The translations under genes and the position numbers were made by a program. A DNA stretch of 64,000 nt from an uncultured Granulosicoccaceae bacterium (lineage in GTDB: Bacteria; Pseudomonadota; Gammaproteobacteria; Granulosicoccales; Granulosicoccaceae): positions 1 to 64,000 of the forward strand of contig CALJNA010000044.1 of the NCBI GenBank assembly GCA_937981955.1. Direction: 5' to 3'. The notes under the pieces are model-generated. The model did not search any database. It saw only the letters and a list, made by a program, of their open reading frames with translations, and was not told where the DNA came from. Of the stretch, positions 1 to 64,000 are shown piece by piece (within the stretch, counting starts at the first letter, position 1; each line of letters opens with the position of its first letter).

Positions 1-123
1 GTAATGGAAGTGGCTTTGTCCAAGCGTGCCAGCCTGAACGTTACCGGTTCGCCCGAGATTGATTACGCTGGTTCACACAGCAACGCGGTTATGTTTTTCC
101 AACTGAAAGTTCAGTTGCGATAA
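1..123 (+). CDS. C-terminal end of an unidentified protein (partial)
   Basis: An open frame enters from the left edge and stops at TAA 121-123, giving about 40 residues. The last stretch (AVMFFQLKVQLR) alternates polar and hydrophobic residues like a terminal beta strand, which would fit an outer-membrane barrel or a beta-rich secreted protein, but the final residue is Arg rather than the aromatic usual in porins. The family cannot be named from this fragment. A hairpin follows at 177-205. Confidence 0.5.
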   Translation, partial: VMEVALSKRASLNVTGSPEIDYAGSHSNAVMFFQLKVQLR

Positions 124-176
124 CACCGCATTAAACACAGCACGATACCAACAAACATAAAACGATTTACCCCCTT

Positions 177-205
177 CGGCTGGTCGGCATCACTGCGGCC
201 AGCCG
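177..205. terminator. Hairpin between convergent genes, possible terminator
   Basis: CGGCTGGTC (177-185) pairs with GGCCAGCCG (197-205), a 9-bp stem with one G-U pair and an 11-nt loop. It lies between the partial plus-strand gene and the minus-strand prmB stop, so it could serve both. The tract after it (CATTTT) is only weakly T-rich, so Rho-independent action is uncertain. Confidence 0.45.
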
Positions 206-209
206 CATT

Positions 210-1145
210 TTACAAACTGGTTTTTAAACCAGCTTCAATTTGAACCGCGTACTCAACCAGTTCCTCTCGTGTTAATGCAAACACACCCGACCCACCATTC
301 TGAAATTGCAGCCATAAAAACGGAACGTCGGGATAGGCTTCTTCCAGCGCCTGCGCACTGTTACCAACTTCAACGACCAGTAAACCCCGAGCGTTAAGAA
401 ATCGGGCAGCGTCGGCCAACATTTGCCTCACTAAATCCAAGCCATCGTGGCCAGCAGCAAGTCCCATCAAAGGTTCATGCTCGAATTCTTCGCCCATTTG
501 TTGAATATCATTGGCATCGACATAAGGTGGGTTGGAGATAATCAGATCGTAAGAACCAGATACGTTTTCAAACAACGAGCTGTGCACCAGATTGACTCGC
601 TGCTGAAGCTTATGACTGGCCACATTTTCTGCGGCCAGATTCAATGCATCGAGTGAGAGGTCGCTAGCATCGACTGCTGCATGTGGTACCTGAACCGCAC
701 AGGCAATTCCAATACAACCACCTCCGGTACATAAATCCAGAATGCTGGCAACGCTTTCAACTTCAATTAACTCGAAAAAGTCGTGCAGTATAAATTCTGC
801 CAGCGGTGAACGAGGCACCAATGCGCGATCATCTGATTTAAACGACAAACCGGCAAACCAGGCAGTACCGGTAATGTAAGCCGCAGGAATACGTTCATTG
901 ATCCGACGACTTAAAATGGCATTGCAGCGCAGAATTTCTGAGTCGGTTAAAGCTTGCTGATAATCTGGCGCTGTCACAGGTGACAATCCCAAGGCATACA
1001 TAATTAGCCAGCTGGCCTCAGACACAGCATCGTCAGTGCCATGACCGTAAACCAGCGAGTGCTGATCAAACGCAGCGGCGGCTATATTGATGGCACCGCC
1101 AACATCCAGTGGTGATCCGGGCTGTAATACAGATATTTCAGGCAT
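210..1145 (-). CDS. prmB: Ribosomal protein L3 N5-glutamine methyltransferase PrmB
   Basis: A class I SAM-dependent methyltransferase expected to methylate a glutamine of ribosomal protein L3. About 311 residues, normal for the family. The N-terminal helical domain contains RINERIPAAYITGTAWFAG and LVPRSP, which closely match PrmB. Then come the SAM-binding loop LDLCTGGGCIG near residue 135 and the catalytic NPPY near 205, which binds the target glutamine amide. ATG at 1145 is preferred; an in-frame TTG lies three codons upstream at 1154. HemK/PrmC is the alternative paralogue, but the RINERIPAAY and VPRSP segments favour PrmB. Transcribed alone, towards the left edge. Confidence 0.9.
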   Translation of the reverse strand: MPEISVLQPGSPLDVGGAINIAAAAFDQHSLVYGHGTDDAVSEASWLIMYALGLSPVTAPDYQQALTDSEILRCNAILSRRINERIPAAYITGTAWFAGLSFKSDDRALVPRSPLAEFILHDFFELIEVESVASILDLCTGGGCIGIACAVQVPHAAVDASDLSLDALNLAAENVASHKLQQRVNLVHSSLFENVSGSYDLIISNPPYVDANDIQQMGEEFEHEPLMGLAAGHDGLDLVRQMLADAARFLNARGLLVVEVGNSAQALEEAYPDVPFLWLQFQNGGSGVFALTREELVEYAVQIEAGLKTSL

Positions 1146-1426
1146 TGGCTGCAACCATTGACTCGTACTCTTCAGTATAATTGGAGCCGTGAATGAAAAT
1201 ACAGCCTCTTTTCAGAAACAGCCGGTTTTAAACATTGACGGGCGTTTTTCACCTCAGCAGCACTGTTTAGTTGATGGATGAAAGCAGAACGAATGATTTC
1301 AAGCTTCTCATTCGTTTAAAGCCTGACACCTTCAATTTCCGGCCTTTACCAATGTCGAGAATTCATCTCCTTGCATTGAAACCATCGGCTGTAACGGCAT
1401 TTACCGACGAGGCTAATTAGAAAACC

Positions 1427-2140
1427 GTGAAAAACATATCAAACGATAATCCAAAGCGTGCCAAAAACTGGGTGCCGATGTTGCTCATCGCCTGCGTAGC
1501 TATTGCAGCCGGCGTGTTCGCCGGAAGCCTGCGAATTGGCGACAAGAGCAACAATGCATCCAGCGATCAGCCCACTGAGCAACATGCACAATTAAGCAAA
1601 ATTGAATCACAGCTGGAAAATTCAACCTTGTTTCCGGACGACTTTAAAAGCGTCCCGCCGTTTTCCCTACTGCAAGCAGGTAACAAACCACTCACAGAAG
1701 CTGACTTGAAAGGCAAATGGACCGTGCTGTTTTTCGGTTTCACTAATTGCCCGGATATTTGTCCAATTACATTGGCAGAAATGAATGGCGTGGTAACTCA
1801 GTTCGCAAATGAAACCTTACCGATGCCACAAGTCTGGTTTATTACCGTTGACCCGGCACGCGACACAGTTGAAAAAATGACCGAGTATGTCGCTTATTTC
1901 AACGAAGAGTTTATTGGCGGGTCGGGCGATTTGACTGACATAACCGAACTCACCCGGTCACTAGGCATTGTTGCAAGCTATACCGCTTCCAGCTCCGGCG
2001 ATAACACGTACTCGGTTGACCACACTGCATCCATGCTGGTGATTGACCCTGAGCTGCGCGTTCGCGCCAAATTGAACGCGCCACACAAAGCCGATACGAT
2101 TGCGGCCGATTTGAAAACACTATTGACAAACTTTAATTAG
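1427..2140 (+). CDS. SCO1/SenC family copper metallochaperone
   Basis: A membrane-anchored, thioredoxin-fold copper chaperone for assembly of the CuA site of cytochrome c oxidase. One membrane segment lies at about residues 16-34, then a periplasmic domain. The copper ligands are Cys108 and Cys112 in CPDIC, plus His199 in the VDHTASM segment, all in the family arrangement. The start is GTG at 1427, with a GAGG element rather far upstream. The PCuAC protein downstream on the same strand supports joint copper delivery to a terminal oxidase. The 272 bp before the gene hold no other ORF and no clear regulatory motif. Confidence 0.9.
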   Translation: MKNISNDNPKRAKNWVPMLLIACVAIAAGVFAGSLRIGDKSNNASSDQPTEQHAQLSKIESQLENSTLFPDDFKSVPPFSLLQAGNKPLTEADLKGKWTVLFFGFTNCPDICPITLAEMNGVVTQFANETLPMPQVWFITVDPARDTVEKMTEYVAYFNEEFIGGSGDLTDITELTRSLGIVASYTASSSGDNTYSVDHTASMLVIDPELRVRAKLNAPHKADTIAADLKTLLTNFN

Positions 2141-2263
2141 GTGGTTGCGTTGTCCAGTCGTTCCGACTTGTTATGCTTACAAGCACCTTTACGTGTTAAC
2201 GTCTCAGGCTGACACTCTCGACGTCACACGGCAACTTTAACAACCTGATTGCTACTGAACACA

Positions 2264-2806
2264 ATGCGAAATCTAATTATTTTTCTTGGCCTGTGGTCCG
2301 CTTCAGTCTTTGCGACTGACTTTCCAATGATTATCGACCCGGTAGTATCTGCAACACCGCCGGGTGCCAAAGTGACTGCCGGGTACTTAACATTGGTTAA
2401 TGAGTCTGACAAGGACATCATTATAAACGGTGCATACAGTCCGACTATCGCCAAAGTAGAAATCCACTTGTCCAGGATCAAGAATGATGTTGCTTCCATG
2501 GAAAAACTGGATTCAGTAACGGTTAAATCAGGAGAAAAACTTGAATTCAAACATGGCTCGTATCATCTCATGCTAATGGAGCTAACCGGCCCCCTTAAAG
2601 AAAATGACTTAGTCGATGTTATCTTGTCCACCTCTATTGGCGACATGCTTATCGAAATGCCTGTAAAAAAACCCGGAATGCATACCGAAGGTTCATCACA
2701 TGGTGAAATGTCCAAAGACGATAAGGCCAAGATGGCCATTGAAAGTCATGAAAACATGAAAAAAGACGGCGATATGCATACCGGACAAACTAAAACCGTT
2801 CATTGA
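2264..2806 (+). CDS. PCuAC family periplasmic copper chaperone
   Basis: A copper(I) chaperone of the PCuAC (DUF461) type, about 180 residues. The signature H-X10-M-X21-H-X-M is met exactly by His68, Met79, His101 and Met103. A signal peptide (MRNLIIFLGLWSASVFA) leads. The C-terminal ~45 residues are rich in His, Met and Lys, a second possible copper-binding tail. ATG 2264 is preferred over an in-frame TTG at 2249 because the signal peptide begins there. With the upstream Sco protein it forms a copper-loading pair for cytochrome oxidase. Confidence 0.88.
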   Translation: MRNLIIFLGLWSASVFATDFPMIIDPVVSATPPGAKVTAGYLTLVNESDKDIIINGAYSPTIAKVEIHLSRIKNDVASMEKLDSVTVKSGEKLEFKHGSYHLMLMELTGPLKENDLVDVILSTSIGDMLIEMPVKKPGMHTEGSSHGEMSKDDKAKMAIESHENMKKDGDMHTGQTKTVH

Positions 2807-2848
2807 GCAAGTTGCCTGACTTTCGGTAATAACGCGGAGAATCCCAAG

Positions 2849-3700
2849 ATGCTGGCAGACTGGCTAAAGACGCTACCACTTTATCCCCTGCCACATCATC
2901 TGATATCACGGCTTGTCTTCTGGCTGACTCGACAGGAGTCAAGATTGACGCTGCCTGCGATCAAACGCTTCGCCCGTATATTTAATGTTGAGATGAACGA
3001 TGCGGTTGAGCCAGATCTTGCGCACTACCGTACATTCAATGCCTTTTTTACACGTGCCTTATCCTCTGATGCCAGGCCGATTACCGAAGGTGTGGGTGAA
3101 ATAGCTTGTCCGGCCGATGGTCGAATCTCAGCTATTGGCAACATTGATTCGGGCAGAATTTTTCAAGCCAAGAAACAAGACTATTCTCTGCTAACTCTGC
3201 TCGGTGGCGATCAGCAAGCTGCAGAGCGGCTAAACAATGGCAGATTTGCCACTATCTATCTTTCTCCACGAGACTATCACCGCCTGCATATGCCTGTTAG
3301 CGGACAATTAAAAAGTCAAACACATGTACCGGGGCGCCTTTTCAGTGTTGGACCGCACACAGTACGAACCCTCAATAATTTGTTTGCGCGCAATGAACGA
3401 GTTGTTGCACAGTTTGAAACCGAATACGGTCTCATGGCTCTGGTACTGGTTGGAGCCATTAATGTTGCTGCAATTGAGACCGTTTGGCACGGACTTGTTA
3501 CACCACCAAAAGGCAAACAGATATCGCGTATAGATTACGCTACAGAAGACGCGCTCAGTTTAAACCGGGGCGATGAGATGGGCCGCTTTAACATGGGCTC
3601 AACAATCATTGTTCTACTGGAAAATCCGGCCAAATGGCGTGTCGACATGGCTAGCGGGGATGCGGTTCGTATGGGTCAGTTTTTAGGAAATTGCACCTAG
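2849..3700 (+). CDS. psd: Phosphatidylserine decarboxylase proenzyme
   Basis: Converts phosphatidylserine to phosphatidylethanolamine at the inner membrane. 283 residues, usual for the bacterial short form. Self-cleavage would occur in NMGST before Ser251, which becomes the pyruvoyl group of the alpha chain. CPADGRI and the YLSPRDYHRLHMP segment, with its family Asp/His residues, are present. A GGAGA ribosome site precedes ATG 2849. It follows the copper genes by 42 bp and precedes a gene of unknown role. No frame damage is seen. Confidence 0.95.
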   Translation: MLADWLKTLPLYPLPHHLISRLVFWLTRQESRLTLPAIKRFARIFNVEMNDAVEPDLAHYRTFNAFFTRALSSDARPITEGVGEIACPADGRISAIGNIDSGRIFQAKKQDYSLLTLLGGDQQAAERLNNGRFATIYLSPRDYHRLHMPVSGQLKSQTHVPGRLFSVGPHTVRTLNNLFARNERVVAQFETEYGLMALVLVGAINVAAIETVWHGLVTPPKGKQISRIDYATEDALSLNRGDEMGRFNMGSTIIVLLENPAKWRVDMASGDAVRMGQFLGNCT

Positions 3701-3787
3701 ATAAAGGAGTGGATTTAGTTTTTATCCGGCACATTTTTTGCCAGTAAACCCTTGACAGCCTTATCCGCTTTCATCAGACGCAATCAT

Positions 3788-4480
3788 ATGACTACCAATA
3801 GCGCATTCGCTGAAGCGTTACCCAACAATAATTCAGATTCGAGATTCCGTACGATTATCTATACCAGCGGTAGTGGCAGGCTCAAAGGATTCCAGCGTAC
3901 CTACACCATGGAGAGCGCAGATAACGAAGTCATGTTTACTGCTGATACGTTTGGCCACTATTTTGGTGAAAAAGTCGAATTGGAAGATATAAGGTCTGAC
4001 AAGCCAAGTGTCTATCTGATGAAGCCGAATCGAAAGTTGCTTAATAATGGTTTTACCCTGCTCGATGACAAAGACGAAGTTGTACTCACTATATTCTTGA
4101 GACAAAAGGCAGGAATACGCGTTGTCAATGAAAGCAATGGCACTGAACTCTCTACCAAAAGAGCGTTTGTGAAAAAAAGCGACAGCAAAATGGACAAGCT
4201 AGTAAACGCACTGGATGAGTATGATGCAGTAGACGAATACTATATTGTATTGAACGGTGAAAACCTGCTTTACGCAAATTACGGTTCGCGAGTTATAGAA
4301 CAAGCGGAAGAATCTCCACTTCCCAATACAAAACTTGGCCGGCTAAAAAAATGGTTTACTACCACCAGTGAACCAAGCATCCATATTGACTCGGTAACAG
4401 TTAGTAGCGACGTAGATGATTTGATGCTATTTACTATTGCGATGGTACAACATGAATTCACCTACGCCAGAAGCCGCTAA
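3788..4480 (+). CDS. LURP-one/tubby-C-terminal-like protein (tentative)
   Basis: A 230-residue soluble protein without signal peptide or membrane segment. The middle has a run of short beta strands of the pattern 'RTYTMES.DNEVMFTAD', 'YLMKPNRKLLNNGFTLLDDKDEVVLTI', which recalls the LURP-one/scramblase (tubby-like) beta-barrel fold, where lipid or membrane interaction is suspected. This is a fold impression, not a firm match. ATG 3788 is preferred; an in-frame TTG at 3752 would add 12 residues without family support. It lies directly after psd on the same strand, so a membrane-lipid role is conceivable but only inferred. Confidence 0.5.
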   Translation: MTTNSAFAEALPNNNSDSRFRTIIYTSGSGRLKGFQRTYTMESADNEVMFTADTFGHYFGEKVELEDIRSDKPSVYLMKPNRKLLNNGFTLLDDKDEVVLTIFLRQKAGIRVVNESNGTELSTKRAFVKKSDSKMDKLVNALDEYDAVDEYYIVLNGENLLYANYGSRVIEQAEESPLPNTKLGRLKKWFTTTSEPSIHIDSVTVSSDVDDLMLFTIAMVQHEFTYARSR

Positions 4481-4513
4481 TTCGATGCAGCAAGAGCTAT
4501 CCGGAATTTAAAA

Positions 4514-5374
4514 TCAAGAAATTGCACGACTCAACACTGCCGACACACCTGGGGTTGGCAACTCCAGCTCCTTTGCTCTGCGCATTACAACACGTAAATC
4601 GATCGGTAAACCGGCAATCCCAACACCGCTAACCGCTTCTAACCGATCGGCGTAGTCAATGTTCCAATGATCAAGCATTCGCACACCAAATTCGTATCGG
4701 CTCATGGATTCATCACCCACTATGTTCATGGTCCCGGATTCATTCAAATGATCAAGAGCCAGCGAACATATACTTTGCGACAGCGCAGTGCATTCCACAG
4801 GCTGCCTGATAACATCGGTAAATAATTTAAGTGTGTCACCAGCATTAAGGCGCTTAACGAACCCTTCGGTTCCTCTGTCCATCGTCTGCGTTCCGTAGAT
4901 CAACGAGGTACGCACAATTATGGCTGAAGGCATATAAGATCTGATTAAGGCTTCACCACGGGCTTTACTTACTGCATAAGCGTTTTCCGGCAGCGGCGAC
5001 GTAGGTGCATCATCAGCATACGGAGCCGCATGGCCATTAAAAACCGTGTCGGAAGAAACTGCTACGAGGCGACAATCTGTTTCACGAGACGCTTCAGCTA
5101 CATGGCCGGTGCCAATTTCGTTAATAGCAAACATATCTTCATCGCTTCCACCCGGATTACACGCCGCACAGTGAATGATCGCATCAGGCTGCTCAGTCTT
5201 TACTATATCCAGTAGCGCCCCACGATCGGTAATATCAACTGATATCGCATTGGCTTGGCTGTGTATTACATTGGCATTCCGGGCAAGACCGATTACATCA
5301 GCCCGTTTTGCGACAACCGGTATTAACGCTTGCGATAAGTAACCGCTTGCTCCTGTAATAATGACTTTTTTCAT
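4514..5374 (-). CDS. SDR family NAD(P)-dependent oxidoreductase, RmlD-like
   Basis: An extended short-chain dehydrogenase of 286 residues resembling dTDP-4-dehydrorhamnose reductases. The nucleotide-binding glycine motif GASGYLSQAL is at the N-terminus, VDITD follows after the second strand, and the catalytic YAVSK (Tyr-x3-Lys) is near residue 132. Its ATG overlaps the stop of the upstream HExxH gene (ATGA at 5371-5374), so translation is probably coupled. It is the last gene of the efp-epmA set. The substrate is unknown; no rhamnose genes are nearby. Confidence 0.8.
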   Translation of the reverse strand: MKKVIITGASGYLSQALIPVVAKRADVIGLARNANVIHSQANAISVDITDRGALLDIVKTEQPDAIIHCAACNPGGSDEDMFAINEIGTGHVAEASRETDCRLVAVSSDTVFNGHAAPYADDAPTSPLPENAYAVSKARGEALIRSYMPSAIIVRTSLIYGTQTMDRGTEGFVKRLNAGDTLKLFTDVIRQPVECTALSQSICSLALDHLNESGTMNIVGDESMSRYEFGVRMLDHWNIDYADRLEAVSGVGIAGLPIDLRVVMRRAKELELPTPGVSAVLSRAIS

Positions 5375-5829
5375 ACGTAGTCAATATTTTTTGCGCGTAA
5401 AAAATCCAAAGCATCGCTTGCATCGTTTTCGAACCATGCCTTGGTAGAACCAAGACGGAACGAGTATCCCCACGCGTCCATATCAGCCATGATTCGAGCA
5501 CTGCCCACGCCATTCAATTGATCGGCAAGCAGGATTTGCAGGTAGCACACACCATTTTCTTCCATGGCGCTACCGCCCGCATCGGTATGCAGTGTTTGCC
5601 TTCTTTGTTCATCCATTAACAACCAGTGACAACCCTCATGTAGCACAGAATGGATTGGTGTATCCAGTCTGGCGTATAGGGTGTTGGCAATCAGCCCGGC
5701 TTCATCATCCCCCCAATGGCTGCCTGGAATCTCACAACCAGCCTCAACCAATTCTATGAGTAAACCATGCTGTGAGAATAGTGCTTGCAAGTGTTCCATG
5801 CCAATGTCAATGACTCGGAGTACGTTCAT
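5371..5829 (-). CDS. Conserved hypothetical protein with HExxH zincin-like motif
   Basis: A 152-residue soluble protein of no named family. It contains HEGCH (residues 64-68), an exact HExxH motif preceded by hydrophobic residues, and about 22 residues later MEENGVCYLQ, whose glutamates could be the third zinc ligand as in gluzincins. There is no signal peptide. ATGA overlaps join it to epmA upstream (5826-5829) and to the SDR gene downstream (5371-5374), so it is made from the efp-epmA message. A peptidase or metal-binding role is inferred from the motif alone. Confidence 0.75.
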   Translation of the reverse strand: MNVLRVIDIGMEHLQALFSQHGLLIELVEAGCEIPGSHWGDDEAGLIANTLYARLDTPIHSVLHEGCHWLLMDEQRRQTLHTDAGGSAMEENGVCYLQILLADQLNGVGSARIMADMDAWGYSFRLGSTKAWFENDASDALDFLRAKNIDYV

Positions 5830-6803
5830 GCGCGCGCGCTCGAAAAAGCCAGTACATCATCAATATGTTCGGCACCACTGATTAATAGCATTAAACGATC
5901 GAGGCCCAGGGCAACACCAGCACAATCCGGTAATCCATTAGACAAAGCATCGATTAAATGTTCGTCCAGCGGCACCGATTTTTCCTTGCGCTCTACACGA
6001 ATGCGCTGTTCGTTCTGGAATCTTTCCAGCTGCTCTTTAGGATCACACAGTTCGTGAAAGCCATTAGCAAGCTCCAACTTTCCCCAGTAAAGTTCAAAGC
6101 GCTCAGCTACTATTGTGTTGTCGTTGTTTTTGGCGATTTTAGCAAGGGCCGCTTGCGATGCGGGATAGTCAACAACGTAAGTTGGTTGACTATCAGAAAA
6201 TTCGGATACAACAAATTCATCCATCAGCAAGTCCATCGCTGCATCAAGATCAGAACCAATAGATACAGGGTAAGATCGATTGTTCTCTGAAAATACACGC
6301 TCAATATCAACCGGGCCAATTTTATCGAACGCTTTTCCACACACACCGGAAACCGCATCGGTATAGCGCACTGTTGCCGGAGTAAGACAGGACAGACCAA
6401 ACACACTTAACACTCTGCCAAGCAGCGCGCTTACATCGTCCATGAGTTCCACGTGATTCAATCCAACTCGGTACCATTCGAGCAAACTGAATTCGGCATT
6501 GTGGAATCGCCCTGCTTCACCATCACGAAAAACGGTAGCGATTTGATAGATATCGGTCGCATAAGCAGCAACCAGTCGTTTCATTGGGAATTCCGGCGAG
6601 GTATGCAAGTAACGATCGCCAACCTGAAAGCTATGTATGTTCGGATCGGTTGCAGCAGCTCGAGACAATGCAGGAGTGACCACTTCCAACACATCGCTCT
6701 CTTGCATGTAGCTTCGAATGCAATTCCGCAGCTTCGAAGCTTGTTGCAAAACAGCGAGCGACGCTCCAGGGCGCCAGGCCGTACTACTCACACGAACAGA
6801 CAA
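5826..6803 (-). CDS. epmA: EF-P--(R)-beta-lysine ligase EpmA (GenX/PoxA)
   Basis: A class II lysyl-tRNA-synthetase-like enzyme without an anticodon domain (325 residues). It attaches (R)-beta-lysine to a conserved lysine of EF-P. Class II motif 2 is seen as FRDGEAGRFHNAEFSLLEWY, and motif 3 as GVALGLDRLMLL near the C-terminus; ELANGFHELCD is typical of EpmA. It begins 12 bp after the efp stop, a direct enzyme-substrate pairing. The start is uncertain: TTG 6803 gives the best match to family N-termini, and GTG 6791 is possible. EpmB, the aminomutase that makes beta-lysine, is not in this window. Confidence 0.93.
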   Translation of the reverse strand: MSVRVSSTAWRPGASLAVLQQASKLRNCIRSYMQESDVLEVVTPALSRAAATDPNIHSFQVGDRYLHTSPEFPMKRLVAAYATDIYQIATVFRDGEAGRFHNAEFSLLEWYRVGLNHVELMDDVSALLGRVLSVFGLSCLTPATVRYTDAVSGVCGKAFDKIGPVDIERVFSENNRSYPVSIGSDLDAAMDLLMDEFVVSEFSDSQPTYVVDYPASQAALAKIAKNNDNTIVAERFELYWGKLELANGFHELCDPKEQLERFQNEQRIRVERKEKSVPLDEHLIDALSNGLPDCAGVALGLDRLMLLISGAEHIDDVLAFSSARA

Positions 6804-6815
6804 GCAATATCAGAT

Positions 6816-7385
6816 TTACGATTTAACACGCGAAACATACTCGCCAGTGCGAGTATCGATTTTGATCAACTCACCCTCTTCGATAAACAAGGGCACTTTG
6901 ACGACCGCACCCGTATCCATATAAGCCGGTTTCGTACCACCGGTTGCCGTATCACCGCGAAGACCGGGATCGGTTTGCTTGATAGCCATTTCTACAAAGT
7001 TGGGCGGCGACACTGCCAAAGGCTGACCATTGAACAAGGTTACTTCACACATGGCCTCCTCAATTAACCACAGGTGACTGTCGCCAATCGCTGTTTTATC
7101 AGCAGCCAGTTGCTCGAAAGATTTAGGATCCATGAAGTGCCACAGTTCACCGTCTGAATACAGGTATTGCATTTCCGTATCCATGACATCCGCACCCTCG
7201 ACCGATTCACCTGATTTGAAGGTTCGCTCTACCGTCCGCCCTGTTTTCAGATTACGGACTTTGGTACGCGTAAATGCCTGACCCTTCCCGGGTTTGACGA
7301 ACTCATTTTCCACAATGGTGTGCGGGTCGCCGTCGAGCATGATCTTCAGACCACCCTTGAATTCATTAGTGTTGTAATTGGCCAT
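6816..7385 (-). CDS. efp: Translation elongation factor P
   Basis: 189 residues, usual length. EF-P binds between the P and E sites and relieves stalling at polyproline stretches. The modified lysine is Lys34 in KPGKGQAF, at the tip of the N-terminal KOW-like domain; two OB-fold domains follow. Lys34 together with the adjacent epmA indicates beta-lysylation. A TATAAT-like -10 (7424-7429, minus strand) overlaps a 9-bp inverted repeat upstream. It heads a four-gene operon: efp, epmA, HExxH protein, SDR. Confidence 0.97.
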
Positions 7386-7423
7386 AAATACGTTTCTGAG
7401 GTTGCGTTGCCCGTCTTGACCAC

Positions 7424-7463
7424 ATTATAGCGCGCTTAATCACCGCAGCGCACCAGCGCGCTA
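7424..7463 (-). promoter_or_regulatory. Putative efp promoter -10 overlapped by inverted repeat
   Basis: On the minus strand TATAAT occurs at 7429-7424, 39 bp before the efp ATG. TAGCGCGCT (7428-7436) and AGCGCGCTA (7455-7463) form a perfect 9-bp inverted repeat with an 18-bp spacer, just upstream of and touching this -10. No good -35 is present at 16-18 bp, which would suit an activated or operator-controlled promoter. The repeat also sits in the leader region of the divergent gene at 7579. Confidence 0.4.
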
Positions 7464-7578
7464 ATTTCATACCACCAGAGACGTGCAATTTCCGTGTAGA
7501 GAGCTACACTCCTTTTGGTGCTTGAGCGTTTCTCAAGCGCTCAAAAATAGCTGGCTTAAGGACAACAGAGTCTCCATT

Positions 7579-8598
7579 GTGAACCAAAATATCCCACCAT
7601 TAAGTTGCATGGTGCTGGCCCAACAGGATGAACACCACAAGCTGGTGAGCAGCTGGCTGGGGGTTAGCAAACGGGTGGGCAGTGTCACAGCCGTGCGAAA
7701 TGAGCAAAGCCTTCTCAGGCACCTAATTAGCGGTGCCGCCTGCCACCTGTGCATCGTTGTGGTAGAAAATCGCGAGCAAACCTTACCGGCTTGCACGCTC
7801 CATTATCCTGACATGCGACTGCTTGTGTTATCGGTTTCACGTAAAACCGGAAAACTCAGCAACTGGTTGCAACAAGGTGCAACCGATGCCATCAGCCTGC
7901 AAAGGCCAGTGGCAGCCCAGCATGCAATCGGTCGCCTGATCGACGAGTGCGTCACGCAGCTGACAACGAATTGGTACGCAGCGCGAGTTAATCAGCTCGA
8001 AAAGGAAATCACAAATTTAAAGTCCTCGCTAAAACACAACAAGCGCTCGTTTGCTATTACGGCAAGCAACGATACCGAGCACACATCAAGCGAGCTGAAC
8101 GAAGCCGACTTGAACTGCATTAAAGAACCCGTAATACAAAACATCCCTGCTGATCACACGCTGGAAGATTCTGAAACGGATACTCAATTTCAACCAACGG
8201 TCATGGCACGATTACAAAAATTGTTGCATACAGAAATTAAAGCACCTCGATTCACCGCCATGTTGGTACGCATCCTAACTGAGAAACCAAACCCGGATAT
8301 TCAGGATTCAGATACGAGTGTTCAGGAACTGACATTAAGTCGAGCCAAGGATGCACTGCGAAACCAGATGCAACAAGGCACAATTCTCGATCAGGTTAAT
8401 TCAAACGCGTTGTTGTTGATTCAATCCAGCGACATTGAACCCACCTCAAGAGATGCAGCAAATCGCGTTAGAGAATGGCTTGGTTCACTCGATGGATTAA
8501 TAGACTCCGACAAGGATGTTCGTATCAATACCATGTCGCTACCCGCCAAAACACGAATCAGTGTTGATGAAGTGGTAGCTCGATTAGAAGCACACTAG
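7579..8598 (+). CDS. Receiver-like plus degenerate GGDEF-like protein
   Basis: About 339 residues with no close family. The first ~120 residues read like a receiver domain that lost its acidic pocket (MVLAQQDEHHK, then a 'PDMRLLVLSV' strand). A predicted coiled coil (RVNQLEKEITNLKSSL) follows. The last ~150 residues have the periodicity of a GGDEF domain ('LSRAKDALRNQM', 'NSNALLLIQSS', 'AANRVREWLGS', 'ISVDEVVARLEAH') but no GG[D/E]EF signature, so no cyclase activity is expected. GTG 7579 follows an AGAG element at 8 bp; ATG 7609 is an alternative, and the longest frame opens at GTG 7483. A regulatory scaffold is the best guess. Confidence 0.6.
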   Translation: MNQNIPPLSCMVLAQQDEHHKLVSSWLGVSKRVGSVTAVRNEQSLLRHLISGAACHLCIVVVENREQTLPACTLHYPDMRLLVLSVSRKTGKLSNWLQQGATDAISLQRPVAAQHAIGRLIDECVTQLTTNWYAARVNQLEKEITNLKSSLKHNKRSFAITASNDTEHTSSELNEADLNCIKEPVIQNIPADHTLEDSETDTQFQPTVMARLQKLLHTEIKAPRFTAMLVRILTEKPNPDIQDSDTSVQELTLSRAKDALRNQMQQGTILDQVNSNALLLIQSSDIEPTSRDAANRVREWLGSLDGLIDSDKDVRINTMSLPAKTRISVDEVVARLEAH

Positions 8599-8657
8599 TG
8601 TTTCTGTTGATAACGTGAAAACCAGGCTGACCGATCGTATTGGAGCGCTGTGCCCCA

Positions 8658-9308
8658 TTAGTAATCTGATCGACCTTGCAACTCTTGAAAATCACTCATA
8701 ACCCATCGTTGGTATGCTGGTCGCTGAGACAACCGTTCATACCACGCGAGCACTGAGTCGGGAAATGTAATTTCCAGGTCAATGGACCAGGCGCGATGCA
8801 GATACACGCCAATGGCAATATCAGCAACGGATGGCCTGTCACTCAGTAGGTATTGCTTGTCAGATAACTGCGCGGCTATTTGCAATAAGCCCTGTTCAAA
8901 CTCATCAACACCCTCGCTAATAGCACTGTGGTCTCGTTTCTCTGGCAGGCAGCGATAATGCCCCCAGAACACTTTTACAAAAGCCGGTTCCAATTTCTCA
9001 ACAGACCAATCCATCCAGCGCTCGTGCAACGTTCTGTCAAACGTCGAAGACGCCATCCAGGTATCTTCAGCAAAACAGCTAGCAAGATAGCGAACGATGG
9101 TGTTGGACTCCCACACAATTTTATCGCCATGACGCAATACCGGTACTTTACCCATTGGATTCATTTGCAGGAATTCAGCACTGTCGTTTCCGCCAAACCG
9201 ACCGCCGACTTCAGTATGAGCATATTTCAGCTCAAGCTCATCTGCTAGCCAGAGTACTTTCTGAACGTTATAAGAAGTGTGACGGCCGAAAATTTCGATT
9301 TCGATCAT
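8658..9308 (-). CDS. Glutathione S-transferase family protein
   Basis: 216 residues with the GST layout: an N-terminal thioredoxin-like domain (MIEIEIFGRHTSYNVQKVLW, then NPMGKVPVL with the cis-Pro that binds the gamma-glutamyl backbone, then ESNTIVRYLA) and an all-helical C-terminal domain (SVADIAIGVYLHR, the N-capping box). The catalytic position is Ser/Asn-like in HTSYNV, as in theta/beta-related bacterial GSTs. Cytosolic; substrate unknown. It is convergent with the preceding gene, with a 59-bp gap. Confidence 0.9.
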   Translation of the reverse strand: MIEIEIFGRHTSYNVQKVLWLADELELKYAHTEVGGRFGGNDSAEFLQMNPMGKVPVLRHGDKIVWESNTIVRYLASCFAEDTWMASSTFDRTLHERWMDWSVEKLEPAFVKVFWGHYRCLPEKRDHSAISEGVDEFEQGLLQIAAQLSDKQYLLSDRPSVADIAIGVYLHRAWSIDLEITFPDSVLAWYERLSQRPAYQRWVMSDFQELQGRSDY

Positions 9309-9354
9309 GCGGTCTCATCAACACACTTGCACGTGAACAGGCGAATAAACACAG

Positions 9355-9681
9355 CTAAGGTACAGCTTTTGGACGCCATAGAATCATCATGGCGCATGCG
9401 GCAACAATGACATTGAGCACAGCCAACGCATAGAAAACATTCTCAGGGGCATGGCTACCGGAATTAACTGACAGTATGGAAACGATTAAACCTGCCAATG
9501 CAACAAAAAATGTGGACCAGGCTGCCAGTCGCTTTTGCGAGAACAGAAGAAATGCGAGTACAAGGTAGAATACGGCAAACACCAGTTGTATCTGTACATC
9601 GGCCACGAATTTTCCTAACGCAAAGGCCACACCGTGGAGCAAAGTCGCAAATGCGGCGGCGACCGCAGTTAATCTGTACAT
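9355..9681 (-). CDS. Small four-helix membrane protein, unknown function
   Basis: 108 residues, almost entirely hydrophobic, with about four membrane helices (near 2-22, 31-49, 54-70 and 83-102) and a short basic C-terminal tail (WRPKAVP). No catalytic motif is visible. It starts 48 bp from the divergent LysE exporter at 9730 and ends 46 bp before the GST start on the same strand. A general integral membrane protein; no function assigned. Confidence 0.65.
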   Translation of the reverse strand: MYRLTAVAAAFATLLHGVAFALGKFVADVQIQLVFAVFYLVLAFLLFSQKRLAAWSTFFVALAGLIVSILSVNSGSHAPENVFYALAVLNVIVAACAMMILWRPKAVP

Positions 9682-9729
9682 ACTTGTATTATACTTTTTC
9701 GAATAAGCCGCATTTTAACATCTGCCACT

Positions 9730-10353
9730 ATGATTACTTTCACCGATATCGTGGCTTACGTATTGGCTCTGGGCGTAGCTGCAGCAATTCCCGGACCGGG
9801 AATGACTGCGTTGGTTGCCCGTAGTGTCGGTTCTGGCGCCCGAGCCGGATTTGCCATGCTGGGCGGTCTAATTGTGGGAGACTTGTTGTATTTATCATTC
9901 GCAGTATTTGGCCTTGCCATTATCGCCAATAGCTTTAGCGCGCTGTTCACGTTCATCCGTTGGGGATCAATTGCCTATTTGTTGTATCTCGCCTGGCAAT
10001 TCTGGACGGCTGAGCATCATGATATGTCGACAAATAACAAAACAAGACAACAGCTGGGCACCGCTGGCTTATCGGGTTTGGCAATCACGTTGGGCAACCC
10101 TAAAACCATTGCATTTTATCTGGCATTGTTGCCGCTGGTGCTTGACCTGAACACAATCTCTTTCGCAAGCTGGGCAGGTGTGCTCGTACCGGTCACCATT
10201 ATGGTGTTGTTGGCTGTTGGCGCTGTATTTATTCTTGGCGCAATTGCCATCCGGCAATTATTGTCGAGTTCTGCGGCGCAGAAGCGCTTACATCGAGGCG
10301 CTGCTCTAACAATGGCTGGAGCTGCCGGCACCATGATTTATCGGGAAGTGTAG
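9730..10353 (+). CDS. LysE/RhtB family exporter
   Basis: A 207-residue inner-membrane protein with six predicted helices, the size of LysE/RhtB amino-acid exporters. The N-terminal family signature is clear: AIPGPGMTALVARSVGSGARAG, with the conserved PGP, then a glycine-rich second helix. GNPKTIAFYLALLP matches the conserved NPK motif after the central loop. The substrate (homoserine, threonine, lysine or other) cannot be told from sequence. Not in an operon. Confidence 0.9.
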   Translation: MITFTDIVAYVLALGVAAAIPGPGMTALVARSVGSGARAGFAMLGGLIVGDLLYLSFAVFGLAIIANSFSALFTFIRWGSIAYLLYLAWQFWTAEHHDMSTNNKTRQQLGTAGLSGLAITLGNPKTIAFYLALLPLVLDLNTISFASWAGVLVPVTIMVLLAVGAVFILGAIAIRQLLSSSAAQKRLHRGAALTMAGAAGTMIYREV

Positions 10354-10418
10354 ACTTTTTCGACCTGCTTCAACATTTCCCAGTTAATACAAGCCTTATT
10401 CAGTCTGCCAAACGCAAA

Positions 10419-11189
10419 CTAATCAAAATACGATAAGTCGTAAGGCTGCTCATCAATAATGGCAAGCTCAGGTGACAGGGTTATCCAAACCGTTTTCTGA
10501 CGACGCTGATCCGGCAATGCAATGTCGATAACACCATCGTTATTATGGTCCACCAGTTTGGCCGTGGATACCCGACTCGAGCCAATTCCGTGGTTGGAAA
10601 AACCTCTTCGCTCAGCTATCAGTTCAAAACCATTATTGGTTATTGACCACACCTTTAATATGCCACCAATGTGCGGAGTTTGTACGTAGGCCACATCGAG
10701 TCGGCCATCGTTGTTAAAGTCGCTAATGCCGACCGGTGCGAGCCAGCGAAAGGCCGTTCCAATCGGTGGTGTGGCAGCCAACTGTTCCACAGCGTTGTTA
10801 TTGAGGGTATAAATGGCCAGTGCCGCACCGCTACTTGCATCGCTTCGAACAACCACGACATCGTTAATACCGTTACCATCCACATCGGCGATTCGGGGAA
10901 TTAGATCTTCAAACACTTGCGATTCTGGTAGTTCAAGCAAATGAAAGGCGCCTGAATCATCTTCCACAACCAGACAACCAGCCTCTATTGCATCGCCTAA
11001 TACAGCGTGCGCATACCGGCTGGTTGCACACGAGAGCATCGCCTTTACCACGCCCTGTCCATCCGCCTCAGCAACGATGCTGTGCGGTATGGCCACTCTG
11101 CCGTTTAACGTTGTTTGTGCTGATACATTCCCAAAAGCGATCAGCAGCAATAGTAGCGGTAAAGTTGATTTTATTGTTTTTATCCTCAT
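10419..11189 (-). CDS. Secreted FG-GAP/VCBS repeat protein
   Basis: 256 residues with a signal peptide (LPLLLLLIAFGNVSAQ). At least three calcium-loop repeats of the D-x-[DN]-x-[DN]G-x-x-D type are visible: DVDGNGINDV, DFNNDGRLDV and DHNNDGVIDI, each followed by a short hydrophobic strand, as in integrin-like beta-propeller blades. It is probably a small periplasmic or secreted propeller. It lies 45 bp after the parC stop on the same strand. No enzymatic motif is seen. Confidence 0.75.
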   Translation of the reverse strand: MRIKTIKSTLPLLLLLIAFGNVSAQTTLNGRVAIPHSIVAEADGQGVVKAMLSCATSRYAHAVLGDAIEAGCLVVEDDSGAFHLLELPESQVFEDLIPRIADVDGNGINDVVVVRSDASSGAALAIYTLNNNAVEQLAATPPIGTAFRWLAPVGISDFNNDGRLDVAYVQTPHIGGILKVWSITNNGFELIAERRGFSNHGIGSSRVSTAKLVDHNNDGVIDIALPDQRRQKTVWITLSPELAIIDEQPYDLSYFD

Positions 11190-11234
11190 TCGATTTCCTG
11201 GCTAAACACTGTTTATTCAGGCAATCCGTTGGGC

Positions 11235-13556
11235 TTACTCCAGTTCAGCACGAGCAACATTCTGAAAGCCTCTGGGCAACTTGCGACCGCGTTGACCACG
11301 GGTACCTGTGTAATTATCCAGTTCAGAAAACTTGATCGTGGTATGTCGTTTACCGCTGGTAATACGGAGTTTGCCTTTGGGAGGCACAACACTCAGTGCA
11401 ACCATCGATTCTTCACCGGCTTTGAATTTCTTAGACGGTATATTGAATATTTTGTTCCCCTTGCCCTTCGCCATTTCCGGCAATTCACCGACCGGGAACA
11501 CCAGCATGCTCCCGCCGCTGTTGATTGATGCGACCATGTCGTCAGTTAACGAATTCACCTTAATCGCTGGCAACACGGACGCACCGGCAGGTACCGATAT
11601 AACTGCCTTGCCTGCTTTGTTGCGGCTGATCAGGTCGCCAAGCCGGGCCACAAATCCGTAGCCAGCGCTGGTGGAGAATAGATAACGATCGTCATCCGCA
11701 CCCATCATCACGCTAACAAATTTGGCACCATCGGGTGGCTTCAGGCGCCCACTAATGGGCTCACCAAGACCACGCGCAGATGGAAAACCGTGTGCCGGTA
11801 CGCAGTAAACTCTACCAGTGGAATCGAGGAACATCGCAGTCCCATTAGTACGACCGATGGCGGCACTTTGAAATTCATCACCCGCCTTATAATTTAATGT
11901 AGTTGGATCAACTTCCTGACCTTTGGCAGCCCGTACCCAACCACGTTGCGACAGCACAACCGTTATCGGTTCACTCGGAATTAGATCAGCTTCTGATATT
12001 GCCTGTGCTGCGTCACGTTGAACAATGGGCGAGCGGCGCTCATCACCGTAGGTTTCGATATCTTCCTGAAGCTCTTTTTTAATCAGCGTTTTCATTCGGC
12101 GATCTGAACCAAGCGTGGTTTGCAAGTTGTCGCGTTCCTGCTCAAGCTCATCCTGCTCACCCCGAATTTTCATCTCTTCAAGTTGGGCAAGGTTTCTTAG
12201 CTTGAGTTCAAGAATGGCTTCGGCTTGAATATCAGAAATTTTGAACCTCTTCATCAGAACCGGTTTTGGTTCGTCATTGTTTCGAATAATACGAATGACT
12301 TCATCGATGTTCAGGTACGCAACCAGTAAACCGGCCAATATATGCAGCCGCTTCTCTACTTTATCCAAACGCCACTGCAAGCGCCGGCGAACGGTTTCAA
12401 GCCTGAAACTCAACCATTCCTTAAGAATTTTGAGAAGGCTTTTGACTTGTGGTCGACCATCAAGCCCGATCATATTCATGTTGACACGATAGGTTCGCTC
12501 AAGATCGGTTGTGGCGAACAGATGCTGCATGAGGCTCTCGACATCTACCCGATTGCTTCGCGGTGTAATGACCAGGCGTGTTGGATTTTCGTGATCTGAC
12601 TCATCACGTAAATCCTCGACCATGGGCAACTTCTTGGCCTGCATTTGTGCCGCAATCTGTTCCAGCACCTTCGAACCGGATACCTGATAAGGCAATGCGG
12701 TCACGATAATATCGCTGTCCTCCTTTTCATACACCGCCCTGGCCCGCAAACCACCATGACCGGTTTCATAAATGCTGCGAATATCTTCGGGCGTCGAAAT
12801 GATTTCTGCCAAAGTCGGGTAATCCGGGCCCTTTATATAAGTGAGTAAATCTTCAAGTTTGGCTTTGGGCTTATCCAGCAAATGAATACAGGCTTTGCCC
12901 ACTTCCACCAGATTGTGCGACGGAATATCAGTTGCCATACCGACCGCTATGCCGGTAGTGTTGTTTAACAAAATGTGTGGCAAACGCGACGGCAAGAGCT
13001 TTGGCTCTTCCATTGTGCCGTCAAAGTTGGGGGCCCAGTCAACGGTGCCCTGACCAAGTTCCTGTAATAATGATTTAGAGAAACGAGTAAGCTTGGATTC
13101 GGTATAGCGCATTGCGGCAAACGACTTCGGATCATCCTGAGAACCCCAGTTACCCTGCCCATCAACCAGCGTATATCGATACGTGAAGGGTTGTGCCATT
13201 AGCACCATGGCTTCGTAGCAGGCACTATCGCCATGCGGATGATACTTACCCAGCACATCACCAACTGTTCGAGCCGATTTTTTGTGCTTGGAGGTTGCCG
13301 ACAATCCCAGCTCGGACATGGCATAGATTATTCGGCGCTGGACCGGCTTTAATCCATCTCCAATATGCGGCAAAGCTCGATCGAGAATGACATACATGGA
13401 GTAGTCGAGATACGCTTTTTCAGTGTAAGCGCTGAGCGAGAGCTCTTCGACCTCCATCGCTCCGAATGTGTCAGCAGAAACTGCTTTGGCGGCGCGCTTT
13501 TTCGACGTCTTTTTATTCGACGTTTTCTTTTTGGACTTGGTTTTTTTACTGGCCAT
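11235..13556 (-). CDS. parC: DNA topoisomerase IV subunit A
   Basis: The cleavage-religation subunit of topoisomerase IV, which decatenates daughter chromosomes with ParE. About 773 residues. The active tyrosine lies in [10 protein letters not shown]; the [23 protein letters not shown] has the wild-type Ser and Glu at the positions equivalent to Ser80/Glu84 of E. coli. The C-terminal pinwheel is degenerate, as in ParC (not GyrA-box bearing). ATG 13556 is preferred over TTG 13604. Oddity: the first ~24 residues are a lysine-rich tail ([11 protein letters not shown] and on) absent from E. coli ParC. It follows pgi on the same strand; parE is not in the window. Confidence 0.95.
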
Positions 13557-13611
13557 TTTTCTTTTACCCAATGTAAGGGCGTCTGTATTAGTCGTTAAAA
13601 GCAATCATGCT

Positions 13612-15264
13612 TTACGCATGCAGATTTCGCATTTTCAAAGTACGGTTTATCAATCCATTGGTTGAAGCATCATGCCCGGTGACGCTCTTCCCGCCTGCCA
13701 ACTCGGTTTGAATTGCACTGGCAAGCTGCTTCCCGAGCTCGACTCCCCACTGATCAAACGGGTTGATATCCCATATTGCTGATTCAACAAACACCTTGTG
13801 TTCATAACAGGCGATCAGCGCACCTAAAGCACGTGCATCCAGACGCTGCATCATAATTGTGTTGCTGGGTCGATTACCCGCAAATGTTCTGTGTCCGGTC
13901 AATCGGTCAATTTCATCAGGGCCAGCTCCCGCAGATTGCATCTCTAGCGTAAGCTCTTCGCTGTTCTTACCCATCATTAATGCTTCTGATTGTGCAAAGC
14001 AATTCGCCATTAGCAGTTCATGGTGGTTTCCAATCGGGTTAAGACTTTCCATGGGTAATATAAAATCAGTCGGTATAATGTGCGTACCTTGATGGACCAA
14101 CTGAAAATACGCATGTTGTCCGTTAGTACCCGGCTCGCCCCAAACAATAGGACCGGTATCACAACTGATCGGGCTTCCATCGACGTGCACAGACTTACCG
14201 TTACTCTCCATGGTTAGCTGTTGAAGGTAGGCTGGAAAGCGATGCAAGTATTGATCGTAGGGTGCGATAAGATGACTGTGTGCCGAATGGAAATTGTTGT
14301 ACCAGATAGTCAGTAACGCCATTGTTACCGGCATGTTCGAGGCCAGTGGCGCTGTTCTGAAATGCTCATCCATGGCGTGCGCGCCTTCAAGAAACTGAAC
14401 GAAGCGCTCGGCACCAATGCACAGCATAACCGGCAGTCCGATAGCTGACCACAATGAGTAACGGCCACCCACCCAGTCCCAGAATTCAAACATGTTGACA
14501 GAGTCAATCCCAAACTCAGTTACACGTTCAGTGTTGGTCGACAAGGCGACGAAGTGCTTTGCCACATCACCTTGCTCAGCATCAGATTCGAGAAACCATT
14601 GTTTCGCCGAATTGGCGTTTGCCAGTGTTTCCTGAGTGGTGAAGGTTTTTGAAGCGATGATAAACAGAGTTGATTGAGGGTTAAGGTGTTTGATTGTCGA
14701 CGCGAGGTGCGAGCCATCAACGTTCGATACAAAATGCAGCTTTAACCTGTCATGTGCGAATGCATCCAGTGCTTCACAAGCCATCAGCGGGCCGAGATCG
14801 GAACCGCCAATACCAATATTGACAACATCAGTTATCGCCTGTCCGGTATGGCCTTTCCACTCACCGTTTCGTACTCGATCTGAAAACGCCCGCATGCGAT
14901 CGATAACGTTATTAATCCCAGGCATAACATCTGAACCATCAACCAGAACGGGTTTGTCAGATCGATTGCGCAAGGCAGTGTGGAGTGCAGGCCGACCCTC
15001 GGTTGGGTTAACAACGTCACCGGAGAACATCGCTTCAATTTTGTTTTGTAGTTGCGATTGATCGGCTAACTGGACCAGCAATGAAGTGGTTTCTTTGGTT
15101 ATGTGATTTTTAGAATAATCCAGAAACAAACCGGCCGCATTGAGTTGGAACTGATCAAATCGACCATTGTCCGCGGCAAACAGGTCCCGCAGTGTCGTTT
15201 TCGAGGAGGCCTGAAAGTGCTGGCCTAAAGCCTGCCACGCTGGCAGATCAACAGGTTGCGTCAT
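13612..15264 (-). CDS. pgi: Glucose-6-phosphate isomerase
   Basis: Interconverts glucose-6-phosphate and fructose-6-phosphate. From ATG 15264 it is 550 residues, matching the family, starting MTQPVDLPAWQALGQHF; the open frame runs on to 15393 but the extra 43 residues have no family support. Seen: the two PGI signatures (NIGIGGSDLGP; the VWGEPGTNGQHAYFQLVHQG catalytic region with Glu and His) and GNRPSNTIM near the C-terminus with the catalytic lysine region following. Cytosolic, glycolysis/gluconeogenesis. Upstream of parC. Confidence 0.97.
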   Translation of the reverse strand: MTQPVDLPAWQALGQHFQASSKTTLRDLFAADNGRFDQFQLNAAGLFLDYSKNHITKETTSLLVQLADQSQLQNKIEAMFSGDVVNPTEGRPALHTALRNRSDKPVLVDGSDVMPGINNVIDRMRAFSDRVRNGEWKGHTGQAITDVVNIGIGGSDLGPLMACEALDAFAHDRLKLHFVSNVDGSHLASTIKHLNPQSTLFIIASKTFTTQETLANANSAKQWFLESDAEQGDVAKHFVALSTNTERVTEFGIDSVNMFEFWDWVGGRYSLWSAIGLPVMLCIGAERFVQFLEGAHAMDEHFRTAPLASNMPVTMALLTIWYNNFHSAHSHLIAPYDQYLHRFPAYLQQLTMESNGKSVHVDGSPISCDTGPIVWGEPGTNGQHAYFQLVHQGTHIIPTDFILPMESLNPIGNHHELLMANCFAQSEALMMGKNSEELTLEMQSAGAGPDEIDRLTGHRTFAGNRPSNTIMMQRLDARALGALIACYEHKVFVESAIWDINPFDQWGVELGKQLASAIQTELAGGKSVTGHDASTNGLINRTLKMRNLHA

Positions 15265-15460
15265 TTTGAAATCCGAATTGAGAAAATTGCCGCGGCTTAG
15301 CTGTGTAAAGTTGCGCGAACACTGCGAATTGTAGCTGGTTTCCCACCCGTTGGCGGTGCGGAGGCGTGCTGCCGCTTGATCATGCATTTGCACCCGCTTT
15401 GTACGACATGCGACACTGCCCGACCCAGTCCGTCAAATCAGACTAAAAAATGGTCATTTT

Positions 15461-16912
15461 ATGAGCAGTACTGTTCAAGTCCCGTTCTGGATGGTGATTG
15501 TGCTGGGCGTGTTCACCGCGTTGTGGTTGTTGCAGCATTTTCTGCTGCCATCCGCCAAATGGTTCTTTCGGCGTCGCGCCAATAATCTTATCGACGAAGT
15601 CAACAACAAGCTTGCGCTTCGCATTCCCTCGTTCAAATTAACTCGCCGAGAAGTGCTAATTGACCGACTGGTTTATCACGACCGGGTTATGGACGTGGTT
15701 GACGAACTGGCTGACGAACGGGACATGCCGCGCCAGGCATTAATGCGTGACGTGCAGACTTATGCGCGCGAAATTGTCCCCGCGTTCAATGCCATCGTGT
15801 ATTTCAAGGCCGCTTACTGGACGGCTAAACGTCTGGTCCACGCACTGTATCGAGTGCGATTGGGATTTGCTGACGACAAAGCGCTTGCAGAATTAGCTGA
15901 CCACAGCAGCGTGGTGTTTGTTATGAACCACCGAAGCAACATGGACTATATTCTGGCAACCTACCTTGCCGCCGAGCGAACCGCACTTTCTTATGCAGTG
16001 GGTGAATGGGCTCGTATTTGGCCGCTGCAGCAACTCATTCGCGCCATGGGCGGCTACTTCGTCAGACGTGACTCTGGCGATCCTTTGTATCGCAGAGTGC
16101 TCGAAGTCTATGTGCAAATGGCTGCGCAAGGTGGAGTGCCGCAGGCCATTTTTCCTGAAGGCAAGCTCTCCCGTGATGGTGTGCTTGGGCCTCCCAAGCT
16201 TGGACTACTTGGCTATCTGGTGCGCGGCTTTGATCCGAATACCGAGCGCGACATCGTGTTCATACCTGTAGGCATTAATTACGATCGCGTACTTGAAGAT
16301 CGCAGTTTGCTCAGGTACGCAAAAAAGCTGCCGCGCCGGGGCCTTGGTTATACATTTCGCAAATCGGCCGCCTTTCTCGGCAAAAATATTTGGCAGGCTA
16401 TTACTGGGCAACGTTATCGTTATGGTTATGCCTGTGTTAATTTCGGAGAACCCGTATCGTTAACAAAATGGATACAGGATGCGAACGGTAGTAAATCAGA
16501 ACTGCCTTACCTTCAAGATGTAGAACCTCTGGCCAATGATCTGATGGAGCGCATTGGAAACATCACACCCATTTTGCCTGTAGCGCTCGTGGCCACTGTA
16601 TTCGCACGTGATCCAGAGGCAAAACATAACGAACTCTCGCTAAAAAGTGAGGTATTCAATTTATTGCAACAACTCGAAGACGCTGGCTTCCGCGCGTATA
16701 TTCCAAGAGCTGACAGGGACTATGCAGTAACGGTGGGTGTTCGAATGCTCACACTCAGGCATATCTTGAACGATGTTAACGGCGAATTCAGTGTTAATCA
16801 AAAAGAGCTGCCGTTACTCGAATACTATTCGAACTCCATCAAACATCTGGTTGCAAAAATGGATTCTAGAGCGAATAAGCGCAGTTTGGAGATTGCATCG
16901 CAAACACAATGA
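15461..16912 (+). CDS. 1-acyl-glycerol-3-phosphate / glycerol-3-phosphate acyltransferase-like protein
   Basis: 483 residues with one N-terminal membrane anchor (about 8-28) and a PlsC/GPAT-type acyltransferase domain. Motif I is NHRSNMDY (NHx4D, catalytic His/Asp), and motif III is the FPEGKLSRDG phosphate-binding block. The VFIPVGINYDRV segment is motif IV. It is shorter than PlsB (about 800 residues) and longer than PlsC (about 240), so it belongs to the intermediate GPAT/DHAPAT-like group. It probably acts on glycerolipid precursors at the inner membrane. Divergent from pgi. Confidence 0.82.
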   Translation: MSSTVQVPFWMVIVLGVFTALWLLQHFLLPSAKWFFRRRANNLIDEVNNKLALRIPSFKLTRREVLIDRLVYHDRVMDVVDELADERDMPRQALMRDVQTYAREIVPAFNAIVYFKAAYWTAKRLVHALYRVRLGFADDKALAELADHSSVVFVMNHRSNMDYILATYLAAERTALSYAVGEWARIWPLQQLIRAMGGYFVRRDSGDPLYRRVLEVYVQMAAQGGVPQAIFPEGKLSRDGVLGPPKLGLLGYLVRGFDPNTERDIVFIPVGINYDRVLEDRSLLRYAKKLPRRGLGYTFRKSAAFLGKNIWQAITGQRYRYGYACVNFGEPVSLTKWIQDANGSKSELPYLQDVEPLANDLMERIGNITPILPVALVATVFARDPEAKHNELSLKSEVFNLLQQLEDAGFRAYIPRADRDYAVTVGVRMLTLRHILNDVNGEFSVNQKELPLLEYYSNSIKHLVAKMDSRANKRSLEIASQTQ

Positions 16913-16919
16913 CAATAAT

Positions 16920-17348
16920 TTAAAACCGATCATTGTCAGCAATACCCAGATTGTTTATTTTCGTTTTTCGCATTAGCTTTAAGAGAATCGCCCGCCCGAA
17001 ACGCAGCATGGGGTAAAGCACATGCGAGGCACGCCTGGATTTAAACATCCAGTAGTTAAGCCGATTAAACAATCCGGACCGACTACTGATCAAAGACAGG
17101 GCATGTATTGCATCCGACCCATAGTAAAGCTGATCACCTGTCTTTAACACCATGCCGTCATCGATATCGAGACCAGCGGCAGTAATCTCTTGCATGATAG
17201 GCGAGTCTTCGCGCGCGTCAACCAGTTCTAATCTACCAACCGATTCTTTAATGCGAACCATCTGACAGTAGTTATTGCACGCTGGGCACTCCTTGTCGTA
17301 TACCAATAACAACGGTGCTGCATCGAGTAGTGGAGTTGAACTACTCAT
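16920..17348 (-). CDS. DCC family thiol-disulfide oxidoreductase-like protein (DUF393)
   Basis: 142 residues with the family's N-terminal YDKECPACNNYCQ (the DxxCxxC of DCC proteins plus a third Cys) and a basic, hydrophobic C-terminal half. A thioredoxin-like redox role is proposed for the family, with no known substrate. Its start overlaps the end of the DUF1415 gene by 8 bp (17341-17348), so the two are translationally coupled. It is convergent with the acyltransferase gene, with only 7 bp between. Confidence 0.82.
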   Translation of the reverse strand: MSSSTPLLDAAPLLLVYDKECPACNNYCQMVRIKESVGRLELVDAREDSPIMQEITAAGLDIDDGMVLKTGDQLYYGSDAIHALSLISSRSGLFNRLNYWMFKSRRASHVLYPMLRFGRAILLKLMRKTKINNLGIADNDRF

Positions 17349-17901
17349 GGTTTATGACCTCACCGCTTACTAAAGATTCGAGTTGCGCTGCATCCATTGC
17401 ACGTAGCCGGTCGATATTGCGTTGCGGGATGCCAGCCGTATCAGGGTGCATTTGAACGGCCTGCTCCACCGCCGACTCCTGTAATAAATGAAGCACAGGG
17501 TATGGTGATCGATTGGTGCAGTTGGCTGCATCATCGACCTCACTATCGCTAAATTGATAATGGGGGTGGAAGGTAGCCATTTGCAAGTGGCCTTCAAACC
17601 CCAGATCGACCAGCAAAGCATTGGCAAGGTCCACCAGGTCGAGGTAATCATCGAATGACTCGAATCCGTCTGGCAGCACGAACATGATCGTCGCCTGTTT
17701 GGAGGCTGCCTGAAGCGAATAGAACTGGTGTGCCAACGACATAAGAACAGTCTCCACATCGGAGCTGGTTTCCGTGACAACGCTCAGGTCACCGGATTTC
17801 ACTACAGCCTGTGCAAAAGGGCACAAATTCAACCCGATCACCACCCGCTGCACCCAGTCCAGCGTGCGCGATTCAATCGCATTTGTGTCGTTGCTATGCA
17901 T
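17341..17901 (-). CDS. DUF1415 domain-containing protein
   Basis: 186 residues; the family block TLDWVQRVVIGLNLCPFAQAVV is at the N-terminus and the His-containing LQMATFHPHYQF block in the middle. The conserved Cys (CPF) and His residues suggest a metal or redox site, but the function of DUF1415 is unknown. It is divergent from dapC by 53 bp and overlaps the DCC gene downstream. No signal peptide is seen. Confidence 0.85.
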   Translation of the reverse strand: MHSNDTNAIESRTLDWVQRVVIGLNLCPFAQAVVKSGDLSVVTETSSDVETVLMSLAHQFYSLQAASKQATIMFVLPDGFESFDDYLDLVDLANALLVDLGFEGHLQMATFHPHYQFSDSEVDDAANCTNRSPYPVLHLLQESAVEQAVQMHPDTAGIPQRNIDRLRAMDAAQLESLVSGEVINHE

Positions 17902-17954
17902 CTAATCCGCAGGTTCCGTATACTTTGCGACTACTGCAACCAAGCCAGCCACAG

Positions 17955-19142
17955 ATGAACCCGGAACTCGCCCTATTACAGCCCTACCCGTTTGAGAAAA
18001 TTCGGGTCCTGTTAGACGGTATCACGCCTGCGGATAAAACGCGCATTGCGTTATCGGTTGGTGAGCCCAAACACGCTGCACCGCAATTTGTACTCGATGC
18101 ACTGGCAGAAAAACTGCGAGGTGTTGAGAACTACCCCAGTACACGCGGTAGTGAAGAGCTACGAGGCAGCATCGCGACCTGGCTGACGCAACGATTCTCG
18201 CTGAACAATGTGGAAAAGCTCTCAGCCTCGCAGATTCTGCCGGTAAATGGTACGCGTGAAGCACTGTTCGCCATTGCGCAGTGTGTGCTGGACAGGACGG
18301 CCAAATCGCGCGATGTACTCATGCCTAACCCGTTCTATCAGATTTACGAAGGAGCGACCTTACTAGCCGGTTGCAAACCGGTTTTCTACAGTATTTCTGC
18401 AAGCGGTGATGAAGACATCAACGCCATAACCGATGAGCAATTCCAGTCGTGCCAGTTGTTTTATTTGTGCAACCCTGGAAACCCGACGGGCAGTGTTCTA
18501 TCCGCAAAAACATTAAAGCACCTTATTGAAAAAGCGCATCGGCACCAGTTTTATATTGTTAGTGATGAATGCTATAGCGAAATATACCGAGCCAGCGCAG
18601 GTGCGCCAGTGGGCTTACTCGAGGTGGCGCATACTATGGGAAACACCGACTACAAGCAGTGTCTGGTATTTCATAGTCTTTCAAAGCGCTCCAACCTGCC
18701 CGGATTACGCTCCGGTTTTATTGCAGGTGATGAAAGCGTTATTGAACAATTTCTTCTGTACCGGACTTACCACGGATGTTCTATGGCTCCACCGGTGCAG
18801 CATGCCAGTGCAATTGCGTGGCAAGATGAACTGCATGTGGAAGCAAATCGCCAGGCGTACGATGAAAAATATGACGCGGTCTTACCGCTATTGGAAAGCG
18901 TCATGAAGGTAGAAAAGCCTGATGCCGGGTTTTACTTATGGCCGTCTCTTCCCGTTGAGGACACCAGCTTCACGCAATCAATGCTGGAACATCAAAATGT
19001 TGCTGTGGTACCCGGAAGCTATCTTGGCCGCGAAGTGGCTGGTGTAAACCCGGGGGCAGGACATGTCCGACTGGCGCTGGTGGCTGAACTGGACGAGTGC
19101 ATTGATGCCGCTCACAGACTGGTCAGCGTGCTAGAAAGATAA
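17955..19142 (+). CDS. dapC: Succinyldiaminopimelate transaminase
   Basis: A PLP-dependent class I/II aminotransferase, about 395 residues, converting N-succinyl-2-amino-6-ketopimelate to N-succinyl-diaminopimelate in lysine and peptidoglycan synthesis. ATG 17955 starts the family sequence (MNPELALLQPYPFEKIRVLL); an upstream extension to 17811 overlaps DUF1415 and is rejected. Seen: NPGNPTG, SDECYSEIY with the Asp that pairs with the PLP nitrogen, and HSLSKRSNLPGLRSG with the Schiff-base lysine. Co-directional dapD downstream confirms the assignment. Confidence 0.92.
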   Translation: MNPELALLQPYPFEKIRVLLDGITPADKTRIALSVGEPKHAAPQFVLDALAEKLRGVENYPSTRGSEELRGSIATWLTQRFSLNNVEKLSASQILPVNGTREALFAIAQCVLDRTAKSRDVLMPNPFYQIYEGATLLAGCKPVFYSISASGDEDINAITDEQFQSCQLFYLCNPGNPTGSVLSAKTLKHLIEKAHRHQFYIVSDECYSEIYRASAGAPVGLLEVAHTMGNTDYKQCLVFHSLSKRSNLPGLRSGFIAGDESVIEQFLLYRTYHGCSMAPPVQHASAIAWQDELHVEANRQAYDEKYDAVLPLLESVMKVEKPDAGFYLWPSLPVEDTSFTQSMLEHQNVAVVPGSYLGREVAGVNPGAGHVRLALVAELDECIDAAHRLVSVLER

Positions 19143-19170
19143 AGATACCAACATAAAACCACGGCAAGCG

Positions 19171-19199
19171 TTGTATCGAGCAAGCAGCTCGGAATACAA
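19171..19199 (+). other. Hairpin between dapC and dapD
   Basis: TTGTATCGAGC (19171-19181) pairs with GCTCG-GA-ATACAA (19187-19199), an 11-bp stem with a two-base bulge and a 5-nt loop. No T-tract follows, so it is not a typical terminator; it may protect or separate the dapC and dapD message segments. dapD has its own strong ribosome site (CAGGAG) after it. Confidence 0.4.
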
Positions 19200-19246
19200 T
19201 AACCACAAAGTTAAATCAACAACACACTATTCAGGAGTTAATAAGC

Positions 19247-20077
19247 ATGAGTGATCTGGAAGCTACCATCAACGCAGCATGGGAAGCACGTGCCGATATC
19301 TCTCCCGGTAGCGCCGGAGACGATGTGAAACACGCGGTCAATTCAGCTATTGCCATGCTCGATAGCGGAGAAGCACGCGTTGCGGAACCTCAGGGTGTGG
19401 GGCAATGGCAGGTTAACGAATGGCTGAAAAAAGCGGTGCTTCTCTCTTTCCGATTGCGAGACAACGAAATAATGCCAGCTGGTGGTTTTACGCAGTTTTA
19501 CGACAAGGTTCCGTCAAAATTCACTGACATGACAGCAGCCGAATTCGCATCTTCCGGCGTGAGAGTCGTGCCGCCAGCGGTTGCCAGAAAAGGCAGCTTT
19601 GTTGCACCCAACACGGTACTCATGCCGTCTTATGTGAACATCGGCGCTTATGTTGATTCAGGCACCATGGTAGACACATGGGCAACTGTTGGTTCATGTG
19701 CCCAAATTGGAAAAAACGTGCATCTGTCAGGTGGTGTGGGCATTGGAGGTGTACTCGAGCCATTGCAGGCGTCGCCAACCATTATCGAAGACAACTGCTT
19801 TATCGGCGCACGTTCAGAGATCGTCGAAGGCGTTATTGTCGAAGCTGGCGCTGTTATTTCCATGGGCGTGTATATCGGTCAAAGTACTCGAATCTATGAT
19901 CGTGAAAAAGACGAGGTCAGCTACGGTCGTGTACCGGCTGGTTCGGTTGTTGTCTCCGGTAATCTGCCTTCAGACAATGGCAAGTACAGTCTTTACTGCG
20001 CAGTAATCGTTAAACGTGTTGATGAGAAGACACGCAGTAAAGTTGGCATAAATGAGCTACTCCGAGTGGTGGACTAA
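19247..20077 (+). CDS. dapD: 2,3,4,5-tetrahydropyridine-2,6-dicarboxylate N-succinyltransferase
   Basis: Transfers succinyl from succinyl-CoA to tetrahydrodipicolinate, the step that starts the succinylase branch of lysine synthesis. 276 residues, standard. The C-terminal half is a left-handed beta helix with hexapeptide repeats ([35 protein letters not shown] and on); the N-terminal domain is helical. The trimeric cytosolic enzyme is well conserved. CAGGAG lies about 8 bp before the ATG. The next gene starts at the very next base after the stop. Confidence 0.97.
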
Positions 20078-20425
20078 ATGACAACACGGGTATATGGCAT
20101 CCCAAATTGCGACACGGTAAAAAAGACACGACGCTGGCTTGATGAAAACGGCGTGGAATATGAGTTCCATGACTATAAAAAGCTCGGCATCAGTCGCGAC
20201 ACGCTCGAAAAGTGGTGCGACGAACACGGGTTTGAGGCATTGATCAACAAGCGCGGAACTACCTGGCGGCGTCTGGATGAATCAGATAAAGAAAAGCTGA
20301 CACAAAAAAAAGCCGTCGCACTTATGCATACCAACACCAGCCTGATCAAACGCCCAGTGACTGAACGGGGCAAAACCCGGCTGATCGGTTTTGATGAACC
20401 ACAATATGCAGAAGTCTTTGAGTGA
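20078..20425 (+). CDS. ArsC/Spx family protein (YffB-like)
   Basis: 115 residues, thioredoxin fold, with GIPNCDTVKKTRRWL at the N-terminus: the single conserved Cys followed by xxxKK as in the YffB branch of the arsenate reductase family. The YffB type often sits beside dap genes and its biochemical role is unsettled. It begins immediately after the dapD stop, so it is translated with dapD. There are no other arsenic genes, so arsenate reduction is unlikely. Confidence 0.87.
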   Translation: MTTRVYGIPNCDTVKKTRRWLDENGVEYEFHDYKKLGISRDTLEKWCDEHGFEALINKRGTTWRRLDESDKEKLTQKKAVALMHTNTSLIKRPVTERGKTRLIGFDEPQYAEVFE

Positions 20426-20431
20426 GATTGA

Positions 20432-21490
20432 CTAAAGTTCAATATCAACCGTTGAAAACAGCAAAACACCGCTTGGTAAGTTAACACGCCGGCTGGTTAG
20501 CGCTGCCGCGCGATTGGTATTTTTGAACCCGAATTGCTTTGCTCTGCGATGCTGAGGCGCAGGTATAATTGCCTTTTTGCCCTTTCGAGCACGCTTGGCT
20601 TTGCTACCTCGGGCAATCATCAATACCGCCACAAACGCAACACATAAACCGATTCCATCTACCGTACTGAAGCTTTCGCGAAACCACACCCAACCCATAA
20701 TCATCGTAACCGGTGGTGTCAGGTATCCCAGGCTGGCCACTTTAACCGCGCACAACTCTCTGAGTAATGCGAAGTATAAGAAATAGGAACCAATCGATAC
20801 CGCTACTGACATATAGACCAGTGATAAAACCATTCCTGGCTCTATGGCCATCGTGAAGCTGCCGAATACCCACGCCAACAAGCAAAAACCGATACAGGCA
20901 ATACTACTCTGTATCAGCAGTATTAACAGTAGTGGCGTAGTTGGTTTTCCAGCACTGGTTTGACGACGATCACTGTAGCGACAGAACACAGATGCCAGTG
21001 TAAGAGAGAGTACCGAAAACAGTGGCAAGGAATAGCTGAACAAGGAGCCGCCGAGTGAAATTTTTTCTCCAACGACCAGAAAGACAGACAGTAATCCCAG
21101 TGTGATGCCGATTGTCTGGAGAAAATTTACTCGCTCATTTAGCACCGGGTAAGCTAAGGCGAGCGTTAGCAGGGGTTGCATGGCCGTTATAAGAGCAACG
21201 ATTCCCGCGCTAACTCCCGACTCTATTGCAGCCACGCCAAGTGAAAGATATGCGGTGTGCGACAGCAAACCAATCGTTGCCTGATGCCACACCTCTCTGC
21301 GCTCCACCACCCTCCACAAGCGAAACACCGTAACCAGTATAAGCAGTACTAAAACAACAAGCATATAGCGCCAGGCTAAAGCGCCAAGCGCACCAGCATA
21401 ATTCAGCAGATATTTCGATCCGATCCACCCTGAACTCCAAACAACAACAAACAGCAAGCTCAGTACTGGCAAACGTAAAGCTGAATACAT
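20432..21490 (-). CDS. DMT superfamily (EamA) transporter with basic C-terminal tail
   Basis: 352 residues: ten predicted membrane helices formed by two EamA repeats (the first around GWIGSKYLLNYAGALGALAW, the second around SLVYMSVAVSIGSYFLYF). The substrate is unknown; family members export metabolites or amino acids. After the last helix a tail of about 55 residues is rich in Lys/Arg (KAKRARKGKKAIIP), longer than usual and predicted cytoplasmic. It is convergent with the arsC-like gene by 6 bp. Confidence 0.85.
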   Translation of the reverse strand: MYSALRLPVLSLLFVVVWSSGWIGSKYLLNYAGALGALAWRYMLVVLVLLILVTVFRLWRVVERREVWHQATIGLLSHTAYLSLGVAAIESGVSAGIVALITAMQPLLTLALAYPVLNERVNFLQTIGITLGLLSVFLVVGEKISLGGSLFSYSLPLFSVLSLTLASVFCRYSDRRQTSAGKPTTPLLLILLIQSSIACIGFCLLAWVFGSFTMAIEPGMVLSLVYMSVAVSIGSYFLYFALLRELCAVKVASLGYLTPPVTMIMGWVWFRESFSTVDGIGLCVAFVAVLMIARGSKAKRARKGKKAIIPAPQHRRAKQFGFKNTNRAAALTSRRVNLPSGVLLFSTVDIEL

Positions 21491-21710
21491 CTTTAGCCCG
21501 TTCGATAAATGTCAATTCCCTCGACATTGTTTTCGCAACATCGACACCTTTTTCGCGAGGAGATTGTCGTACAACTTCAACTGGTAAAATATCACCTGAA
21601 TAGAGGAAAAATGAATTCATTTGGGTGATATAAAATGGAGCCAATGCCGCTTATGAGTGCAGGCTAACCCAATATGATGAGAAACGCTTACAAATCAGGG
21701 TACCGTTCAG

Positions 21711-22526
21711 TTATGTAGTTCTCAAAGACTGTATGAAAACCGAACGGCCCCATAAAGAAGAAATGATTTTAGTAACATCGCCCACTTCACCGGTTGAATA
21801 AAAGCTCGTGCGACTTTCTTCGTTACAAGGGTTCATGGTCGATGAAAGCTGTAACTCATCCAAGCGACGACTCAGTTGTTTTGCTACCGCAGCACCCGGC
21901 TCAATAACCGTCACCGAATCACCAACAATGCTTTGAATGACATCACGTACAAACGGATAGTGGGTACAACCAAGAACGATAGTGTCTGCACCTGCATCCA
22001 GTAGTGGAGACAGATAGGTGATCAACATTTGACGAGTTTCAGCTGTATTTAATTCAGCGCGTTCGATGCGATCTACCAGACCCGGGCAAGGCTTTAAAAT
22101 AACTTCAACATCCTTACCATATAGTTCACAGAGCTTTTTCACACCGTCACTTGCGGTGGTTTGGCTAGTGGCCAAAACCCCAACTACCCCGGAGCGTGTT
22201 GCTTGAGCGGCCGGTTTGATCGCCGGCTCAATACCGACTATGGGTACAGAACAAGATTCGCGTAGCTGTTTTATCGCGATCACTGATGCTGTGTTACAGG
22301 CGACAACCATTGCCTTGACAGGTTGTTTCTGTAAAAACCTCGCAATATCAAGACATCGGCTTGTTATGTAATCTGCATTGCGCTCGCCATAGGGAGCATG
22401 CCCGGAATCGGCTACGTACAATAAACGCTCGGAAGGGAGCTGATGATGGACAGCTCGCAGTACGGTTAGTCCACCAACACCTGAATCAAATACACCGATA
22501 GGGGCATTGGCAATGTTGGAATTCAT
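21711..22526 (-). CDS. murI: Glutamate racemase
   Basis: Produces D-glutamate for peptidoglycan. 271 residues. N-terminal GVFDSGVGGLTVLRA, the first catalytic cysteine in VVACNTASV and the second in VLGCTHYPFV are all intact, the paired Cys of the two-base cofactor-free mechanism. Cytosolic. It is alone on the minus strand; the 220 bp between it and the DMT transporter contain no supported gene. Confidence 0.96.
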   Translation of the reverse strand: MNSNIANAPIGVFDSGVGGLTVLRAVHHQLPSERLLYVADSGHAPYGERNADYITSRCLDIARFLQKQPVKAMVVACNTASVIAIKQLRESCSVPIVGIEPAIKPAAQATRSGVVGVLATSQTTASDGVKKLCELYGKDVEVILKPCPGLVDRIERAELNTAETRQMLITYLSPLLDAGADTIVLGCTHYPFVRDVIQSIVGDSVTVIEPGAAVAKQLSRRLDELQLSSTMNPCNEESRTSFYSTGEVGDVTKIISSLWGRSVFIQSLRTT

Positions 22527-22613
22527 TGTGCCTGCTAATCGATAAAAGTCTGATCAGCAGTGTACAAAACTTCTCCGACGAATACAGCACCCATAAGGTG
22601 CTGTGAATAAAAT

Positions 22614-24533
22614 TCAATCGAGATTCAATTTTTCATGCGCTTGCGTTTCATTGCCACCACCTGTTGTTACATTGCCAGAAACAACATGTATAGCACCATC
22701 AACAATGGCCGCTCCGCCGCTGTGACGCTCTGTGTTAAGTGAGTTCAGTGTGCGCCATGAGTTGGTTTTAACGTTGTACGCAAGAACTGAGCTGAGCGAC
22801 TGAATGCCGGTGTCTTTTTCTCCACCGATAAGAATGACTTCATCCCCGTGACTTACTGTCATAGCACCTGCCCTTTGGGTAGGAATATTCACACCAGAAG
22901 TCCATTCGCCGGTACCAAAATCGTAAATATCGATGGATGAAACCAGGTTCTTGAACGTGGCCGGATGATCTGTCTGGCGACCTCCAGCAGCGACCAGCTT
23001 GTTACCTACCATGGCTGCAGAGAAGTGATCGCGCTTGGTTGGTGCATCGGGCAATGTTTTCCAGGTATTGTTTGCCGGGTTATATTCATCGAACCAGCTA
23101 ACCATGCCACCGTCATGCCCATTCGTTGAGCCACCAACGATATAAATTTTATTGTTATGCAGCACAACACCAGCTGAACCACGCCGACGGTTTTGAGGAA
23201 TGCTGGCACCTTTACTCCACCTTTTAGTGGATGGATCAAAAATCTGAATATCCGGTATAACGGTTTCACTTGGAAAACAGCAGTCCAGTGAACCAATAAC
23301 GTATATTTTTCCACCGTAAACCACTGGCTGAAAATGACTCAGTTCAAAACCCGGCGAACCCAGGTTTTCCCAGCTATTCGCACTCGGATCGTAACGGTTG
23401 ACCTGGCGAATACCTCGCCCACCCATCAAGTACAGCTTGTTCTGATATGTCACTGCAGCAGATTCATGGCGTGCCTGAGGCTTGCTACCATTAGCGGTAT
23501 TCACCGTTTGCCATTGATTGCTCGCGTTCACGTTATCTTCGGGGTTTGATACAGGCTCTGCGTTGAGTACTTCAACCGCCAATTCATCGCTGGTACTCAG
23601 CTCGCCATCGGTCGCAGTGTATTGCAACTCGTACTTCCCCGTCGCACTGAAAGATGCTGTTGTATTCGTATCACTCAGTTCGCCAAATGTCACATCCCCC
23701 GGACCAACTTCCTTACTCCATGTACCACTTAGTGTATTAGCGGGTAATCCATCATCGCTAATTTGCGCAGACAAAGTCAGTACTTGATCGATAGTCACAG
23801 ACTCATCACCACCTGCATCTACTACGGGTGGCTGATTAACCGTTACCGCTGTAACCACTATGGTAATCTGGTCCGAGCCAATGAATTCACCGTTCGATGC
23901 GGTTAACTCAAGCACATACGTACCAGCCTCATCAAAGGTCACTGTCGTATTGGCAGCGTTTTCATCGCTAAATACAGCATTGCCTGGGCCAGACAGTTTC
24001 ACCCATTGGGTCACTGGAATATCGATCGGCATGCCAGTGAATGTGATCGAACCGTTTAACGAAAGCTCGTCGGTTATTAATATCTGCGTATCTGCTGGCA
24101 CCCGAACGATTGGTGTCGGGTCCACTTCTTGAGGCAGGCCGCCATTTGTTACCCCGGAAGTATCACCATCGGTGTCCATGCCGGCATCAGCATCCATAGG
24201 GTTAGCATCAGCATTACCGGACGGTGCGCTGTCGACGTTACCCGTATCGTTTGTACCCGCTGTTGTGCCTCCACCCGTACTGCCTTCACTGCCATTAGTG
24301 TCGGATGAACCTTCATCTGTTGATTCTGCGCCTGTACCGGATAAACCTTCATCTGCTGATTCCGCGTCTGTACCGGATGCAGCATTATCAGTAACACCCT
24401 CACTGTCACCGTCGGTTATCTCTGAGGTTGCAGGAGTTGAGCTACCACTACTACATGCTGTTAAAACAACGGCAGTGAGAAATGCAGCAAGCAGGTTACA
24501 GAGTTTGGTATCGGGAGCAATTTTGTGTGACAT
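22614..24533 (-). CDS. Lipoprotein with PKD-like domains and kelch propeller
   Basis: 639 residues. A signal peptide ends in the lipobox LTAC, so it is a predicted lipid-anchored envelope protein. Residues ~30-140 are a Ser/Thr/Gly/Asp-rich linker with internal repeats. Two PKD-like beta sandwiches follow (ending ADT..ITIVV and GDES..LAVEVL). The C-terminal ~300 residues hold about five or six kelch repeats (GGRGIRQVNRYDPS, VIGSLDCC..IQIFDPS, IVGGSTNG, AAGGRQT, LIGGEKD), forming a propeller. Adhesion or carbohydrate contact outside the cell is plausible, but no enzymatic site is seen. It stands alone. Confidence 0.8.
   Translation of the reverse strand: MSHKIAPDTKLCNLLAAFLTAVVLTACSSGSSTPATSEITDGDSEGVTDNAASGTDAESADEGLSGTGAESTDEGSSDTNGSEGSTGGGTTAGTNDTGNVDSAPSGNADANPMDADAGMDTDGDTSGVTNGGLPQEVDPTPIVRVPADTQILITDELSLNGSITFTGMPIDIPVTQWVKLSGPGNAVFSDENAANTTVTFDEAGTYVLELTASNGEFIGSDQITIVVTAVTVNQPPVVDAGGDESVTIDQVLTLSAQISDDGLPANTLSGTWSKEVGPGDVTFGELSDTNTTASFSATGKYELQYTATDGELSTSDELAVEVLNAEPVSNPEDNVNASNQWQTVNTANGSKPQARHESAAVTYQNKLYLMGGRGIRQVNRYDPSANSWENLGSPGFELSHFQPVVYGGKIYVIGSLDCCFPSETVIPDIQIFDPSTKRWSKGASIPQNRRRGSAGVVLHNNKIYIVGGSTNGHDGGMVSWFDEYNPANNTWKTLPDAPTKRDHFSAAMVGNKLVAAGGRQTDHPATFKNLVSSIDIYDFGTGEWTSGVNIPTQRAGAMTVSHGDEVILIGGEKDTGIQSLSSVLAYNVKTNSWRTLNSLNTERHSGGAAIVDGAIHVVSGNVTTGGGNETQAHEKLNLD
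24304..24375. repeat. 36-bp tandem repeat, two copies, inside the kelch lipoprotein linker
   Basis: Two adjacent 36-bp units (24304-24339 and 24340-24375) differ at only four positions. They encode 12-residue units rich in Glu, Ser, Asp and Gly in the linker between lipobox and first PKD domain. The copy number may vary between strains by slippage without breaking the frame. Confidence 0.75.
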
Positions 24534-24641
24534 GAATTTTCAGACTAGCACTGACCTAACTTCCCTGTTATCGGCTGATTGTCGCCATCATGGGAGCAAA
24601 GCCGGGAATTAGTTTTGCTAACTGGTTAACGTTTCAGCCAG

Positions 24642-25070
24642 TCATTTACGAACTGGCAAGTTGAACGCAAGCTCAGCACCCTTTCTGGCAAGATCAACCA
24701 TGTGCAGATCGGTAAGCTGAGAATGTGTGAACCATTCGCACCTGTCAGTCGTCCCGTCTTGTTCCGGACGAAGCTTGCCGTCAATATAATGTGCATCGTA
24801 TAAGATACGAATACTGTGATTATGAAACTGTTTTACTTGATCGCATAAAGAATCGACTGCTCGCAACGGACCAGAACCAACCCTCAGTCCGGTTTCTTCG
24901 TGTACTTCACGAATCATCGCTTCTTCAGGACTTTCGCCAAAATCAATCCCACCTCCTGGCAAAGTCCACAAACCAGCGTTCACCGAAACGCGGGGTGATA
25001 ATCGGCACAGTAGCAACCGGTCGTCCTGCAGCAATAGCCCGTAGGCTGATATTCGAATTGACTGACTCAT
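24642..25070 (-). CDS. NUDIX hydrolase
   Basis: 142 residues. The NUDIX box is intact: G-x5-E-x7-REVHEETGL, starting at GGGIDFGESPEEA, giving the Mg-binding glutamates. It hydrolyses a nucleoside diphosphate linked to another group; the sequence does not tell which. N-terminal ISAYGLLLQDDRLLLCRL is the usual first strand pair. Cytosolic. It lies 45 bp downstream of the phosphopantetheinyl transferase gene on the same strand. Confidence 0.9.
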   Translation of the reverse strand: MSQSIRISAYGLLLQDDRLLLCRLSPRVSVNAGLWTLPGGGIDFGESPEEAMIREVHEETGLRVGSGPLRAVDSLCDQVKQFHNHSIRILYDAHYIDGKLRPEQDGTTDRCEWFTHSQLTDLHMVDLARKGAELAFNLPVRK

Positions 25071-25115
25071 TAACGAACGAACCTTCTGTGTTTAGTTTTT
25101 ATTATGCGTTGAAGA

Positions 25116-25841
25116 TTAAAGATAACCGACAAAGCTGACCACATGACTATCCAGGATGGCCAGACGTATCTCAATACGTTGTTCCTGACAACACGCCTTT
25201 AACTCTGGAAGTAACAGGCTTACCATTGGTGAGTACAAAGCAGGAGCATTGAGCGCTTGCTTACTCGAGCTATTTGACTGAAGCGGTCTTTCCAATTCGC
25301 TTAGCTGCACATCTTTAAAGCGTATAAACTTGCCATAGATTGGTCTTAGGCACTTATACAGACTTTCCTTGATACTAAACAGTGCAACACGCCCCCATCT
25401 GAGTGTGTGCTCGTTATCGAGATACTCACGTTCCTTTTCAGTCGCAATGAGTTTTAAAACCGACGGTTCTACACGGTCAATTTTTTCAATATCTATTCCG
25501 ACAGATTGATACCGTTCACCCGCTTTCATGACCACCGCTATGGCCCAGTCGTTAGTGTGGGAGATACTTCCAATGACATTTTCAGGCCACAGCACCGAAC
25601 CATCTTCCTGTCTAAGAAGTCCACGGGTATCGTTTGGCAGGTTGATGCCGGCCTGAGACAAAGCAAGTCTTGCGCATTGTCTGCCTGTAGAAAACGTATG
25701 TTGGCGTACGGCAACGGCATTTGCCACTAATTGCAACTCATGCGGTGTCAATTGACTGGTAAAGTCTTCCACCGGTAGTGCACAAACGTGCGCATGATTT
25801 CCGACCAGCGCGTTTTCCCATTGATGTATCGTTGAAATCAC
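25116..25841 (-). CDS. 4'-phosphopantetheinyl transferase superfamily protein
   Basis: 241 residues, EntD/Sfp-like size. The two signature blocks are present: GSISHTNDWAIAVV..VGIDIEKIDRV (Mg-binding Asp and Glu) and the FSIKESLYK block ((W/F)xxKExxxK). It loads phosphopantetheine onto carrier proteins. No polyketide or nonribosomal peptide gene is in the window, so the target is elsewhere, perhaps acyl carrier protein or a siderophore synthetase. Divergent from the fucosyltransferase. Confidence 0.9.
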   Translation of the reverse strand: MISTIHQWENALVGNHAHVCALPVEDFTSQLTPHELQLVANAVAVRQHTFSTGRQCARLALSQAGINLPNDTRGLLRQEDGSVLWPENVIGSISHTNDWAIAVVMKAGERYQSVGIDIEKIDRVEPSVLKLIATEKEREYLDNEHTLRWGRVALFSIKESLYKCLRPIYGKFIRFKDVQLSELERPLQSNSSSKQALNAPALYSPMVSLLLPELKACCQEQRIEIRLAILDSHVVSFVGYL

Positions 25842-25969
25842 AGATTGTTTGGTCGTATTGGTATTGGATTATTTGAGGTGTACGCTAATTATCTGGACAG
25901 GCAATGTATAATCCGGACTTCCACATGCTCTAACTAATTCGAGAGCTAATCATTCGAGCCAATCCATCA

Positions 25970-26809
25970 ATGACGGAATCGCAAAACAGCGTTATTGTTC
26001 GACTCAAAGGCGGATTGGGCAATCAGTTATTTCAGTATGCCACAGCCCGCGCACTGGCAATTGATACACGTCGAACTTTGCACATTGATACCGGTTGGTA
26101 CGACAGGAAAAGCCGTCCGCGCAAATACAGACTCAATGAGTTCAATATAGAGCAACGTACAGTTAGCTACTCCAAGGCGCAATTGCGACTTGCCAGGTTT
26201 AAATCGAAGTTGGTTCAGATGAAGCTTGCCTCCGGTGCAATAGTGACGACTGAGCCAAAAGACCTCAGCTTCCACCCGTTTGAACAGAAACAGAATGTCG
26301 ATCTGTTGTTAGAGGGGTACTGGCAATCGTATCGGTATTTTTCTCATCATTCACAGACCCTGCTTGAGGATTTTAAACTGGCCGATTTCGTTGATACCAG
26401 CACTTTACATCAGCCCCCTGAACAAACTGTGGCTGTGCATATCCGTCGCGGTGATTACATCACAACAAAATCAGCGCACATTGTCACAGCGCAATACATC
26501 CAAAACGCTGTCGCTGAATTCGGTAACAATCATGACTTTCTGTTTTTCTCAGATGATATTGCGTGGTGTAAACAGACCTTTAAGGGCAGCAACTTTGCTT
26601 TTTCAAACCAACCCAGCGATCTAATGGATTTGGTGCAAATGAGTATGTGCAGTCACAATATCATTGCCAACAGCTCGTTTTCCTGGTGGAGTGCGTGGTT
26701 GAATGATAACCCGGACAAAAGAGTAATCGCGCCGGCACCGTGGACCGAAGGCGGAGCCACGCACCGGGATATCTTGCCCGAGAATTGGAATACATTACCA
26801 ATTAAGTGA
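25970..26809 (+). CDS. Alpha-1,2-fucosyltransferase (GT11)
   Basis: 279 residues. The N-terminal RLKGGLGNQLFQYATARAL and the HIRRGDY motif (GDP-fucose binding) are diagnostic of glycosyltransferase family 11; SSFSWWSAWL near the C-terminus is the third conserved block. It probably adds fucose to a surface glycan, acting in the cytoplasm at the membrane. It is odd that no other glycan gene lies beside it. Preceded by the divergent phosphopantetheinyl transferase. Confidence 0.92.
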   Translation: MTESQNSVIVRLKGGLGNQLFQYATARALAIDTRRTLHIDTGWYDRKSRPRKYRLNEFNIEQRTVSYSKAQLRLARFKSKLVQMKLASGAIVTTEPKDLSFHPFEQKQNVDLLLEGYWQSYRYFSHHSQTLLEDFKLADFVDTSTLHQPPEQTVAVHIRRGDYITTKSAHIVTAQYIQNAVAEFGNNHDFLFFSDDIAWCKQTFKGSNFAFSNQPSDLMDLVQMSMCSHNIIANSSFSWWSAWLNDNPDKRVIAPAPWTEGGATHRDILPENWNTLPIK

Positions 26810-26880
26810 ACACGGCACTTTGCGGCTCACATAGCGCGGTGATACCAGATAAGCGATAAAGTTAAGATCAATACTCAATG

Positions 26881-27339
26881 CTAAAGCGGTACTGCAGTCG
26901 TGTATTTCAGGCATTCCATAGCAAAGCTTGAACTGACATCGGTTAACCGAATATCATCAATCAGTCGTCTGTAAAATTGATCGTAAGCATCGATATCAGC
27001 AACAACGACACGCATCAGGTAGTCGATTTCACCACTCATGCGATAACACTCGACAACCTCGTTGAATTCGGTAATTGTTTTAGCAAAGGCATCCAGCCAC
27101 GCTGCATCGTGTTCGCTGGTTTTCACCGCAACGAAAACATCGACACCAAGGCCGAGTCGGTCGCGATCTAACAAAGCCACGTTTGCGCGAATAACACCGT
27201 CGTGTTCCAGCTTTTGAATCCGGCGCCAGCACGGTGTTGTTGTTAGCCCAACTTCGCTCGCGATATCGGCAGCAGAACGCGATGAATCCGCTTGCAATAT
27301 GGCCAGAATTCGTCGATCAATTTTATCCAGTTTGTTCAC
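26881..27339 (-). CDS. Lrp/AsnC family transcriptional regulator
   Basis: 152 residues: an N-terminal winged helix (LDKIDRRILAILQADSSRSAADIASEVGLTTTPCWRRIQKLE) and a C-terminal RAM/AsnC effector domain (YRMSGEIDYLMRVVVADIDAYDQF). It starts at GTG 27339. Family members bind amino acids and often repress their own gene or a divergent one. The divergent neighbour is the DUF6356 gene; the A+T-rich region between them (27340-27471) contains an inverted repeat that could be an operator. Confidence 0.92.
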   Translation of the reverse strand: MNKLDKIDRRILAILQADSSRSAADIASEVGLTTTPCWRRIQKLEHDGVIRANVALLDRDRLGLGVDVFVAVKTSEHDAAWLDAFAKTITEFNEVVECYRMSGEIDYLMRVVVADIDAYDQFYRRLIDDIRLTDVSSSFAMECLKYTTAVPL

Positions 27340-27406
27340 GCTAATATATTCTAAATTTTGTTAATTTAATAAAAATTATTTTCAATATATAGCAATTATT
27401 CAACCT

Positions 27407-27452
27407 ATTTAGACAAATATTCTCACATTAACAGCATAAGATGTGTCTAAAT
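27407..27452. promoter_or_regulatory. Perfect 9-bp inverted repeat in the AsnC/DUF6356 intergenic region
   Basis: ATTTAGACA (27407-27415) and TGTCTAAAT (27444-27452) are exact reverse complements separated by 28 bp, 19 bp before the ATG of the DUF6356 gene. The surrounding ~100 bp are very A+T-rich. The layout suits binding of an oligomeric regulator such as the divergent Lrp/AsnC protein, but which protein binds is unknown. Confidence 0.45.
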
Positions 27453-27471
27453 CGATCTGGATACTAAACTG

Positions 27472-27681
27472 ATGTCAAATTCGAAGGAACACTTACATAG
27501 CGTCGAAGAAAGCTATTTCGAGCACATGGGGCATGCACTGAGTTATAGCACTCGATTATTAAAAGCTGCAGCAGCTTGTTTAATCCATGCAATTGTCCCC
27601 GCCTATTGCACCAATACAGCCAGTAAGACAATCAGGACAATGCACGAGGAAATCACCCACAGACAAAATCGCAGCGCTTAG
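27472..27681 (+). CDS. DUF6356 family small protein
   Basis: 69 residues matching the pattern of the DUF6356 family: HLHSVEESYFEHMGHALSYSTRLL, then a hydrophobic LIHAIVPAYC and ASKTIRTMHEEI. A central hydrophobic helix suggests membrane contact. Function unknown. It lies 28 bp upstream of the glutamine amidotransferase start and is probably co-transcribed with it; the upstream inverted repeat may control both. The family assignment is from memory of its sequence pattern. Confidence 0.75.
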   Translation: MSNSKEHLHSVEESYFEHMGHALSYSTRLLKAAAACLIHAIVPAYCTNTASKTIRTMHEEITHRQNRSA

Positions 27682-27709
27682 CGGCAGAACACGGACAAAC
27701 ACCAACGAA

Positions 27710-28429
27710 ATGGATTTATCTTCCCCGCAGCGCTGGCTGTTAATCCGGCATTCCACCAAATTATCTGAAGACCGTTGTACCAACTGGCTACGCTCTCGAA
27801 AAATCGCGTTCGACGAACGAGTGCCTATCCACGGGGAAGAGCTACCATCAGTAGACTACTACAGTAGAATTGTGGTGTTTGGTGGTGTTCCGCAGGTTTA
27901 TACAAAAATACAACCACAATGGATGCGTAGGGAACTGCAATTCATCAACTCAGCTTTAAGCAACGATGTCCCCTGCCTTGGTATTTGCCTTGGTGCTCAG
28001 CTTTTGGCGCATGCGCTGGGCGCTAAGGTGCAAGCTCACCCTGATCGATTAAGAGAAGTTGGATATCACTGGATCTACCCCTGCAAATCAGGCACGTTTT
28101 TAAAGCGGCCAACACGTTTTCTGCAATGGCATTCAGCTGGCTTTGACTTACCGAATGAGTGCGAACATTTAGCTCGCAGCCAGTTGTTTGAAATTCAGGC
28201 ATTTCGCCACCCGTCCAATTCATATGGCTTTCAGTTTCACCCGGAAGTAACCAGTGATCTACTTCGACATTGGCAAATGAGACACCGAGATGCGAAAGCG
28301 GACTGGTTAGGACCATTTGATCGCTGCCTTCACAGGCTGGAATCCTACCGGCACAGCAGAACGGTTAGCAGCTGGTTTGATGGGTTTCTTGACAGCTGGA
28401 ATGGCCCAGCAGATCGGGATATGAAATAA
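27710..28429 (+). CDS. Class I glutamine amidotransferase-like protein
   Basis: 239 residues from ATG 27710. The nucleophile elbow CLGICLGAQLLA gives Cys93, and FQFHPEV gives the catalytic His and Glu, so the triad is complete. The domain is a stand-alone GATase1, like the GuaA-related proteins that hydrolyse gamma-glutamyl compounds or remain of unknown substrate. The longer open frame from 27587 overlaps the DUF6356 gene and has no family support. Cytosolic. Confidence 0.88.
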   Translation: MDLSSPQRWLLIRHSTKLSEDRCTNWLRSRKIAFDERVPIHGEELPSVDYYSRIVVFGGVPQVYTKIQPQWMRRELQFINSALSNDVPCLGICLGAQLLAHALGAKVQAHPDRLREVGYHWIYPCKSGTFLKRPTRFLQWHSAGFDLPNECEHLARSQLFEIQAFRHPSNSYGFQFHPEVTSDLLRHWQMRHRDAKADWLGPFDRCLHRLESYRHSRTVSSWFDGFLDSWNGPADRDMK

Positions 28430-28514
28430 ATCAGAGGTACGCTGAAAAGTTCAAACGCAAAAATAACAGCATAATCGTGAACTCAAAAAAGCTATGGCTT
28501 CAGACTAAAACGAC

Positions 28515-28832
28515 TTACTTGATAAAACCAATTACGCTGATTATCAAAGCAATACTTGCCACAAGCAAAGCACTGCAAGCAATTAGATAGGTTTTACGGC
28601 CGGTGTCAGCTGCTTCGGTATGTGCAAAATCCTGTTTCCGCTGTTCGGTCTTCTTGACCTTATTGGCTTTTACATCCTGCCCTTTGTGATATTCAACCAT
28701 AGCCATTTGAATGGCTTTGGCTTCTGGTGTACCAAGCTTCGATACAAGCATGGACGAAACGGCATCCGAGCCCTTGGTTTCAATTTCTCTTAACCAAAAA
28801 CTGACATCGGTGCTGTTGTATTCAGAGGACAT
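28515..28832 (-). CDS. Hypothetical protein with C-terminal membrane anchor
   Basis: 105 residues, not recognised. A soluble, charged N-terminal ~75 residues (a 'KANKVKKTEQRKQDFAHTE' stretch, probably helical) and a single C-terminal membrane helix (LIACSALLVASIALIISVIGF), giving a tail-anchored layout with the soluble part in the cytoplasm. The start is ATG 28832. It lies downstream of tsaB on the same strand. Confidence 0.65.
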   Translation of the reverse strand: MSSEYNSTDVSFWLREIETKGSDAVSSMLVSKLGTPEAKAIQMAMVEYHKGQDVKANKVKKTEQRKQDFAHTEAADTGRKTYLIACSALLVASIALIISVIGFIK

Positions 28833-28896
28833 TGGGTCACAAACAAAAACGATAATTTCAAGTTTAAGTATAACGTAACTTTACGGAGTTATTTCA

Positions 28897-29622
28897 TTAT
28901 AAACGCTGTCCTGCCGCCCTTTCCTGTTCTGTTAGCGCAACTTTATCGCGCAGGTAAACCGGTAATGCATCCACCGCGGGGAGAAAGCCATTACGATTCA
29001 CAGCCGCTGTGGCAATGGTCAGTATGTCCTGCGCATCTGGCCAGGGCTGCTTCAGATGGCGGAGCTGAATGAGCTTATCGTTCTTGTGCAAGGCCGCGAA
29101 CAACGTCTTTTCGTACTGATCGGCACCGGAGCCCAATAAACACCATTCGTGTTCTCCATCATGATCGGGAACCAATACAGTCTCAGGTGCACAGACACAG
29201 TCAGCTACCAGTGGTTCAACCAGTCCGGTCTCACCCAATACATACACGCCTGAATACACTTCACCCATACGAGCATCGAAGGTTGGCAGTATGTGAGTTG
29301 CACCATTTTCACGCACCGCGCCTTGAGCAAGCGCTTGCAAACTCGACACCGGCAAAACGCCAAGGTCTGCACCGAATGCAATACCCTGGGTTGCAGCGGC
29401 AGCAATGCGAACACCGGTAAAGCTTCCAGGACCGCTGCCAAACGCAATACCGTCAAGTTTGTCGACCGATGTTCCGGCTTTGGCCAAAACCTCTTGAATC
29501 ATGGGCAACAATAATTTTGCATGTTGTTGCGGTGCAACGCGGTGATCTATCAGCTGATCTCCGTCATACTCAAGCGCAACAGAACAGGCATCAGTGGATG
29601 TATCCAATGCAAGCAGTTTCAT
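28897..29622 (-). CDS. tsaB: tRNA threonylcarbamoyladenosine biosynthesis protein TsaB
   Basis: 241 residues. Partner of TsaD in making t6A37 of ANN-decoding tRNAs. The N-terminal MKLLALDTSTDACSVAL and the GSGPGSFTGVRIA loop are diagnostic. It belongs to the ASKHA fold but lacks TsaD's metal site, as expected. Its ATG overlaps the stop of the upstream helicase gene (ATGA, 29619-29622), a common arrangement in Gammaproteobacteria next to YoaA. Confidence 0.95.
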   Translation of the reverse strand: MKLLALDTSTDACSVALEYDGDQLIDHRVAPQQHAKLLLPMIQEVLAKAGTSVDKLDGIAFGSGPGSFTGVRIAAAATQGIAFGADLGVLPVSSLQALAQGAVRENGATHILPTFDARMGEVYSGVYVLGETGLVEPLVADCVCAPETVLVPDHDGEHEWCLLGSGADQYEKTLFAALHKNDKLIQLRHLKQPWPDAQDILTIATAAVNRNGFLPAVDALPVYLRDKVALTEQERAAGQRL

Positions 29623-31592
29623 TCGTCTGATTCATCCTCTTCGACAACTTCTTCGCGATAAGATTCGCGCTCTCGTCGAAAAAACTGCTCGATCTCGGTT
29701 ATGTCACGCGATATTGGCATAGGTGGCAAACTGTTGATAAACACCTCGCCATAATGCTTGGTACGAATCCGTGGATCACAAAGCACAAGCACACCTGTAT
29801 CGGTGACATCTCTGATCAGCCGACCTACTCCTTGCTTTAGTGCGATGGCGGCTTGCGGCAATTGATACTCAAAAAACGGATTGCCTCCGGCCTGTTTCAT
29901 GTGATCAATTCTGGCACCCATTACAGGATCTCCGGGAGAACCAAATGGAAGTTTGTCGATAACAACCACTGACAATGCTTCACCACGAACATCCACCCCC
30001 TCCCAAAAACTACTCGTACCCAGCAGCACGGCATTTCCAAGCGACTGAAACGCTTCAAGTAACTCTCGCTTAGGCATTTGCCCCTGGGTTAATATCGGAT
30101 AATCAAATTGTCCCTCGAGAAAACGCCCGGCCTCATGCAACGCCCGATAACTGGTGAACAGTAAAAATGTACGCCCACTACTGGCCTCGATAACCGGTAA
30201 AACCGATTCCATAGCGGCTTTGGTGTAACTTGAATGTTGCGGTTCCGGCAAGCCTTCAGGTAAGAACAACATGGCGTTGTGCCGATAATCAAAAGGACTG
30301 TCAACCAACAGCTCATCGGCAGCTTCAATACCAAGATTGGTTTTAAAGTGACTGAAGTCGCCGCCAACGGCAAGCGTTGCTGACGTGAATATCCAGCTTG
30401 CCGGCATTGCCTCCATGGCGCGCTTAAACGGCACCGCTACAGTCATGGGAGTCATATTCAAACTGAAACCAGAGCGATAAGTTTCGAACCAGTGGACGTA
30501 TTCATTGTTCGGCTCGTTCGCCGTAAACCTGTTTAGTGATGCAGCATGCTGAACAGCGCGCCGGTAACAACTCTCCAAACCTTTACCGCGACTGGCAACC
30601 TCCTCAAGCATGTCGCGAAGCGAACCGAGTAACAACGACATACGTTCAAGCTCGCGATCTATTGAAGGCCGCTCGGCAATCTCCACCCACGCTCCGCGAG
30701 TGGGTTCTATATCGAAGGCCAGTCGAAAATGCCTTACACCGGTTTCAAGCTGCCCTGCCAGATCGCGCAGTTCTGCCATATCGGGCGCTTCATGCAACTG
30801 TTCACCGACCGTATCTCTGGCAAGATCAAGCAATTGCCGGCTACTGAGTTTACGTCCAAAAAACTGCGCTGCAATATCTGGCAGCTGATGTGCTTCATCA
30901 ATAATGAAGGCATTCGCGCTGGGTAACAGTTCGCCGAAGCCTTCTTCTTTTAATGCAAGGTCGGCGCATAACAAATGATGGTTTACTACCACCACGTCCG
31001 ACTCTTGAGCTTTTTTTCTGGCGCGGTGAATGAAACAGTCTTCGAGTTCGTCGAACTCATGTTCGGAGCAGAAGTCGTCACTTGATGTGATAAAGCTCCA
31101 TACCATGGAATCTTCGGGCACGTTCAATACTTCCGCTATATCACCCGTTTCCGTACTGCGCGCCCAATCATTAACAATGCGAAGGTGGCCAGCATGTTCG
31201 GCATTATTTAATGCCGGATGTCGCAGCGCACGAGCGAGACGGTGTTTACACAGATAATTGGCCCGGCCTTTGAGTAAGCTGACAGTGGCACCGGTGTTCA
31301 GGGCTTTCTTCACCATCGGCATATCGGAATAGAACAGTTGATCTTGCAGGTGGCGCGTGCCGGTCGAAATAATGATGCGCTGACCCGAGAACAAAGCCGG
31401 TACCAGATAGGCGAAGGTTTTTCCGGTACCCGTGCCTGCCTCTCCAACCAGAACGGAGGTGTTTTCCAACGCGGAAAAAATGGCCTCGGCCAGGTGTTGT
31501 TGTTCTTTTCGAGGGGCAAAACCGGGCAACAGCTCAGCGACGGGGCCGTTATCGCCGAGAATGTCTGAAATGGAATCCATGGGTTCAAGCAT
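29619..31592 (-). CDS. DinG/YoaA-like ATP-dependent DNA helicase
   Basis: 657 residues, XPD/DinG-type superfamily 2 helicase. Walker A is EAGTGTGKT (51-59), the Walker B box DEAH (232-235), and the C-terminal motif VI GVGRLIRD is intact. The iron-sulphur domain shows Cys115, Cys175 and Cys186, but the place of the fourth cysteine (residue 180) is Phe. GGAGG precedes ATG 31592 by 7 bp. Coupled to tsaB downstream. The likely role is in DNA repair or replication fork maintenance; YoaA is the best named relative. Confidence 0.9.
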   Translation of the reverse strand: MLEPMDSISDILGDNGPVAELLPGFAPRKEQQHLAEAIFSALENTSVLVGEAGTGTGKTFAYLVPALFSGQRIIISTGTRHLQDQLFYSDMPMVKKALNTGATVSLLKGRANYLCKHRLARALRHPALNNAEHAGHLRIVNDWARSTETGDIAEVLNVPEDSMVWSFITSSDDFCSEHEFDELEDCFIHRARKKAQESDVVVVNHHLLCADLALKEEGFGELLPSANAFIIDEAHQLPDIAAQFFGRKLSSRQLLDLARDTVGEQLHEAPDMAELRDLAGQLETGVRHFRLAFDIEPTRGAWVEIAERPSIDRELERMSLLLGSLRDMLEEVASRGKGLESCYRRAVQHAASLNRFTANEPNNEYVHWFETYRSGFSLNMTPMTVAVPFKRAMEAMPASWIFTSATLAVGGDFSHFKTNLGIEAADELLVDSPFDYRHNAMLFLPEGLPEPQHSSYTKAAMESVLPVIEASSGRTFLLFTSYRALHEAGRFLEGQFDYPILTQGQMPKRELLEAFQSLGNAVLLGTSSFWEGVDVRGEALSVVVIDKLPFGSPGDPVMGARIDHMKQAGGNPFFEYQLPQAAIALKQGVGRLIRDVTDTGVLVLCDPRIRTKHYGEVFINSLPPMPISRDITEIEQFFRRERESYREEVVEEDESDE

Positions 31593-31645
31593 CGGAGCCT
31601 CCTTGCGCCGAGAGCGTTTCTGTGCGCGCCGTACGCGCCACAGCT

Positions 31646-32170
31646 TTACTGATACTGATATTCCTGTACTTTCTTATGAGCACTTCTTACACCGAGCAAG
31701 TCACCGCGCAGGCTGCGCGCATGTTCGATGATAAGCCAGTTACGGTGCAACAGGGATGCATTATTGCCTGCAAATGTATTCGATTTGGTAGCAAAGTTCT
31801 CAGCCAGCGAGCCCTGCTCATTGATGAGCTGGATTTCAGCCGCTCGGCTCCACAATAAACTGTTCTGTGGCGTTATTTCGAGTGCTTCGAATAAACGCCG
31901 CAGCGCCAGATCATTGTTCCCTTCTATTCGCGCCTGCTCGGCAGCAGACCAAAGTTGAGCAATTCGGGCGTTGTCGGTGTCGTAACGAATACTGCCCTTT
32001 GGCAGAGTCACCGCGCTCACTTTCGGGCCTGGCTCCGGTTCTGGCTGTTGATCTACGGCCGCGCAACCAGCCACAATTGCCATGCTACCAAGCAGCAGCA
32101 ATGGTCGCATTATCGCAGTAAAAAGCCGCTGAACTGATGACAGGGGCGCTTTGTTGATTTTATTTTGCAT
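31646..32170 (-). CDS. TPR-like lipoprotein
   Basis: About 174 residues. A signal peptide (MRPLLLLGSMAIVAGC) ends in a lipobox, then a Glu/Pro spacer, then helical pairs like one or two tetratricopeptide repeats (RIAQLWSAAEQARIEGNNDLALRRLFEALEITPQN). The start is uncertain: ATG 32170 chosen, ATG 32110 gives the leanest signal peptide, and GTG 32182 is also in frame. Unknown function; it sits in a row with an OmpA lipoprotein and a thrombospondin-repeat protein, all minus strand. Confidence 0.7.
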   Translation of the reverse strand: MQNKINKAPLSSVQRLFTAIMRPLLLLGSMAIVAGCAAVDQQPEPEPGPKVSAVTLPKGSIRYDTDNARIAQLWSAAEQARIEGNNDLALRRLFEALEITPQNSLLWSRAAEIQLINEQGSLAENFATKSNTFAGNNASLLHRNWLIIEHARSLRGDLLGVRSAHKKVQEYQYQ

Positions 32171-32268
32171 AAGGGCTATCACCCAGGTCCTGTTTCATTT
32201 GCCTGTACCTATTGACAATACATCTATAGCACACCAGACAAGGATACTGATTCATTGGAAAAGTTCTG

Positions 32269-32841
32269 TTACTGAGTGACCACACTCATTTCAATGCGCC
32301 GGTTTTCACTGCGACCAGCAGCCGTCGCGTTGCTCATGACTGGCCGATTTTCCCCGATTCCGAAGGGTTTTAATCGGTTCCCGTCAATTCCATTTGCAAC
32401 CAGGTACTTCACCACCGACATGACGCGGCGTTTCGACAAGGCCAGATTTTCTCGCGCCTCGCCCCGGTTGTCAGTGTGCCCTTCCAGCTGCAACACAACT
32501 TCCGGATACGTATTGAGCATCTTCACCAGATTCGCCAGTGAATCACGGCTGGCCGAGTCAAGACGATGATCGCCGGGTTCAAAGTCAACCGACTGAATCG
32601 AGCCACGAAAAAGGCTGCAACCGTTTTCGTCTACCGGGCTGCCAGAAACCGTATTCGGGCAACCATCCAAAGCATCGGCGACAGAGTCGTTATCACCATC
32701 AGGGACTGAGCGATTCAAAGGCAATGCACTGCACGCACCGAGCATGATGCTCATGATTAGCAGTGCCGTACATCTGCCAACAGCACCGATTCTCAAATCA
32801 CTTGCAAATGCCACCAATTTTTTGTGTTTTTCGTTTATCAA
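32269..32841 (-). CDS. OmpA family lipoprotein (peptidoglycan-binding)
   Basis: 190 residues. A hydrophobic leader ends in LGAC, a lipobox. A short calcium-loop-like segment (DGDNDSVADALDGCPNT, thrombospondin-3 style) precedes a full OmpA domain: LEGHTDNRGEARENLALSKRR, GENRP, RSENRRIEM, the peptidoglycan diaminopimelate-binding Asp and Arg being in place. Outer-membrane-anchored and bound to the wall. The longest frame begins at TTG 32841; a GTG at 32814 is another option. Confidence 0.82.
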   Translation of the reverse strand: MINEKHKKLVAFASDLRIGAVGRCTALLIMSIMLGACSALPLNRSVPDGDNDSVADALDGCPNTVSGSPVDENGCSLFRGSIQSVDFEPGDHRLDSASRDSLANLVKMLNTYPEVVLQLEGHTDNRGEARENLALSKRRVMSVVKYLVANGIDGNRLKPFGIGENRPVMSNATAAGRSENRRIEMSVVTQ

Positions 32842-32860
32842 CTTGCGATCGTTCCGATAA

Positions 32861-34075
32861 TTAATGTCGCATGCGCCTGATGGTGTACCGCCAACCCAGC
32901 ACAGTCATAGATAATACCGACAGCAACAGCAGAAGCAAATCAAAACCAGCGGATTGAACGGAACAACCCGACGCATTAAGACCGGTCTGTATTAAACCAC
33001 CGGCCGGATCATCCTCTGCCGGTTGATTGCTATCAGTGGGCAGAATGTTCGTGCCGGGACGCGTCGCAGGTGTCCGCTCTGCCGTGCCCGCATCAGGGTT
33101 CGTGACAACAATGGGTGATCCGACTTCAGTGTTGCCATTGTTGTTACCTGCGGGAACCCCGGTTCCTACGCCGCCGGATTGCGCAAACTCATCTATGTGA
33201 TCTGGCACCGCATTGCCGTTGTTATCGGTCGATACCAATGGAATGGATAAAATAGTGTCATCCATGCCATCGAGCACCGGTGAATCGAAAAAGTTATCGA
33301 CCCTGCCATTCCCGTCGAAATCGAGTCCACCAGTCTCAATCAGATCAAATACGCCATCGTTGTCGCTGTCCAAATCCTGAAAATCGGGATAGTCCGTAAA
33401 ATCCGTGTTGCGCGGAACGATGTCTTCAATTCCGTCACCGGTGACATCACAACAGGTTTCGTCATTCGTGTTCTGTATACGATCAGCAATGCCATCATTG
33501 CCAACGCTGCCCGTATCGATATCAATTCGCGCATCCCGGTCATTATCAAGAGATGCATCAACGCCTGCTTCCTGCAAATCCGGCAAGCCGTCGTTGTCCG
33601 AATCCAGATCGATGGCATCTGGCAGATCATCTTCGGGGTAATCGGTGTTGGCCAATGAATAAGCCATTTGACCATTGTCCAGGCTGGTTTCAAGCGCGTC
33701 GATAAATCCATTTTCACCCACAGGACCCAACAACCGTCCTGAAACGACGCGAAGCGAGGAAAAGTCGATCGAGAGAACCGCTCCGGATTCCTGCCAGTCA
33801 AGTATCCCGTCGTTATCGGAATCGAGATCAAGCCGATCGGGAATACCATCTTTGTCAGTGTCTACATCCTGGCCATTGCTGGCTATTTCAAAAATATCCG
33901 TTATGCCATCGTTGTCATCATCTACATCCACCGTGTCAACAACCCGATCACCGTCAGCATCATTGGTGGTCACCACGTTTTCACTGCCGCGCGCAAAAAC
34001 CTGCGATGAAGCCATGGTCATCATGGCTATAACAAATGGGGTGCACCACTTGAGCCAAGCGTTTTCAACGTTCAT
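32861..34075 (-). CDS. Thrombospondin type 3 repeat protein with C-terminal sorting-like signal
   Basis: 404 residues. A signal peptide (to about residue 28) is followed by many Asp-rich calcium loops of the LDSDNDGIPD type (at least seven), as in thrombospondin type 3 repeats. A Pro/Asn/Thr-rich linker leads to a Cys (ASGCSV), a hydrophobic helix (LLLLLLSVLSMTVLG) and a basic end (RYTIRRMRH), the tripartite layout of C-terminal sorting tags such as GlyGly-CTERM or MYXO-CTERM. Probably surface-exposed. It shares its repeat type with the OmpA lipoprotein next door. Confidence 0.78.
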   Translation of the reverse strand: MNVENAWLKWCTPFVIAMMTMASSQVFARGSENVVTTNDADGDRVVDTVDVDDDNDGITDIFEIASNGQDVDTDKDGIPDRLDLDSDNDGILDWQESGAVLSIDFSSLRVVSGRLLGPVGENGFIDALETSLDNGQMAYSLANTDYPEDDLPDAIDLDSDNDGLPDLQEAGVDASLDNDRDARIDIDTGSVGNDGIADRIQNTNDETCCDVTGDGIEDIVPRNTDFTDYPDFQDLDSDNDGVFDLIETGGLDFDGNGRVDNFFDSPVLDGMDDTILSIPLVSTDNNGNAVPDHIDEFAQSGGVGTGVPAGNNNGNTEVGSPIVVTNPDAGTAERTPATRPGTNILPTDSNQPAEDDPAGGLIQTGLNASGCSVQSAGFDLLLLLLSVLSMTVLGWRYTIRRMRH

Positions 34076-34112
34076 ATTATTTGCCGGAATCCCGGGCGTA
34101 CTCGCCCGCTAT

Positions 34113-34131
34113 TAGTCTTTAAAAAAGACTA
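34113..34131 (-). terminator. A+T-rich hairpin downstream of guaA
   Basis: TAGTCTTT (34113-34120) pairs with AAAGACTA (34124-34131), a perfect 8-bp stem with a 3-nt loop, 45 bp after the guaA stop on the minus strand. No separate T-tract follows, so it is a candidate terminator only. A second hairpin, CGGGCG/CGCCCG (34093-34108), lies between it and the next start. Confidence 0.4.
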
Positions 34132-34175
34132 GCAGAGGATTTCAATCGCACAATGCCATTGGCGGCAATATAACG

Positions 34176-35753
34176 TCACTCCCACTCGATCGTGGCTGGA
34201 GGCTTACTGGATATGTCGTATGTAACACGTGATATGGACGGGATGCTATTGCAAATATTACGTGACACTTCGTCAAGAAAGTCATAAGGCAAGTGAGCAG
34301 CGCGTGCTGTCATGAAGTCGATTGTTTCAACCGCCCGTAACGACACCACGTAGTTGTAGCGTCGACCGTCTCCTGTCACCCCGACTGATTTCACCGGCAG
34401 AAACACAGTGAACGCCTGAGACACGGAGTTGTATAAATCGTGCTTGATCAGCGCTTCAATAAAAATATTGTCGGCCAGCCGCAAAATATCGGCGTATTCT
34501 TTTTTAACTTCGCCAAGTATGCGTACGCCCAAACCGGGGCCGGGAAACGGATGACGATACACCATGGATCCGGGCAGGCCAAGATCGACACCAATGCGGC
34601 GCACTTCGTCTTTAAACAATTCGCGCAGTGGCTCAATTAGCTTAAGTCGCATGCTGCTGGGCAGGCCGCCAACATTATGGTGAGACTTAATAAGATGGGC
34701 TGAACCTGTGCTCGATGCTGCCGATTCGATAACGTCCGGGTATATGGTTCCCTGAGCAAGCCATTTAACGTTCTGTAGCTTGTCGGCCTCTTCTTCAAAC
34801 AATTCGACGAACAGGTTGCCAATAACTTTACGTTTGGCTTCAGGGTCTTCAACACCGGCAAGCTTTGTCAAAAAGCGCTCTTCAGCGTTTACCCTGATGA
34901 CTTTGACACCCATGTTTTCGGCGAAGGTTTCCATGACGCGATCACCCTCGTTTAACCGAAGCAATCCGTTGTCGACAAACACACAGGTTAATTGACTGCC
35001 TATGGCTTTGTGCATTAATGCCGCAACCACCGATGAATCAACCCCACCGGACAAGGCAAGTAGCACGTCGTCGTTACCGACGGTATCGCGGATGGAATTA
35101 ACCGCGTTGTCTATGATGTTGCCCGGTGTCCAAAGCCCTTCACAACCGCAAATGTCCAGGACAAACCGTTCGATGATTGCAGCACCTTGCAAGGTATGGG
35201 TCACTTCAGGATGAAACTGAATGCCAAAACAATTTTTATCCGTGTGCGCCATTGCAGCAATTGGTGCGTTCTCACTGGTGCCAACAATTTCAAATCCGTC
35301 GGGAAGCTTCTCCACACGATCACCATGACTCATCCAGACATCAAGCGCAGGAGCACCGCTTTTATCATCACTATCATTCAGGCCGTCGAGTAAAGCGTTA
35401 TTACCTTGCACACTTACCGATGCATAGCCAAACTCACTGTGGTTCTGCTGCGCTCGAACTTCACCGCCTAACTGATTTACCAATGCTTGCATGCCATAGC
35501 AAATACCGAGCACCGGCACATTCAGTTTTAAAATTTCGTCTGGAATACGTGGCGCATTGTCGGCTATTGTTGATTCAGGACCGCCAGAGAGAATAATGCC
35601 GGTGGCATTAAACTCGATAAGAGCATCGGCTTGTAAATCCCAGGGATGTATTTCGCAGTAAACGCCACACTCGCGAACTCGGCGTGCAATGAGTTGTGTG
35701 GTTTGACCACCAAAATCCAGAATGAGAATACGTTGTGCGTGGATATCGTGCAT
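34176..35753 (-). CDS. guaA: GMP synthase (glutamine-hydrolysing)
   Basis: 525 residues, standard two-domain enzyme converting XMP to GMP. N-terminal GATase: GICYGMQAL with the nucleophile Cys, FGIQFHPEV with His and Glu. ATP pyrophosphatase domain: [12 protein letters not shown]-loop, then the dimerisation domain ending [13 protein letters not shown]. It follows guaB by 29 bp, the usual gua operon order. Confidence 0.98.
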
Positions 35754-35782
35754 GTTTGCAGTAGATTAAATAGGTATACGAA

Positions 35783-37249
<1,467 letters not shown>

Positions 37250-37398
37250 CTAACTCCTAGCGTGGACAGGATGCGTCTCAATTATACAGTGAAGCGAAGT
37301 AAAACGGTTCCTTAATCCAGTAGTAATTTGCCTGAAACAACTTTATTCAAGGATTTTCATTCGTGATCAGATATCCTAGATAAATATGAAAATCTGCA

Positions 37399-38766
37399 AT
37401 GGCTGTCATGTCGGTGTCTGAATCCAAAAGACGCATATACACCGTTTCACGTTTGAATCAGGAGGTCCAGTCTGCACTGGAATCCGGTTTCGGCATGATC
37501 TGGTTGCAAGGCGAGTTGTCCAATTTCAGCCGCCCGGCCAGTGGGCACTTCTACTTCTCCCTAAAAGACAGCCGAAGTCAGATTCGCTGTGCCATGTTCA
37601 AAGGTCGAAACCGCTACATCGATTTTGAACCGCAAAGCGGAGATGAAGTGCTGGTTCGGGGAAAGCTTGGACTGTATGCCGCGCGCGGTGATTTCCAGCT
37701 TATTGTCGAGCACATGGAGCCCGCTGGCTCTGGCAAGCTGCAAATGCAGTTCGAGGCGACCAAGAAAAAGCTGGATGAACTTGGTTGGTTCGAAACTGAA
37801 AATAAACAACCTTTGCCAGATATGCCACAACGCATTGGCGTTGTAACTTCAGGCACAGGGGCAGCCATAAGAGATGTATTGAAAGTGTTGGCACGCCGCT
37901 GCCCGCAAGCACAAATCATTGTTTATCCCACATTAGTACAGGGTGCTGCGGCAGCACCGAACATCGTATCAGCCATACAGGCGGCAGATCGGCGTAATGA
38001 GGTTGATGTGCTTTTGCTGGTCCGTGGCGGAGGTTCACTCGAGGATTTATGGGCCTTCAACGAAGAGACCGTTGCTCGAGCTGTGCATGAGTGCTCGCTG
38101 CCGCTGGTTTGCGGCGTTGGGCATGAAGTCGATGTCACCATTTGTGATTTTGTTGCTGATCTTCGCGCACCAACACCATCTGCGGCTGCTGAAATGGCCA
38201 CTCCGGACGGTGAAATTATGGAACAGCGAGTGCTGTCAGCCAGAGCGGCATTGCGCCGCCTGCTCGGTACAAAGCTGTCTTTGCACCAGTCTCAACTGCA
38301 TTCACTGAGTGAGCGTCTGCAAATGCGTCACCCGCAACGACTCATTGAAGACCGCGAACAACGCATCGATGAACTCGACAACCGATTGCAGCTCACGATG
38401 CAATCTCTTACCCGGACCAAGCGGGTGCATCTGCAAAATCTGACTGACCGACTGAACACTCATTCCCCCACCTTGCAGTTGTCTCGCCTGAGCGCAGCTT
38501 TGACTAACACTGAATTAAGATTGAACAGCGCAATAGAGAAACAACTGACCTCATCTCGCAATCGCTGGACTCTGGCCTCACGCGCTCTGGATACGGTAAG
38601 CCCGTTGGCCACGCTTGATCGCGGATTTGCGGTGGTAAAACATAAACAAAAAGTGGTGTCCAATGCGGCCAAACTAGCCCCTGGTGACCAAATCACGACA
38701 CAGGTAGCGCATGGCCTGATTCACAGTAAAGTGCAGAAAGTTGAACTAGACGAGGAAAATACTTGA
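37399..38766 (+). CDS. xseA: Exodeoxyribonuclease VII large subunit
   Basis: 455 residues. N-terminal OB domain (FGMIWLQGELSNFSRPASGHFYFSLKD), a catalytic domain with GVVTSGTGAAIRDVL and VRGGGSLEDLWAFNEE, a long coiled-coil region, and a C-terminal segment (LDRGFAVV) that takes up XseB. It degrades single-stranded DNA with the small subunit, which is not here. An in-frame second ATG lies three codons later. Divergent from guaB. Confidence 0.96.
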   Translation: MAVMSVSESKRRIYTVSRLNQEVQSALESGFGMIWLQGELSNFSRPASGHFYFSLKDSRSQIRCAMFKGRNRYIDFEPQSGDEVLVRGKLGLYAARGDFQLIVEHMEPAGSGKLQMQFEATKKKLDELGWFETENKQPLPDMPQRIGVVTSGTGAAIRDVLKVLARRCPQAQIIVYPTLVQGAAAAPNIVSAIQAADRRNEVDVLLLVRGGGSLEDLWAFNEETVARAVHECSLPLVCGVGHEVDVTICDFVADLRAPTPSAAAEMATPDGEIMEQRVLSARAALRRLLGTKLSLHQSQLHSLSERLQMRHPQRLIEDREQRIDELDNRLQLTMQSLTRTKRVHLQNLTDRLNTHSPTLQLSRLSAALTNTELRLNSAIEKQLTSSRNRWTLASRALDTVSPLATLDRGFAVVKHKQKVVSNAAKLAPGDQITTQVAHGLIHSKVQKVELDEENT

Positions 38767-38917
38767 ATTTCGCTGAGAGGCCCATAAAATAAGCCTCTTA
38801 GCGGGTCGCCGCAGGTTTGATCCGGCGAAAGTAGCGTAAATTCTGTTGCAATCTGCGTGTGATTTTGCTAAAACACCGCGCTGCACCATATGGCGACCTA
38901 CTGAAGAGGGCCACACT

Positions 38918-39886
38918 ATGGCTAAGGCAGCATCGAAGAAGAAAGCCGCCTCATCGGCGAAGGCAAAGACTGCCGCCCAGGCCAAAACCGGCGGTGCAAA
39001 AAGGGTCGCGAAAAAGACAGCGGCCAGCCAATCAGCAACATCAAAACAAAAGGTATTGAAAAGCTCAGTGGCAAGTAAAACAACAGCAAAGAAAAAAGCG
39101 ACCAGCAAGGCATCTGCAAAATCAGACAGCTCAGCCAGTAAAAAAACGGCAGCCAAGAAAACCGCAGCTAAAAAAGCCAGCAAGAAAGTGGCAGCCAAGA
39201 AAACCGCTGCAGCGAAAGACACGACGGTAGCAAAGAAAACCGCCGCAAAGAAAGTTGCTGCGAAGAAGAAAGAAGCAGTTGTCGAAAAACCAGCAGCGAA
39301 AAAAACCGCCACTAAAAAAACAGCTGCCAAGAAAGTGGTAGCGAAAAAAGCAGCAGCAAAAAAAGTGACCAATAAAAAGACGACAGCCAAAGCCACCGAA
39401 GTGACTGAAACAGTCGAGAAGAAATCAAAAAAGAAAACCGCTGCCAAGACTGCACCAAGCATCGCTGTTGGTGAACCGGTTGTAACCACCGTTGTGCCCT
39501 ATGAAAGAGAAAAAAACAGCCACTACATGGATAAAGATCAGCTGATCCACTTCAGTCAAAAACTGGCCGAGTGGAAACAGCAACTAATGGAAGAAGTTGA
39601 TCGCACAGTTGGACATATGAAAGACGATGCTACTAACTTCCCTGACCCGAATGACCGGGCTACTCAGGAAGAAGAATTCAGCCTGGAACTTCGAACTCGC
39701 GATCGCGAACGCAAATTGATCAAGAAAATCAACGAAGCGCAGAAACGAATAGAAGAAAACGAATATGGCTACTGCGAAACCTGTGGAGTAGAAATTGGTG
39801 TAGGCCGCTTGGAAGCCCGTCCAACAGCCGAGCTGTGCATTGACTGTAAAACGCTGGAAGAAATCCGCGAAAAACAAATCGCCTGA
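38918..39886 (+). CDS. dksA: RNA polymerase-binding factor DksA with long lysine-rich N-terminal tail
   Basis: 322 residues, about twice the length of E. coli DksA (151). Residues ~195-322 are a complete DksA: coiled-coil tip with Asp243, Asp246 and Ala248 (DPNDRA), [10 protein letters not shown], and a C4 zinc finger (Cys286, 289, 307, 310). Residues 1-180 are a low-complexity tail of Lys, Ala, Ser and Thr with repeated KKTAAKK units, like histone H1 or AlgP-type proteins. A strong GAAGAGGG ribosome site supports ATG 38918. It is followed by gluQ, the classic order. The core should bind the RNA polymerase secondary channel with ppGpp; the tail suggests DNA binding. Confidence 0.95.
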
Positions 39887-39929
39887 GCTCATCTGTTTGC
39901 TGTCGGCCCGGCGGCAAGGCAGCTAATCA

Positions 39930-40847
39930 ATGACTTCGGCGAGGTACACTGGCCGGTTTGCACCCTCACCCACCGGACCACTGCATTTCGGCTCTTTGCT
40001 CGCAGCAATGGCAAGCTACTGCGAAGCCCGGCACCACGACGGGTTCTGGCTTTTACGCATTGACGATATCGACCCCCCTCGCGAAGTAGCAGGTGCCAGT
40101 TCCGGCATTCAGAAAACCTTGAACGCCTACGGATTTGAATGGGATGGCAATGTCATCTTTCAATCTCAGCGGACTGAATTCTATCGCGACAAACTAACAA
40201 TGCTAAACGAGCAGCACATGCTATACCCGTGCAACTGCTCCAGATCAAGACTGGCAAACCATTCCGTTTATCCTGGTTTTTGCGACCCAGCAACTGAAGA
40301 ACCCATACGTACGCAACACAGTGCGGCCAAATTAGTTCAACAGAAAATTCTGCATGGCGATCTCGATCATTCAATAAGAATCAGCATAAATGAATCGATC
40401 AGCTTTCATGACACGGTGCAGGGTTTTCAAACGTATGGCGACGGCGAACCCGGTGACATTATCGTGGTCAGACGGGATGATCTATTTGCCTACTCCCTGG
40501 CCTGTGCTGTAGATGACGCCGATGGTATAAGCCATGTTGTCCGAGGCAGTGACTTGCTCAGCACAACAGCCAGTCAAATCGCTATTATGAAAAGCTTAAA
40601 TATGCACCAACCTGTTTACTCACATATTCCCGTTGCGTTAAACAGTAAGCTACAAAAATTGAGTAAACAGACGCGTGCGATGGCACTGGATTCCATGCCA
40701 ACACTTGCAACATTGCTACAGGCATGGCAGTTTCTGGGACAGGTTGAATTGAACGTCTCCTCGATAGATACGTTCTGGCAATCGGCTATTGAGACGTGGT
40801 GCCTTGACAGTGTGCCAAAGCAATCACAGCAAGCCACACCAATATGA
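39930..40847 (+). CDS. gluQ: Glutamyl-Q tRNA(Asp) synthetase
   Basis: 305 residues, a GluRS paralogue without anticodon domain that glutamylates queuosine 34 of tRNA-Asp. The HIGH-equivalent is PSPTGPLHFGS, the KMSKS-equivalent KLSKQTRA. Zinc ligands lie in CNCSRSRL plus the YPGFCD segment. It begins 43 bp after dksA, the arrangement known in E. coli and Pseudomonas. It probably shares the dksA message. Confidence 0.94.
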   Translation: MTSARYTGRFAPSPTGPLHFGSLLAAMASYCEARHHDGFWLLRIDDIDPPREVAGASSGIQKTLNAYGFEWDGNVIFQSQRTEFYRDKLTMLNEQHMLYPCNCSRSRLANHSVYPGFCDPATEEPIRTQHSAAKLVQQKILHGDLDHSIRISINESISFHDTVQGFQTYGDGEPGDIIVVRRDDLFAYSLACAVDDADGISHVVRGSDLLSTTASQIAIMKSLNMHQPVYSHIPVALNSKLQKLSKQTRAMALDSMPTLATLLQAWQFLGQVELNVSSIDTFWQSAIETWCLDSVPKQSQQATPI

Positions 40848-40916
40848 ATATTCGCTTGCCGAGTAACCCACCAGCGCGCATTATGAAGCATCAGTTTTGT
40901 TTCAGGTCAGGCACCA

Positions 40917-41105
40917 ATGAGTGACAAAACCCGTCACGATCATACCTTGCTGATTTTCTTTGCAGCTGTTTTCGTCTTCAATTCACCACTAACGAATTGG
41001 TGGTCTTTGATCGGCTTGCCCTGGTATGCCATTTTTGTTGTGTGGGCATTATTCATTCTTATTGCAGCTGTAAACCTGACTAGAGACACCAACGATGGGC
41101 GTTGA
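40917..41105 (+). CDS. CbrX-like small membrane protein
   Basis: 62 residues with two hydrophobic helices (LLIFFAAVFVFNSPL and WYAIFVVWALFILIAAV) and a charged end. Its stop overlaps the start of the symporter-kinase gene by 11 bp (41095-41105), which implies coupled translation. In Pseudomonas a small ORF named cbrX overlaps cbrA in the same way; this position and size match, but the sequence identity was not checked. Confidence 0.8.
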   Translation: MSDKTRHDHTLLIFFAAVFVFNSPLTNWWSLIGLPWYAIFVVWALFILIAAVNLTRDTNDGR

Positions 41106-44052
41106 ACTGTGGTGGTTGTTTGCAGCAGCCATCGTTTATTTAATCGTATTGTTTCTGGTCGCCTACTCGGCCGATAGCGGTCTGATCTCAAAACGACTGA
41201 TCAGCAATCCGGTAGTCTACTCACTGTCACTTGGTGTTTATGCAACATCGTGGACATACTATGGCAGTGTCGGTCTTGCAGACACCAGTGGTTATGCTTT
41301 TCTGAATATCTATCTGGGCGTTACCGGGGCTTTTTTGCTTGGCCCTTACATTCTCAAGCCCATACTAACTCTGTGCAGAGAATACCAGCTCACCTCCATC
41401 GCCGACTTACTGGCCTTTCGTTACGGTGGCAGAGGAACCGGCTTTGTTGTCACGCTATTTATGCTCATCGGCATACTGCCGTATATTTCCCTGCAAATCA
41501 GGGCCGTTACCGAATCCATTCAGGTACTGAGCAGACAGGTACCACCGGTGATCCTTGCACTTGTGTTCTGCCTGATGATAACGGTGTTTGCCATTTTGTT
41601 CGGTGCCAGACACCTTTCACCTCGAGAAAAGCACCATGGCCTGGTAGTCGCTATAGCGTTTGAATCAGCAATAAAACTACTGGCGTTACTGGTTGCGGGT
41701 GTGTTCGTCATTACCCAGGTTTTCGACTCACCGGCTGCCATGGGGGAATGGATTGCAACTAACGAGAACGCTGTCGCCGATTTATACACCCCAGCTCAAT
41801 CCGGCTTATGGTCAACCTTGCTATTGCTTGCGTTTTGTGCTGCGTTCCTGTTGCCTCGCCAATACCACATGACGTTTGTCGAAAACGAAAATCCAAAACA
41901 CTTAAAAACTGCTTATTGGTTATTTCCACTTTATCTACTGCTGCTAAATCTTCCGGTCATTCCAATCCTGTTCGCTGGCCGATATCTGGAGCTGAATATC
42001 GCACCCGATTTCTATGTGTTAGGCATGACCTTAAGTCTTGGTAAAGAATGGCTGGCAGTGCTGGTTTTTCTGGGTGGGCTATCCGCAGCCAGCGCAATGA
42101 TGATTGTGACATCACTTGCTCTATCGTACATGTGTCTTAATCACATATTGCTGCCAGCATCCTTATCAGGCACGCAGCCGACTGATTTCTACCGTCGTTT
42201 ACTGTGGAGCAAGAGAATCATCATTGCACTGATTATCGCTGCCGGTTACGGTTTCTATATTGTTATTGAACTCAATGAAGGTTTAGCCAGCCTCGGGCTC
42301 ATTTCGTTTGTCGCTGCGGCACAATTACTACCCGGCATGATTGGCGTGCTGTTTTGGCAGAGAGCCACGCAGGTCGGCTTTTTGGCCGGACTCATTGGTG
42401 GAGCACTTGTCTGGTTTACCCTGCTAATTTTGCCACTACTGGTTAGCGATGCGAACATTACTGAACTCATTCCAATCGATACAGACATATGGAGCTTGTC
42501 GACGTTCTGCACGCTGACAACAAACGCGCTTTTATTTGTGTTGGGATCGCTACTGAGTAAACCCACACTCGATGAGGTAACAGCAAGCCAGGCCGCCATA
42601 GAACAAACCAGCTTCGCCTTAAGCGCACCCTATACGGCACGTTCTGCCGGCCAGTATCTCTACGCCATGCAACAGGTGCTGGGCAACAAGGTTGCTCATC
42701 AGGAAATGAAAAGAGCTCTCGATGAAACCAGCCTTGATATGGATGAAACGCGAGCACCTGAATTAAGAGTGCTGCATGAAAGACTGGAACGAAACATCAG
42801 TGGACTTGTCGGGCCAACGCTTGCCCGTTCCATTGTTCGACAAAACCGCCACGGCCTCGATTCAGATGCGGATTCGCAAGATACCCGATTGCTGGAAATG
42901 CGCCTTGAAGCATCACGCGAACAAATGCGCGGTATGACCAAGCAGCTGGATGATCTGCGTCGTTACCTTCGCGATGTACTGCACCAATTGCCTCTGGGCG
43001 CATGTTCTATTTCGTCTGATGGCAGTGTTTATTTATGGAACTCTGCCATGCAATCGTTAACCGGGATAAGTGAACGCGTAGCTCAGGGCTCCGTCATCTC
43101 CGATTTGCCCGCTCCATGGAATACCTTGCTTGGAGAATTCACTGAATCAGCTGAAAATCACCGCTTCAGCTATCAGGTCTCAAGACACGGCAAGCTTGCT
43201 TCGGTTAATCTTCATAAGGCTGACATAGGCACACCGGCAAACACAGACGATGCGTTCGCCGGCCAGGTCATTTTAATGGAAGACCGAACAGACTATGACA
43301 CTCTTGAAGCCGAGTTAGCACACAGCGAACGTCTCGCCTCCATTGGTCGACTCGCCGCTGGGGTCGCACACGAAATTGGTAATCCGCTAACCGGCATTGC
43401 CAGCATCGCACAAAATCTGGTGCACGATGCCGGCCAGGCTTTGGAAAATAACGACGACGAAGAAGTCGGCGAGCAAGCGACCGACATTTTGAATCAGGTC
43501 GGCCGAATAAACAGCATTGTTCACTCACTGTTGACGTTCTCTCACGAAGATAAAATCTCTGGCTCTTCATTTGATAGCGTGCTGATTAACCAAAGCGTGC
43601 AAGAGGCCGTAAGGCTGGTCAAGCTCTCTGACCAGTCTAAATCGATCGACTTTGATGTATCAGTGCCTTCTGACATTGAAGTATCCGGCGACGCTAACCA
43701 GTTGGTTCAGGTATTTGTAAATCTGCTCAACAATGCCTGCGATGCGTCGCCCCCAAAAGCGACAATTCGCATCACCGGTTCAGTACTGGACGAGCAGCTT
43801 ACGATTGCAGTTGAAGATAGTGGCGCAGGTATTGACCCATCTATCAGCGAACAGATATTTGAACCTTTCTTCACAACAAAATCCGTTGGCAGCGGAACGG
43901 GCTTGGGATTGTCTTTGGTTTACAGCATTATGTCCAGACACGGTGGTCGTGTCCGTATTGATGAGCAATACGAGCATGGAACTCGAATCGTGCTGACGTT
44001 GCCTGTCGCAGACTCCAATGATCAACCATCAGCTCAGGCTCATAGCTTATGA
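41095..44052 (+). CDS. CbrA-like histidine kinase with sodium:solute symporter domain
   Basis: 985 residues. The first ~490 residues form a 12-13 helix SSS (PutP-like) transporter. A STAC-type linker (about 520-580, SAGQYLYAMQQVLG), a short coiled coil, a PAS-like segment, HisKA (VAHEIGNPLTG, phospho-acceptor His759) and HATPase_c (NLLNNACDAS, DSGAGI, GTGLGLSLVYS) follow. All kinase motifs are intact. It should couple uptake or binding of a small solute to phosphorylation of the regulator encoded next (4-bp overlap, 44049-44052). CbrA of Pseudomonas, which also carries histidine transport, is the best relative; CrbS is the other SSS-kinase type. Confidence 0.88.
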   Translation: MGVELWWLFAAAIVYLIVLFLVAYSADSGLISKRLISNPVVYSLSLGVYATSWTYYGSVGLADTSGYAFLNIYLGVTGAFLLGPYILKPILTLCREYQLTSIADLLAFRYGGRGTGFVVTLFMLIGILPYISLQIRAVTESIQVLSRQVPPVILALVFCLMITVFAILFGARHLSPREKHHGLVVAIAFESAIKLLALLVAGVFVITQVFDSPAAMGEWIATNENAVADLYTPAQSGLWSTLLLLAFCAAFLLPRQYHMTFVENENPKHLKTAYWLFPLYLLLLNLPVIPILFAGRYLELNIAPDFYVLGMTLSLGKEWLAVLVFLGGLSAASAMMIVTSLALSYMCLNHILLPASLSGTQPTDFYRRLLWSKRIIIALIIAAGYGFYIVIELNEGLASLGLISFVAAAQLLPGMIGVLFWQRATQVGFLAGLIGGALVWFTLLILPLLVSDANITELIPIDTDIWSLSTFCTLTTNALLFVLGSLLSKPTLDEVTASQAAIEQTSFALSAPYTARSAGQYLYAMQQVLGNKVAHQEMKRALDETSLDMDETRAPELRVLHERLERNISGLVGPTLARSIVRQNRHGLDSDADSQDTRLLEMRLEASREQMRGMTKQLDDLRRYLRDVLHQLPLGACSISSDGSVYLWNSAMQSLTGISERVAQGSVISDLPAPWNTLLGEFTESAENHRFSYQVSRHGKLASVNLHKADIGTPANTDDAFAGQVILMEDRTDYDTLEAELAHSERLASIGRLAAGVAHEIGNPLTGIASIAQNLVHDAGQALENNDDEEVGEQATDILNQVGRINSIVHSLLTFSHEDKISGSSFDSVLINQSVQEAVRLVKLSDQSKSIDFDVSVPSDIEVSGDANQLVQVFVNLLNNACDASPPKATIRITGSVLDEQLTIAVEDSGAGIDPSISEQIFEPFFTTKSVGSGTGLGLSLVYSIMSRHGGRVRIDEQYEHGTRIVLTLPVADSNDQPSAQAHSL

Positions 44053-45350
44053 ACAGAATACTGGTGATTGACGATGAGGAGATAATCCTCAAAGCGTTAA
44101 CAAAGCTCCTGGAACGCAATCACTTCGATGTGACCACTGCGCGAACGGTAGAGGAAGCCCTTGCATCACACCCACAATCGTTCGACCTGATTCTTGCAGA
44201 CTTACGCTTACCCGGCGTTGAAGGTACGGATATTATTCCACTGGCCGATCCGATTCCCGTGGTTATCATGACCAGCCACGCAAGCGTCAGGTCTGCCGTT
44301 ACTGCCATGCGTTTCGGTGCAATCGACTACATTGCCAAGCCGTTTGATCACAATGAATTACTACTGATCATTGAGCGTTCATTAATGCAAAATCGCATGA
44401 GAGCGCAGAACCAATCGTTAAAGCAAGACCTTAAAAGACTTGTACCATCAGACAATATTGGCCAGTGTCGAGGGTTGAACAATATTGTTGAACAGCTTAC
44501 CGCTCTGGACAAGGACAATCTTTTTGTTGCGCTGTATGGAGAGCCTGGTACCGGAAAAGAGTTACTCGCACGTGTGGCACACAATAACAGTGAGCGTTGC
44601 GATGCACCATTCGTGGTTGCAGACCTGCCAGCGATGCAACCGGAGCGCATTCACACAACGCTATTAGGTGGTGAAGCACCAAAACCTGATGAGGATTTCA
44701 TGCCGGGTGGTTTATTGCATACCGCACATAATGGCACGTTGATCATCCGCCACCCTGCTGTTATTCCTAAGCAAGTACAACTTGCTCTTGCGCAGGTACT
44801 CGAAGAACGGACTGTGCCCGGCAATGCCGGGGGTCGTTCTATTAATGTCAGAACCATTCTTGTTAGTGAAGAAAGTTTGCAGCAACAAGGCGACAACGGC
44901 TCACTGCAACCTGAGTTTGCAAACCTGTTTAATACCAGCGAATACAGCATACCGTCACTACGCCAAATACCAGAAGATATTGTTACTCTGGCCGAGCACT
45001 ATTTGCACTACTACGGTTTGCATCATCATCGGCCGAACATCAAGTATTCTCTCGATGCAAAAGCTGCTTTAACTGCCTATCGCTGGCCCGGCAATAACGA
45101 TGAATTGAAATCTCTGGTGCAGCGGGCCGTTCTTCTATCATCAGATAATCAAATTAGCCCAAGCGATCTTGGATTAACGACAGACTCCGGTGAAACCTAT
45201 CAACACGATTTAAGTCTGGACGAGTATTTTCGCTTTTTCGTTACCAGGCATCAGGCGAAACTATCCGAAACCGAACTCGCAAGTCGACTTGGGATTAGCC
45301 GCAAAGCGCTGTGGGAACGGCGTCAAAAAATGCAATTAGTGCGCGAATAG
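44049..45350 (+). CDS. NtrC/CbrB-type response regulator with degenerate AAA+ domain
   Basis: 433 residues. The receiver is intact: acidic pocket Asp8/Asp9, phospho-acceptor Asp51 (ADLRLPG), Thr75, Lys97. The AAA+ domain keeps Walker A (GEPGTGKE, 164-171) but the sigma-54 contact loop GAFTGA is absent (residues ~207-220 read GGEAPKPDEDF and on), and the Walker B acids are replaced (GTLIIRHP, Arg234-His235). The C-terminal Fis helix-turn-helix (ETELASRLGISRKALWERR) is intact. It probably binds DNA and responds to the kinase but cannot hydrolyse ATP or activate sigma-54 polymerase. Encoded 4 bp inside the kinase end. Confidence 0.88.
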   Translation: MNRILVIDDEEIILKALTKLLERNHFDVTTARTVEEALASHPQSFDLILADLRLPGVEGTDIIPLADPIPVVIMTSHASVRSAVTAMRFGAIDYIAKPFDHNELLLIIERSLMQNRMRAQNQSLKQDLKRLVPSDNIGQCRGLNNIVEQLTALDKDNLFVALYGEPGTGKELLARVAHNNSERCDAPFVVADLPAMQPERIHTTLLGGEAPKPDEDFMPGGLLHTAHNGTLIIRHPAVIPKQVQLALAQVLEERTVPGNAGGRSINVRTILVSEESLQQQGDNGSLQPEFANLFNTSEYSIPSLRQIPEDIVTLAEHYLHYYGLHHHRPNIKYSLDAKAALTAYRWPGNNDELKSLVQRAVLLSSDNQISPSDLGLTTDSGETYQHDLSLDEYFRFFVTRHQAKLSETELASRLGISRKALWERRQKMQLVRE

Positions 45351-45413
45351 TCATAAATTGACGTGCTATTTGTTCTTATATTTCAATAGTTTATTTACCC
45401 AGCCACAGGGTAT

Positions 45414-45441
45414 TTGACACACATTACGGTGCAGGTAAACT
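45414..45441 (+). promoter_or_regulatory. Putative sigma-70 promoter of acs
   Basis: TTGACA (45414-45419) and TAAACT (45436-45441) with a 16-bp spacer lie 31 bp before the acs ATG. The -35 is perfect, the -10 matches four of six. No -24/-12 (GG-N10-GC) element was seen here, in keeping with the neighbouring regulator lacking sigma-54 motifs. Confidence 0.5.
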
Positions 45442-45472
45442 GCGCACATCCAATGACGAGATTAGCTTTAAT

Positions 45473-47410
45473 ATGTCCGAAGGTAAAACCTACCCGGTTT
45501 CCACAGAGTTTGCAGAATCAGCCCATGCCGACAAGGCGAAGTACGACGAAATGTATGCCCAATCAGTCGATAATCCCGACGAGTTCTGGGCGCAACAGGC
45601 TGAAGAATTTATAGACTGGTTCAAGCCCTGGGATAAGGTTCAGGAATGGGATTTTCACAAAGCCGATATTGCCTGGTTCAAAGGCGCCAAGTTAAACATC
45701 TCCTACAACTGCCTTGATCGACATCTTGAATCAAGAGCAGATCAAACTGCCATTATCTGGGAAGGCGATAACCCGGAAGAAGATCGCCACATCACATACA
45801 AAGAACTACACGATGAAGTCTGCCGTTTCTCAAATGCGTTAAAAGGTATCGGTGTAAAGAAAGGCGATCGCGTCTGTATTTACATGCCCATGATTCCAGA
45901 AGCTGCTGTCGCCATGCTCTCTTGCACGCGCATCGGTGCAATACATTCAATTGTGTTTGGTGGTTTTTCACCTGATGCGCTCAAAGATCGAATCAACGAT
46001 TCTGAATGCTCGGTCGTGATTACAGCCGACCAGGGTTTGCGTGGTGGTCGCACAGTACCTTTAAAAGCGAATGCAGACACTGCGTGTGAACAAACTGACA
46101 GCGTCAAGCGCATGGTTGTTGTCAAGCGCGGTGGCGAACCGGTTGAATGGAAAGAAGGTCGCGACTTGTGGTATCACGAACTGGTTGAAGCTGCATCGAA
46201 CGACTGCCCTGCTGCAGAGATGGATGCAGAAGATCCACTGTTTATTCTTTACACATCTGGCTCTACCGGCAAACCAAAAGGTGTACAGCACACCAGTGGC
46301 GGATATATTCTTCAAGCTGCGATGACGCACAAATATATATTCGATTACAAAGACGGCGACATCTATTGGTGTACCGCTGACGTTGGCTGGGTTACCGGTC
46401 ACTCTTATATTGTGTATGGACCGCTGGCCAATGGTGCAACCACCATGATGTTTGAAGGCATTCCAACCTACCCCAGTGTTAGTCGCTTCTGGGAAATTAT
46501 TGACAAACACAAAGTCAACACATTCTATACCGCACCTACAGCGATTCGCGCGCTCATGGCGCAAGGCGACGAGCCGGTCAAGTCAACAGACAGAAGCTCA
46601 TTAAAACTGCTGGGTACCGTTGGCGAACCCATCAATCCGGAAGCCTGGGAGTGGTACAACAATGTGGTTGGTGACGGACGCTGCCCTATTGTTGATACCT
46701 GGTGGCAGACAGAAACCGGTGGCATTCTAATCTCACCTCTACCAGGCGCTACAGATCTGAAACCCGGCTCGGCAACCAAACCGTTTTTTGGCGTGGTACC
46801 GGCACTCGTCGATGAAGAAGGCAATATTCTTGAAGGCGCCACATCCGGTAATCTGGTTATTACTCGCCCATGGCCTGGCATTATGCGCACGGTCTATGGC
46901 GATCATAAGCGTTTTTACGAAACTTACTTTCAAATGTACCCGGGCTACTATTTCACTGGTGACGGTGCACGGCGAGACGAAGATGGCTACTACTGGATAA
47001 CCGGTCGAGTTGATGATGTACTCAATGTTTCCGGTCACCGACTGGGAACTGCAGAAATCGAAAGTGCATTAGTGCTGCACGACGCCGTTGCCGAAGCGGC
47101 AGTTGTCGGCTATCAGCACGACATTAAAGGACAAGGCATTTACGCCTACGTCACGTTAATGAGCGATCAGGAACCAACTGATGAATTGCGTGCTGAGTTG
47201 GTAAAACACGTACGATCAGAAATAGGCCCAATTGCCACACCGGAAGTTATTCAGTGGGCACCTGGCCTGCCGAAAACCCGTTCGGGCAAAATCATGCGAC
47301 GCATATTAAGAAAAATTGCCGAGAACGATGTCAGTAATCTGGGGGACACTTCAACGCTTGCCGACCCGGGCGTTGTTGACGGGCTTGTTGAGAATCGCGC
47401 TAACACCTAG
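45473..47410 (+). CDS. acs: Acetyl-CoA synthetase
   Basis: 645 residues, AMP-forming. Activates acetate via acetyl-AMP. Core motifs: [15 protein letters not shown] (P-loop-like A3), TWWQTETGG (A5), [21 protein letters not shown] (A8 hinge), and [11 protein letters not shown] with the acetylation-controlled lysine. Cytosolic, acetate scavenging. It lies 122 bp after the degenerate regulator with its own putative promoter, suggesting that the upstream symporter-kinase system controls acetate or carbon use. Confidence 0.97.
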
Positions 47411-47442
47411 CGACTATTCTTAAAAAATAAACCTGGCTACAA

Positions 47443-47469
47443 GGTTCGGCAGCAATCGGTTGCCGAACC
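47443..47469. terminator. Hairpin between convergent acs and VOC genes
   Basis: GGTTCGGCA (47443-47451) pairs perfectly with TGCCGAACC (47461-47469), a 9-bp stem with a 9-nt loop, extended outward by CCTGGCT/AGTCAGG with mismatches. It sits 33 bp after the acs stop and before the stop of the convergent VOC gene. No T-tract is present, so it may act as a processing or stability structure. Confidence 0.5.
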
Positions 47470-47541
47470 AAGTCAGGCAAGCTTCCTATCCAATTTTCTG
47501 TTCAGCACTTCTTGGCACTACTCAGCATTGCCAAGTGCTGA

Positions 47542-48207
47542 TCAACGAACCGGCACTGTGCTATTCAATACGGCCATACCACTAGGCGTCTCAATTTCTG
47601 CACTCAGATAAGCCGCCTCTGCGTCTGTTAGCGACTTCAAATTGACAAGATGGGTGGCCTGCATGCCATCGAGCACTGAGCTCAACCAATCCTTGTAAGG
47701 GTGATGGATTGTCAGGCTAACCAGCCTGCAGCCTAAATCAGACATACCACTTGCGGGGTGTGTACTGGTCTGCCATTGCATGATGTTTGGCACCATGCCA
47801 CCTGCGAGCAATCGGCCGTCTGCCGGAACCGCAAACAACCAATTAAGCCCGTTTCGCGAAAGCGGCGTTACATCACCCAACTCAAATTCTGAGCGCATAC
47901 AAGTATCAGATAGAGAACTATTGTTGACAACCCACGTAAGCAAGCGCGGCTGCACACGAAGGCTTGACTGCACGGCTGGGTCATCCAGCCCGAACCAGCG
48001 TGGCCGAACGGGAGGGGTTGCATCAGGGTTTATTGCAATGACTTCAAGGAACGTATCATCTCCGAGCTGCATAACATGATTATGCGTTCCCATGGTGACG
48101 TGCTCACCACCTTTAGGGATGTCCACCCCGAGTAGTTCATGAACGTAAGCAACACCTTGTGAGAGCGTATGCGCTCCTATGACCAGATGATCAAATCGGG
48201 TAGACAC
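47542..48207 (-). CDS. VOC family (glyoxalase-like domain) protein
   Basis: 221 residues with a glyoxalase-like fold: FDHLVIGAHTLSQGV..LLGVDIPKGGEHVTMGTHNHVMQLGDDTFLEVI at the N-terminus contains the metal-binding His/Glu pattern. The enzyme activity is unknown. It starts at GTG 48207, sharing one base with the stop of the TlpA-like gene (TAGTG). Last gene of the msrB-tlpA-voc operon. Confidence 0.83.
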   Translation of the reverse strand: MSTRFDHLVIGAHTLSQGVAYVHELLGVDIPKGGEHVTMGTHNHVMQLGDDTFLEVIAINPDATPPVRPRWFGLDDPAVQSSLRVQPRLLTWVVNNSSLSDTCMRSEFELGDVTPLSRNGLNWLFAVPADGRLLAGGMVPNIMQWQTSTHPASGMSDLGCRLVSLTIHHPYKDWLSSVLDGMQATHLVNLKSLTDAEAAYLSAEIETPSGMAVLNSTVPVR

Positions 48208-48746
48208 TATTGCGTTTTTGAACTCGGGCTGTTCAGAGCCACTATCGCATCAATTATGCGTTGATCGTCCCATTCACGTGGGCCGATTGCCTCATAGACC
48301 ACTTTGCCTTCCGGACTCACAACAACCGTATGCGGTAAAGCGCGGGCAGACCAATTACCCAACGTTCGAATTTTGTCGCCGATGACGATTGGAAAATCTA
48401 TCTGTAAATCATTATCTGCCAGAAACTTTTCGATTTTCTCAGCGTCTTCACCGATGTTGATTGCCAGCATACCGACATCCTGTTTTTGCAATTTCTCCCA
48501 GGCTTTGTTCAACGATGGCAATTCTTCCAGACAGGGTGCACACCATACTGCCCAGAAATTGATAAGCCAGGTCTTGCCTTTCAATTCTTCAGGATTGTAA
48601 ATCTCGCCTTCCACACCACTGAGGCTAAACGGTGGAACCTCTCTGTCAACCGCCGTAAGCGTTTGATCAAAAGCAGAAACACTTCCGATAAACAATGTGC
48701 TGATCAAACTTGCCGCCATCAGGCAACGCAGACAACGTAGACGCAT
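48207..48746 (-). CDS. TlpA/ResA-like periplasmic thioredoxin
   Basis: 179 residues with a signal peptide (MAASLISTLFIGSVSA) and a thioredoxin-like domain bearing WCAPCLEELP, the CxxC active site of the TlpA/ResA/CcmG group. The VPPFSLSGVEG start and cis-Pro region ALPHTVVV fit a reducing periplasmic thiol protein. Its ATG overlaps the msrB stop (TAATG, 48744-48748). Together with MsrB it points to repair or reduction of oxidised proteins. Confidence 0.9.
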   Translation of the reverse strand: MRLRCLRCLMAASLISTLFIGSVSAFDQTLTAVDREVPPFSLSGVEGEIYNPEELKGKTWLINFWAVWCAPCLEELPSLNKAWEKLQKQDVGMLAINIGEDAEKIEKFLADNDLQIDFPIVIGDKIRTLGNWSARALPHTVVVSPEGKVVYEAIGPREWDDQRIIDAIVALNSPSSKTQ

Positions 48747-49153
48747 TACTTAACCTCTTTTCTATCAACAAAATCCAGCGACGCAGAATTAATGCAGTAA
48801 CGTAAGCCGGTCGGCTGAGGTCCATCGGGAAAAACGTGCCCCAGATGTGCGCCACATGATTGGCATAACACCTCCGTGCGCACCATCCCATGCGACTGAT
48901 CAGTTTCTTCTTCAATATTCTCTGCTGCGGCAGGTTGAAAGAAGCTCGGCCACCCACTGCCGGAGTCATACTTGGCAGAAGAATCGAAAAGCACTTCTTC
49001 GCAGCAGACGCAAACGTATTGACCATCGCCTTTATGGTCATTGTATTTTCCGGTAAACGCAGGCTCGGTGCCTTTGTTACGCGCCACGGCAAATTGCTCA
49101 GCGCTGAGTTTGCGGGCCCAGTCACTGTCAGTCTTATCGGTTTTTCTGCTCAT
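48746..49153 (-). CDS. msrB: Peptide methionine-R-sulfoxide reductase
   Basis: 135 residues from ATG 49153, which follows a GAGG ribosome site. Reduces methionine-R-sulphoxide in proteins. Two structural zinc CxxC pairs are seen ([16 protein letters not shown]), SGWPSF is conserved, and [10 protein letters not shown] carries the catalytic Cys. No signal peptide, so cytosolic. The open frame extends to 49237 but without family similarity. First gene of a tight three-gene operon. Confidence 0.95.
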
Positions 49154-49222
49154 ATTAATTGCCTCATTTGTGCAATATCGCTTATTGCTCCACAGACTAG
49201 TAGGTTTGACCGTCTGTGCTGG

Positions 49223-49250
49223 TTGAGTTCCCGGCAACGCCTCGTATAAT
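49223..49250 (+). promoter_or_regulatory. Putative smr promoter close to the GTG start
   Basis: TTGAGT (49223-49228) and a perfect TATAAT (49245-49250) with a 16-bp spacer. Transcription would start near 49257, essentially at the GTG (49256) chosen for the Smr protein, implying a leaderless or nearly leaderless message. Confidence 0.45.
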
Positions 49251-49255
49251 GAACT

Positions 49256-49804
49256 GTGAACGAGAAAAAAACACTCAGCGATGACGATAAGGCTCTGTTT
49301 CGAGACGCTGTTGGCGATGTCAAGAGCGTGGCGAACGACAAAGCGCCGGACACTACCTCCAAACCAGCCGCTCGCGTCCAGTCCACTCAGAAGGATAATC
49401 GCTCTGTCATGGAGTCTTTGCTCTCCGAATTAAGCGAATCCGACCTGCTTGAAACAGGGGAACATTTGTCCTACACCGCCCCTGGAGTGCAACGGGCGGT
49501 TTTGCGAAAGCTTAAATCAGGTAAATACGCCATTCAAGCAGAAATAGATCTGCACGGCATGACGCTGGCCATCGCCAAAGCTGAATTGGGCGAGTTTCTG
49601 GCCGAGTGCCAACACCGTCGTCTGCTGTGCGTCCGCATCATTCACGGCAAAGGGCGCAAGCAGGCTGATAAAGCGCCGCGAATGAAGCCTGCTGTTAATC
49701 AATGGCTTCAAAGCAATAAAAAGATTTTGGCGTTTTGTTCTGCACCTTCGAATGATGGTGGGACCGGTGCAGTGTATGCATTGCTGAAGCGTCTTTCCGA
49801 TTAA
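49256..49804 (+). CDS. Smr domain-containing protein (SmrA-like)
   Basis: 182 residues. N-terminal [14 protein letters not shown] is the conserved start block of the SmrA-type family. The Smr domain (about 100-182) has [21 protein letters not shown] and [10 protein letters not shown], the DLHG and HGxG motifs of Smr nucleases or DNA/RNA-binding proteins. GTG 49256 is needed to include the conserved N-terminus. Cytosolic; an endonuclease role is inferred from the family. Confidence 0.88.
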
Positions 49805-50148
49805 TTCTGCTCCAGTTGCGTCATGCTGATTAGACGCTAAGCTGCATGCGCCGATCTGTCACTAACCGATTGCAGCGCGATCACCATCCTTCATTAATTT
49901 TCCATCAACATTAATCTGGATCCCATCCGCACTCTTCCGCTTTTGCACATCAGCAGAATTTTCCAAGTTGTCTAACGACGCATGCAATCTCAAAATTTCA
50001 AACCCCACGGTGTACCGTGACGTTAAGTTACCAAGTGCGAAGCACATCCACCTACATCGGCTAGTAAAAACAATCCAAACGACTAGCGATATTTCTAAGG
50101 CTTACGATTAATTATAAATGGATTAACAATTATGTCTGATGCGGCACT
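49805..50148. other. 344-bp intergenic region, nothing supported
   Basis: Lies between the Smr gene and the anti-sigma gene, which converge. It holds a 61-codon minus-strand ORF (49862-50047) of no recognisable family, and is A+T-rich near 50050-50130. No terminator with T-tract, tRNA or repeat was found. Confidence 0.4.
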
Positions 50149-50982
50149 TTACAATGGCTCACTGACTTTTGTGTATGCTCTCGAACTTATCACGGGTCCG
50201 GTTGGCGCTGCACTGGTTGTCCCCCCTGCTGGTTCGACGCTGACCGCGAATGCCGCACCTGATCTGAGTTTTGACAAAGACTCGTCCTGGTCCATATCAA
50301 ATGTTTGCATGGTTCCATTTTCGTAGGGCAGCAATCCAATGGATTCAACACCTTGATTATCCGGCAATACAACCCACAGCTGGTGCGATTGATCGGGTAG
50401 TGCATCGGGCGCGTCGATTGCTATGGCGCGTACTTGGCCATTTTTTTCATCAGCGACAATCGCCCATAGTTGTGTACCATCCTCCGCACTCAATACCGAA
50501 ACAATGGTGTAAGCGTTTGTTGTTCCTATCGTGGTGTCTTTATCATGTATCAGAGTGGTCCATTGCGTGATCAATACAGTTGCCAAAGCAAAACAGGCCA
50601 CCAATGACAAGGCACCGATGGTTTCCCACCATACTAATTTACGCTTCAAGGGTTCCAATATTGAATCGGATTCCCTGTTCTCTCGGGTAGTATCATTAGC
50701 GAGCGTAGTGTCATTGTCACTTGCTAGCATCGCCATATTGGCATGTTCCCGATTAATTCTCGCTTCGATGTTTTTCCAAATACCGGGCGGTAAGGCTTCG
50801 GAGGCATCAGGACTTGCAGCCAGAACGGCATCCAGCGCACCAAACTGTTTTTCCCAATACATGACCAGCTTTTGAGCTTCCGGGTCACTTTTAAGTAACT
50901 TCTCAAATAGTTCACGCTCTGAACCACGCAGCGTTCCCAGTACATACTCCCCTGCCTCAACCAACCACCATTCTTTACTCAT
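50149..50982 (-). CDS. RskA-family anti-sigma factor
   Basis: About 277 residues. An N-terminal cytoplasmic anti-sigma domain (WWLVEAGEYVLGTLRGSERELFE, a GxLxxxE-type start), one membrane helix (about 151-171, LSLVACFALATVLITQW), and a periplasmic RskA domain (LWAIVADEKNGQVRAIAID, SHQLWVVLPDNQGVESIGLLP, AVSVEPAGG). It overlaps the sigma gene by 8 bp, so they are made together. It should hold the ECF sigma inactive at the membrane. The extracytoplasmic signal is unknown. Confidence 0.9.
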   Translation of the reverse strand: MSKEWWLVEAGEYVLGTLRGSERELFEKLLKSDPEAQKLVMYWEKQFGALDAVLAASPDASEALPPGIWKNIEARINREHANMAMLASDNDTTLANDTTRENRESDSILEPLKRKLVWWETIGALSLVACFALATVLITQWTTLIHDKDTTIGTTNAYTIVSVLSAEDGTQLWAIVADEKNGQVRAIAIDAPDALPDQSHQLWVVLPDNQGVESIGLLPYENGTMQTFDMDQDESLSKLRSGAAFAVSVEPAGGTTSAAPTGPVISSRAYTKVSEPL

Positions 50983-51541
50983 CGAGACCGTCCAGGCATT
51001 GTCGCAATGCAATCAGACTTCGCCGTATCCAACTCTTTACCGTTCCCAGCGGCGCTCCAGTTTGTTTGCTGAGCTCTTCCTGCGAGTATCCCTCGCAGTA
51101 AGCACGAATAACACACAGACGTGGTTTGGGTTCGAGTGTTTCCAGGCAATGCAACAGCGATGATGCATTATCAGTCATTGTCCATGCGTTAGGACTTTCA
51201 TCAGCGAGCTCCGCAAGCACGTCGTCACCACTCGCCAAATCCAGATCTACTCGCACCTGTTGAGATCTCAGCATATCAATAGCCTGATTTCTGGCAATAC
51301 GGCTCATCCACGTCATGGGGTCCGCCAGTGTGTGGTCGTATTGGTCTGCTCTCTGCCATATCTTCACAAATACATCCTGCAGCGCATCTTGCGCAAGCGT
51401 ATCTACTTTCAACATACGCTTTAATATCCGGTATAGAGGCAAACTACAGCGCTCGTAGAGCGACTTTATCGCTGACTGATCACCAATCGAAGCTGCGTCT
51501 AACAATGAGCGTAGCTCTGTTTTGTCCTGTTTCTCAATCAC
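50975..51541 (-). CDS. ECF RNA polymerase sigma factor (SigK/RpoE type)
   Basis: 188 residues. Region 2 (LYERCSLPLYRILKRML..AQDALQDVFVKIWQ..WMSRIARNQAIDMLR) and region 4 (LEPKPRLCVIRAYCEGYSQEELSKQTGAPLGTVKSWIRRSL) are complete. The start is GTG 51541. Its partner anti-sigma is encoded next with overlap. It is divergent from the CHRD-DUF4331-TPR genes, which are the obvious candidate regulon. Confidence 0.93.
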   Translation of the reverse strand: MIEKQDKTELRSLLDAASIGDQSAIKSLYERCSLPLYRILKRMLKVDTLAQDALQDVFVKIWQRADQYDHTLADPMTWMSRIARNQAIDMLRSQQVRVDLDLASGDDVLAELADESPNAWTMTDNASSLLHCLETLEPKPRLCVIRAYCEGYSQEELSKQTGAPLGTVKSWIRRSLIALRQCLDGLDE

Positions 51542-51853
51542 TCGCTTCTTATTCCTGCTGCCTTATATATCGAATCTGTCGCATAGATCTGACTGATCAA
51601 AGGAGAGTAGTTTAATACGGTCCGAAAAATTTCCACTAATTTTTTCGATTTGCATCTTTTTTGTCTGACCTATCGTACCCGCTACTGCCACCGAAGGTAC
51701 GTAGTTTTTATATCCCTTTAATGCATCTCAGCTCTGACCCTGTTCGTACGTAGTAATAAGGGCCTGTTCTTTCAAACGTTTCGAAGCACTATGAACATGT
51801 CAGAACTAAATTTGAGCAGCCTTACTAGAAACTGCGTTATTGGAGATCACGCT
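51542..51853. promoter_or_regulatory. Divergent control region of the ECF locus
   Basis: 312 bp between the sigma gene and the CHRD gene. It contains GTACGTAGT twice in direct orientation (51697-51705 and 51746-51754, 49 bp apart) and the inverted pair CGTACC/GGTACG (51674-51679, 51696-51701). The direct repeats lie 149 and 100 bp upstream of the CHRD ATG. These are candidate promoter or operator elements; no consensus RpoE -35 (GGAACTT) was identified. An in-frame ATG at 51791 would extend the CHRD gene but has no signal peptide. Confidence 0.45.
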
Positions 51854-52669
51854 ATGAAAATCATTTTTAAAACAACAGTTACTTCCGCTATTACGCTCGC
51901 GGCTGGTATCACACTCGCCACAGAGGCCTACGCTGGACACACCAATGCGTTATTGATTGCTGAGATGGATGGTCGTGAGGAAGTTGGCGATGACCCAGCA
52001 CAACGCTTGGCTGGCGACCCCAATGGAAAAGGCATTGGTTATGTCTTCGGAATCGATGGCGATGACACCACACTCTGCTATTCAATGACCGTGAATAAAA
52101 TTCAGTTGGTCCCTGTTGGAGAAGGCATGGCAGCCCATATTCACGAAGGCCAGCGTGATACGAACGGACCAGTCGTTGCCGTATTGGCGGGCCCGGAAGA
52201 TGGTAACGCCGCTGATTGCCTCACTGAAGGTGAAACTGGAAAATTTCCAACCGGGGAAACAGGAATTGTTCAACGCATTCTAAATAACCCCGCTAACTTT
52301 TATATCAACATTCATAACCCAGAGTATCCAGCTGGTGCTATTCGGGGAAATTTAAGCAATACTCTGATGGAAGATGGTCATGAGCATGACCATGGCGATG
52401 AAAGTTCACCAAGTATTCCAGAGAACGCTTCAGTCAGGGTGTATTCACGATCTGCGGTTGAAATTTTCTGGGACCGATCCTCGGATGATGGCCAAGTGTT
52501 GATGTACGAAGTGTATCGTGACGATGTGCTTGTTGCCAGCGTCGAGGGCAATAGTTTTTTCGACGACACACTGAACGGCGGTACCACTTACCGTTACGAA
52601 ATTGTGGCAGTGGACAATGACAATCAACGTTCAGCTCGGTCTGCCGCAGTTGATGCCACAACATTCTAG
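51854..52669 (+). CDS. Secreted CHRD domain protein with C-terminal fibronectin type III domain
   Basis: 271 residues from ATG 51854, after GGAGAT. Signal peptide to about residue 27 (AEAYAG-like end, TEAYAGH). CHRD domain (about 30-165): ALLIAEMDGREE, AAHIHEG, FYINIHNPEYPAGAIRGNLS, with conserved His residues. A His/Asp/Glu-rich linker (EDGHEHDHGDE) could bind metal. A fibronectin type III domain (about 185-271; VEIFWDRSS, YEVYRDDVLVAS, YRYEIVAVD) ends it. Periplasmic or secreted. Likely first gene of the operon divergent from the ECF sigma. Confidence 0.87.
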   Translation: MKIIFKTTVTSAITLAAGITLATEAYAGHTNALLIAEMDGREEVGDDPAQRLAGDPNGKGIGYVFGIDGDDTTLCYSMTVNKIQLVPVGEGMAAHIHEGQRDTNGPVVAVLAGPEDGNAADCLTEGETGKFPTGETGIVQRILNNPANFYINIHNPEYPAGAIRGNLSNTLMEDGHEHDHGDESSPSIPENASVRVYSRSAVEIFWDRSSDDGQVLMYEVYRDDVLVASVEGNSFFDDTLNGGTTYRYEIVAVDNDNQRSARSAAVDATTF

Positions 52670-52740
52670 CGTTTCATTCAATTTGTTAAACACAAGCCCA
52701 AACCAACAATCACATTTAATATCTGTAGGAACTTAAAACT

Positions 52741-53364
52741 ATGAAAAACCGATATGCCAAGCCTCTACAACAAGGCTTAAGGCGTTTGTCTTTACTGCTA
52801 CTACTCACTCCGTTTTTAGCCCATGCGGCCGATCATCAGGAGGCACCTCGTGCCAGCGCTCAGTTATCAGCAGATATTGGTGATTACTACGCCTGGCACA
52901 GCGATTCTCAGCTTAATTTGATACTCACCTTCGGCACGTTTAACGCACCCGGAATGCCTGCAAGTTACGATTCCAATCTACTTTATGGATTTCACTTTGA
53001 TACGTCGGAAACGGCTGATGGAGAGTCTGATATGGATCTCTACGTTCGGTTCGCTCAAGACGATCAAGGTGCTTGGGGGTTTCGCGTATCAGATTCGTCT
53101 GACAATGCATTGATACAAGGCGCTGTGGAGACCGTTCTAGCCAATAATGATATATCCGCTTGGGCTGGATTAGCCGATGATCCGTTCTTCTTCGATCAGA
53201 CAGGATTCGTTTCAACCGTATCTACAGGGACCATTTCGTTCGACCCCGCAAGAGACGACGTTGCCGGGCTGAACATAACAGCAATAGTTATTCAGGTGCC
53301 GCTTGACTCAGTTGTTGCTTCTGGCAGTTCACTACAAACATGGGCCACAACGGCTTCACAGTGA
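52741..53364 (+). CDS. DUF4331 family protein, N-terminal half
   Basis: 207 residues with a signal peptide (LSLLLLLTPFLAHA) followed at once by ADHQEAPRASAQLSADIGDYYAW, the opening signature of DUF4331 proteins. It corresponds to only the first part of the family domain, ending with VVASGSSLQTWATTASQ; the rest is in the next gene. Predicted periplasmic or secreted; function unknown. The ribosome site of the next gene overlaps its stop. Confidence 0.82.
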   Translation: MKNRYAKPLQQGLRRLSLLLLLTPFLAHAADHQEAPRASAQLSADIGDYYAWHSDSQLNLILTFGTFNAPGMPASYDSNLLYGFHFDTSETADGESDMDLYVRFAQDDQGAWGFRVSDSSDNALIQGAVETVLANNDISAWAGLADDPFFFDQTGFVSTVSTGTISFDPARDDVAGLNITAIVIQVPLDSVVASGSSLQTWATTASQ

Positions 53365-53372
53365 GGAAAAAC

Positions 53373-53972
53373 ATGAATAATTTACTCAAAAAAAGTCTGG
53401 GTACGGCCGTGATATCAACACTTTTGCTTACAGCTTGCAGCAGTAGCGACGATGATACTACGACCACAGCCAGTTTTGATTTCGCATCTGCTGACATCGC
53501 GTCATACACGCGCATAGATCGAATGGGGATGCCTGCTATAGCAACTGCATTGATCAGCAGTAAAGATGCCTACAACAATGCGAACCCCACAAATGACAGT
53601 GCCGGTGAGTTTGTACCCGAAATCCTTGGCAGTCTTCAAACCCTTCACGGAGCACTGGATGGGCAACTGACTCAACTTGGTCTAACCCCTTGCACTGTGG
53701 TTGGGGATGGCACCGGGACCTGTGCGCAGTTTGCGGTGCCCTTGATATTGCCAGACACGCTTAAAATCGATACGGCTGCCTCAAGCGGCTTTCCGAATGG
53801 AAGAATGCTTAGCGACCCTGTTATCGACGTAACTTTGGCTGTGGCATTGTTAGAGCTAACGGGAGATCCAGCGCCGCATGCACCAGACGCCTTGGTTGGT
53901 GTACTGAACCCACCAGCGAATGACAAAGCATTCGGTGATGCGTTTCCGTTCTTGGCTACGCCCCACCAATAA
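53373..53972 (+). CDS. DUF4331 family lipoprotein, C-terminal half
   Basis: 199 residues from ATG 53373, after GAGGAA. A lipoprotein signal peptide ends LLTAC at about residue 22. The body carries the second part of DUF4331: IDRMGMPAIATALI, then NGRMLSDPVIDVTLAVALLEL and the final FPFLATPHQ. Together with the preceding secreted half it would make one full family domain. It is 8 bp after the previous stop, so the two are co-translated. A lipid anchor on one half only is unusual. Confidence 0.82.
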   Translation: MNNLLKKSLGTAVISTLLLTACSSSDDDTTTTASFDFASADIASYTRIDRMGMPAIATALISSKDAYNNANPTNDSAGEFVPEILGSLQTLHGALDGQLTQLGLTPCTVVGDGTGTCAQFAVPLILPDTLKIDTAASSGFPNGRMLSDPVIDVTLAVALLELTGDPAPHAPDALVGVLNPPANDKAFGDAFPFLATPHQ

Positions 53973-53974
53973 CG

Positions 53975-54985
53975 ATGGCAATGCAGTTTGAAAAACAAAC
54001 AACAGTATGGAAACTGTTGTTTGTTGTGGCGATAATGGGTTCAGCAAGCTATTTTGCTGGACGCGTTCATCACGATAGAAGTCATGTTCCCGGCCAGCCC
54101 AGCCACACATACATGAATGAATTGGCTAGCGTCAACTCACGAGTTCAGTCACTTAGCACATTCATTAGCAACAATGCCCACTCTTGGCCACACTTTGAAC
54201 AGCTTGCACTCGCGTATTTGGACCGTGCACGCTTAAGCGGTGAATTCACAGACTATCAAAAAGCAGATAATGCTATTCAGCAGGCGTTTGACATCAGTGG
54301 AACCCATGCTGGTCCGTATTTAACACGTGCATACATTCATCTTGCGCTACATCGAACAGACTCTGCGTTAAACGACTTGAATCAAGTCAAGAATATGCTA
54401 CTCGTCCAACGCGAGACCGCATTGGCCGTAGAAGGATTAGTTGGAGACGCCCTGATACAGTTGGGCGAAACAGAGGCAGCGTTGGAGAAATTTGAACTAA
54501 CTGAAAAACAGAATCCTTCATTTAAAACTGCAGCAAGGCTATCTCAAGCTCTGGCGCTAAACGGGAACTACCCTCTGGCCGGGCACTGGCTCAGTATTGG
54601 AGAAAAACGAGTTTCAAGCCAATCGGCTTACCTTAGCGCGTGGCTGGAACTACAACACGGCATACTCGCACTTGAACAAGATCTGTTAGACGAGGCATAC
54701 GAACATTTCAGCAAGGCCGATCAGACTTTCCCTGGATACTGGCTGATTGAGGAGCATCTTGCTGAAGTGGATGCATTATCAGGAAGAACTGCATTAGCGG
54801 AAGATCGGTACAGAGCAATTGTTGATCGAGCGCCAATACCACAGATGAAATTAGCACTCGCCGATGTTCTGGATTCCCGTGATAGCGCGGGTAATCGCAA
54901 TGAAGTCGAGTTATTGCGACGTCAGGCCGATCAACAATTTACGATTATTCGTGCAGTCTATCCTGCGCTTACTTCCGCGCATTGA
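53975..54985 (+). CDS. Membrane-anchored TPR protein
   Basis: 336 residues. One N-terminal membrane helix (WKLLFVVAIMGSASYFAG) and then a periplasmic chain of tetratricopeptide-like helical pairs (LALAYLDRARLSGEFTDYQKA, YLTRAYIHLALHRTDSALNDL, ALIQLGETEAALEKFELTEKQNP). The layout resembles NrfG/CcmH-type assembly proteins, but no haem-maturation gene is near. It begins 2 bp after the lipoprotein stop. It probably scaffolds the secreted proteins encoded with it. Confidence 0.82.
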   Translation: MAMQFEKQTTVWKLLFVVAIMGSASYFAGRVHHDRSHVPGQPSHTYMNELASVNSRVQSLSTFISNNAHSWPHFEQLALAYLDRARLSGEFTDYQKADNAIQQAFDISGTHAGPYLTRAYIHLALHRTDSALNDLNQVKNMLLVQRETALAVEGLVGDALIQLGETEAALEKFELTEKQNPSFKTAARLSQALALNGNYPLAGHWLSIGEKRVSSQSAYLSAWLELQHGILALEQDLLDEAYEHFSKADQTFPGYWLIEEHLAEVDALSGRTALAEDRYRAIVDRAPIPQMKLALADVLDSRDSAGNRNEVELLRRQADQQFTIIRAVYPALTSAH

Positions 54986-55151
54986 AAACCGAGGAACCTG
55001 GCCCGCGGCAAAAGGCATGTCGCTTTTTTGCTGAGTTCGTCACAACGGTCTACGTCTGATCTCTCAAAAACACAGGATACGCAGTCATTGGTCCACTCGT
55101 TGCAAAACTCCATTCAGGAAGAACAAATGCAACATGACCTGGTAAAAGCCG

Positions 55152-56396
55152 ATGAAAACACCGCCAGTACCTGAAAACGAAAAAGCACGGTTAGAAGCGG
55201 TTATAAGAACAAGGCTATTGGACACACCGCCCGAGGAAGACTTCGATCGCGTCACCGAGCTGATGTCTTTGATTAGCGGTGCGCCTATCTGCCTTATTAC
55301 CCTTCTCGATAGTGAGCGAAATTTTCTGAAGTCACATCACGGCATTCCTTTCAACGAAAGTCCACGCGATATCTCATTCTGTGGACACGCGATAATTGAA
55401 GACGAACCTATCATGGTTGTAGCGGACGCCCGAGAAGATGATCGGTTTCACGATAACCCGTTGGTCACTGAGCACGACGCAATATTTTACGCTGGTGTAC
55501 CAGTGAAGAGTGCAGACGGCTTCAATTTGGGAACCTTGTGCTTATTCGACAATAAACCTCGCCTTTTGGATGATAAAACGAGAACAGCTTTGTTAACACT
55601 GGCAAAGCACGTAGAAAAACTGTACGAGCTCAGATGGCTTTCTATAACGCTTCACGAAAACCATACCCTGCTAAACACCACCTACCGTCAACTGTGCACC
55701 AAGCATGATGAACTCTCCGATTTCTCAAGGATTCTCGCACACGATATAAAAACGCCGGTGGCTTCACTTGCGGTGATGGCACATCTGCTTACGGAAGAGC
55801 TACACGACATACAGGATACAGAAACAATCAAACTGGCTCAAAAAATAAGCGCATCATCAGAGACACTGGGACAATACGTTGATGAGTTATTGCAAAGCAA
55901 ACAGCAATCACCAACCAAACCAGCAAAATCGCATAACTATTCTTTGTTGACTACTCTAAACGAGGTTAAAACACTAGCGGTGTTGCGTCCAAATGTGCGA
56001 TTAACCCTACCAGAATGTGACGCGTTCGTTTCAATCGAAAAAAATCTGCTTGTGCAGATTCTTCTTAACCTGGTAACTAATTCGATTAAATATAATGATA
56101 AACCAATAGTAGAAGTTGAAATTGCTTTTAGGAAGCAAGCTGGTAATTATGTATTCACCGTATCAGACAACGGTATGGGAATGAAAAAAAACGATCTCTT
56201 AGCATTATCTACAAACCGCCGCTTCTCACCGCAAACAGATCAGTTTGGAAATGTGGGAACTGGAACTGGTCTGACGACAATTAAACACTTGATTGAGGAA
56301 CACGGCGGACGGTTGTATTGTGAATCTACAATCGGTGTGGGCACACATTTTACACTTCACTTACCCAGCCAGAACGCACACAAACGAGCCGCATAA
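55152..56396 (+). CDS. Cytosolic GAF-domain sensor histidine kinase
   Basis: 414 residues, no membrane helix. A GAF domain (about 20-155; PICLITLLDSERNFLKSHHGI, SFCGHAI, FYAGVPVKSADGFNLGTLCLFD) of the type common before histidine kinases and diguanylate cyclases. The dimerisation helix has HDIKTP with His197. The HATPase_c keeps the N box (NLVTNSIKYND), G1 (DNGMGM) and G2 (GTGTGLTTI). No receiver domain or response-regulator gene is adjacent, so the partner is unknown. It follows the ECF-linked operon after a 166-bp gap. Confidence 0.87.
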   Translation: MKTPPVPENEKARLEAVIRTRLLDTPPEEDFDRVTELMSLISGAPICLITLLDSERNFLKSHHGIPFNESPRDISFCGHAIIEDEPIMVVADAREDDRFHDNPLVTEHDAIFYAGVPVKSADGFNLGTLCLFDNKPRLLDDKTRTALLTLAKHVEKLYELRWLSITLHENHTLLNTTYRQLCTKHDELSDFSRILAHDIKTPVASLAVMAHLLTEELHDIQDTETIKLAQKISASSETLGQYVDELLQSKQQSPTKPAKSHNYSLLTTLNEVKTLAVLRPNVRLTLPECDAFVSIEKNLLVQILLNLVTNSIKYNDKPIVEVEIAFRKQAGNYVFTVSDNGMGMKKNDLLALSTNRRFSPQTDQFGNVGTGTGLTTIKHLIEEHGGRLYCESTIGVGTHFTLHLPSQNAHKRAA

Positions 56397-56452
56397 CACC
56401 AGATAATCTTCCTTTTAAAAAATCCGCACACAAGAAATCTTACAATATTTTT

Positions 56453-58099
56453 TCACTGGTTATGAATAGTCAATTGTGGAAATGGAATATCCCATTGCTC
56501 TTTCGTACAAGTATCAACGCATGTTTGTTGAATAATTCTACTAATCTTAAAATACGAGCGCACAGCGTCGCTTGACATGGTTACGCACACCCAATAGTCA
56601 AGCGAAGAAGCACCGGCCTCCTTTAATTCTACGGCGACAGAAATTACATGCTCTGAGATATCTGTTTTAGTTAAAGCATCGGCTACCGCATCTCTTAGCT
56701 GGGCTGGAATATTGTTATTGCTAATACTCTGGTGAGAGTAGCCCACCCCAAAAGTACCCACGATGGAAAATTTATCGCCTCTGGTAAGGTTATCAAAAGT
56801 CATGTTGTAAAAATCCGACGCTGGTATCGATGTTTTAGTGCCTGCTAAATTTTGCAACTGTATTAGTTCAGTTGTTAATTCGATAACTTCCAACAGTTTT
56901 CCATCGGACAACATAATGTAATCGCCTTTTGAAGCTGGAAACCAAACCTCTTTTCCTGCAGGCCGAGAAACCATACCCATCATGTTTTCTAGCGGCAATC
57001 TGACAACACCGGTTAACTCAGGGTTTTTGAGAATTGAATACATATTTAGTGCCGCAACACGATACGGCAACCCATTGTAGACTACACGCTCATCTTCTCT
57101 TATCGACCCTAGGTTAAGCAGTAATCTTGCTTCTGAGATAAATCTTGGTATGGCATGTCGGAGACCGAGCAACGTGGCACCAGCGACTAAAAAAGAAACA
57201 CCCAATAAAAGTACGTCGCCACGAATATAAAAAACCACAATGACTGCGATCGTCATCAGGAGAGCTGTGAGAACACTAAATGTGTACTGCACTAACCGCT
57301 GACGAGTTCGAAATGTTTTAACCTCCTCGCCTTTCGACCTGGTTGTGAGCAATTTCGTTAGGTACTTAGCTATGTACCAAACAGCAAGCGCAACCGCGAT
57401 GGCGAGAGCTAAAGTGAGACCTCTGCCTTTTGTAAATTCGACTAAGCCAGTCTTAAGAGATTGGAAAAAACTGCCGTTGCTGGTTTGCAGGTTATTTAAT
57501 CTTACATTCGCTATATCGATATTTCTCGAAAATTCCTGCGCTCTGTCTTTCCAGGTAGTTTGCAGATCGTTGAGTGTCTGTTTGGTAGCTACGTTATTCG
57601 CGGCTGCTAAACTCTCGTCAATTGCTGCAATAGCTTCATTCGCAGCCGTCAATTTCTCATTGTTTGATCGTATACTGGAACGTAAAGCCTCTATTTTACG
57701 CGGCTTCTCGGTCAGTGCCTGCAGGTTTCGAATGATCGGCATTAACACCTCGGTCATCTCGGTTCGCCAGTCAAACTCTCCACTATCGTTGTTAAAAATC
57801 CCTAAATCGACAGACCCCACGGCCAATTGCTCAAAGGAATCGCGTGCATCAGCTATTTCGCCATTGATTTCTTTAAGTTCTGCTTCCAGTTCCTCAACTT
57901 CATCTTTTCCAGCTACAAGAATCTGCTCTCGTAGTATTTTACGTTCAGCGAATTTTGCGTCCAGCACTGACTGAATAACATTCATTTGTGTCGCGCGATC
58001 ACCTGACTGCGCATCAAGCTGACTCTGAGCAAAAACCGAGCTAGTAAAGAGGACGATCGATAAAGTAATGCCAAAGCGAACCAGGTGAATAATATTCAT
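56453..58099 (-). CDS. MscS family mechanosensitive channel-like protein
   Basis: 548 residues: a signal peptide (to about 24, VFAQ), a periplasmic coiled-coil region (about 40-190), membrane helices (about 228-250, 270-288, 292-312), then a MscS beta domain (GDYIMLSDGKLLEVIELTTELIQL, IPASDFYNMTFDNLTRGD) and a C-terminal alpha/beta domain. Between the last helix and the beta domain lies an extra ~60-residue segment (IREDERVVYNGLPYRVAALN and on) not in short MscS. It probably relieves osmotic downshock. It converges with the GAF kinase gene. Confidence 0.8.
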   Translation of the reverse strand: MNIIHLVRFGITLSIVLFTSSVFAQSQLDAQSGDRATQMNVIQSVLDAKFAERKILREQILVAGKDEVEELEAELKEINGEIADARDSFEQLAVGSVDLGIFNNDSGEFDWRTEMTEVLMPIIRNLQALTEKPRKIEALRSSIRSNNEKLTAANEAIAAIDESLAAANNVATKQTLNDLQTTWKDRAQEFSRNIDIANVRLNNLQTSNGSFFQSLKTGLVEFTKGRGLTLALAIAVALAVWYIAKYLTKLLTTRSKGEEVKTFRTRQRLVQYTFSVLTALLMTIAVIVVFYIRGDVLLLGVSFLVAGATLLGLRHAIPRFISEARLLLNLGSIREDERVVYNGLPYRVAALNMYSILKNPELTGVVRLPLENMMGMVSRPAGKEVWFPASKGDYIMLSDGKLLEVIELTTELIQLQNLAGTKTSIPASDFYNMTFDNLTRGDKFSIVGTFGVGYSHQSISNNNIPAQLRDAVADALTKTDISEHVISVAVELKEAGASSLDYWVCVTMSSDAVRSYFKISRIIQQTCVDTCTKEQWDIPFPQLTIHNQ

Positions 58100-58626
58100 A
58101 ATGAATTAATTTAATGTTTAACAAACAATAGATTTGAACTCTGAATAGCTAGATCATACAAACGACCTTTTTAAAGAAAGATAACAAACCCTTTGAATAA
58201 TAACTGAGTTTTTTGTTTATTTTCTGCATTCTGAATCGAATTACTTAAAATATGAAATAAAGACTCAGACACACGAAATATCCGTATTATCCGAATATAA
58301 TTTATGCTCTGTGCATCGTGAAGGCACAACTCATCGTACCAATGTAATCTGCAAGCGTAAGATAGAAACGGCGAGTTGGCCGAATCCGTACTTGAAGGCC
58401 TACTGTTATCGCAGAACCTGCCTTTGACCAAGACACAAAAAACGATGCCAATTTCGAACTTTAAAAAGCCAAACTGAAGGCAAATTGACGTATATTTTTA
58501 TTCTAACTATAAGTTGTGAGATACTTCTCGCGCTATCCACGCTCGTTATTTTTATTATTTTGCTATGAATTTCATAAGCTTAGTTATTGTCACGTGGCCA
58601 AGCTGGCCATTTAGATCTGCAAAGCA
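58100..58626. other. 527-bp A+T-rich intergenic region
   Basis: Lies between the divergent MscS-like and EEP genes. The only sizeable frame (58171-58431, minus) has no ribosome site or recognisable similarity. A short inverted repeat GGCCA-AGC-TGGCC occurs near 58596-58608. No tRNA, repeat array or clear promoter could be assigned. The base composition is more A+T-rich than most of the window. Confidence 0.5.
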
Positions 58627-59703
58627 ATGACCCTACTCTTACAAATTATTGCCCTGCTTTTTTTCGTATGCACCGCATTACCAATCTTGACACACAAAGT
58701 CTGGTGGATTCGAGCCTGGGATTTTCCGCGCCTGCAAATGGTAATTATTGCGATACTTTGGCTATGCATGGCAGTAGTATCGAGTTATTTTCAGGCAAGC
58801 CCTTCATTTTTTTGGTGGACAGGTGTTGTCGTTTGTTTGTTATATCAATTGTGGTGGGTATGGCCTTATTTACAGCGATATAGAGTCGAAATTCCAAACA
58901 GCGGAATTGAAAATACGGCTCCATCTCTCTCACTATTGACCAGCAATGTGCTAATGGACAACCGCAACACGACTGCGTTGCTACGTCTTATTCGTGAAAA
59001 AAATCCTGACATCGTCGCAACGCTTGAAACCAATAACTGGTGGCAGAAGAATTTAGACTCGCTCGACCAATATCCTCATAGATTAGCTTGTGCGCTGGAG
59101 AACAAATATGGAATGCACCTGTATTCAAAAATTCCGTTAGAAAATGCAGCGGTTGAATTCCTTGTTGAATACAATATTCCTTCTATGAATGTTGAGTTTC
59201 TCCTGAACGATAGTAAAGTACGGCTTCATGTAGTACACCCAACACCTCCCGCACCAAACGAAAACGTTCAATCAACCGAGCGCGATGTAGAATTACTCAT
59301 TCTGGCAAAACACTTGGAGAACATCGAGAATCCAATCATTGTCACAGGCGATCTTAATGATGTTGCATGGTCTAAAACCACGCGTTTGTTCCGTAAAGTG
59401 AGTGGACTGCTGGATCCTCGTGTCGGTCGCGGTATGTTTAACACCTTTCACGTGAACTTCCCCTTTATCCGATGGCCTCTCGATCACGTATTTCTATCGC
59501 ATCACTGGAGGATTAAAAAAATAGAACGACTAGGAGATATTGGTTCAGATCATTTTCCAGTTTTTGTTGATCTTACACTCGATGGCTCGGCTGATTTTGA
59601 CAATGCAATGATAAAAGACCGATCCGACAAAGAATTGGAATACGAAACGCTGAATACTGATATTGCTGAAAAGGCGAACAAACCTACTAACCATAGAACT
59701 TAG
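58627..59703 (+). CDS. Endonuclease/exonuclease/phosphatase family membrane protein
   Basis: 358 residues. Three N-terminal membrane helices (about 3-20, 38-58, 62-82) precede an EEP domain: LLTSNVLMDN, IVATLETNNWW (catalytic Glu), GDLNDVAW (Asp-Asn) and SDHFPVFVDL (Asp-His). The active-site set is complete. Such membrane-bound EEP proteins may act on phospholipids or other phosphodiesters at the membrane, facing the periplasm. No clear ribosome site precedes the ATG. The neighbours are unrelated. Confidence 0.83.
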   Translation: MTLLLQIIALLFFVCTALPILTHKVWWIRAWDFPRLQMVIIAILWLCMAVVSSYFQASPSFFWWTGVVVCLLYQLWWVWPYLQRYRVEIPNSGIENTAPSLSLLTSNVLMDNRNTTALLRLIREKNPDIVATLETNNWWQKNLDSLDQYPHRLACALENKYGMHLYSKIPLENAAVEFLVEYNIPSMNVEFLLNDSKVRLHVVHPTPPAPNENVQSTERDVELLILAKHLENIENPIIVTGDLNDVAWSKTTRLFRKVSGLLDPRVGRGMFNTFHVNFPFIRWPLDHVFLSHHWRIKKIERLGDIGSDHFPVFVDLTLDGSADFDNAMIKDRSDKELEYETLNTDIAEKANKPTNHRT

Positions 59704-59750
59704 TTTTACACTAACCCATTTGGTATTCATGTAGATGTGACATTGTCCTA

Positions 59751-60191
59751 CTAACCATCGTGACGCACAATAAACGCCGTCTTCGAGCCTGTAGTCATTC
59801 CACATGACTCGTAAAATGTCTGAACGCCTCGATCTCGCCCTGTCAGCAGCATGACTTTGTAACAACCAAGATTTTTCGCTGTTTCAAGTGCATGTGCCAT
59901 AAGCGCTTTTCCAACCCCATGCCTACGGAAATCTGGGTGTGTAACCACGTTTTCGATTACCGCGTATGGTGATACGTTCCTTGTTAGATTGGGGGTGACG
60001 TTTAAGTAATACGACCCGATTATGGCATCGTTTTTCTCCGCTACCGTAATAATGAGGTGATCAGACTCCAGTATATTTGCAAAAACAGGAAAGCTCTTCG
60101 ACTCGGGTACCCGCGGATCATCAGGATTCAGATGCATCATTAGCGCAAGAACTGCTTCAAAATCGGTCTTTTTCGCTGAGCGCAGTTGCAT
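59751..60191 (-). CDS. GNAT family N-acetyltransferase
   Basis: 146 residues from ATG 60191, which has a GGAGG ribosome site; a TTG at 60224 is less likely. The acetyl-CoA-binding motif is plain: VIENVVTHPDFRRHGVGKALMAHALETAKNLGC (R/Q-x-x-G-x-G/A as RRHGVGKA). MLLTGRDRGVQTFYESCGM is the C-terminal block. The acceptor is unknown. It follows the MFS gene on the same strand with a 33-bp gap and may be co-transcribed. Confidence 0.9.
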   Translation of the reverse strand: MQLRSAKKTDFEAVLALMMHLNPDDPRVPESKSFPVFANILESDHLIITVAEKNDAIIGSYYLNVTPNLTRNVSPYAVIENVVTHPDFRRHGVGKALMAHALETAKNLGCYKVMLLTGRDRGVQTFYESCGMTTGSKTAFIVRHDG

Positions 60192-60224
60192 AAAACCTCC
60201 AACATGTTCCGTAACTAAATCCAA

Positions 60225-61394
60225 TTATGCTTTAGATGAGTTGGTAAATAGTTTCGAATAGATCCAAATGACGATGATGTTACTCGACAAACCAAAAATC
60301 ATCGCATGTACTGGTGTCGCAATATCTGCAATATAGCCTAGTAAAACTGAAATAACGGAAAAAAACAGACTACCTGTCAGCGATACCATAGAACCCATCG
60401 TGGCGCGCTGCTGATCTGAAAATTCACGTTGCATCAACCCACTTTTAGCCGTAGATGAGTGACCATACTCTATATTAATGGCGGCCATCACAAAGGGAGA
60501 CAATGCAGTGGGAATGAGCAACATGATCAAGCTAATCAAACTGGCTATAGTCCTGCCACCAAGTAACAGCGTTTTATAGCCGAAGTGCTGGATCATTCGA
60601 CCCGCAGTCCAAAAACCTATTGCTCCGCATAGATGATTTAATCCTCGTACAATGCCAATTAGCCATTGAGGTATTAGCAAGTTGAAAAAAACCGCTTGAA
60701 AGTAAAAGGTGGCCTCCCCAAAACCAAAATCCAGCACTTCGGCCATACTTACCAGGCGTAAACGTCTGTTTACTACCAGACCATTGAAAGCATTATTGAG
60801 CACCTTATAGACAGATTGATGATGTTGGGATTTTCGATTTATATCAACAAAATAAAACGCACAAATAAAACTCAACACTGCAGGTATCACAGCTACCCAC
60901 ATGACAAACTGCAACGAAATAAAAGCTAATAAGCCGCCAGCAACTGCTGAAACACCTAATGAAATTTGCTCCACAGAGCTAACCTTGCCAAATAGGGTTT
61001 CAAATCGTTTTGTCTGTTTCTGCTCCTGCAAGGTTTCGTATAACAGTGCTTTATCGGTACCACTAAACAATGATCGACCTAGACCTTCACAAATCGCACC
61101 TACAAACAAAAACCATATATTTAATCCGGCTGCATATAGAACGAGAGCAATAAGACTAAACAGGGATCCTATGATCATTGTTTTTCTTCTACCCAACAAA
61201 TCCGATGCTAATCCTGTTGGCACTTCCAATACTGCCTGGGACAGGAAGATAATAGAGAAAACCATCATCGCACTTGCGTAAGAATCGGTTATCGATTGAT
61301 AGTAAATTACAGCAATAGGCCAGTGCGGACGAAAGCAGGCAAAAAAATTGAATACAAAAAATACTTTGATGTTCTTAATAGAGGAAAAATACAT
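60225..61394 (-). CDS. Major facilitator superfamily transporter
   Basis: 389 residues, twelve predicted membrane helices. The MFS A-loop between helices 2 and 3 is present (GLASDLLGRRKTMIIG), and the N-domain has the acidic/aromatic first helix region. The substrate is unknown. A+T content is higher than in the housekeeping part of the window. The GNAT gene follows, so a resistance or export pair is possible but speculative. Confidence 0.87.
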   Translation of the reverse strand: MYFSSIKNIKVFFVFNFFACFRPHWPIAVIYYQSITDSYASAMMVFSIIFLSQAVLEVPTGLASDLLGRRKTMIIGSLFSLIALVLYAAGLNIWFLFVGAICEGLGRSLFSGTDKALLYETLQEQKQTKRFETLFGKVSSVEQISLGVSAVAGGLLAFISLQFVMWVAVIPAVLSFICAFYFVDINRKSQHHQSVYKVLNNAFNGLVVNRRLRLVSMAEVLDFGFGEATFYFQAVFFNLLIPQWLIGIVRGLNHLCGAIGFWTAGRMIQHFGYKTLLLGGRTIASLISLIMLLIPTALSPFVMAAINIEYGHSSTAKSGLMQREFSDQQRATMGSMVSLTGSLFFSVISVLLGYIADIATPVHAMIFGLSSNIIVIWIYSKLFTNSSKA

Positions 61395-61504
61395 TAACGG
61401 GTAAACCGCTTTAAAGGTTAGTTATACTTTGCTCCAACTGGCTGAGCGCAGATTATATTTTGAGTATAACGAAAAGCAATGAAGTCTCCCCATCAGAACC
61501 GGTA

Positions 61505-62395
61505 TCACTGATCAATTGCTTTTTCTATGTGTTTAACAATGTGTTTCGTGGCTATTCTTGCTTCAGGAAAATCTGCCCAGGTTGGCCAAACATGCCACAA
61601 GCCATAACCAATCAACACCTGAATCTCCCCACCAGCCGACTTCACTGCAGCTTCAAGCCGAAGAGTATCATCGAGAAGAATCTCGGAATTATCGACAAAA
61701 ACAAGGATGTTTGGCAGACCGTTTAGCTTCGCGTAAAGTGGTGAAATTTCCTTTGAAGCAAGATCGTGATTACCTGCGTACAAACTGGCATAGTACTTCA
61801 GTACATCTTTGGATACCACCGCATCCCCAGCGGCGTTAGAATCTATGCTCATCCCTTGGAATGCAAGATCTATTGAAGGAGACAACAAAAAACAGCTTGC
61901 CGGTAACTCGCTTGGCGTATCTCGTAGTTTGATCAGTAGCTGCAAGGCAAGAATACACCCTGTTGAATCAGCTCCAATACTCGTTACAAAAACTCTGGAG
62001 GGTCCGAGATGAAGCTTCCGATAGACCCGCATGGCATCATTAATAGCGGCCGGGTAAGGATGTTCCGGCGCTAGTCTGTAATCCACTGAAACCACGGTTT
62101 GCCTTGCCGCTTTGGCTAAGCGAGAGCACCATTCACGCGACGTGTTCACAGAACCTTCGACCAAACCACCACCGTGCAAATATAAAATCACGCTATCTGA
62201 TCGGTGCTGCTTGTCTGGTGTATGGCACATGCAACGCACACCGTCAATTAGTTGCATGCTGACTTGAACATCAGTAGCAATCGGTAACTGCTTTGCATGA
62301 TTTTCCCAGGTGCGCCGCTTTTCCTCAATTGGTTGGTCATTCAACGAATCACGAACCAATGAAGATTTTATTTGTTGAGCTTGTTTGCTGATCAT
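61505..62395 (-). CDS. Alpha/beta hydrolase, HSL-type
   Basis: About 296 residues from ATG 62395; a longer TTG-started frame (62518) overlaps the aldolase gene by 62 bp. The oxyanion HGGG is present (LYLHGGGLVEG) and VDYRLAPEHPYPAA is diagnostic of the hormone-sensitive-lipase group. The nucleophile elbow reads GADSTG rather than GDSAGG, with Ala instead of Gly two residues before Ser. The acid (LLDDTLRL) and base (GLWHVWP) blocks are present. It is the last gene behind iolB and the aldolase, which suggests work on an inositol-derived ester or lactone. Confidence 0.85.
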   Translation of the reverse strand: MISKQAQQIKSSLVRDSLNDQPIEEKRRTWENHAKQLPIATDVQVSMQLIDGVRCMCHTPDKQHRSDSVILYLHGGGLVEGSVNTSREWCSRLAKAARQTVVSVDYRLAPEHPYPAAINDAMRVYRKLHLGPSRVFVTSIGADSTGCILALQLLIKLRDTPSELPASCFLLSPSIDLAFQGMSIDSNAAGDAVVSKDVLKYYASLYAGNHDLASKEISPLYAKLNGLPNILVFVDNSEILLDDTLRLEAAVKSAGGEIQVLIGYGLWHVWPTWADFPEARIATKHIVKHIEKAIDQ

Positions 62396-62456
62396 GGTAG
62401 CTGCGGCATTATCTGTCTGCTCTATCCTACCAAGCTTATCGGATAATACTCTAAGG

Positions 62457-63293
62457 CTAAGACTTTGTACGTCCCATGGAACGTAGAACTGCAGTCGTTG
62501 AAACTGCCAGTGGGGCAATCGTCTCTTTCAGTATTTCAACTCTGTCAAAGCGTTCAGAGTCACTACCAACGGCATCACGCAACGCCTGACCAAATGCCAT
62601 GCGAAGCTCGGTGCCAATATTAAACTTGCAAATACTGGTTTCATTGGCCAAGGCTTTACGCTGCTCTGCCGGAACGCCAGAACCACCATGAATTACCAAC
62701 GGAACATTGGTTTTTGCGTCTATCTCACCAATTCGCTTAACATCAAGCCCCTGGCCATCCTGCTGCTGCAAATGAACGTTGCCAACCGATATCGCCATTG
62801 CATCAACGGAAGTATCTTGCGCGAACCGGGCGGCCTCATCCGGGTCAGTGCCTTTCGACTCCTCACCGCCATCGTAACCAACAAAGCCTATCTCGCCTTC
62901 ACATGACACATTGGCGGCATGAGCCAGTTCCACAATGGCAGCGGTTTCATCAATATTTTGCTGCAATGGATGCCGAGAGCCATCGTACATTACCGAGGTA
63001 AAGCCCGATTCGATTGCCTGTTTACATTCATCAAACGAGTAACCATGATCGAGATGTGCGACAACAGGCACTGACGCTTGCTCTGCAAGATGCCGGAACA
63101 TCGAGCCCAGCACCGGCAAAGGAGTATAGGCTCTGCATCCCGGACCGGCCTGCAGTATGACAGCGCACCCCTCAGCCTCAGCGGCAGCAACATAGGCTTG
63201 CATATCTTCCCAGCCAAGACAAACGAGACCGGCAACCGCATACCCTTCTTTTAACGCTGGCCGCAGCACATCTGATAAAGATGCTACGGTCAT
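62457..63293 (-). CDS. iolJ: Class II aldolase, probably 6-phospho-5-dehydro-2-deoxygluconate aldolase (IolJ)
   Basis: 278 residues, zinc-dependent class II FBA fold: VVAHLDHGYSFDEC (Asp base and His ligand), CEGEIGFVG (Glu), VIHGGSGVP (His ligand with glycine loop), FNIGTELR. Sequence alone fits fructose- or tagatose-bisphosphate aldolase, but its start overlaps the iolB stop (ATGA, 63290-63293), so the inositol pathway step giving dihydroxyacetone phosphate and malonate semialdehyde is the best call. Confidence 0.82.
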   Translation of the reverse strand: MTVASLSDVLRPALKEGYAVAGLVCLGWEDMQAYVAAAEAEGCAVILQAGPGCRAYTPLPVLGSMFRHLAEQASVPVVAHLDHGYSFDECKQAIESGFTSVMYDGSRHPLQQNIDETAAIVELAHAANVSCEGEIGFVGYDGGEESKGTDPDEAARFAQDTSVDAMAISVGNVHLQQQDGQGLDVKRIGEIDAKTNVPLVIHGGSGVPAEQRKALANETSICKFNIGTELRMAFGQALRDAVGSDSERFDRVEILKETIAPLAVSTTAVLRSMGRTKS

Positions 63294-64000
63294 TTAAATT
63301 TCGCGATCATATCTTTAATGCCTGGAATGGTTTCGATCTGATAGGCATGAGTGGGTTGAAAGTACTGCACGAGTGATCGCTGTGTTAATCCACCAAGAAT
63401 GGTGAAGTAATACATTTCGTAGCCCGGTAAAACAGCGCACGGGTGATAGCCCTTATCAAGACAAATAGTCGAACCATCAACAATGTGGTAAGCATCACCT
63501 GATTCGTTGTCTACTCGTTGCAACATTTGCACGCCTGAACCGTGGTTAGGCTTAAACCGGAAATTATAAGTTTCGTCGTGTCGGGTTTCATCTGGCAGTC
63601 GATCTGTATCGTGTTTGTGAGATGGAAAACCAGACCATCCGCCTTGTCCAACCGTAAACAATTCGCTGACTAACAAACGCCCGACTTTGTCATGATGCTT
63701 TTGACCAAGAATATGCTTGATTTTGCGATGTGTCTTGGTGTCATCAGAGCCGTACTGCACCAGGTCCAGTCCATCCGCACGCACATCAAACGGTTCGAGC
63801 ACTTTGTCAAATTTTGCACCAGCAACAAACACCTCGGTGTTGTCAGACTGGCATACCATGGTGACTTTAGCACCAACGGGCGCGTAAACGCCTTCAGGCT
63901 CACCATCCCAGACATCTTCCCCACGATTGCCCAATGAGGTAAACGATACGCCCTCGACTTCAACATCTACTGTTCCCGTTGCAGGCACAATGCAGGTTTC
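63290..64000 (-). CDS. iolB: 5-deoxy-glucuronate isomerase IolB (5' end outside window)
   Basis: At least 236 residues are visible and the frame runs open through the right edge, so the start lies beyond; the family is about 270 residues. A cupin-fold enzyme of myo-inositol catabolism. Seen: GWSGFPSHKHDTD (family metal-binding His region), HDETYNFRF, the YHPCAVLPGYEMYYFTILGG block, and the edge-proximal ETCIVPATGTVDVEVEG. Together with the following aldolase it marks an iol operon entering from the right. Confidence 0.93.
   Translation of the reverse strand, partial: ETCIVPATGTVDVEVEGVSFTSLGNRGEDVWDGEPEGVYAPVGAKVTMVCQSDNTEVFVAGAKFDKVLEPFDVRADGLDLVQYGSDDTKTHRKIKHILGQKHHDKVGRLLVSELFTVGQGGWSGFPSHKHDTDRLPDETRHDETYNFRFKPNHGSGVQMLQRVDNESGDAYHIVDGSTICLDKGYHPCAVLPGYEMYYFTILGGLTQRSLVQYFQPTHAYQIETIPGIKDMIAKFK

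Follow-up and report, generated by a model that had tools for sequence, protein, structure and literature searches.

A CbrB-type response regulator of Granulosicoccaceae with a degenerate ATPase domain and its operator at promoters of a changed class

The window, a 64,000-nucleotide stretch of DNA from an uncultured Granulosicoccaceae bacterium, belongs to a 4.34-Mb MAG with an estimated completeness of 77%. Positions 40917-45350 carry a syntenic cbrX-cbrA-cbrB arrangement that is followed by acs. The features of this region are as follows.

40917..41105, + strand: small 62-aa cbrX-like membrane ORF that overlaps the cbrA start (assigned as an ORF and by its Pseudomonas parallel)
41095..44052, + strand: cbrA, sensor kinase, 985 aa, with a multi-helix membrane N-terminus, PAS, HisKA and HATPase
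44049..45350, + strand: cbrB, intact ORF of 433 aa, response regulator of the NtrC type whose AAA+ domain is degenerate (predicted pseudo-ATPase)
44049..44414, + strand: CbrB receiver domain, residues 1-122, with Asp51 and Lys97 intact
44538..44561, + strand: CbrB Walker A, GEPGTGKE (164-171), intact in the window
44670..44711, + strand: position of the CbrB L1/GAFTGA loop (208-221), now GEAPKPDEDFMPGG; its length is hypervariable in Granulosicoccaceae
44748..44753, + strand: Walker B acids of CbrB replaced by Arg234-His235
44898..44963, + strand: CbrB arginine-finger region (284-305), both arginines lost
45090..45107, + strand: CbrB sensor II (348-353), GNNDEL, Arg lost (canonical GNVREL)
45261..45338, + strand: CbrB Fis-type helix-turn-helix (HTH; 405-430), near-identical to that of intact CbrB
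45414..45441, + strand: sigma-70-type acs promoter, TTGACA-N16-TAAACT, with the -35 at 45414-45419 and the -10 at 45436-45441
45473..47410, + strand: acs, acetate-CoA ligase, which adjoins cbrB in most, not all, family genomes

A small ORF, cbrX, likewise overlaps the cbrA start in Pseudomonas (PMC8871633). The catalytic boxes of CbrA are intact, as evident by the H-box HEIGNP, the N-box and GTGLGL. Its N-terminus yields no Pfam SSF match, and the identity of this portion was settled instead by a match of the N-terminal 582 residues to a solved histidine kinase (10ed_A, 491 bits). The cbrA gene is conserved in 42 of 48 Granulosicoccaceae genomes, where xseA-dksA-gluQ-cbrA-cbrB-acs is the common gene order, and dksA-gluQ-cbrA-cbrB recurs in lineages outside the family such as Balneatrix. 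The window cbrB is syntenic with gluQ-cbrA and has its cognate kinase, and its product is 68-71% identical to the CbrB proteins of named Granulosicoccaceae relatives. Searches of the window against Rfam gave no match, and no viral relatives were found.

The first-pass annotation described this CbrB as a regulator that keeps its receiver residues, Walker A and Fis helix while its GAFTGA loop is replaced and its Walker B acids have become Arg-His, and each of these observations proved accurate. In the alignment, the GAFTGA columns read PKPDE, and the Fis helix, ISRKALWERRQKM, matches that of intact CbrB. Two further losses had gone unmentioned, namely those of the arginine fingers, where the segment reads PEFANLFNT rather than the canonical FREDLYYRL, and of the sensor-II arginine. 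The protein matches PF00158 weakly (63.6 bits), in contrast to the 232-256 bits obtained by four intact activators of the same genome. An AlphaFold model (pLDDT 90.9) resembles NtrX and NtrC1, and the AAA+ domain is therefore predicted to be a folded pseudo-ATPase. The same genome encodes another NtrC-type regulator (L130:6817-8187; genome G000, contig C48) that has no GAFTGA and carries a degenerate Walker A, GEPGSGRV; it is possibly NtrX-like.

The changes in the window protein are characteristic of the family. Among 40 distinct Granulosicoccaceae CbrB orthologues, GAFTGA and Walker B are lost in every one, with Arg at the Walker B Asp position throughout, the arginine-finger pair is kept by none, and the sensor-II Arg survives in one. 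Asp51 and Lys97 are invariant in all 40. Losses common to all orthologues reflect neither recent decay nor a sequencing error between 44650 and 44760, the two alternatives that had been raised in advance, and no intact orthologue occurs in this set. An orthologue survey had been expected to reveal conserved loss of both motifs alongside a conserved Walker A. The first expectation held and the second did not, as 22 of the 40 proteins have Arg in place of the Walker A Lys and 18 keep the Lys, as does the window protein. ATP binding therefore does not appear to be a family trait. For close pairs, dN/dS is at most 0.17 in the receiver, AAA+ and HTH wherever it can be computed, many pairs being saturated at synonymous sites. 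The rpoN gene is present in nearly all relatives. It was not found in the window's own MAG, plausibly because that genome is incomplete, and we reject rpoN loss as the cause of the CbrB change since the family retains the gene.

A tree built on the receiver, lid and HTH places the window protein, with its CbrB-type HTH, inside CbrB. The pseudo-ATPase group, which comprises Granulosicoccaceae and a small family (f52) whose CbrB has decayed only in part, forms a single clade (96/73) nested in intact CbrB. The proposal that the protein descends from a sigma-54 activator and is still paired with an intact kinase is supported. A second CbrB clade, from family f142, has the GAFTGA loop deleted but retains Walker A, the arginine-finger pair and sensor II; its Walker B reads DE or DQ (loci L168, L173-L178, L188-L196, L203, L213-L215 and L226-L230); DQ occurs in five of its members. 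One further genome, G114, has GAFQNA in place of GAFTGA. A single common origin of all GAFTGA-less CbrB proteins is disfavoured by the AU test, for which p = 0.064 falls short of firm rejection. These proteins form a graded series that runs from intact, through loop deleted with the ATPase kept and f52 partly decayed, to the complete loss in Granulosicoccaceae, and its existence makes the order of losses and the need for ATP testable.

Lineages with intact CbrB carry the Pseudomonas CbrB operator, TGTTAC-N5-GTAACA, together with a phased sigma-54 box; TGTTAC and GTAACA are the published consensus subsites of Pseudomonas CbrB (PMC6296734). We scored sigma-54 boxes at a match of at least 9/11 in the 350 bp that follow cbrB, and found them in 32 of 60 intact loci, 1 of 21 loop-deleted loci and 0 of 43 pseudo-ATPase loci. 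Fisher tests gave 6e-5 and 4e-10 for the loop-deleted and pseudo-ATPase contrasts, respectively, values that come from related and hence non-independent sequences. The f142 contrast is also partly confounded, as the downstream gene differs. CbrB subsites lie upstream of 27 of the 32 boxes in the intact group, compared to 2.3 expected. The association between the state of the protein and its cis-acting sites comes from two or three independent losses, a number too small to support a tree-aware test.

Several other observations concern these lineages. The distance from operator to sigma-54 box downstream of cbrB is mostly +67-70, +78-81, +91-92 or +102 (L236, L141, L170, L144, L172 and other intact loci), and these classes, about 11-12 bp apart, suggest helical phasing. 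A CbrB operator also occurs just before the cbrX-like ORF (L311, L312, L314, L246 and L247, position 1501; genomes G236, G098, G395, G140 and G260). This placement is seen in f52, loop-deleted and intact genomes and not in the window, and suggests autoregulation. Finally, a syntenic cbrAB pair that has both the Pseudomonas operator and a sigma-54 promoter is widespread in families of Gammaproteobacteria other than Pseudomonadaceae (L138-L165 and L168-L236), where it often adjoins acs, an actP-like transporter gene or a DUF294/CBS gene. CbrAB has been described as exclusive to Pseudomonadaceae (PMC6296734, PMC8871633), and this distribution suggests that the system is not confined to that family.

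In Granulosicoccaceae, operators were located by pattern search and homology with a cut-off of at least 11/12 matches, a score reached by 0.17% of shuffled controls. They lie upstream of a periplasmic-binding-protein gene (Peripla_BP_6) at 28 of 30 loci and of a second acs at 8 of 10 loci. The architecture of 37 promoters of these two genes is strikingly regular. A TATAAT-like -10 has its best match at +122 to +126 from the operator in all 37, and this match is at least 5/6 in 33 of them, compared to 11% of shuffled sequences. An IHF-like site of at least 8/9 is present in 30 of the 37 promoters (7.3 expected), of which 27 place it at +66 to +69. The -35 match equals that expected by chance in these promoters (2.54 versus 2.57), and no sigma-54 box is found in operator-bearing promoters of the family. 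When divergent upstream regions are aligned, the invariant columns are conspicuously those of the operator and the -10. This architecture does not differ between genomes that keep the Walker A Lys and genomes that have lost it, and ATP is therefore probably unnecessary.

The clearest evidence that a promoter has switched class is provided by the binding-protein gene. In G201, which encodes an intact CbrB, this gene adjoins cbrB; the same operator precedes it, and an 11/11 sigma-54 box stands at +80. In G001, G006 and G015, the gene and its operator still lie downstream of the pseudo-ATPase cbrB. Orthology across the putative switch is drawn through a single intact genome, G201. In the leader of the binding-protein gene, shortly past the predicted transcript start, we also note a conserved inverted repeat of approximately GGCACA-N5-TTGTGC (L252, L254 and L274; alignment A3, columns 181-197) that has no Rfam match and may serve as a further operator or form a hairpin. 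The promoter loci as a whole likewise gave no match to Rfam.

A search of the window's own MAG turned up neither the binding-protein gene nor a second acs with an operator, again plausibly owing to its incompleteness; the one exact operator in that MAG lies inside a coding repeat. Exact operators are no more common across Granulosicoccaceae genomes than in a reversed control, and the regulon therefore appears to be small. Other exact operators in these genomes are mostly intragenic and lack the -10 and IHF spacing, and we treated them as chance occurrences. The acs gene adjacent to cbrB is not claimed as a direct target, as it has a good promoter of its own and no operator. The cbrB-acs interval of the window genus contains no CbrB operator, the acs promoter has no sigma-54 box, and its TTGACA-N16-TAAACT sequence is conserved in close relatives. 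An IHF-like AATCAAN4TTA also precedes this first acs (window positions 45380-45400, with one mismatch; L117, L118 and L122), at a variable distance from the acs -10.

Taken at the level of sequence, these comparisons show that the input of the system and its operator have been kept, that the ATPase and the sigma-54 contact have been lost, and that the promoter class has changed. The prediction of a changed output logic is supported. We consider it likely, with a probability of roughly 60%, that Granulosicoccaceae CbrB is a pseudo-ATPase response regulator that acts, probably, as an ATP-independent sigma-70 activator with IHF at promoters without a -35 element. CbrA would phosphorylate CbrB, and a dimer or small oligomer of CbrB would bind TGTTAC-N5-GTAACA (candidate site CGTTACTTTTCGTAACA). 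IHF may bend or loop the stretch that separates the operator from the promoter, and CbrB would recruit or stabilise sigma-70 RNA polymerase at the -35-less promoter. The expected outcome is activation rather than repression, and ATP hydrolysis would not be used. The promoter architecture is consistent with activation of the sigma-70 holoenzyme by CbrB. We give about even odds to a specific evolutionary account, in which the circuit of operator, IHF bend and phospho-regulator switched in situ from sigma-54 to sigma-70, the ATPase was lost altogether, the -24/-12 element of the same gene gave way to a -10 at fixed spacing with no -35, and an IHF loop allows ATP-independent activation from a site about 125 bp upstream.

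The first-pass annotation had left open whether the protein is a repressor or a sigma-70 regulator. CbrB could be a phospho-regulated repressor or anti-activator that uses the old operators and IHF to form a repressing loop at sigma-70 promoters. Some Pseudomonas CbrB targets are indeed repressed (PMC6296734), a GAFTGA-less NtrC of Caulobacter represses some promoters (PMC10274813), and an operator just before cbrX, as seen in loop-deleted, intact and f52 lineages, is suitably placed for repression. However, the operators of the family lie far upstream (about 115 bp from the -10), their spacing to the IHF site and -10 is fixed, and the conserved promoters, having no -35, would be weak when unaided. 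These facts make repression unlikely and favour the sigma-70 activator.

A different possibility, in line with the ATP binding proposed in the first-pass annotation, is that ATP is bound and left unhydrolysed, as in NtrC of Rhodobacter capsulatus, and thereby drives oligomerisation and sigma-70 activation. ATP binding, not hydrolysis, is reported as needed by that protein (PMC10274813), and the window protein shares an intact Walker A with the 18 orthologues noted above. We judge such a switch improbable, and ATP binding as a working principle was not supported by the survey: in more than half of the orthologues Arg has replaced the Walker A Lys, the promoter architecture is the same with either residue, and all or nearly all orthologues have lost Walker B, the fingers and sensor II. 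It also seems very improbable that another regulator uses the operator-IHF-promoter module while a degenerate CbrB is vestigial or works chiefly through contact with other proteins. Each genome has few exact operators, and none was confirmed in the window's genome, but the operator is that of the published CbrB consensus (PMC6296734), the HTH is nearly unchanged from intact CbrB, and dN/dS is low in all three domains.

Our preferred reading, ATP-independent sigma-70 activation by CbrB, would make this system a comparative case of an activator leaving sigma-54, with joint change in the protein and its promoter and with the operator, the IHF site and the kinase retained. It also suggests that entire families of such proteins are wrongly annotated as sigma-54-dependent. 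Our literature search found no paper linking CbrB with Granulosicoccus, and among the titles of the three papers naming both CbrB and GAFTGA, none concerns a GAFTGA-less CbrB. The CbrAB system of Pseudomonas shares the kinase with a transporter-like sensor, the cbrX-like ORF, the NtrC-type regulator, the TGTTAC/GTAACA subsites and the IHF site between operator and promoter; there, CbrB drives sigma-54 promoters (PMC6296734, PMC8871633), whereas Granulosicoccaceae CbrB has lost the machinery for sigma-54 contact and ATP hydrolysis, and the promoters with its operator have a -10.

The NtrC proteins of R. capsulatus and Caulobacter also lack GAFTGA, are reported to act on sigma-70 promoters and depend on phosphorylation, but they keep the ATPase site, with ATP binding or Walker A and B, respectively, reported as required (PMC10274813). 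Granulosicoccaceae CbrB differs from both in having lost Walker B, the fingers and sensor II, and in its CbrAB-type kinase and operator. VpsR of Vibrio cholerae, to which the window model has a fold match (PDB 7v2b), is GAFTGA-less, acts on sigma-70 promoters and is reported to be ATP-independent (PMC10274813, PMC3162934). VpsR responds to c-di-GMP and phosphate, whereas CbrB retains its cognate CbrA kinase and has an operator, an IHF site and a -10 at fixed spacing. Among other relatives of sigma-54 activators, HupR of R. capsulatus and TyrR and DhaR of E. coli are reported to be sigma-70 dependent (PMC3162934). All three differ from CbrB in their ligands, kinases and operators. IHF and a site far upstream are features of HupR as well, which would make it the nearest functional analogue. 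The window protein fits the trait of GAFTGA-less sigma-70 regulators, as its receiver and DNA-binding domain are kept; such regulators are already known, and the complete loss of the ATPase in a CbrAB-type system appears to be a new variation.
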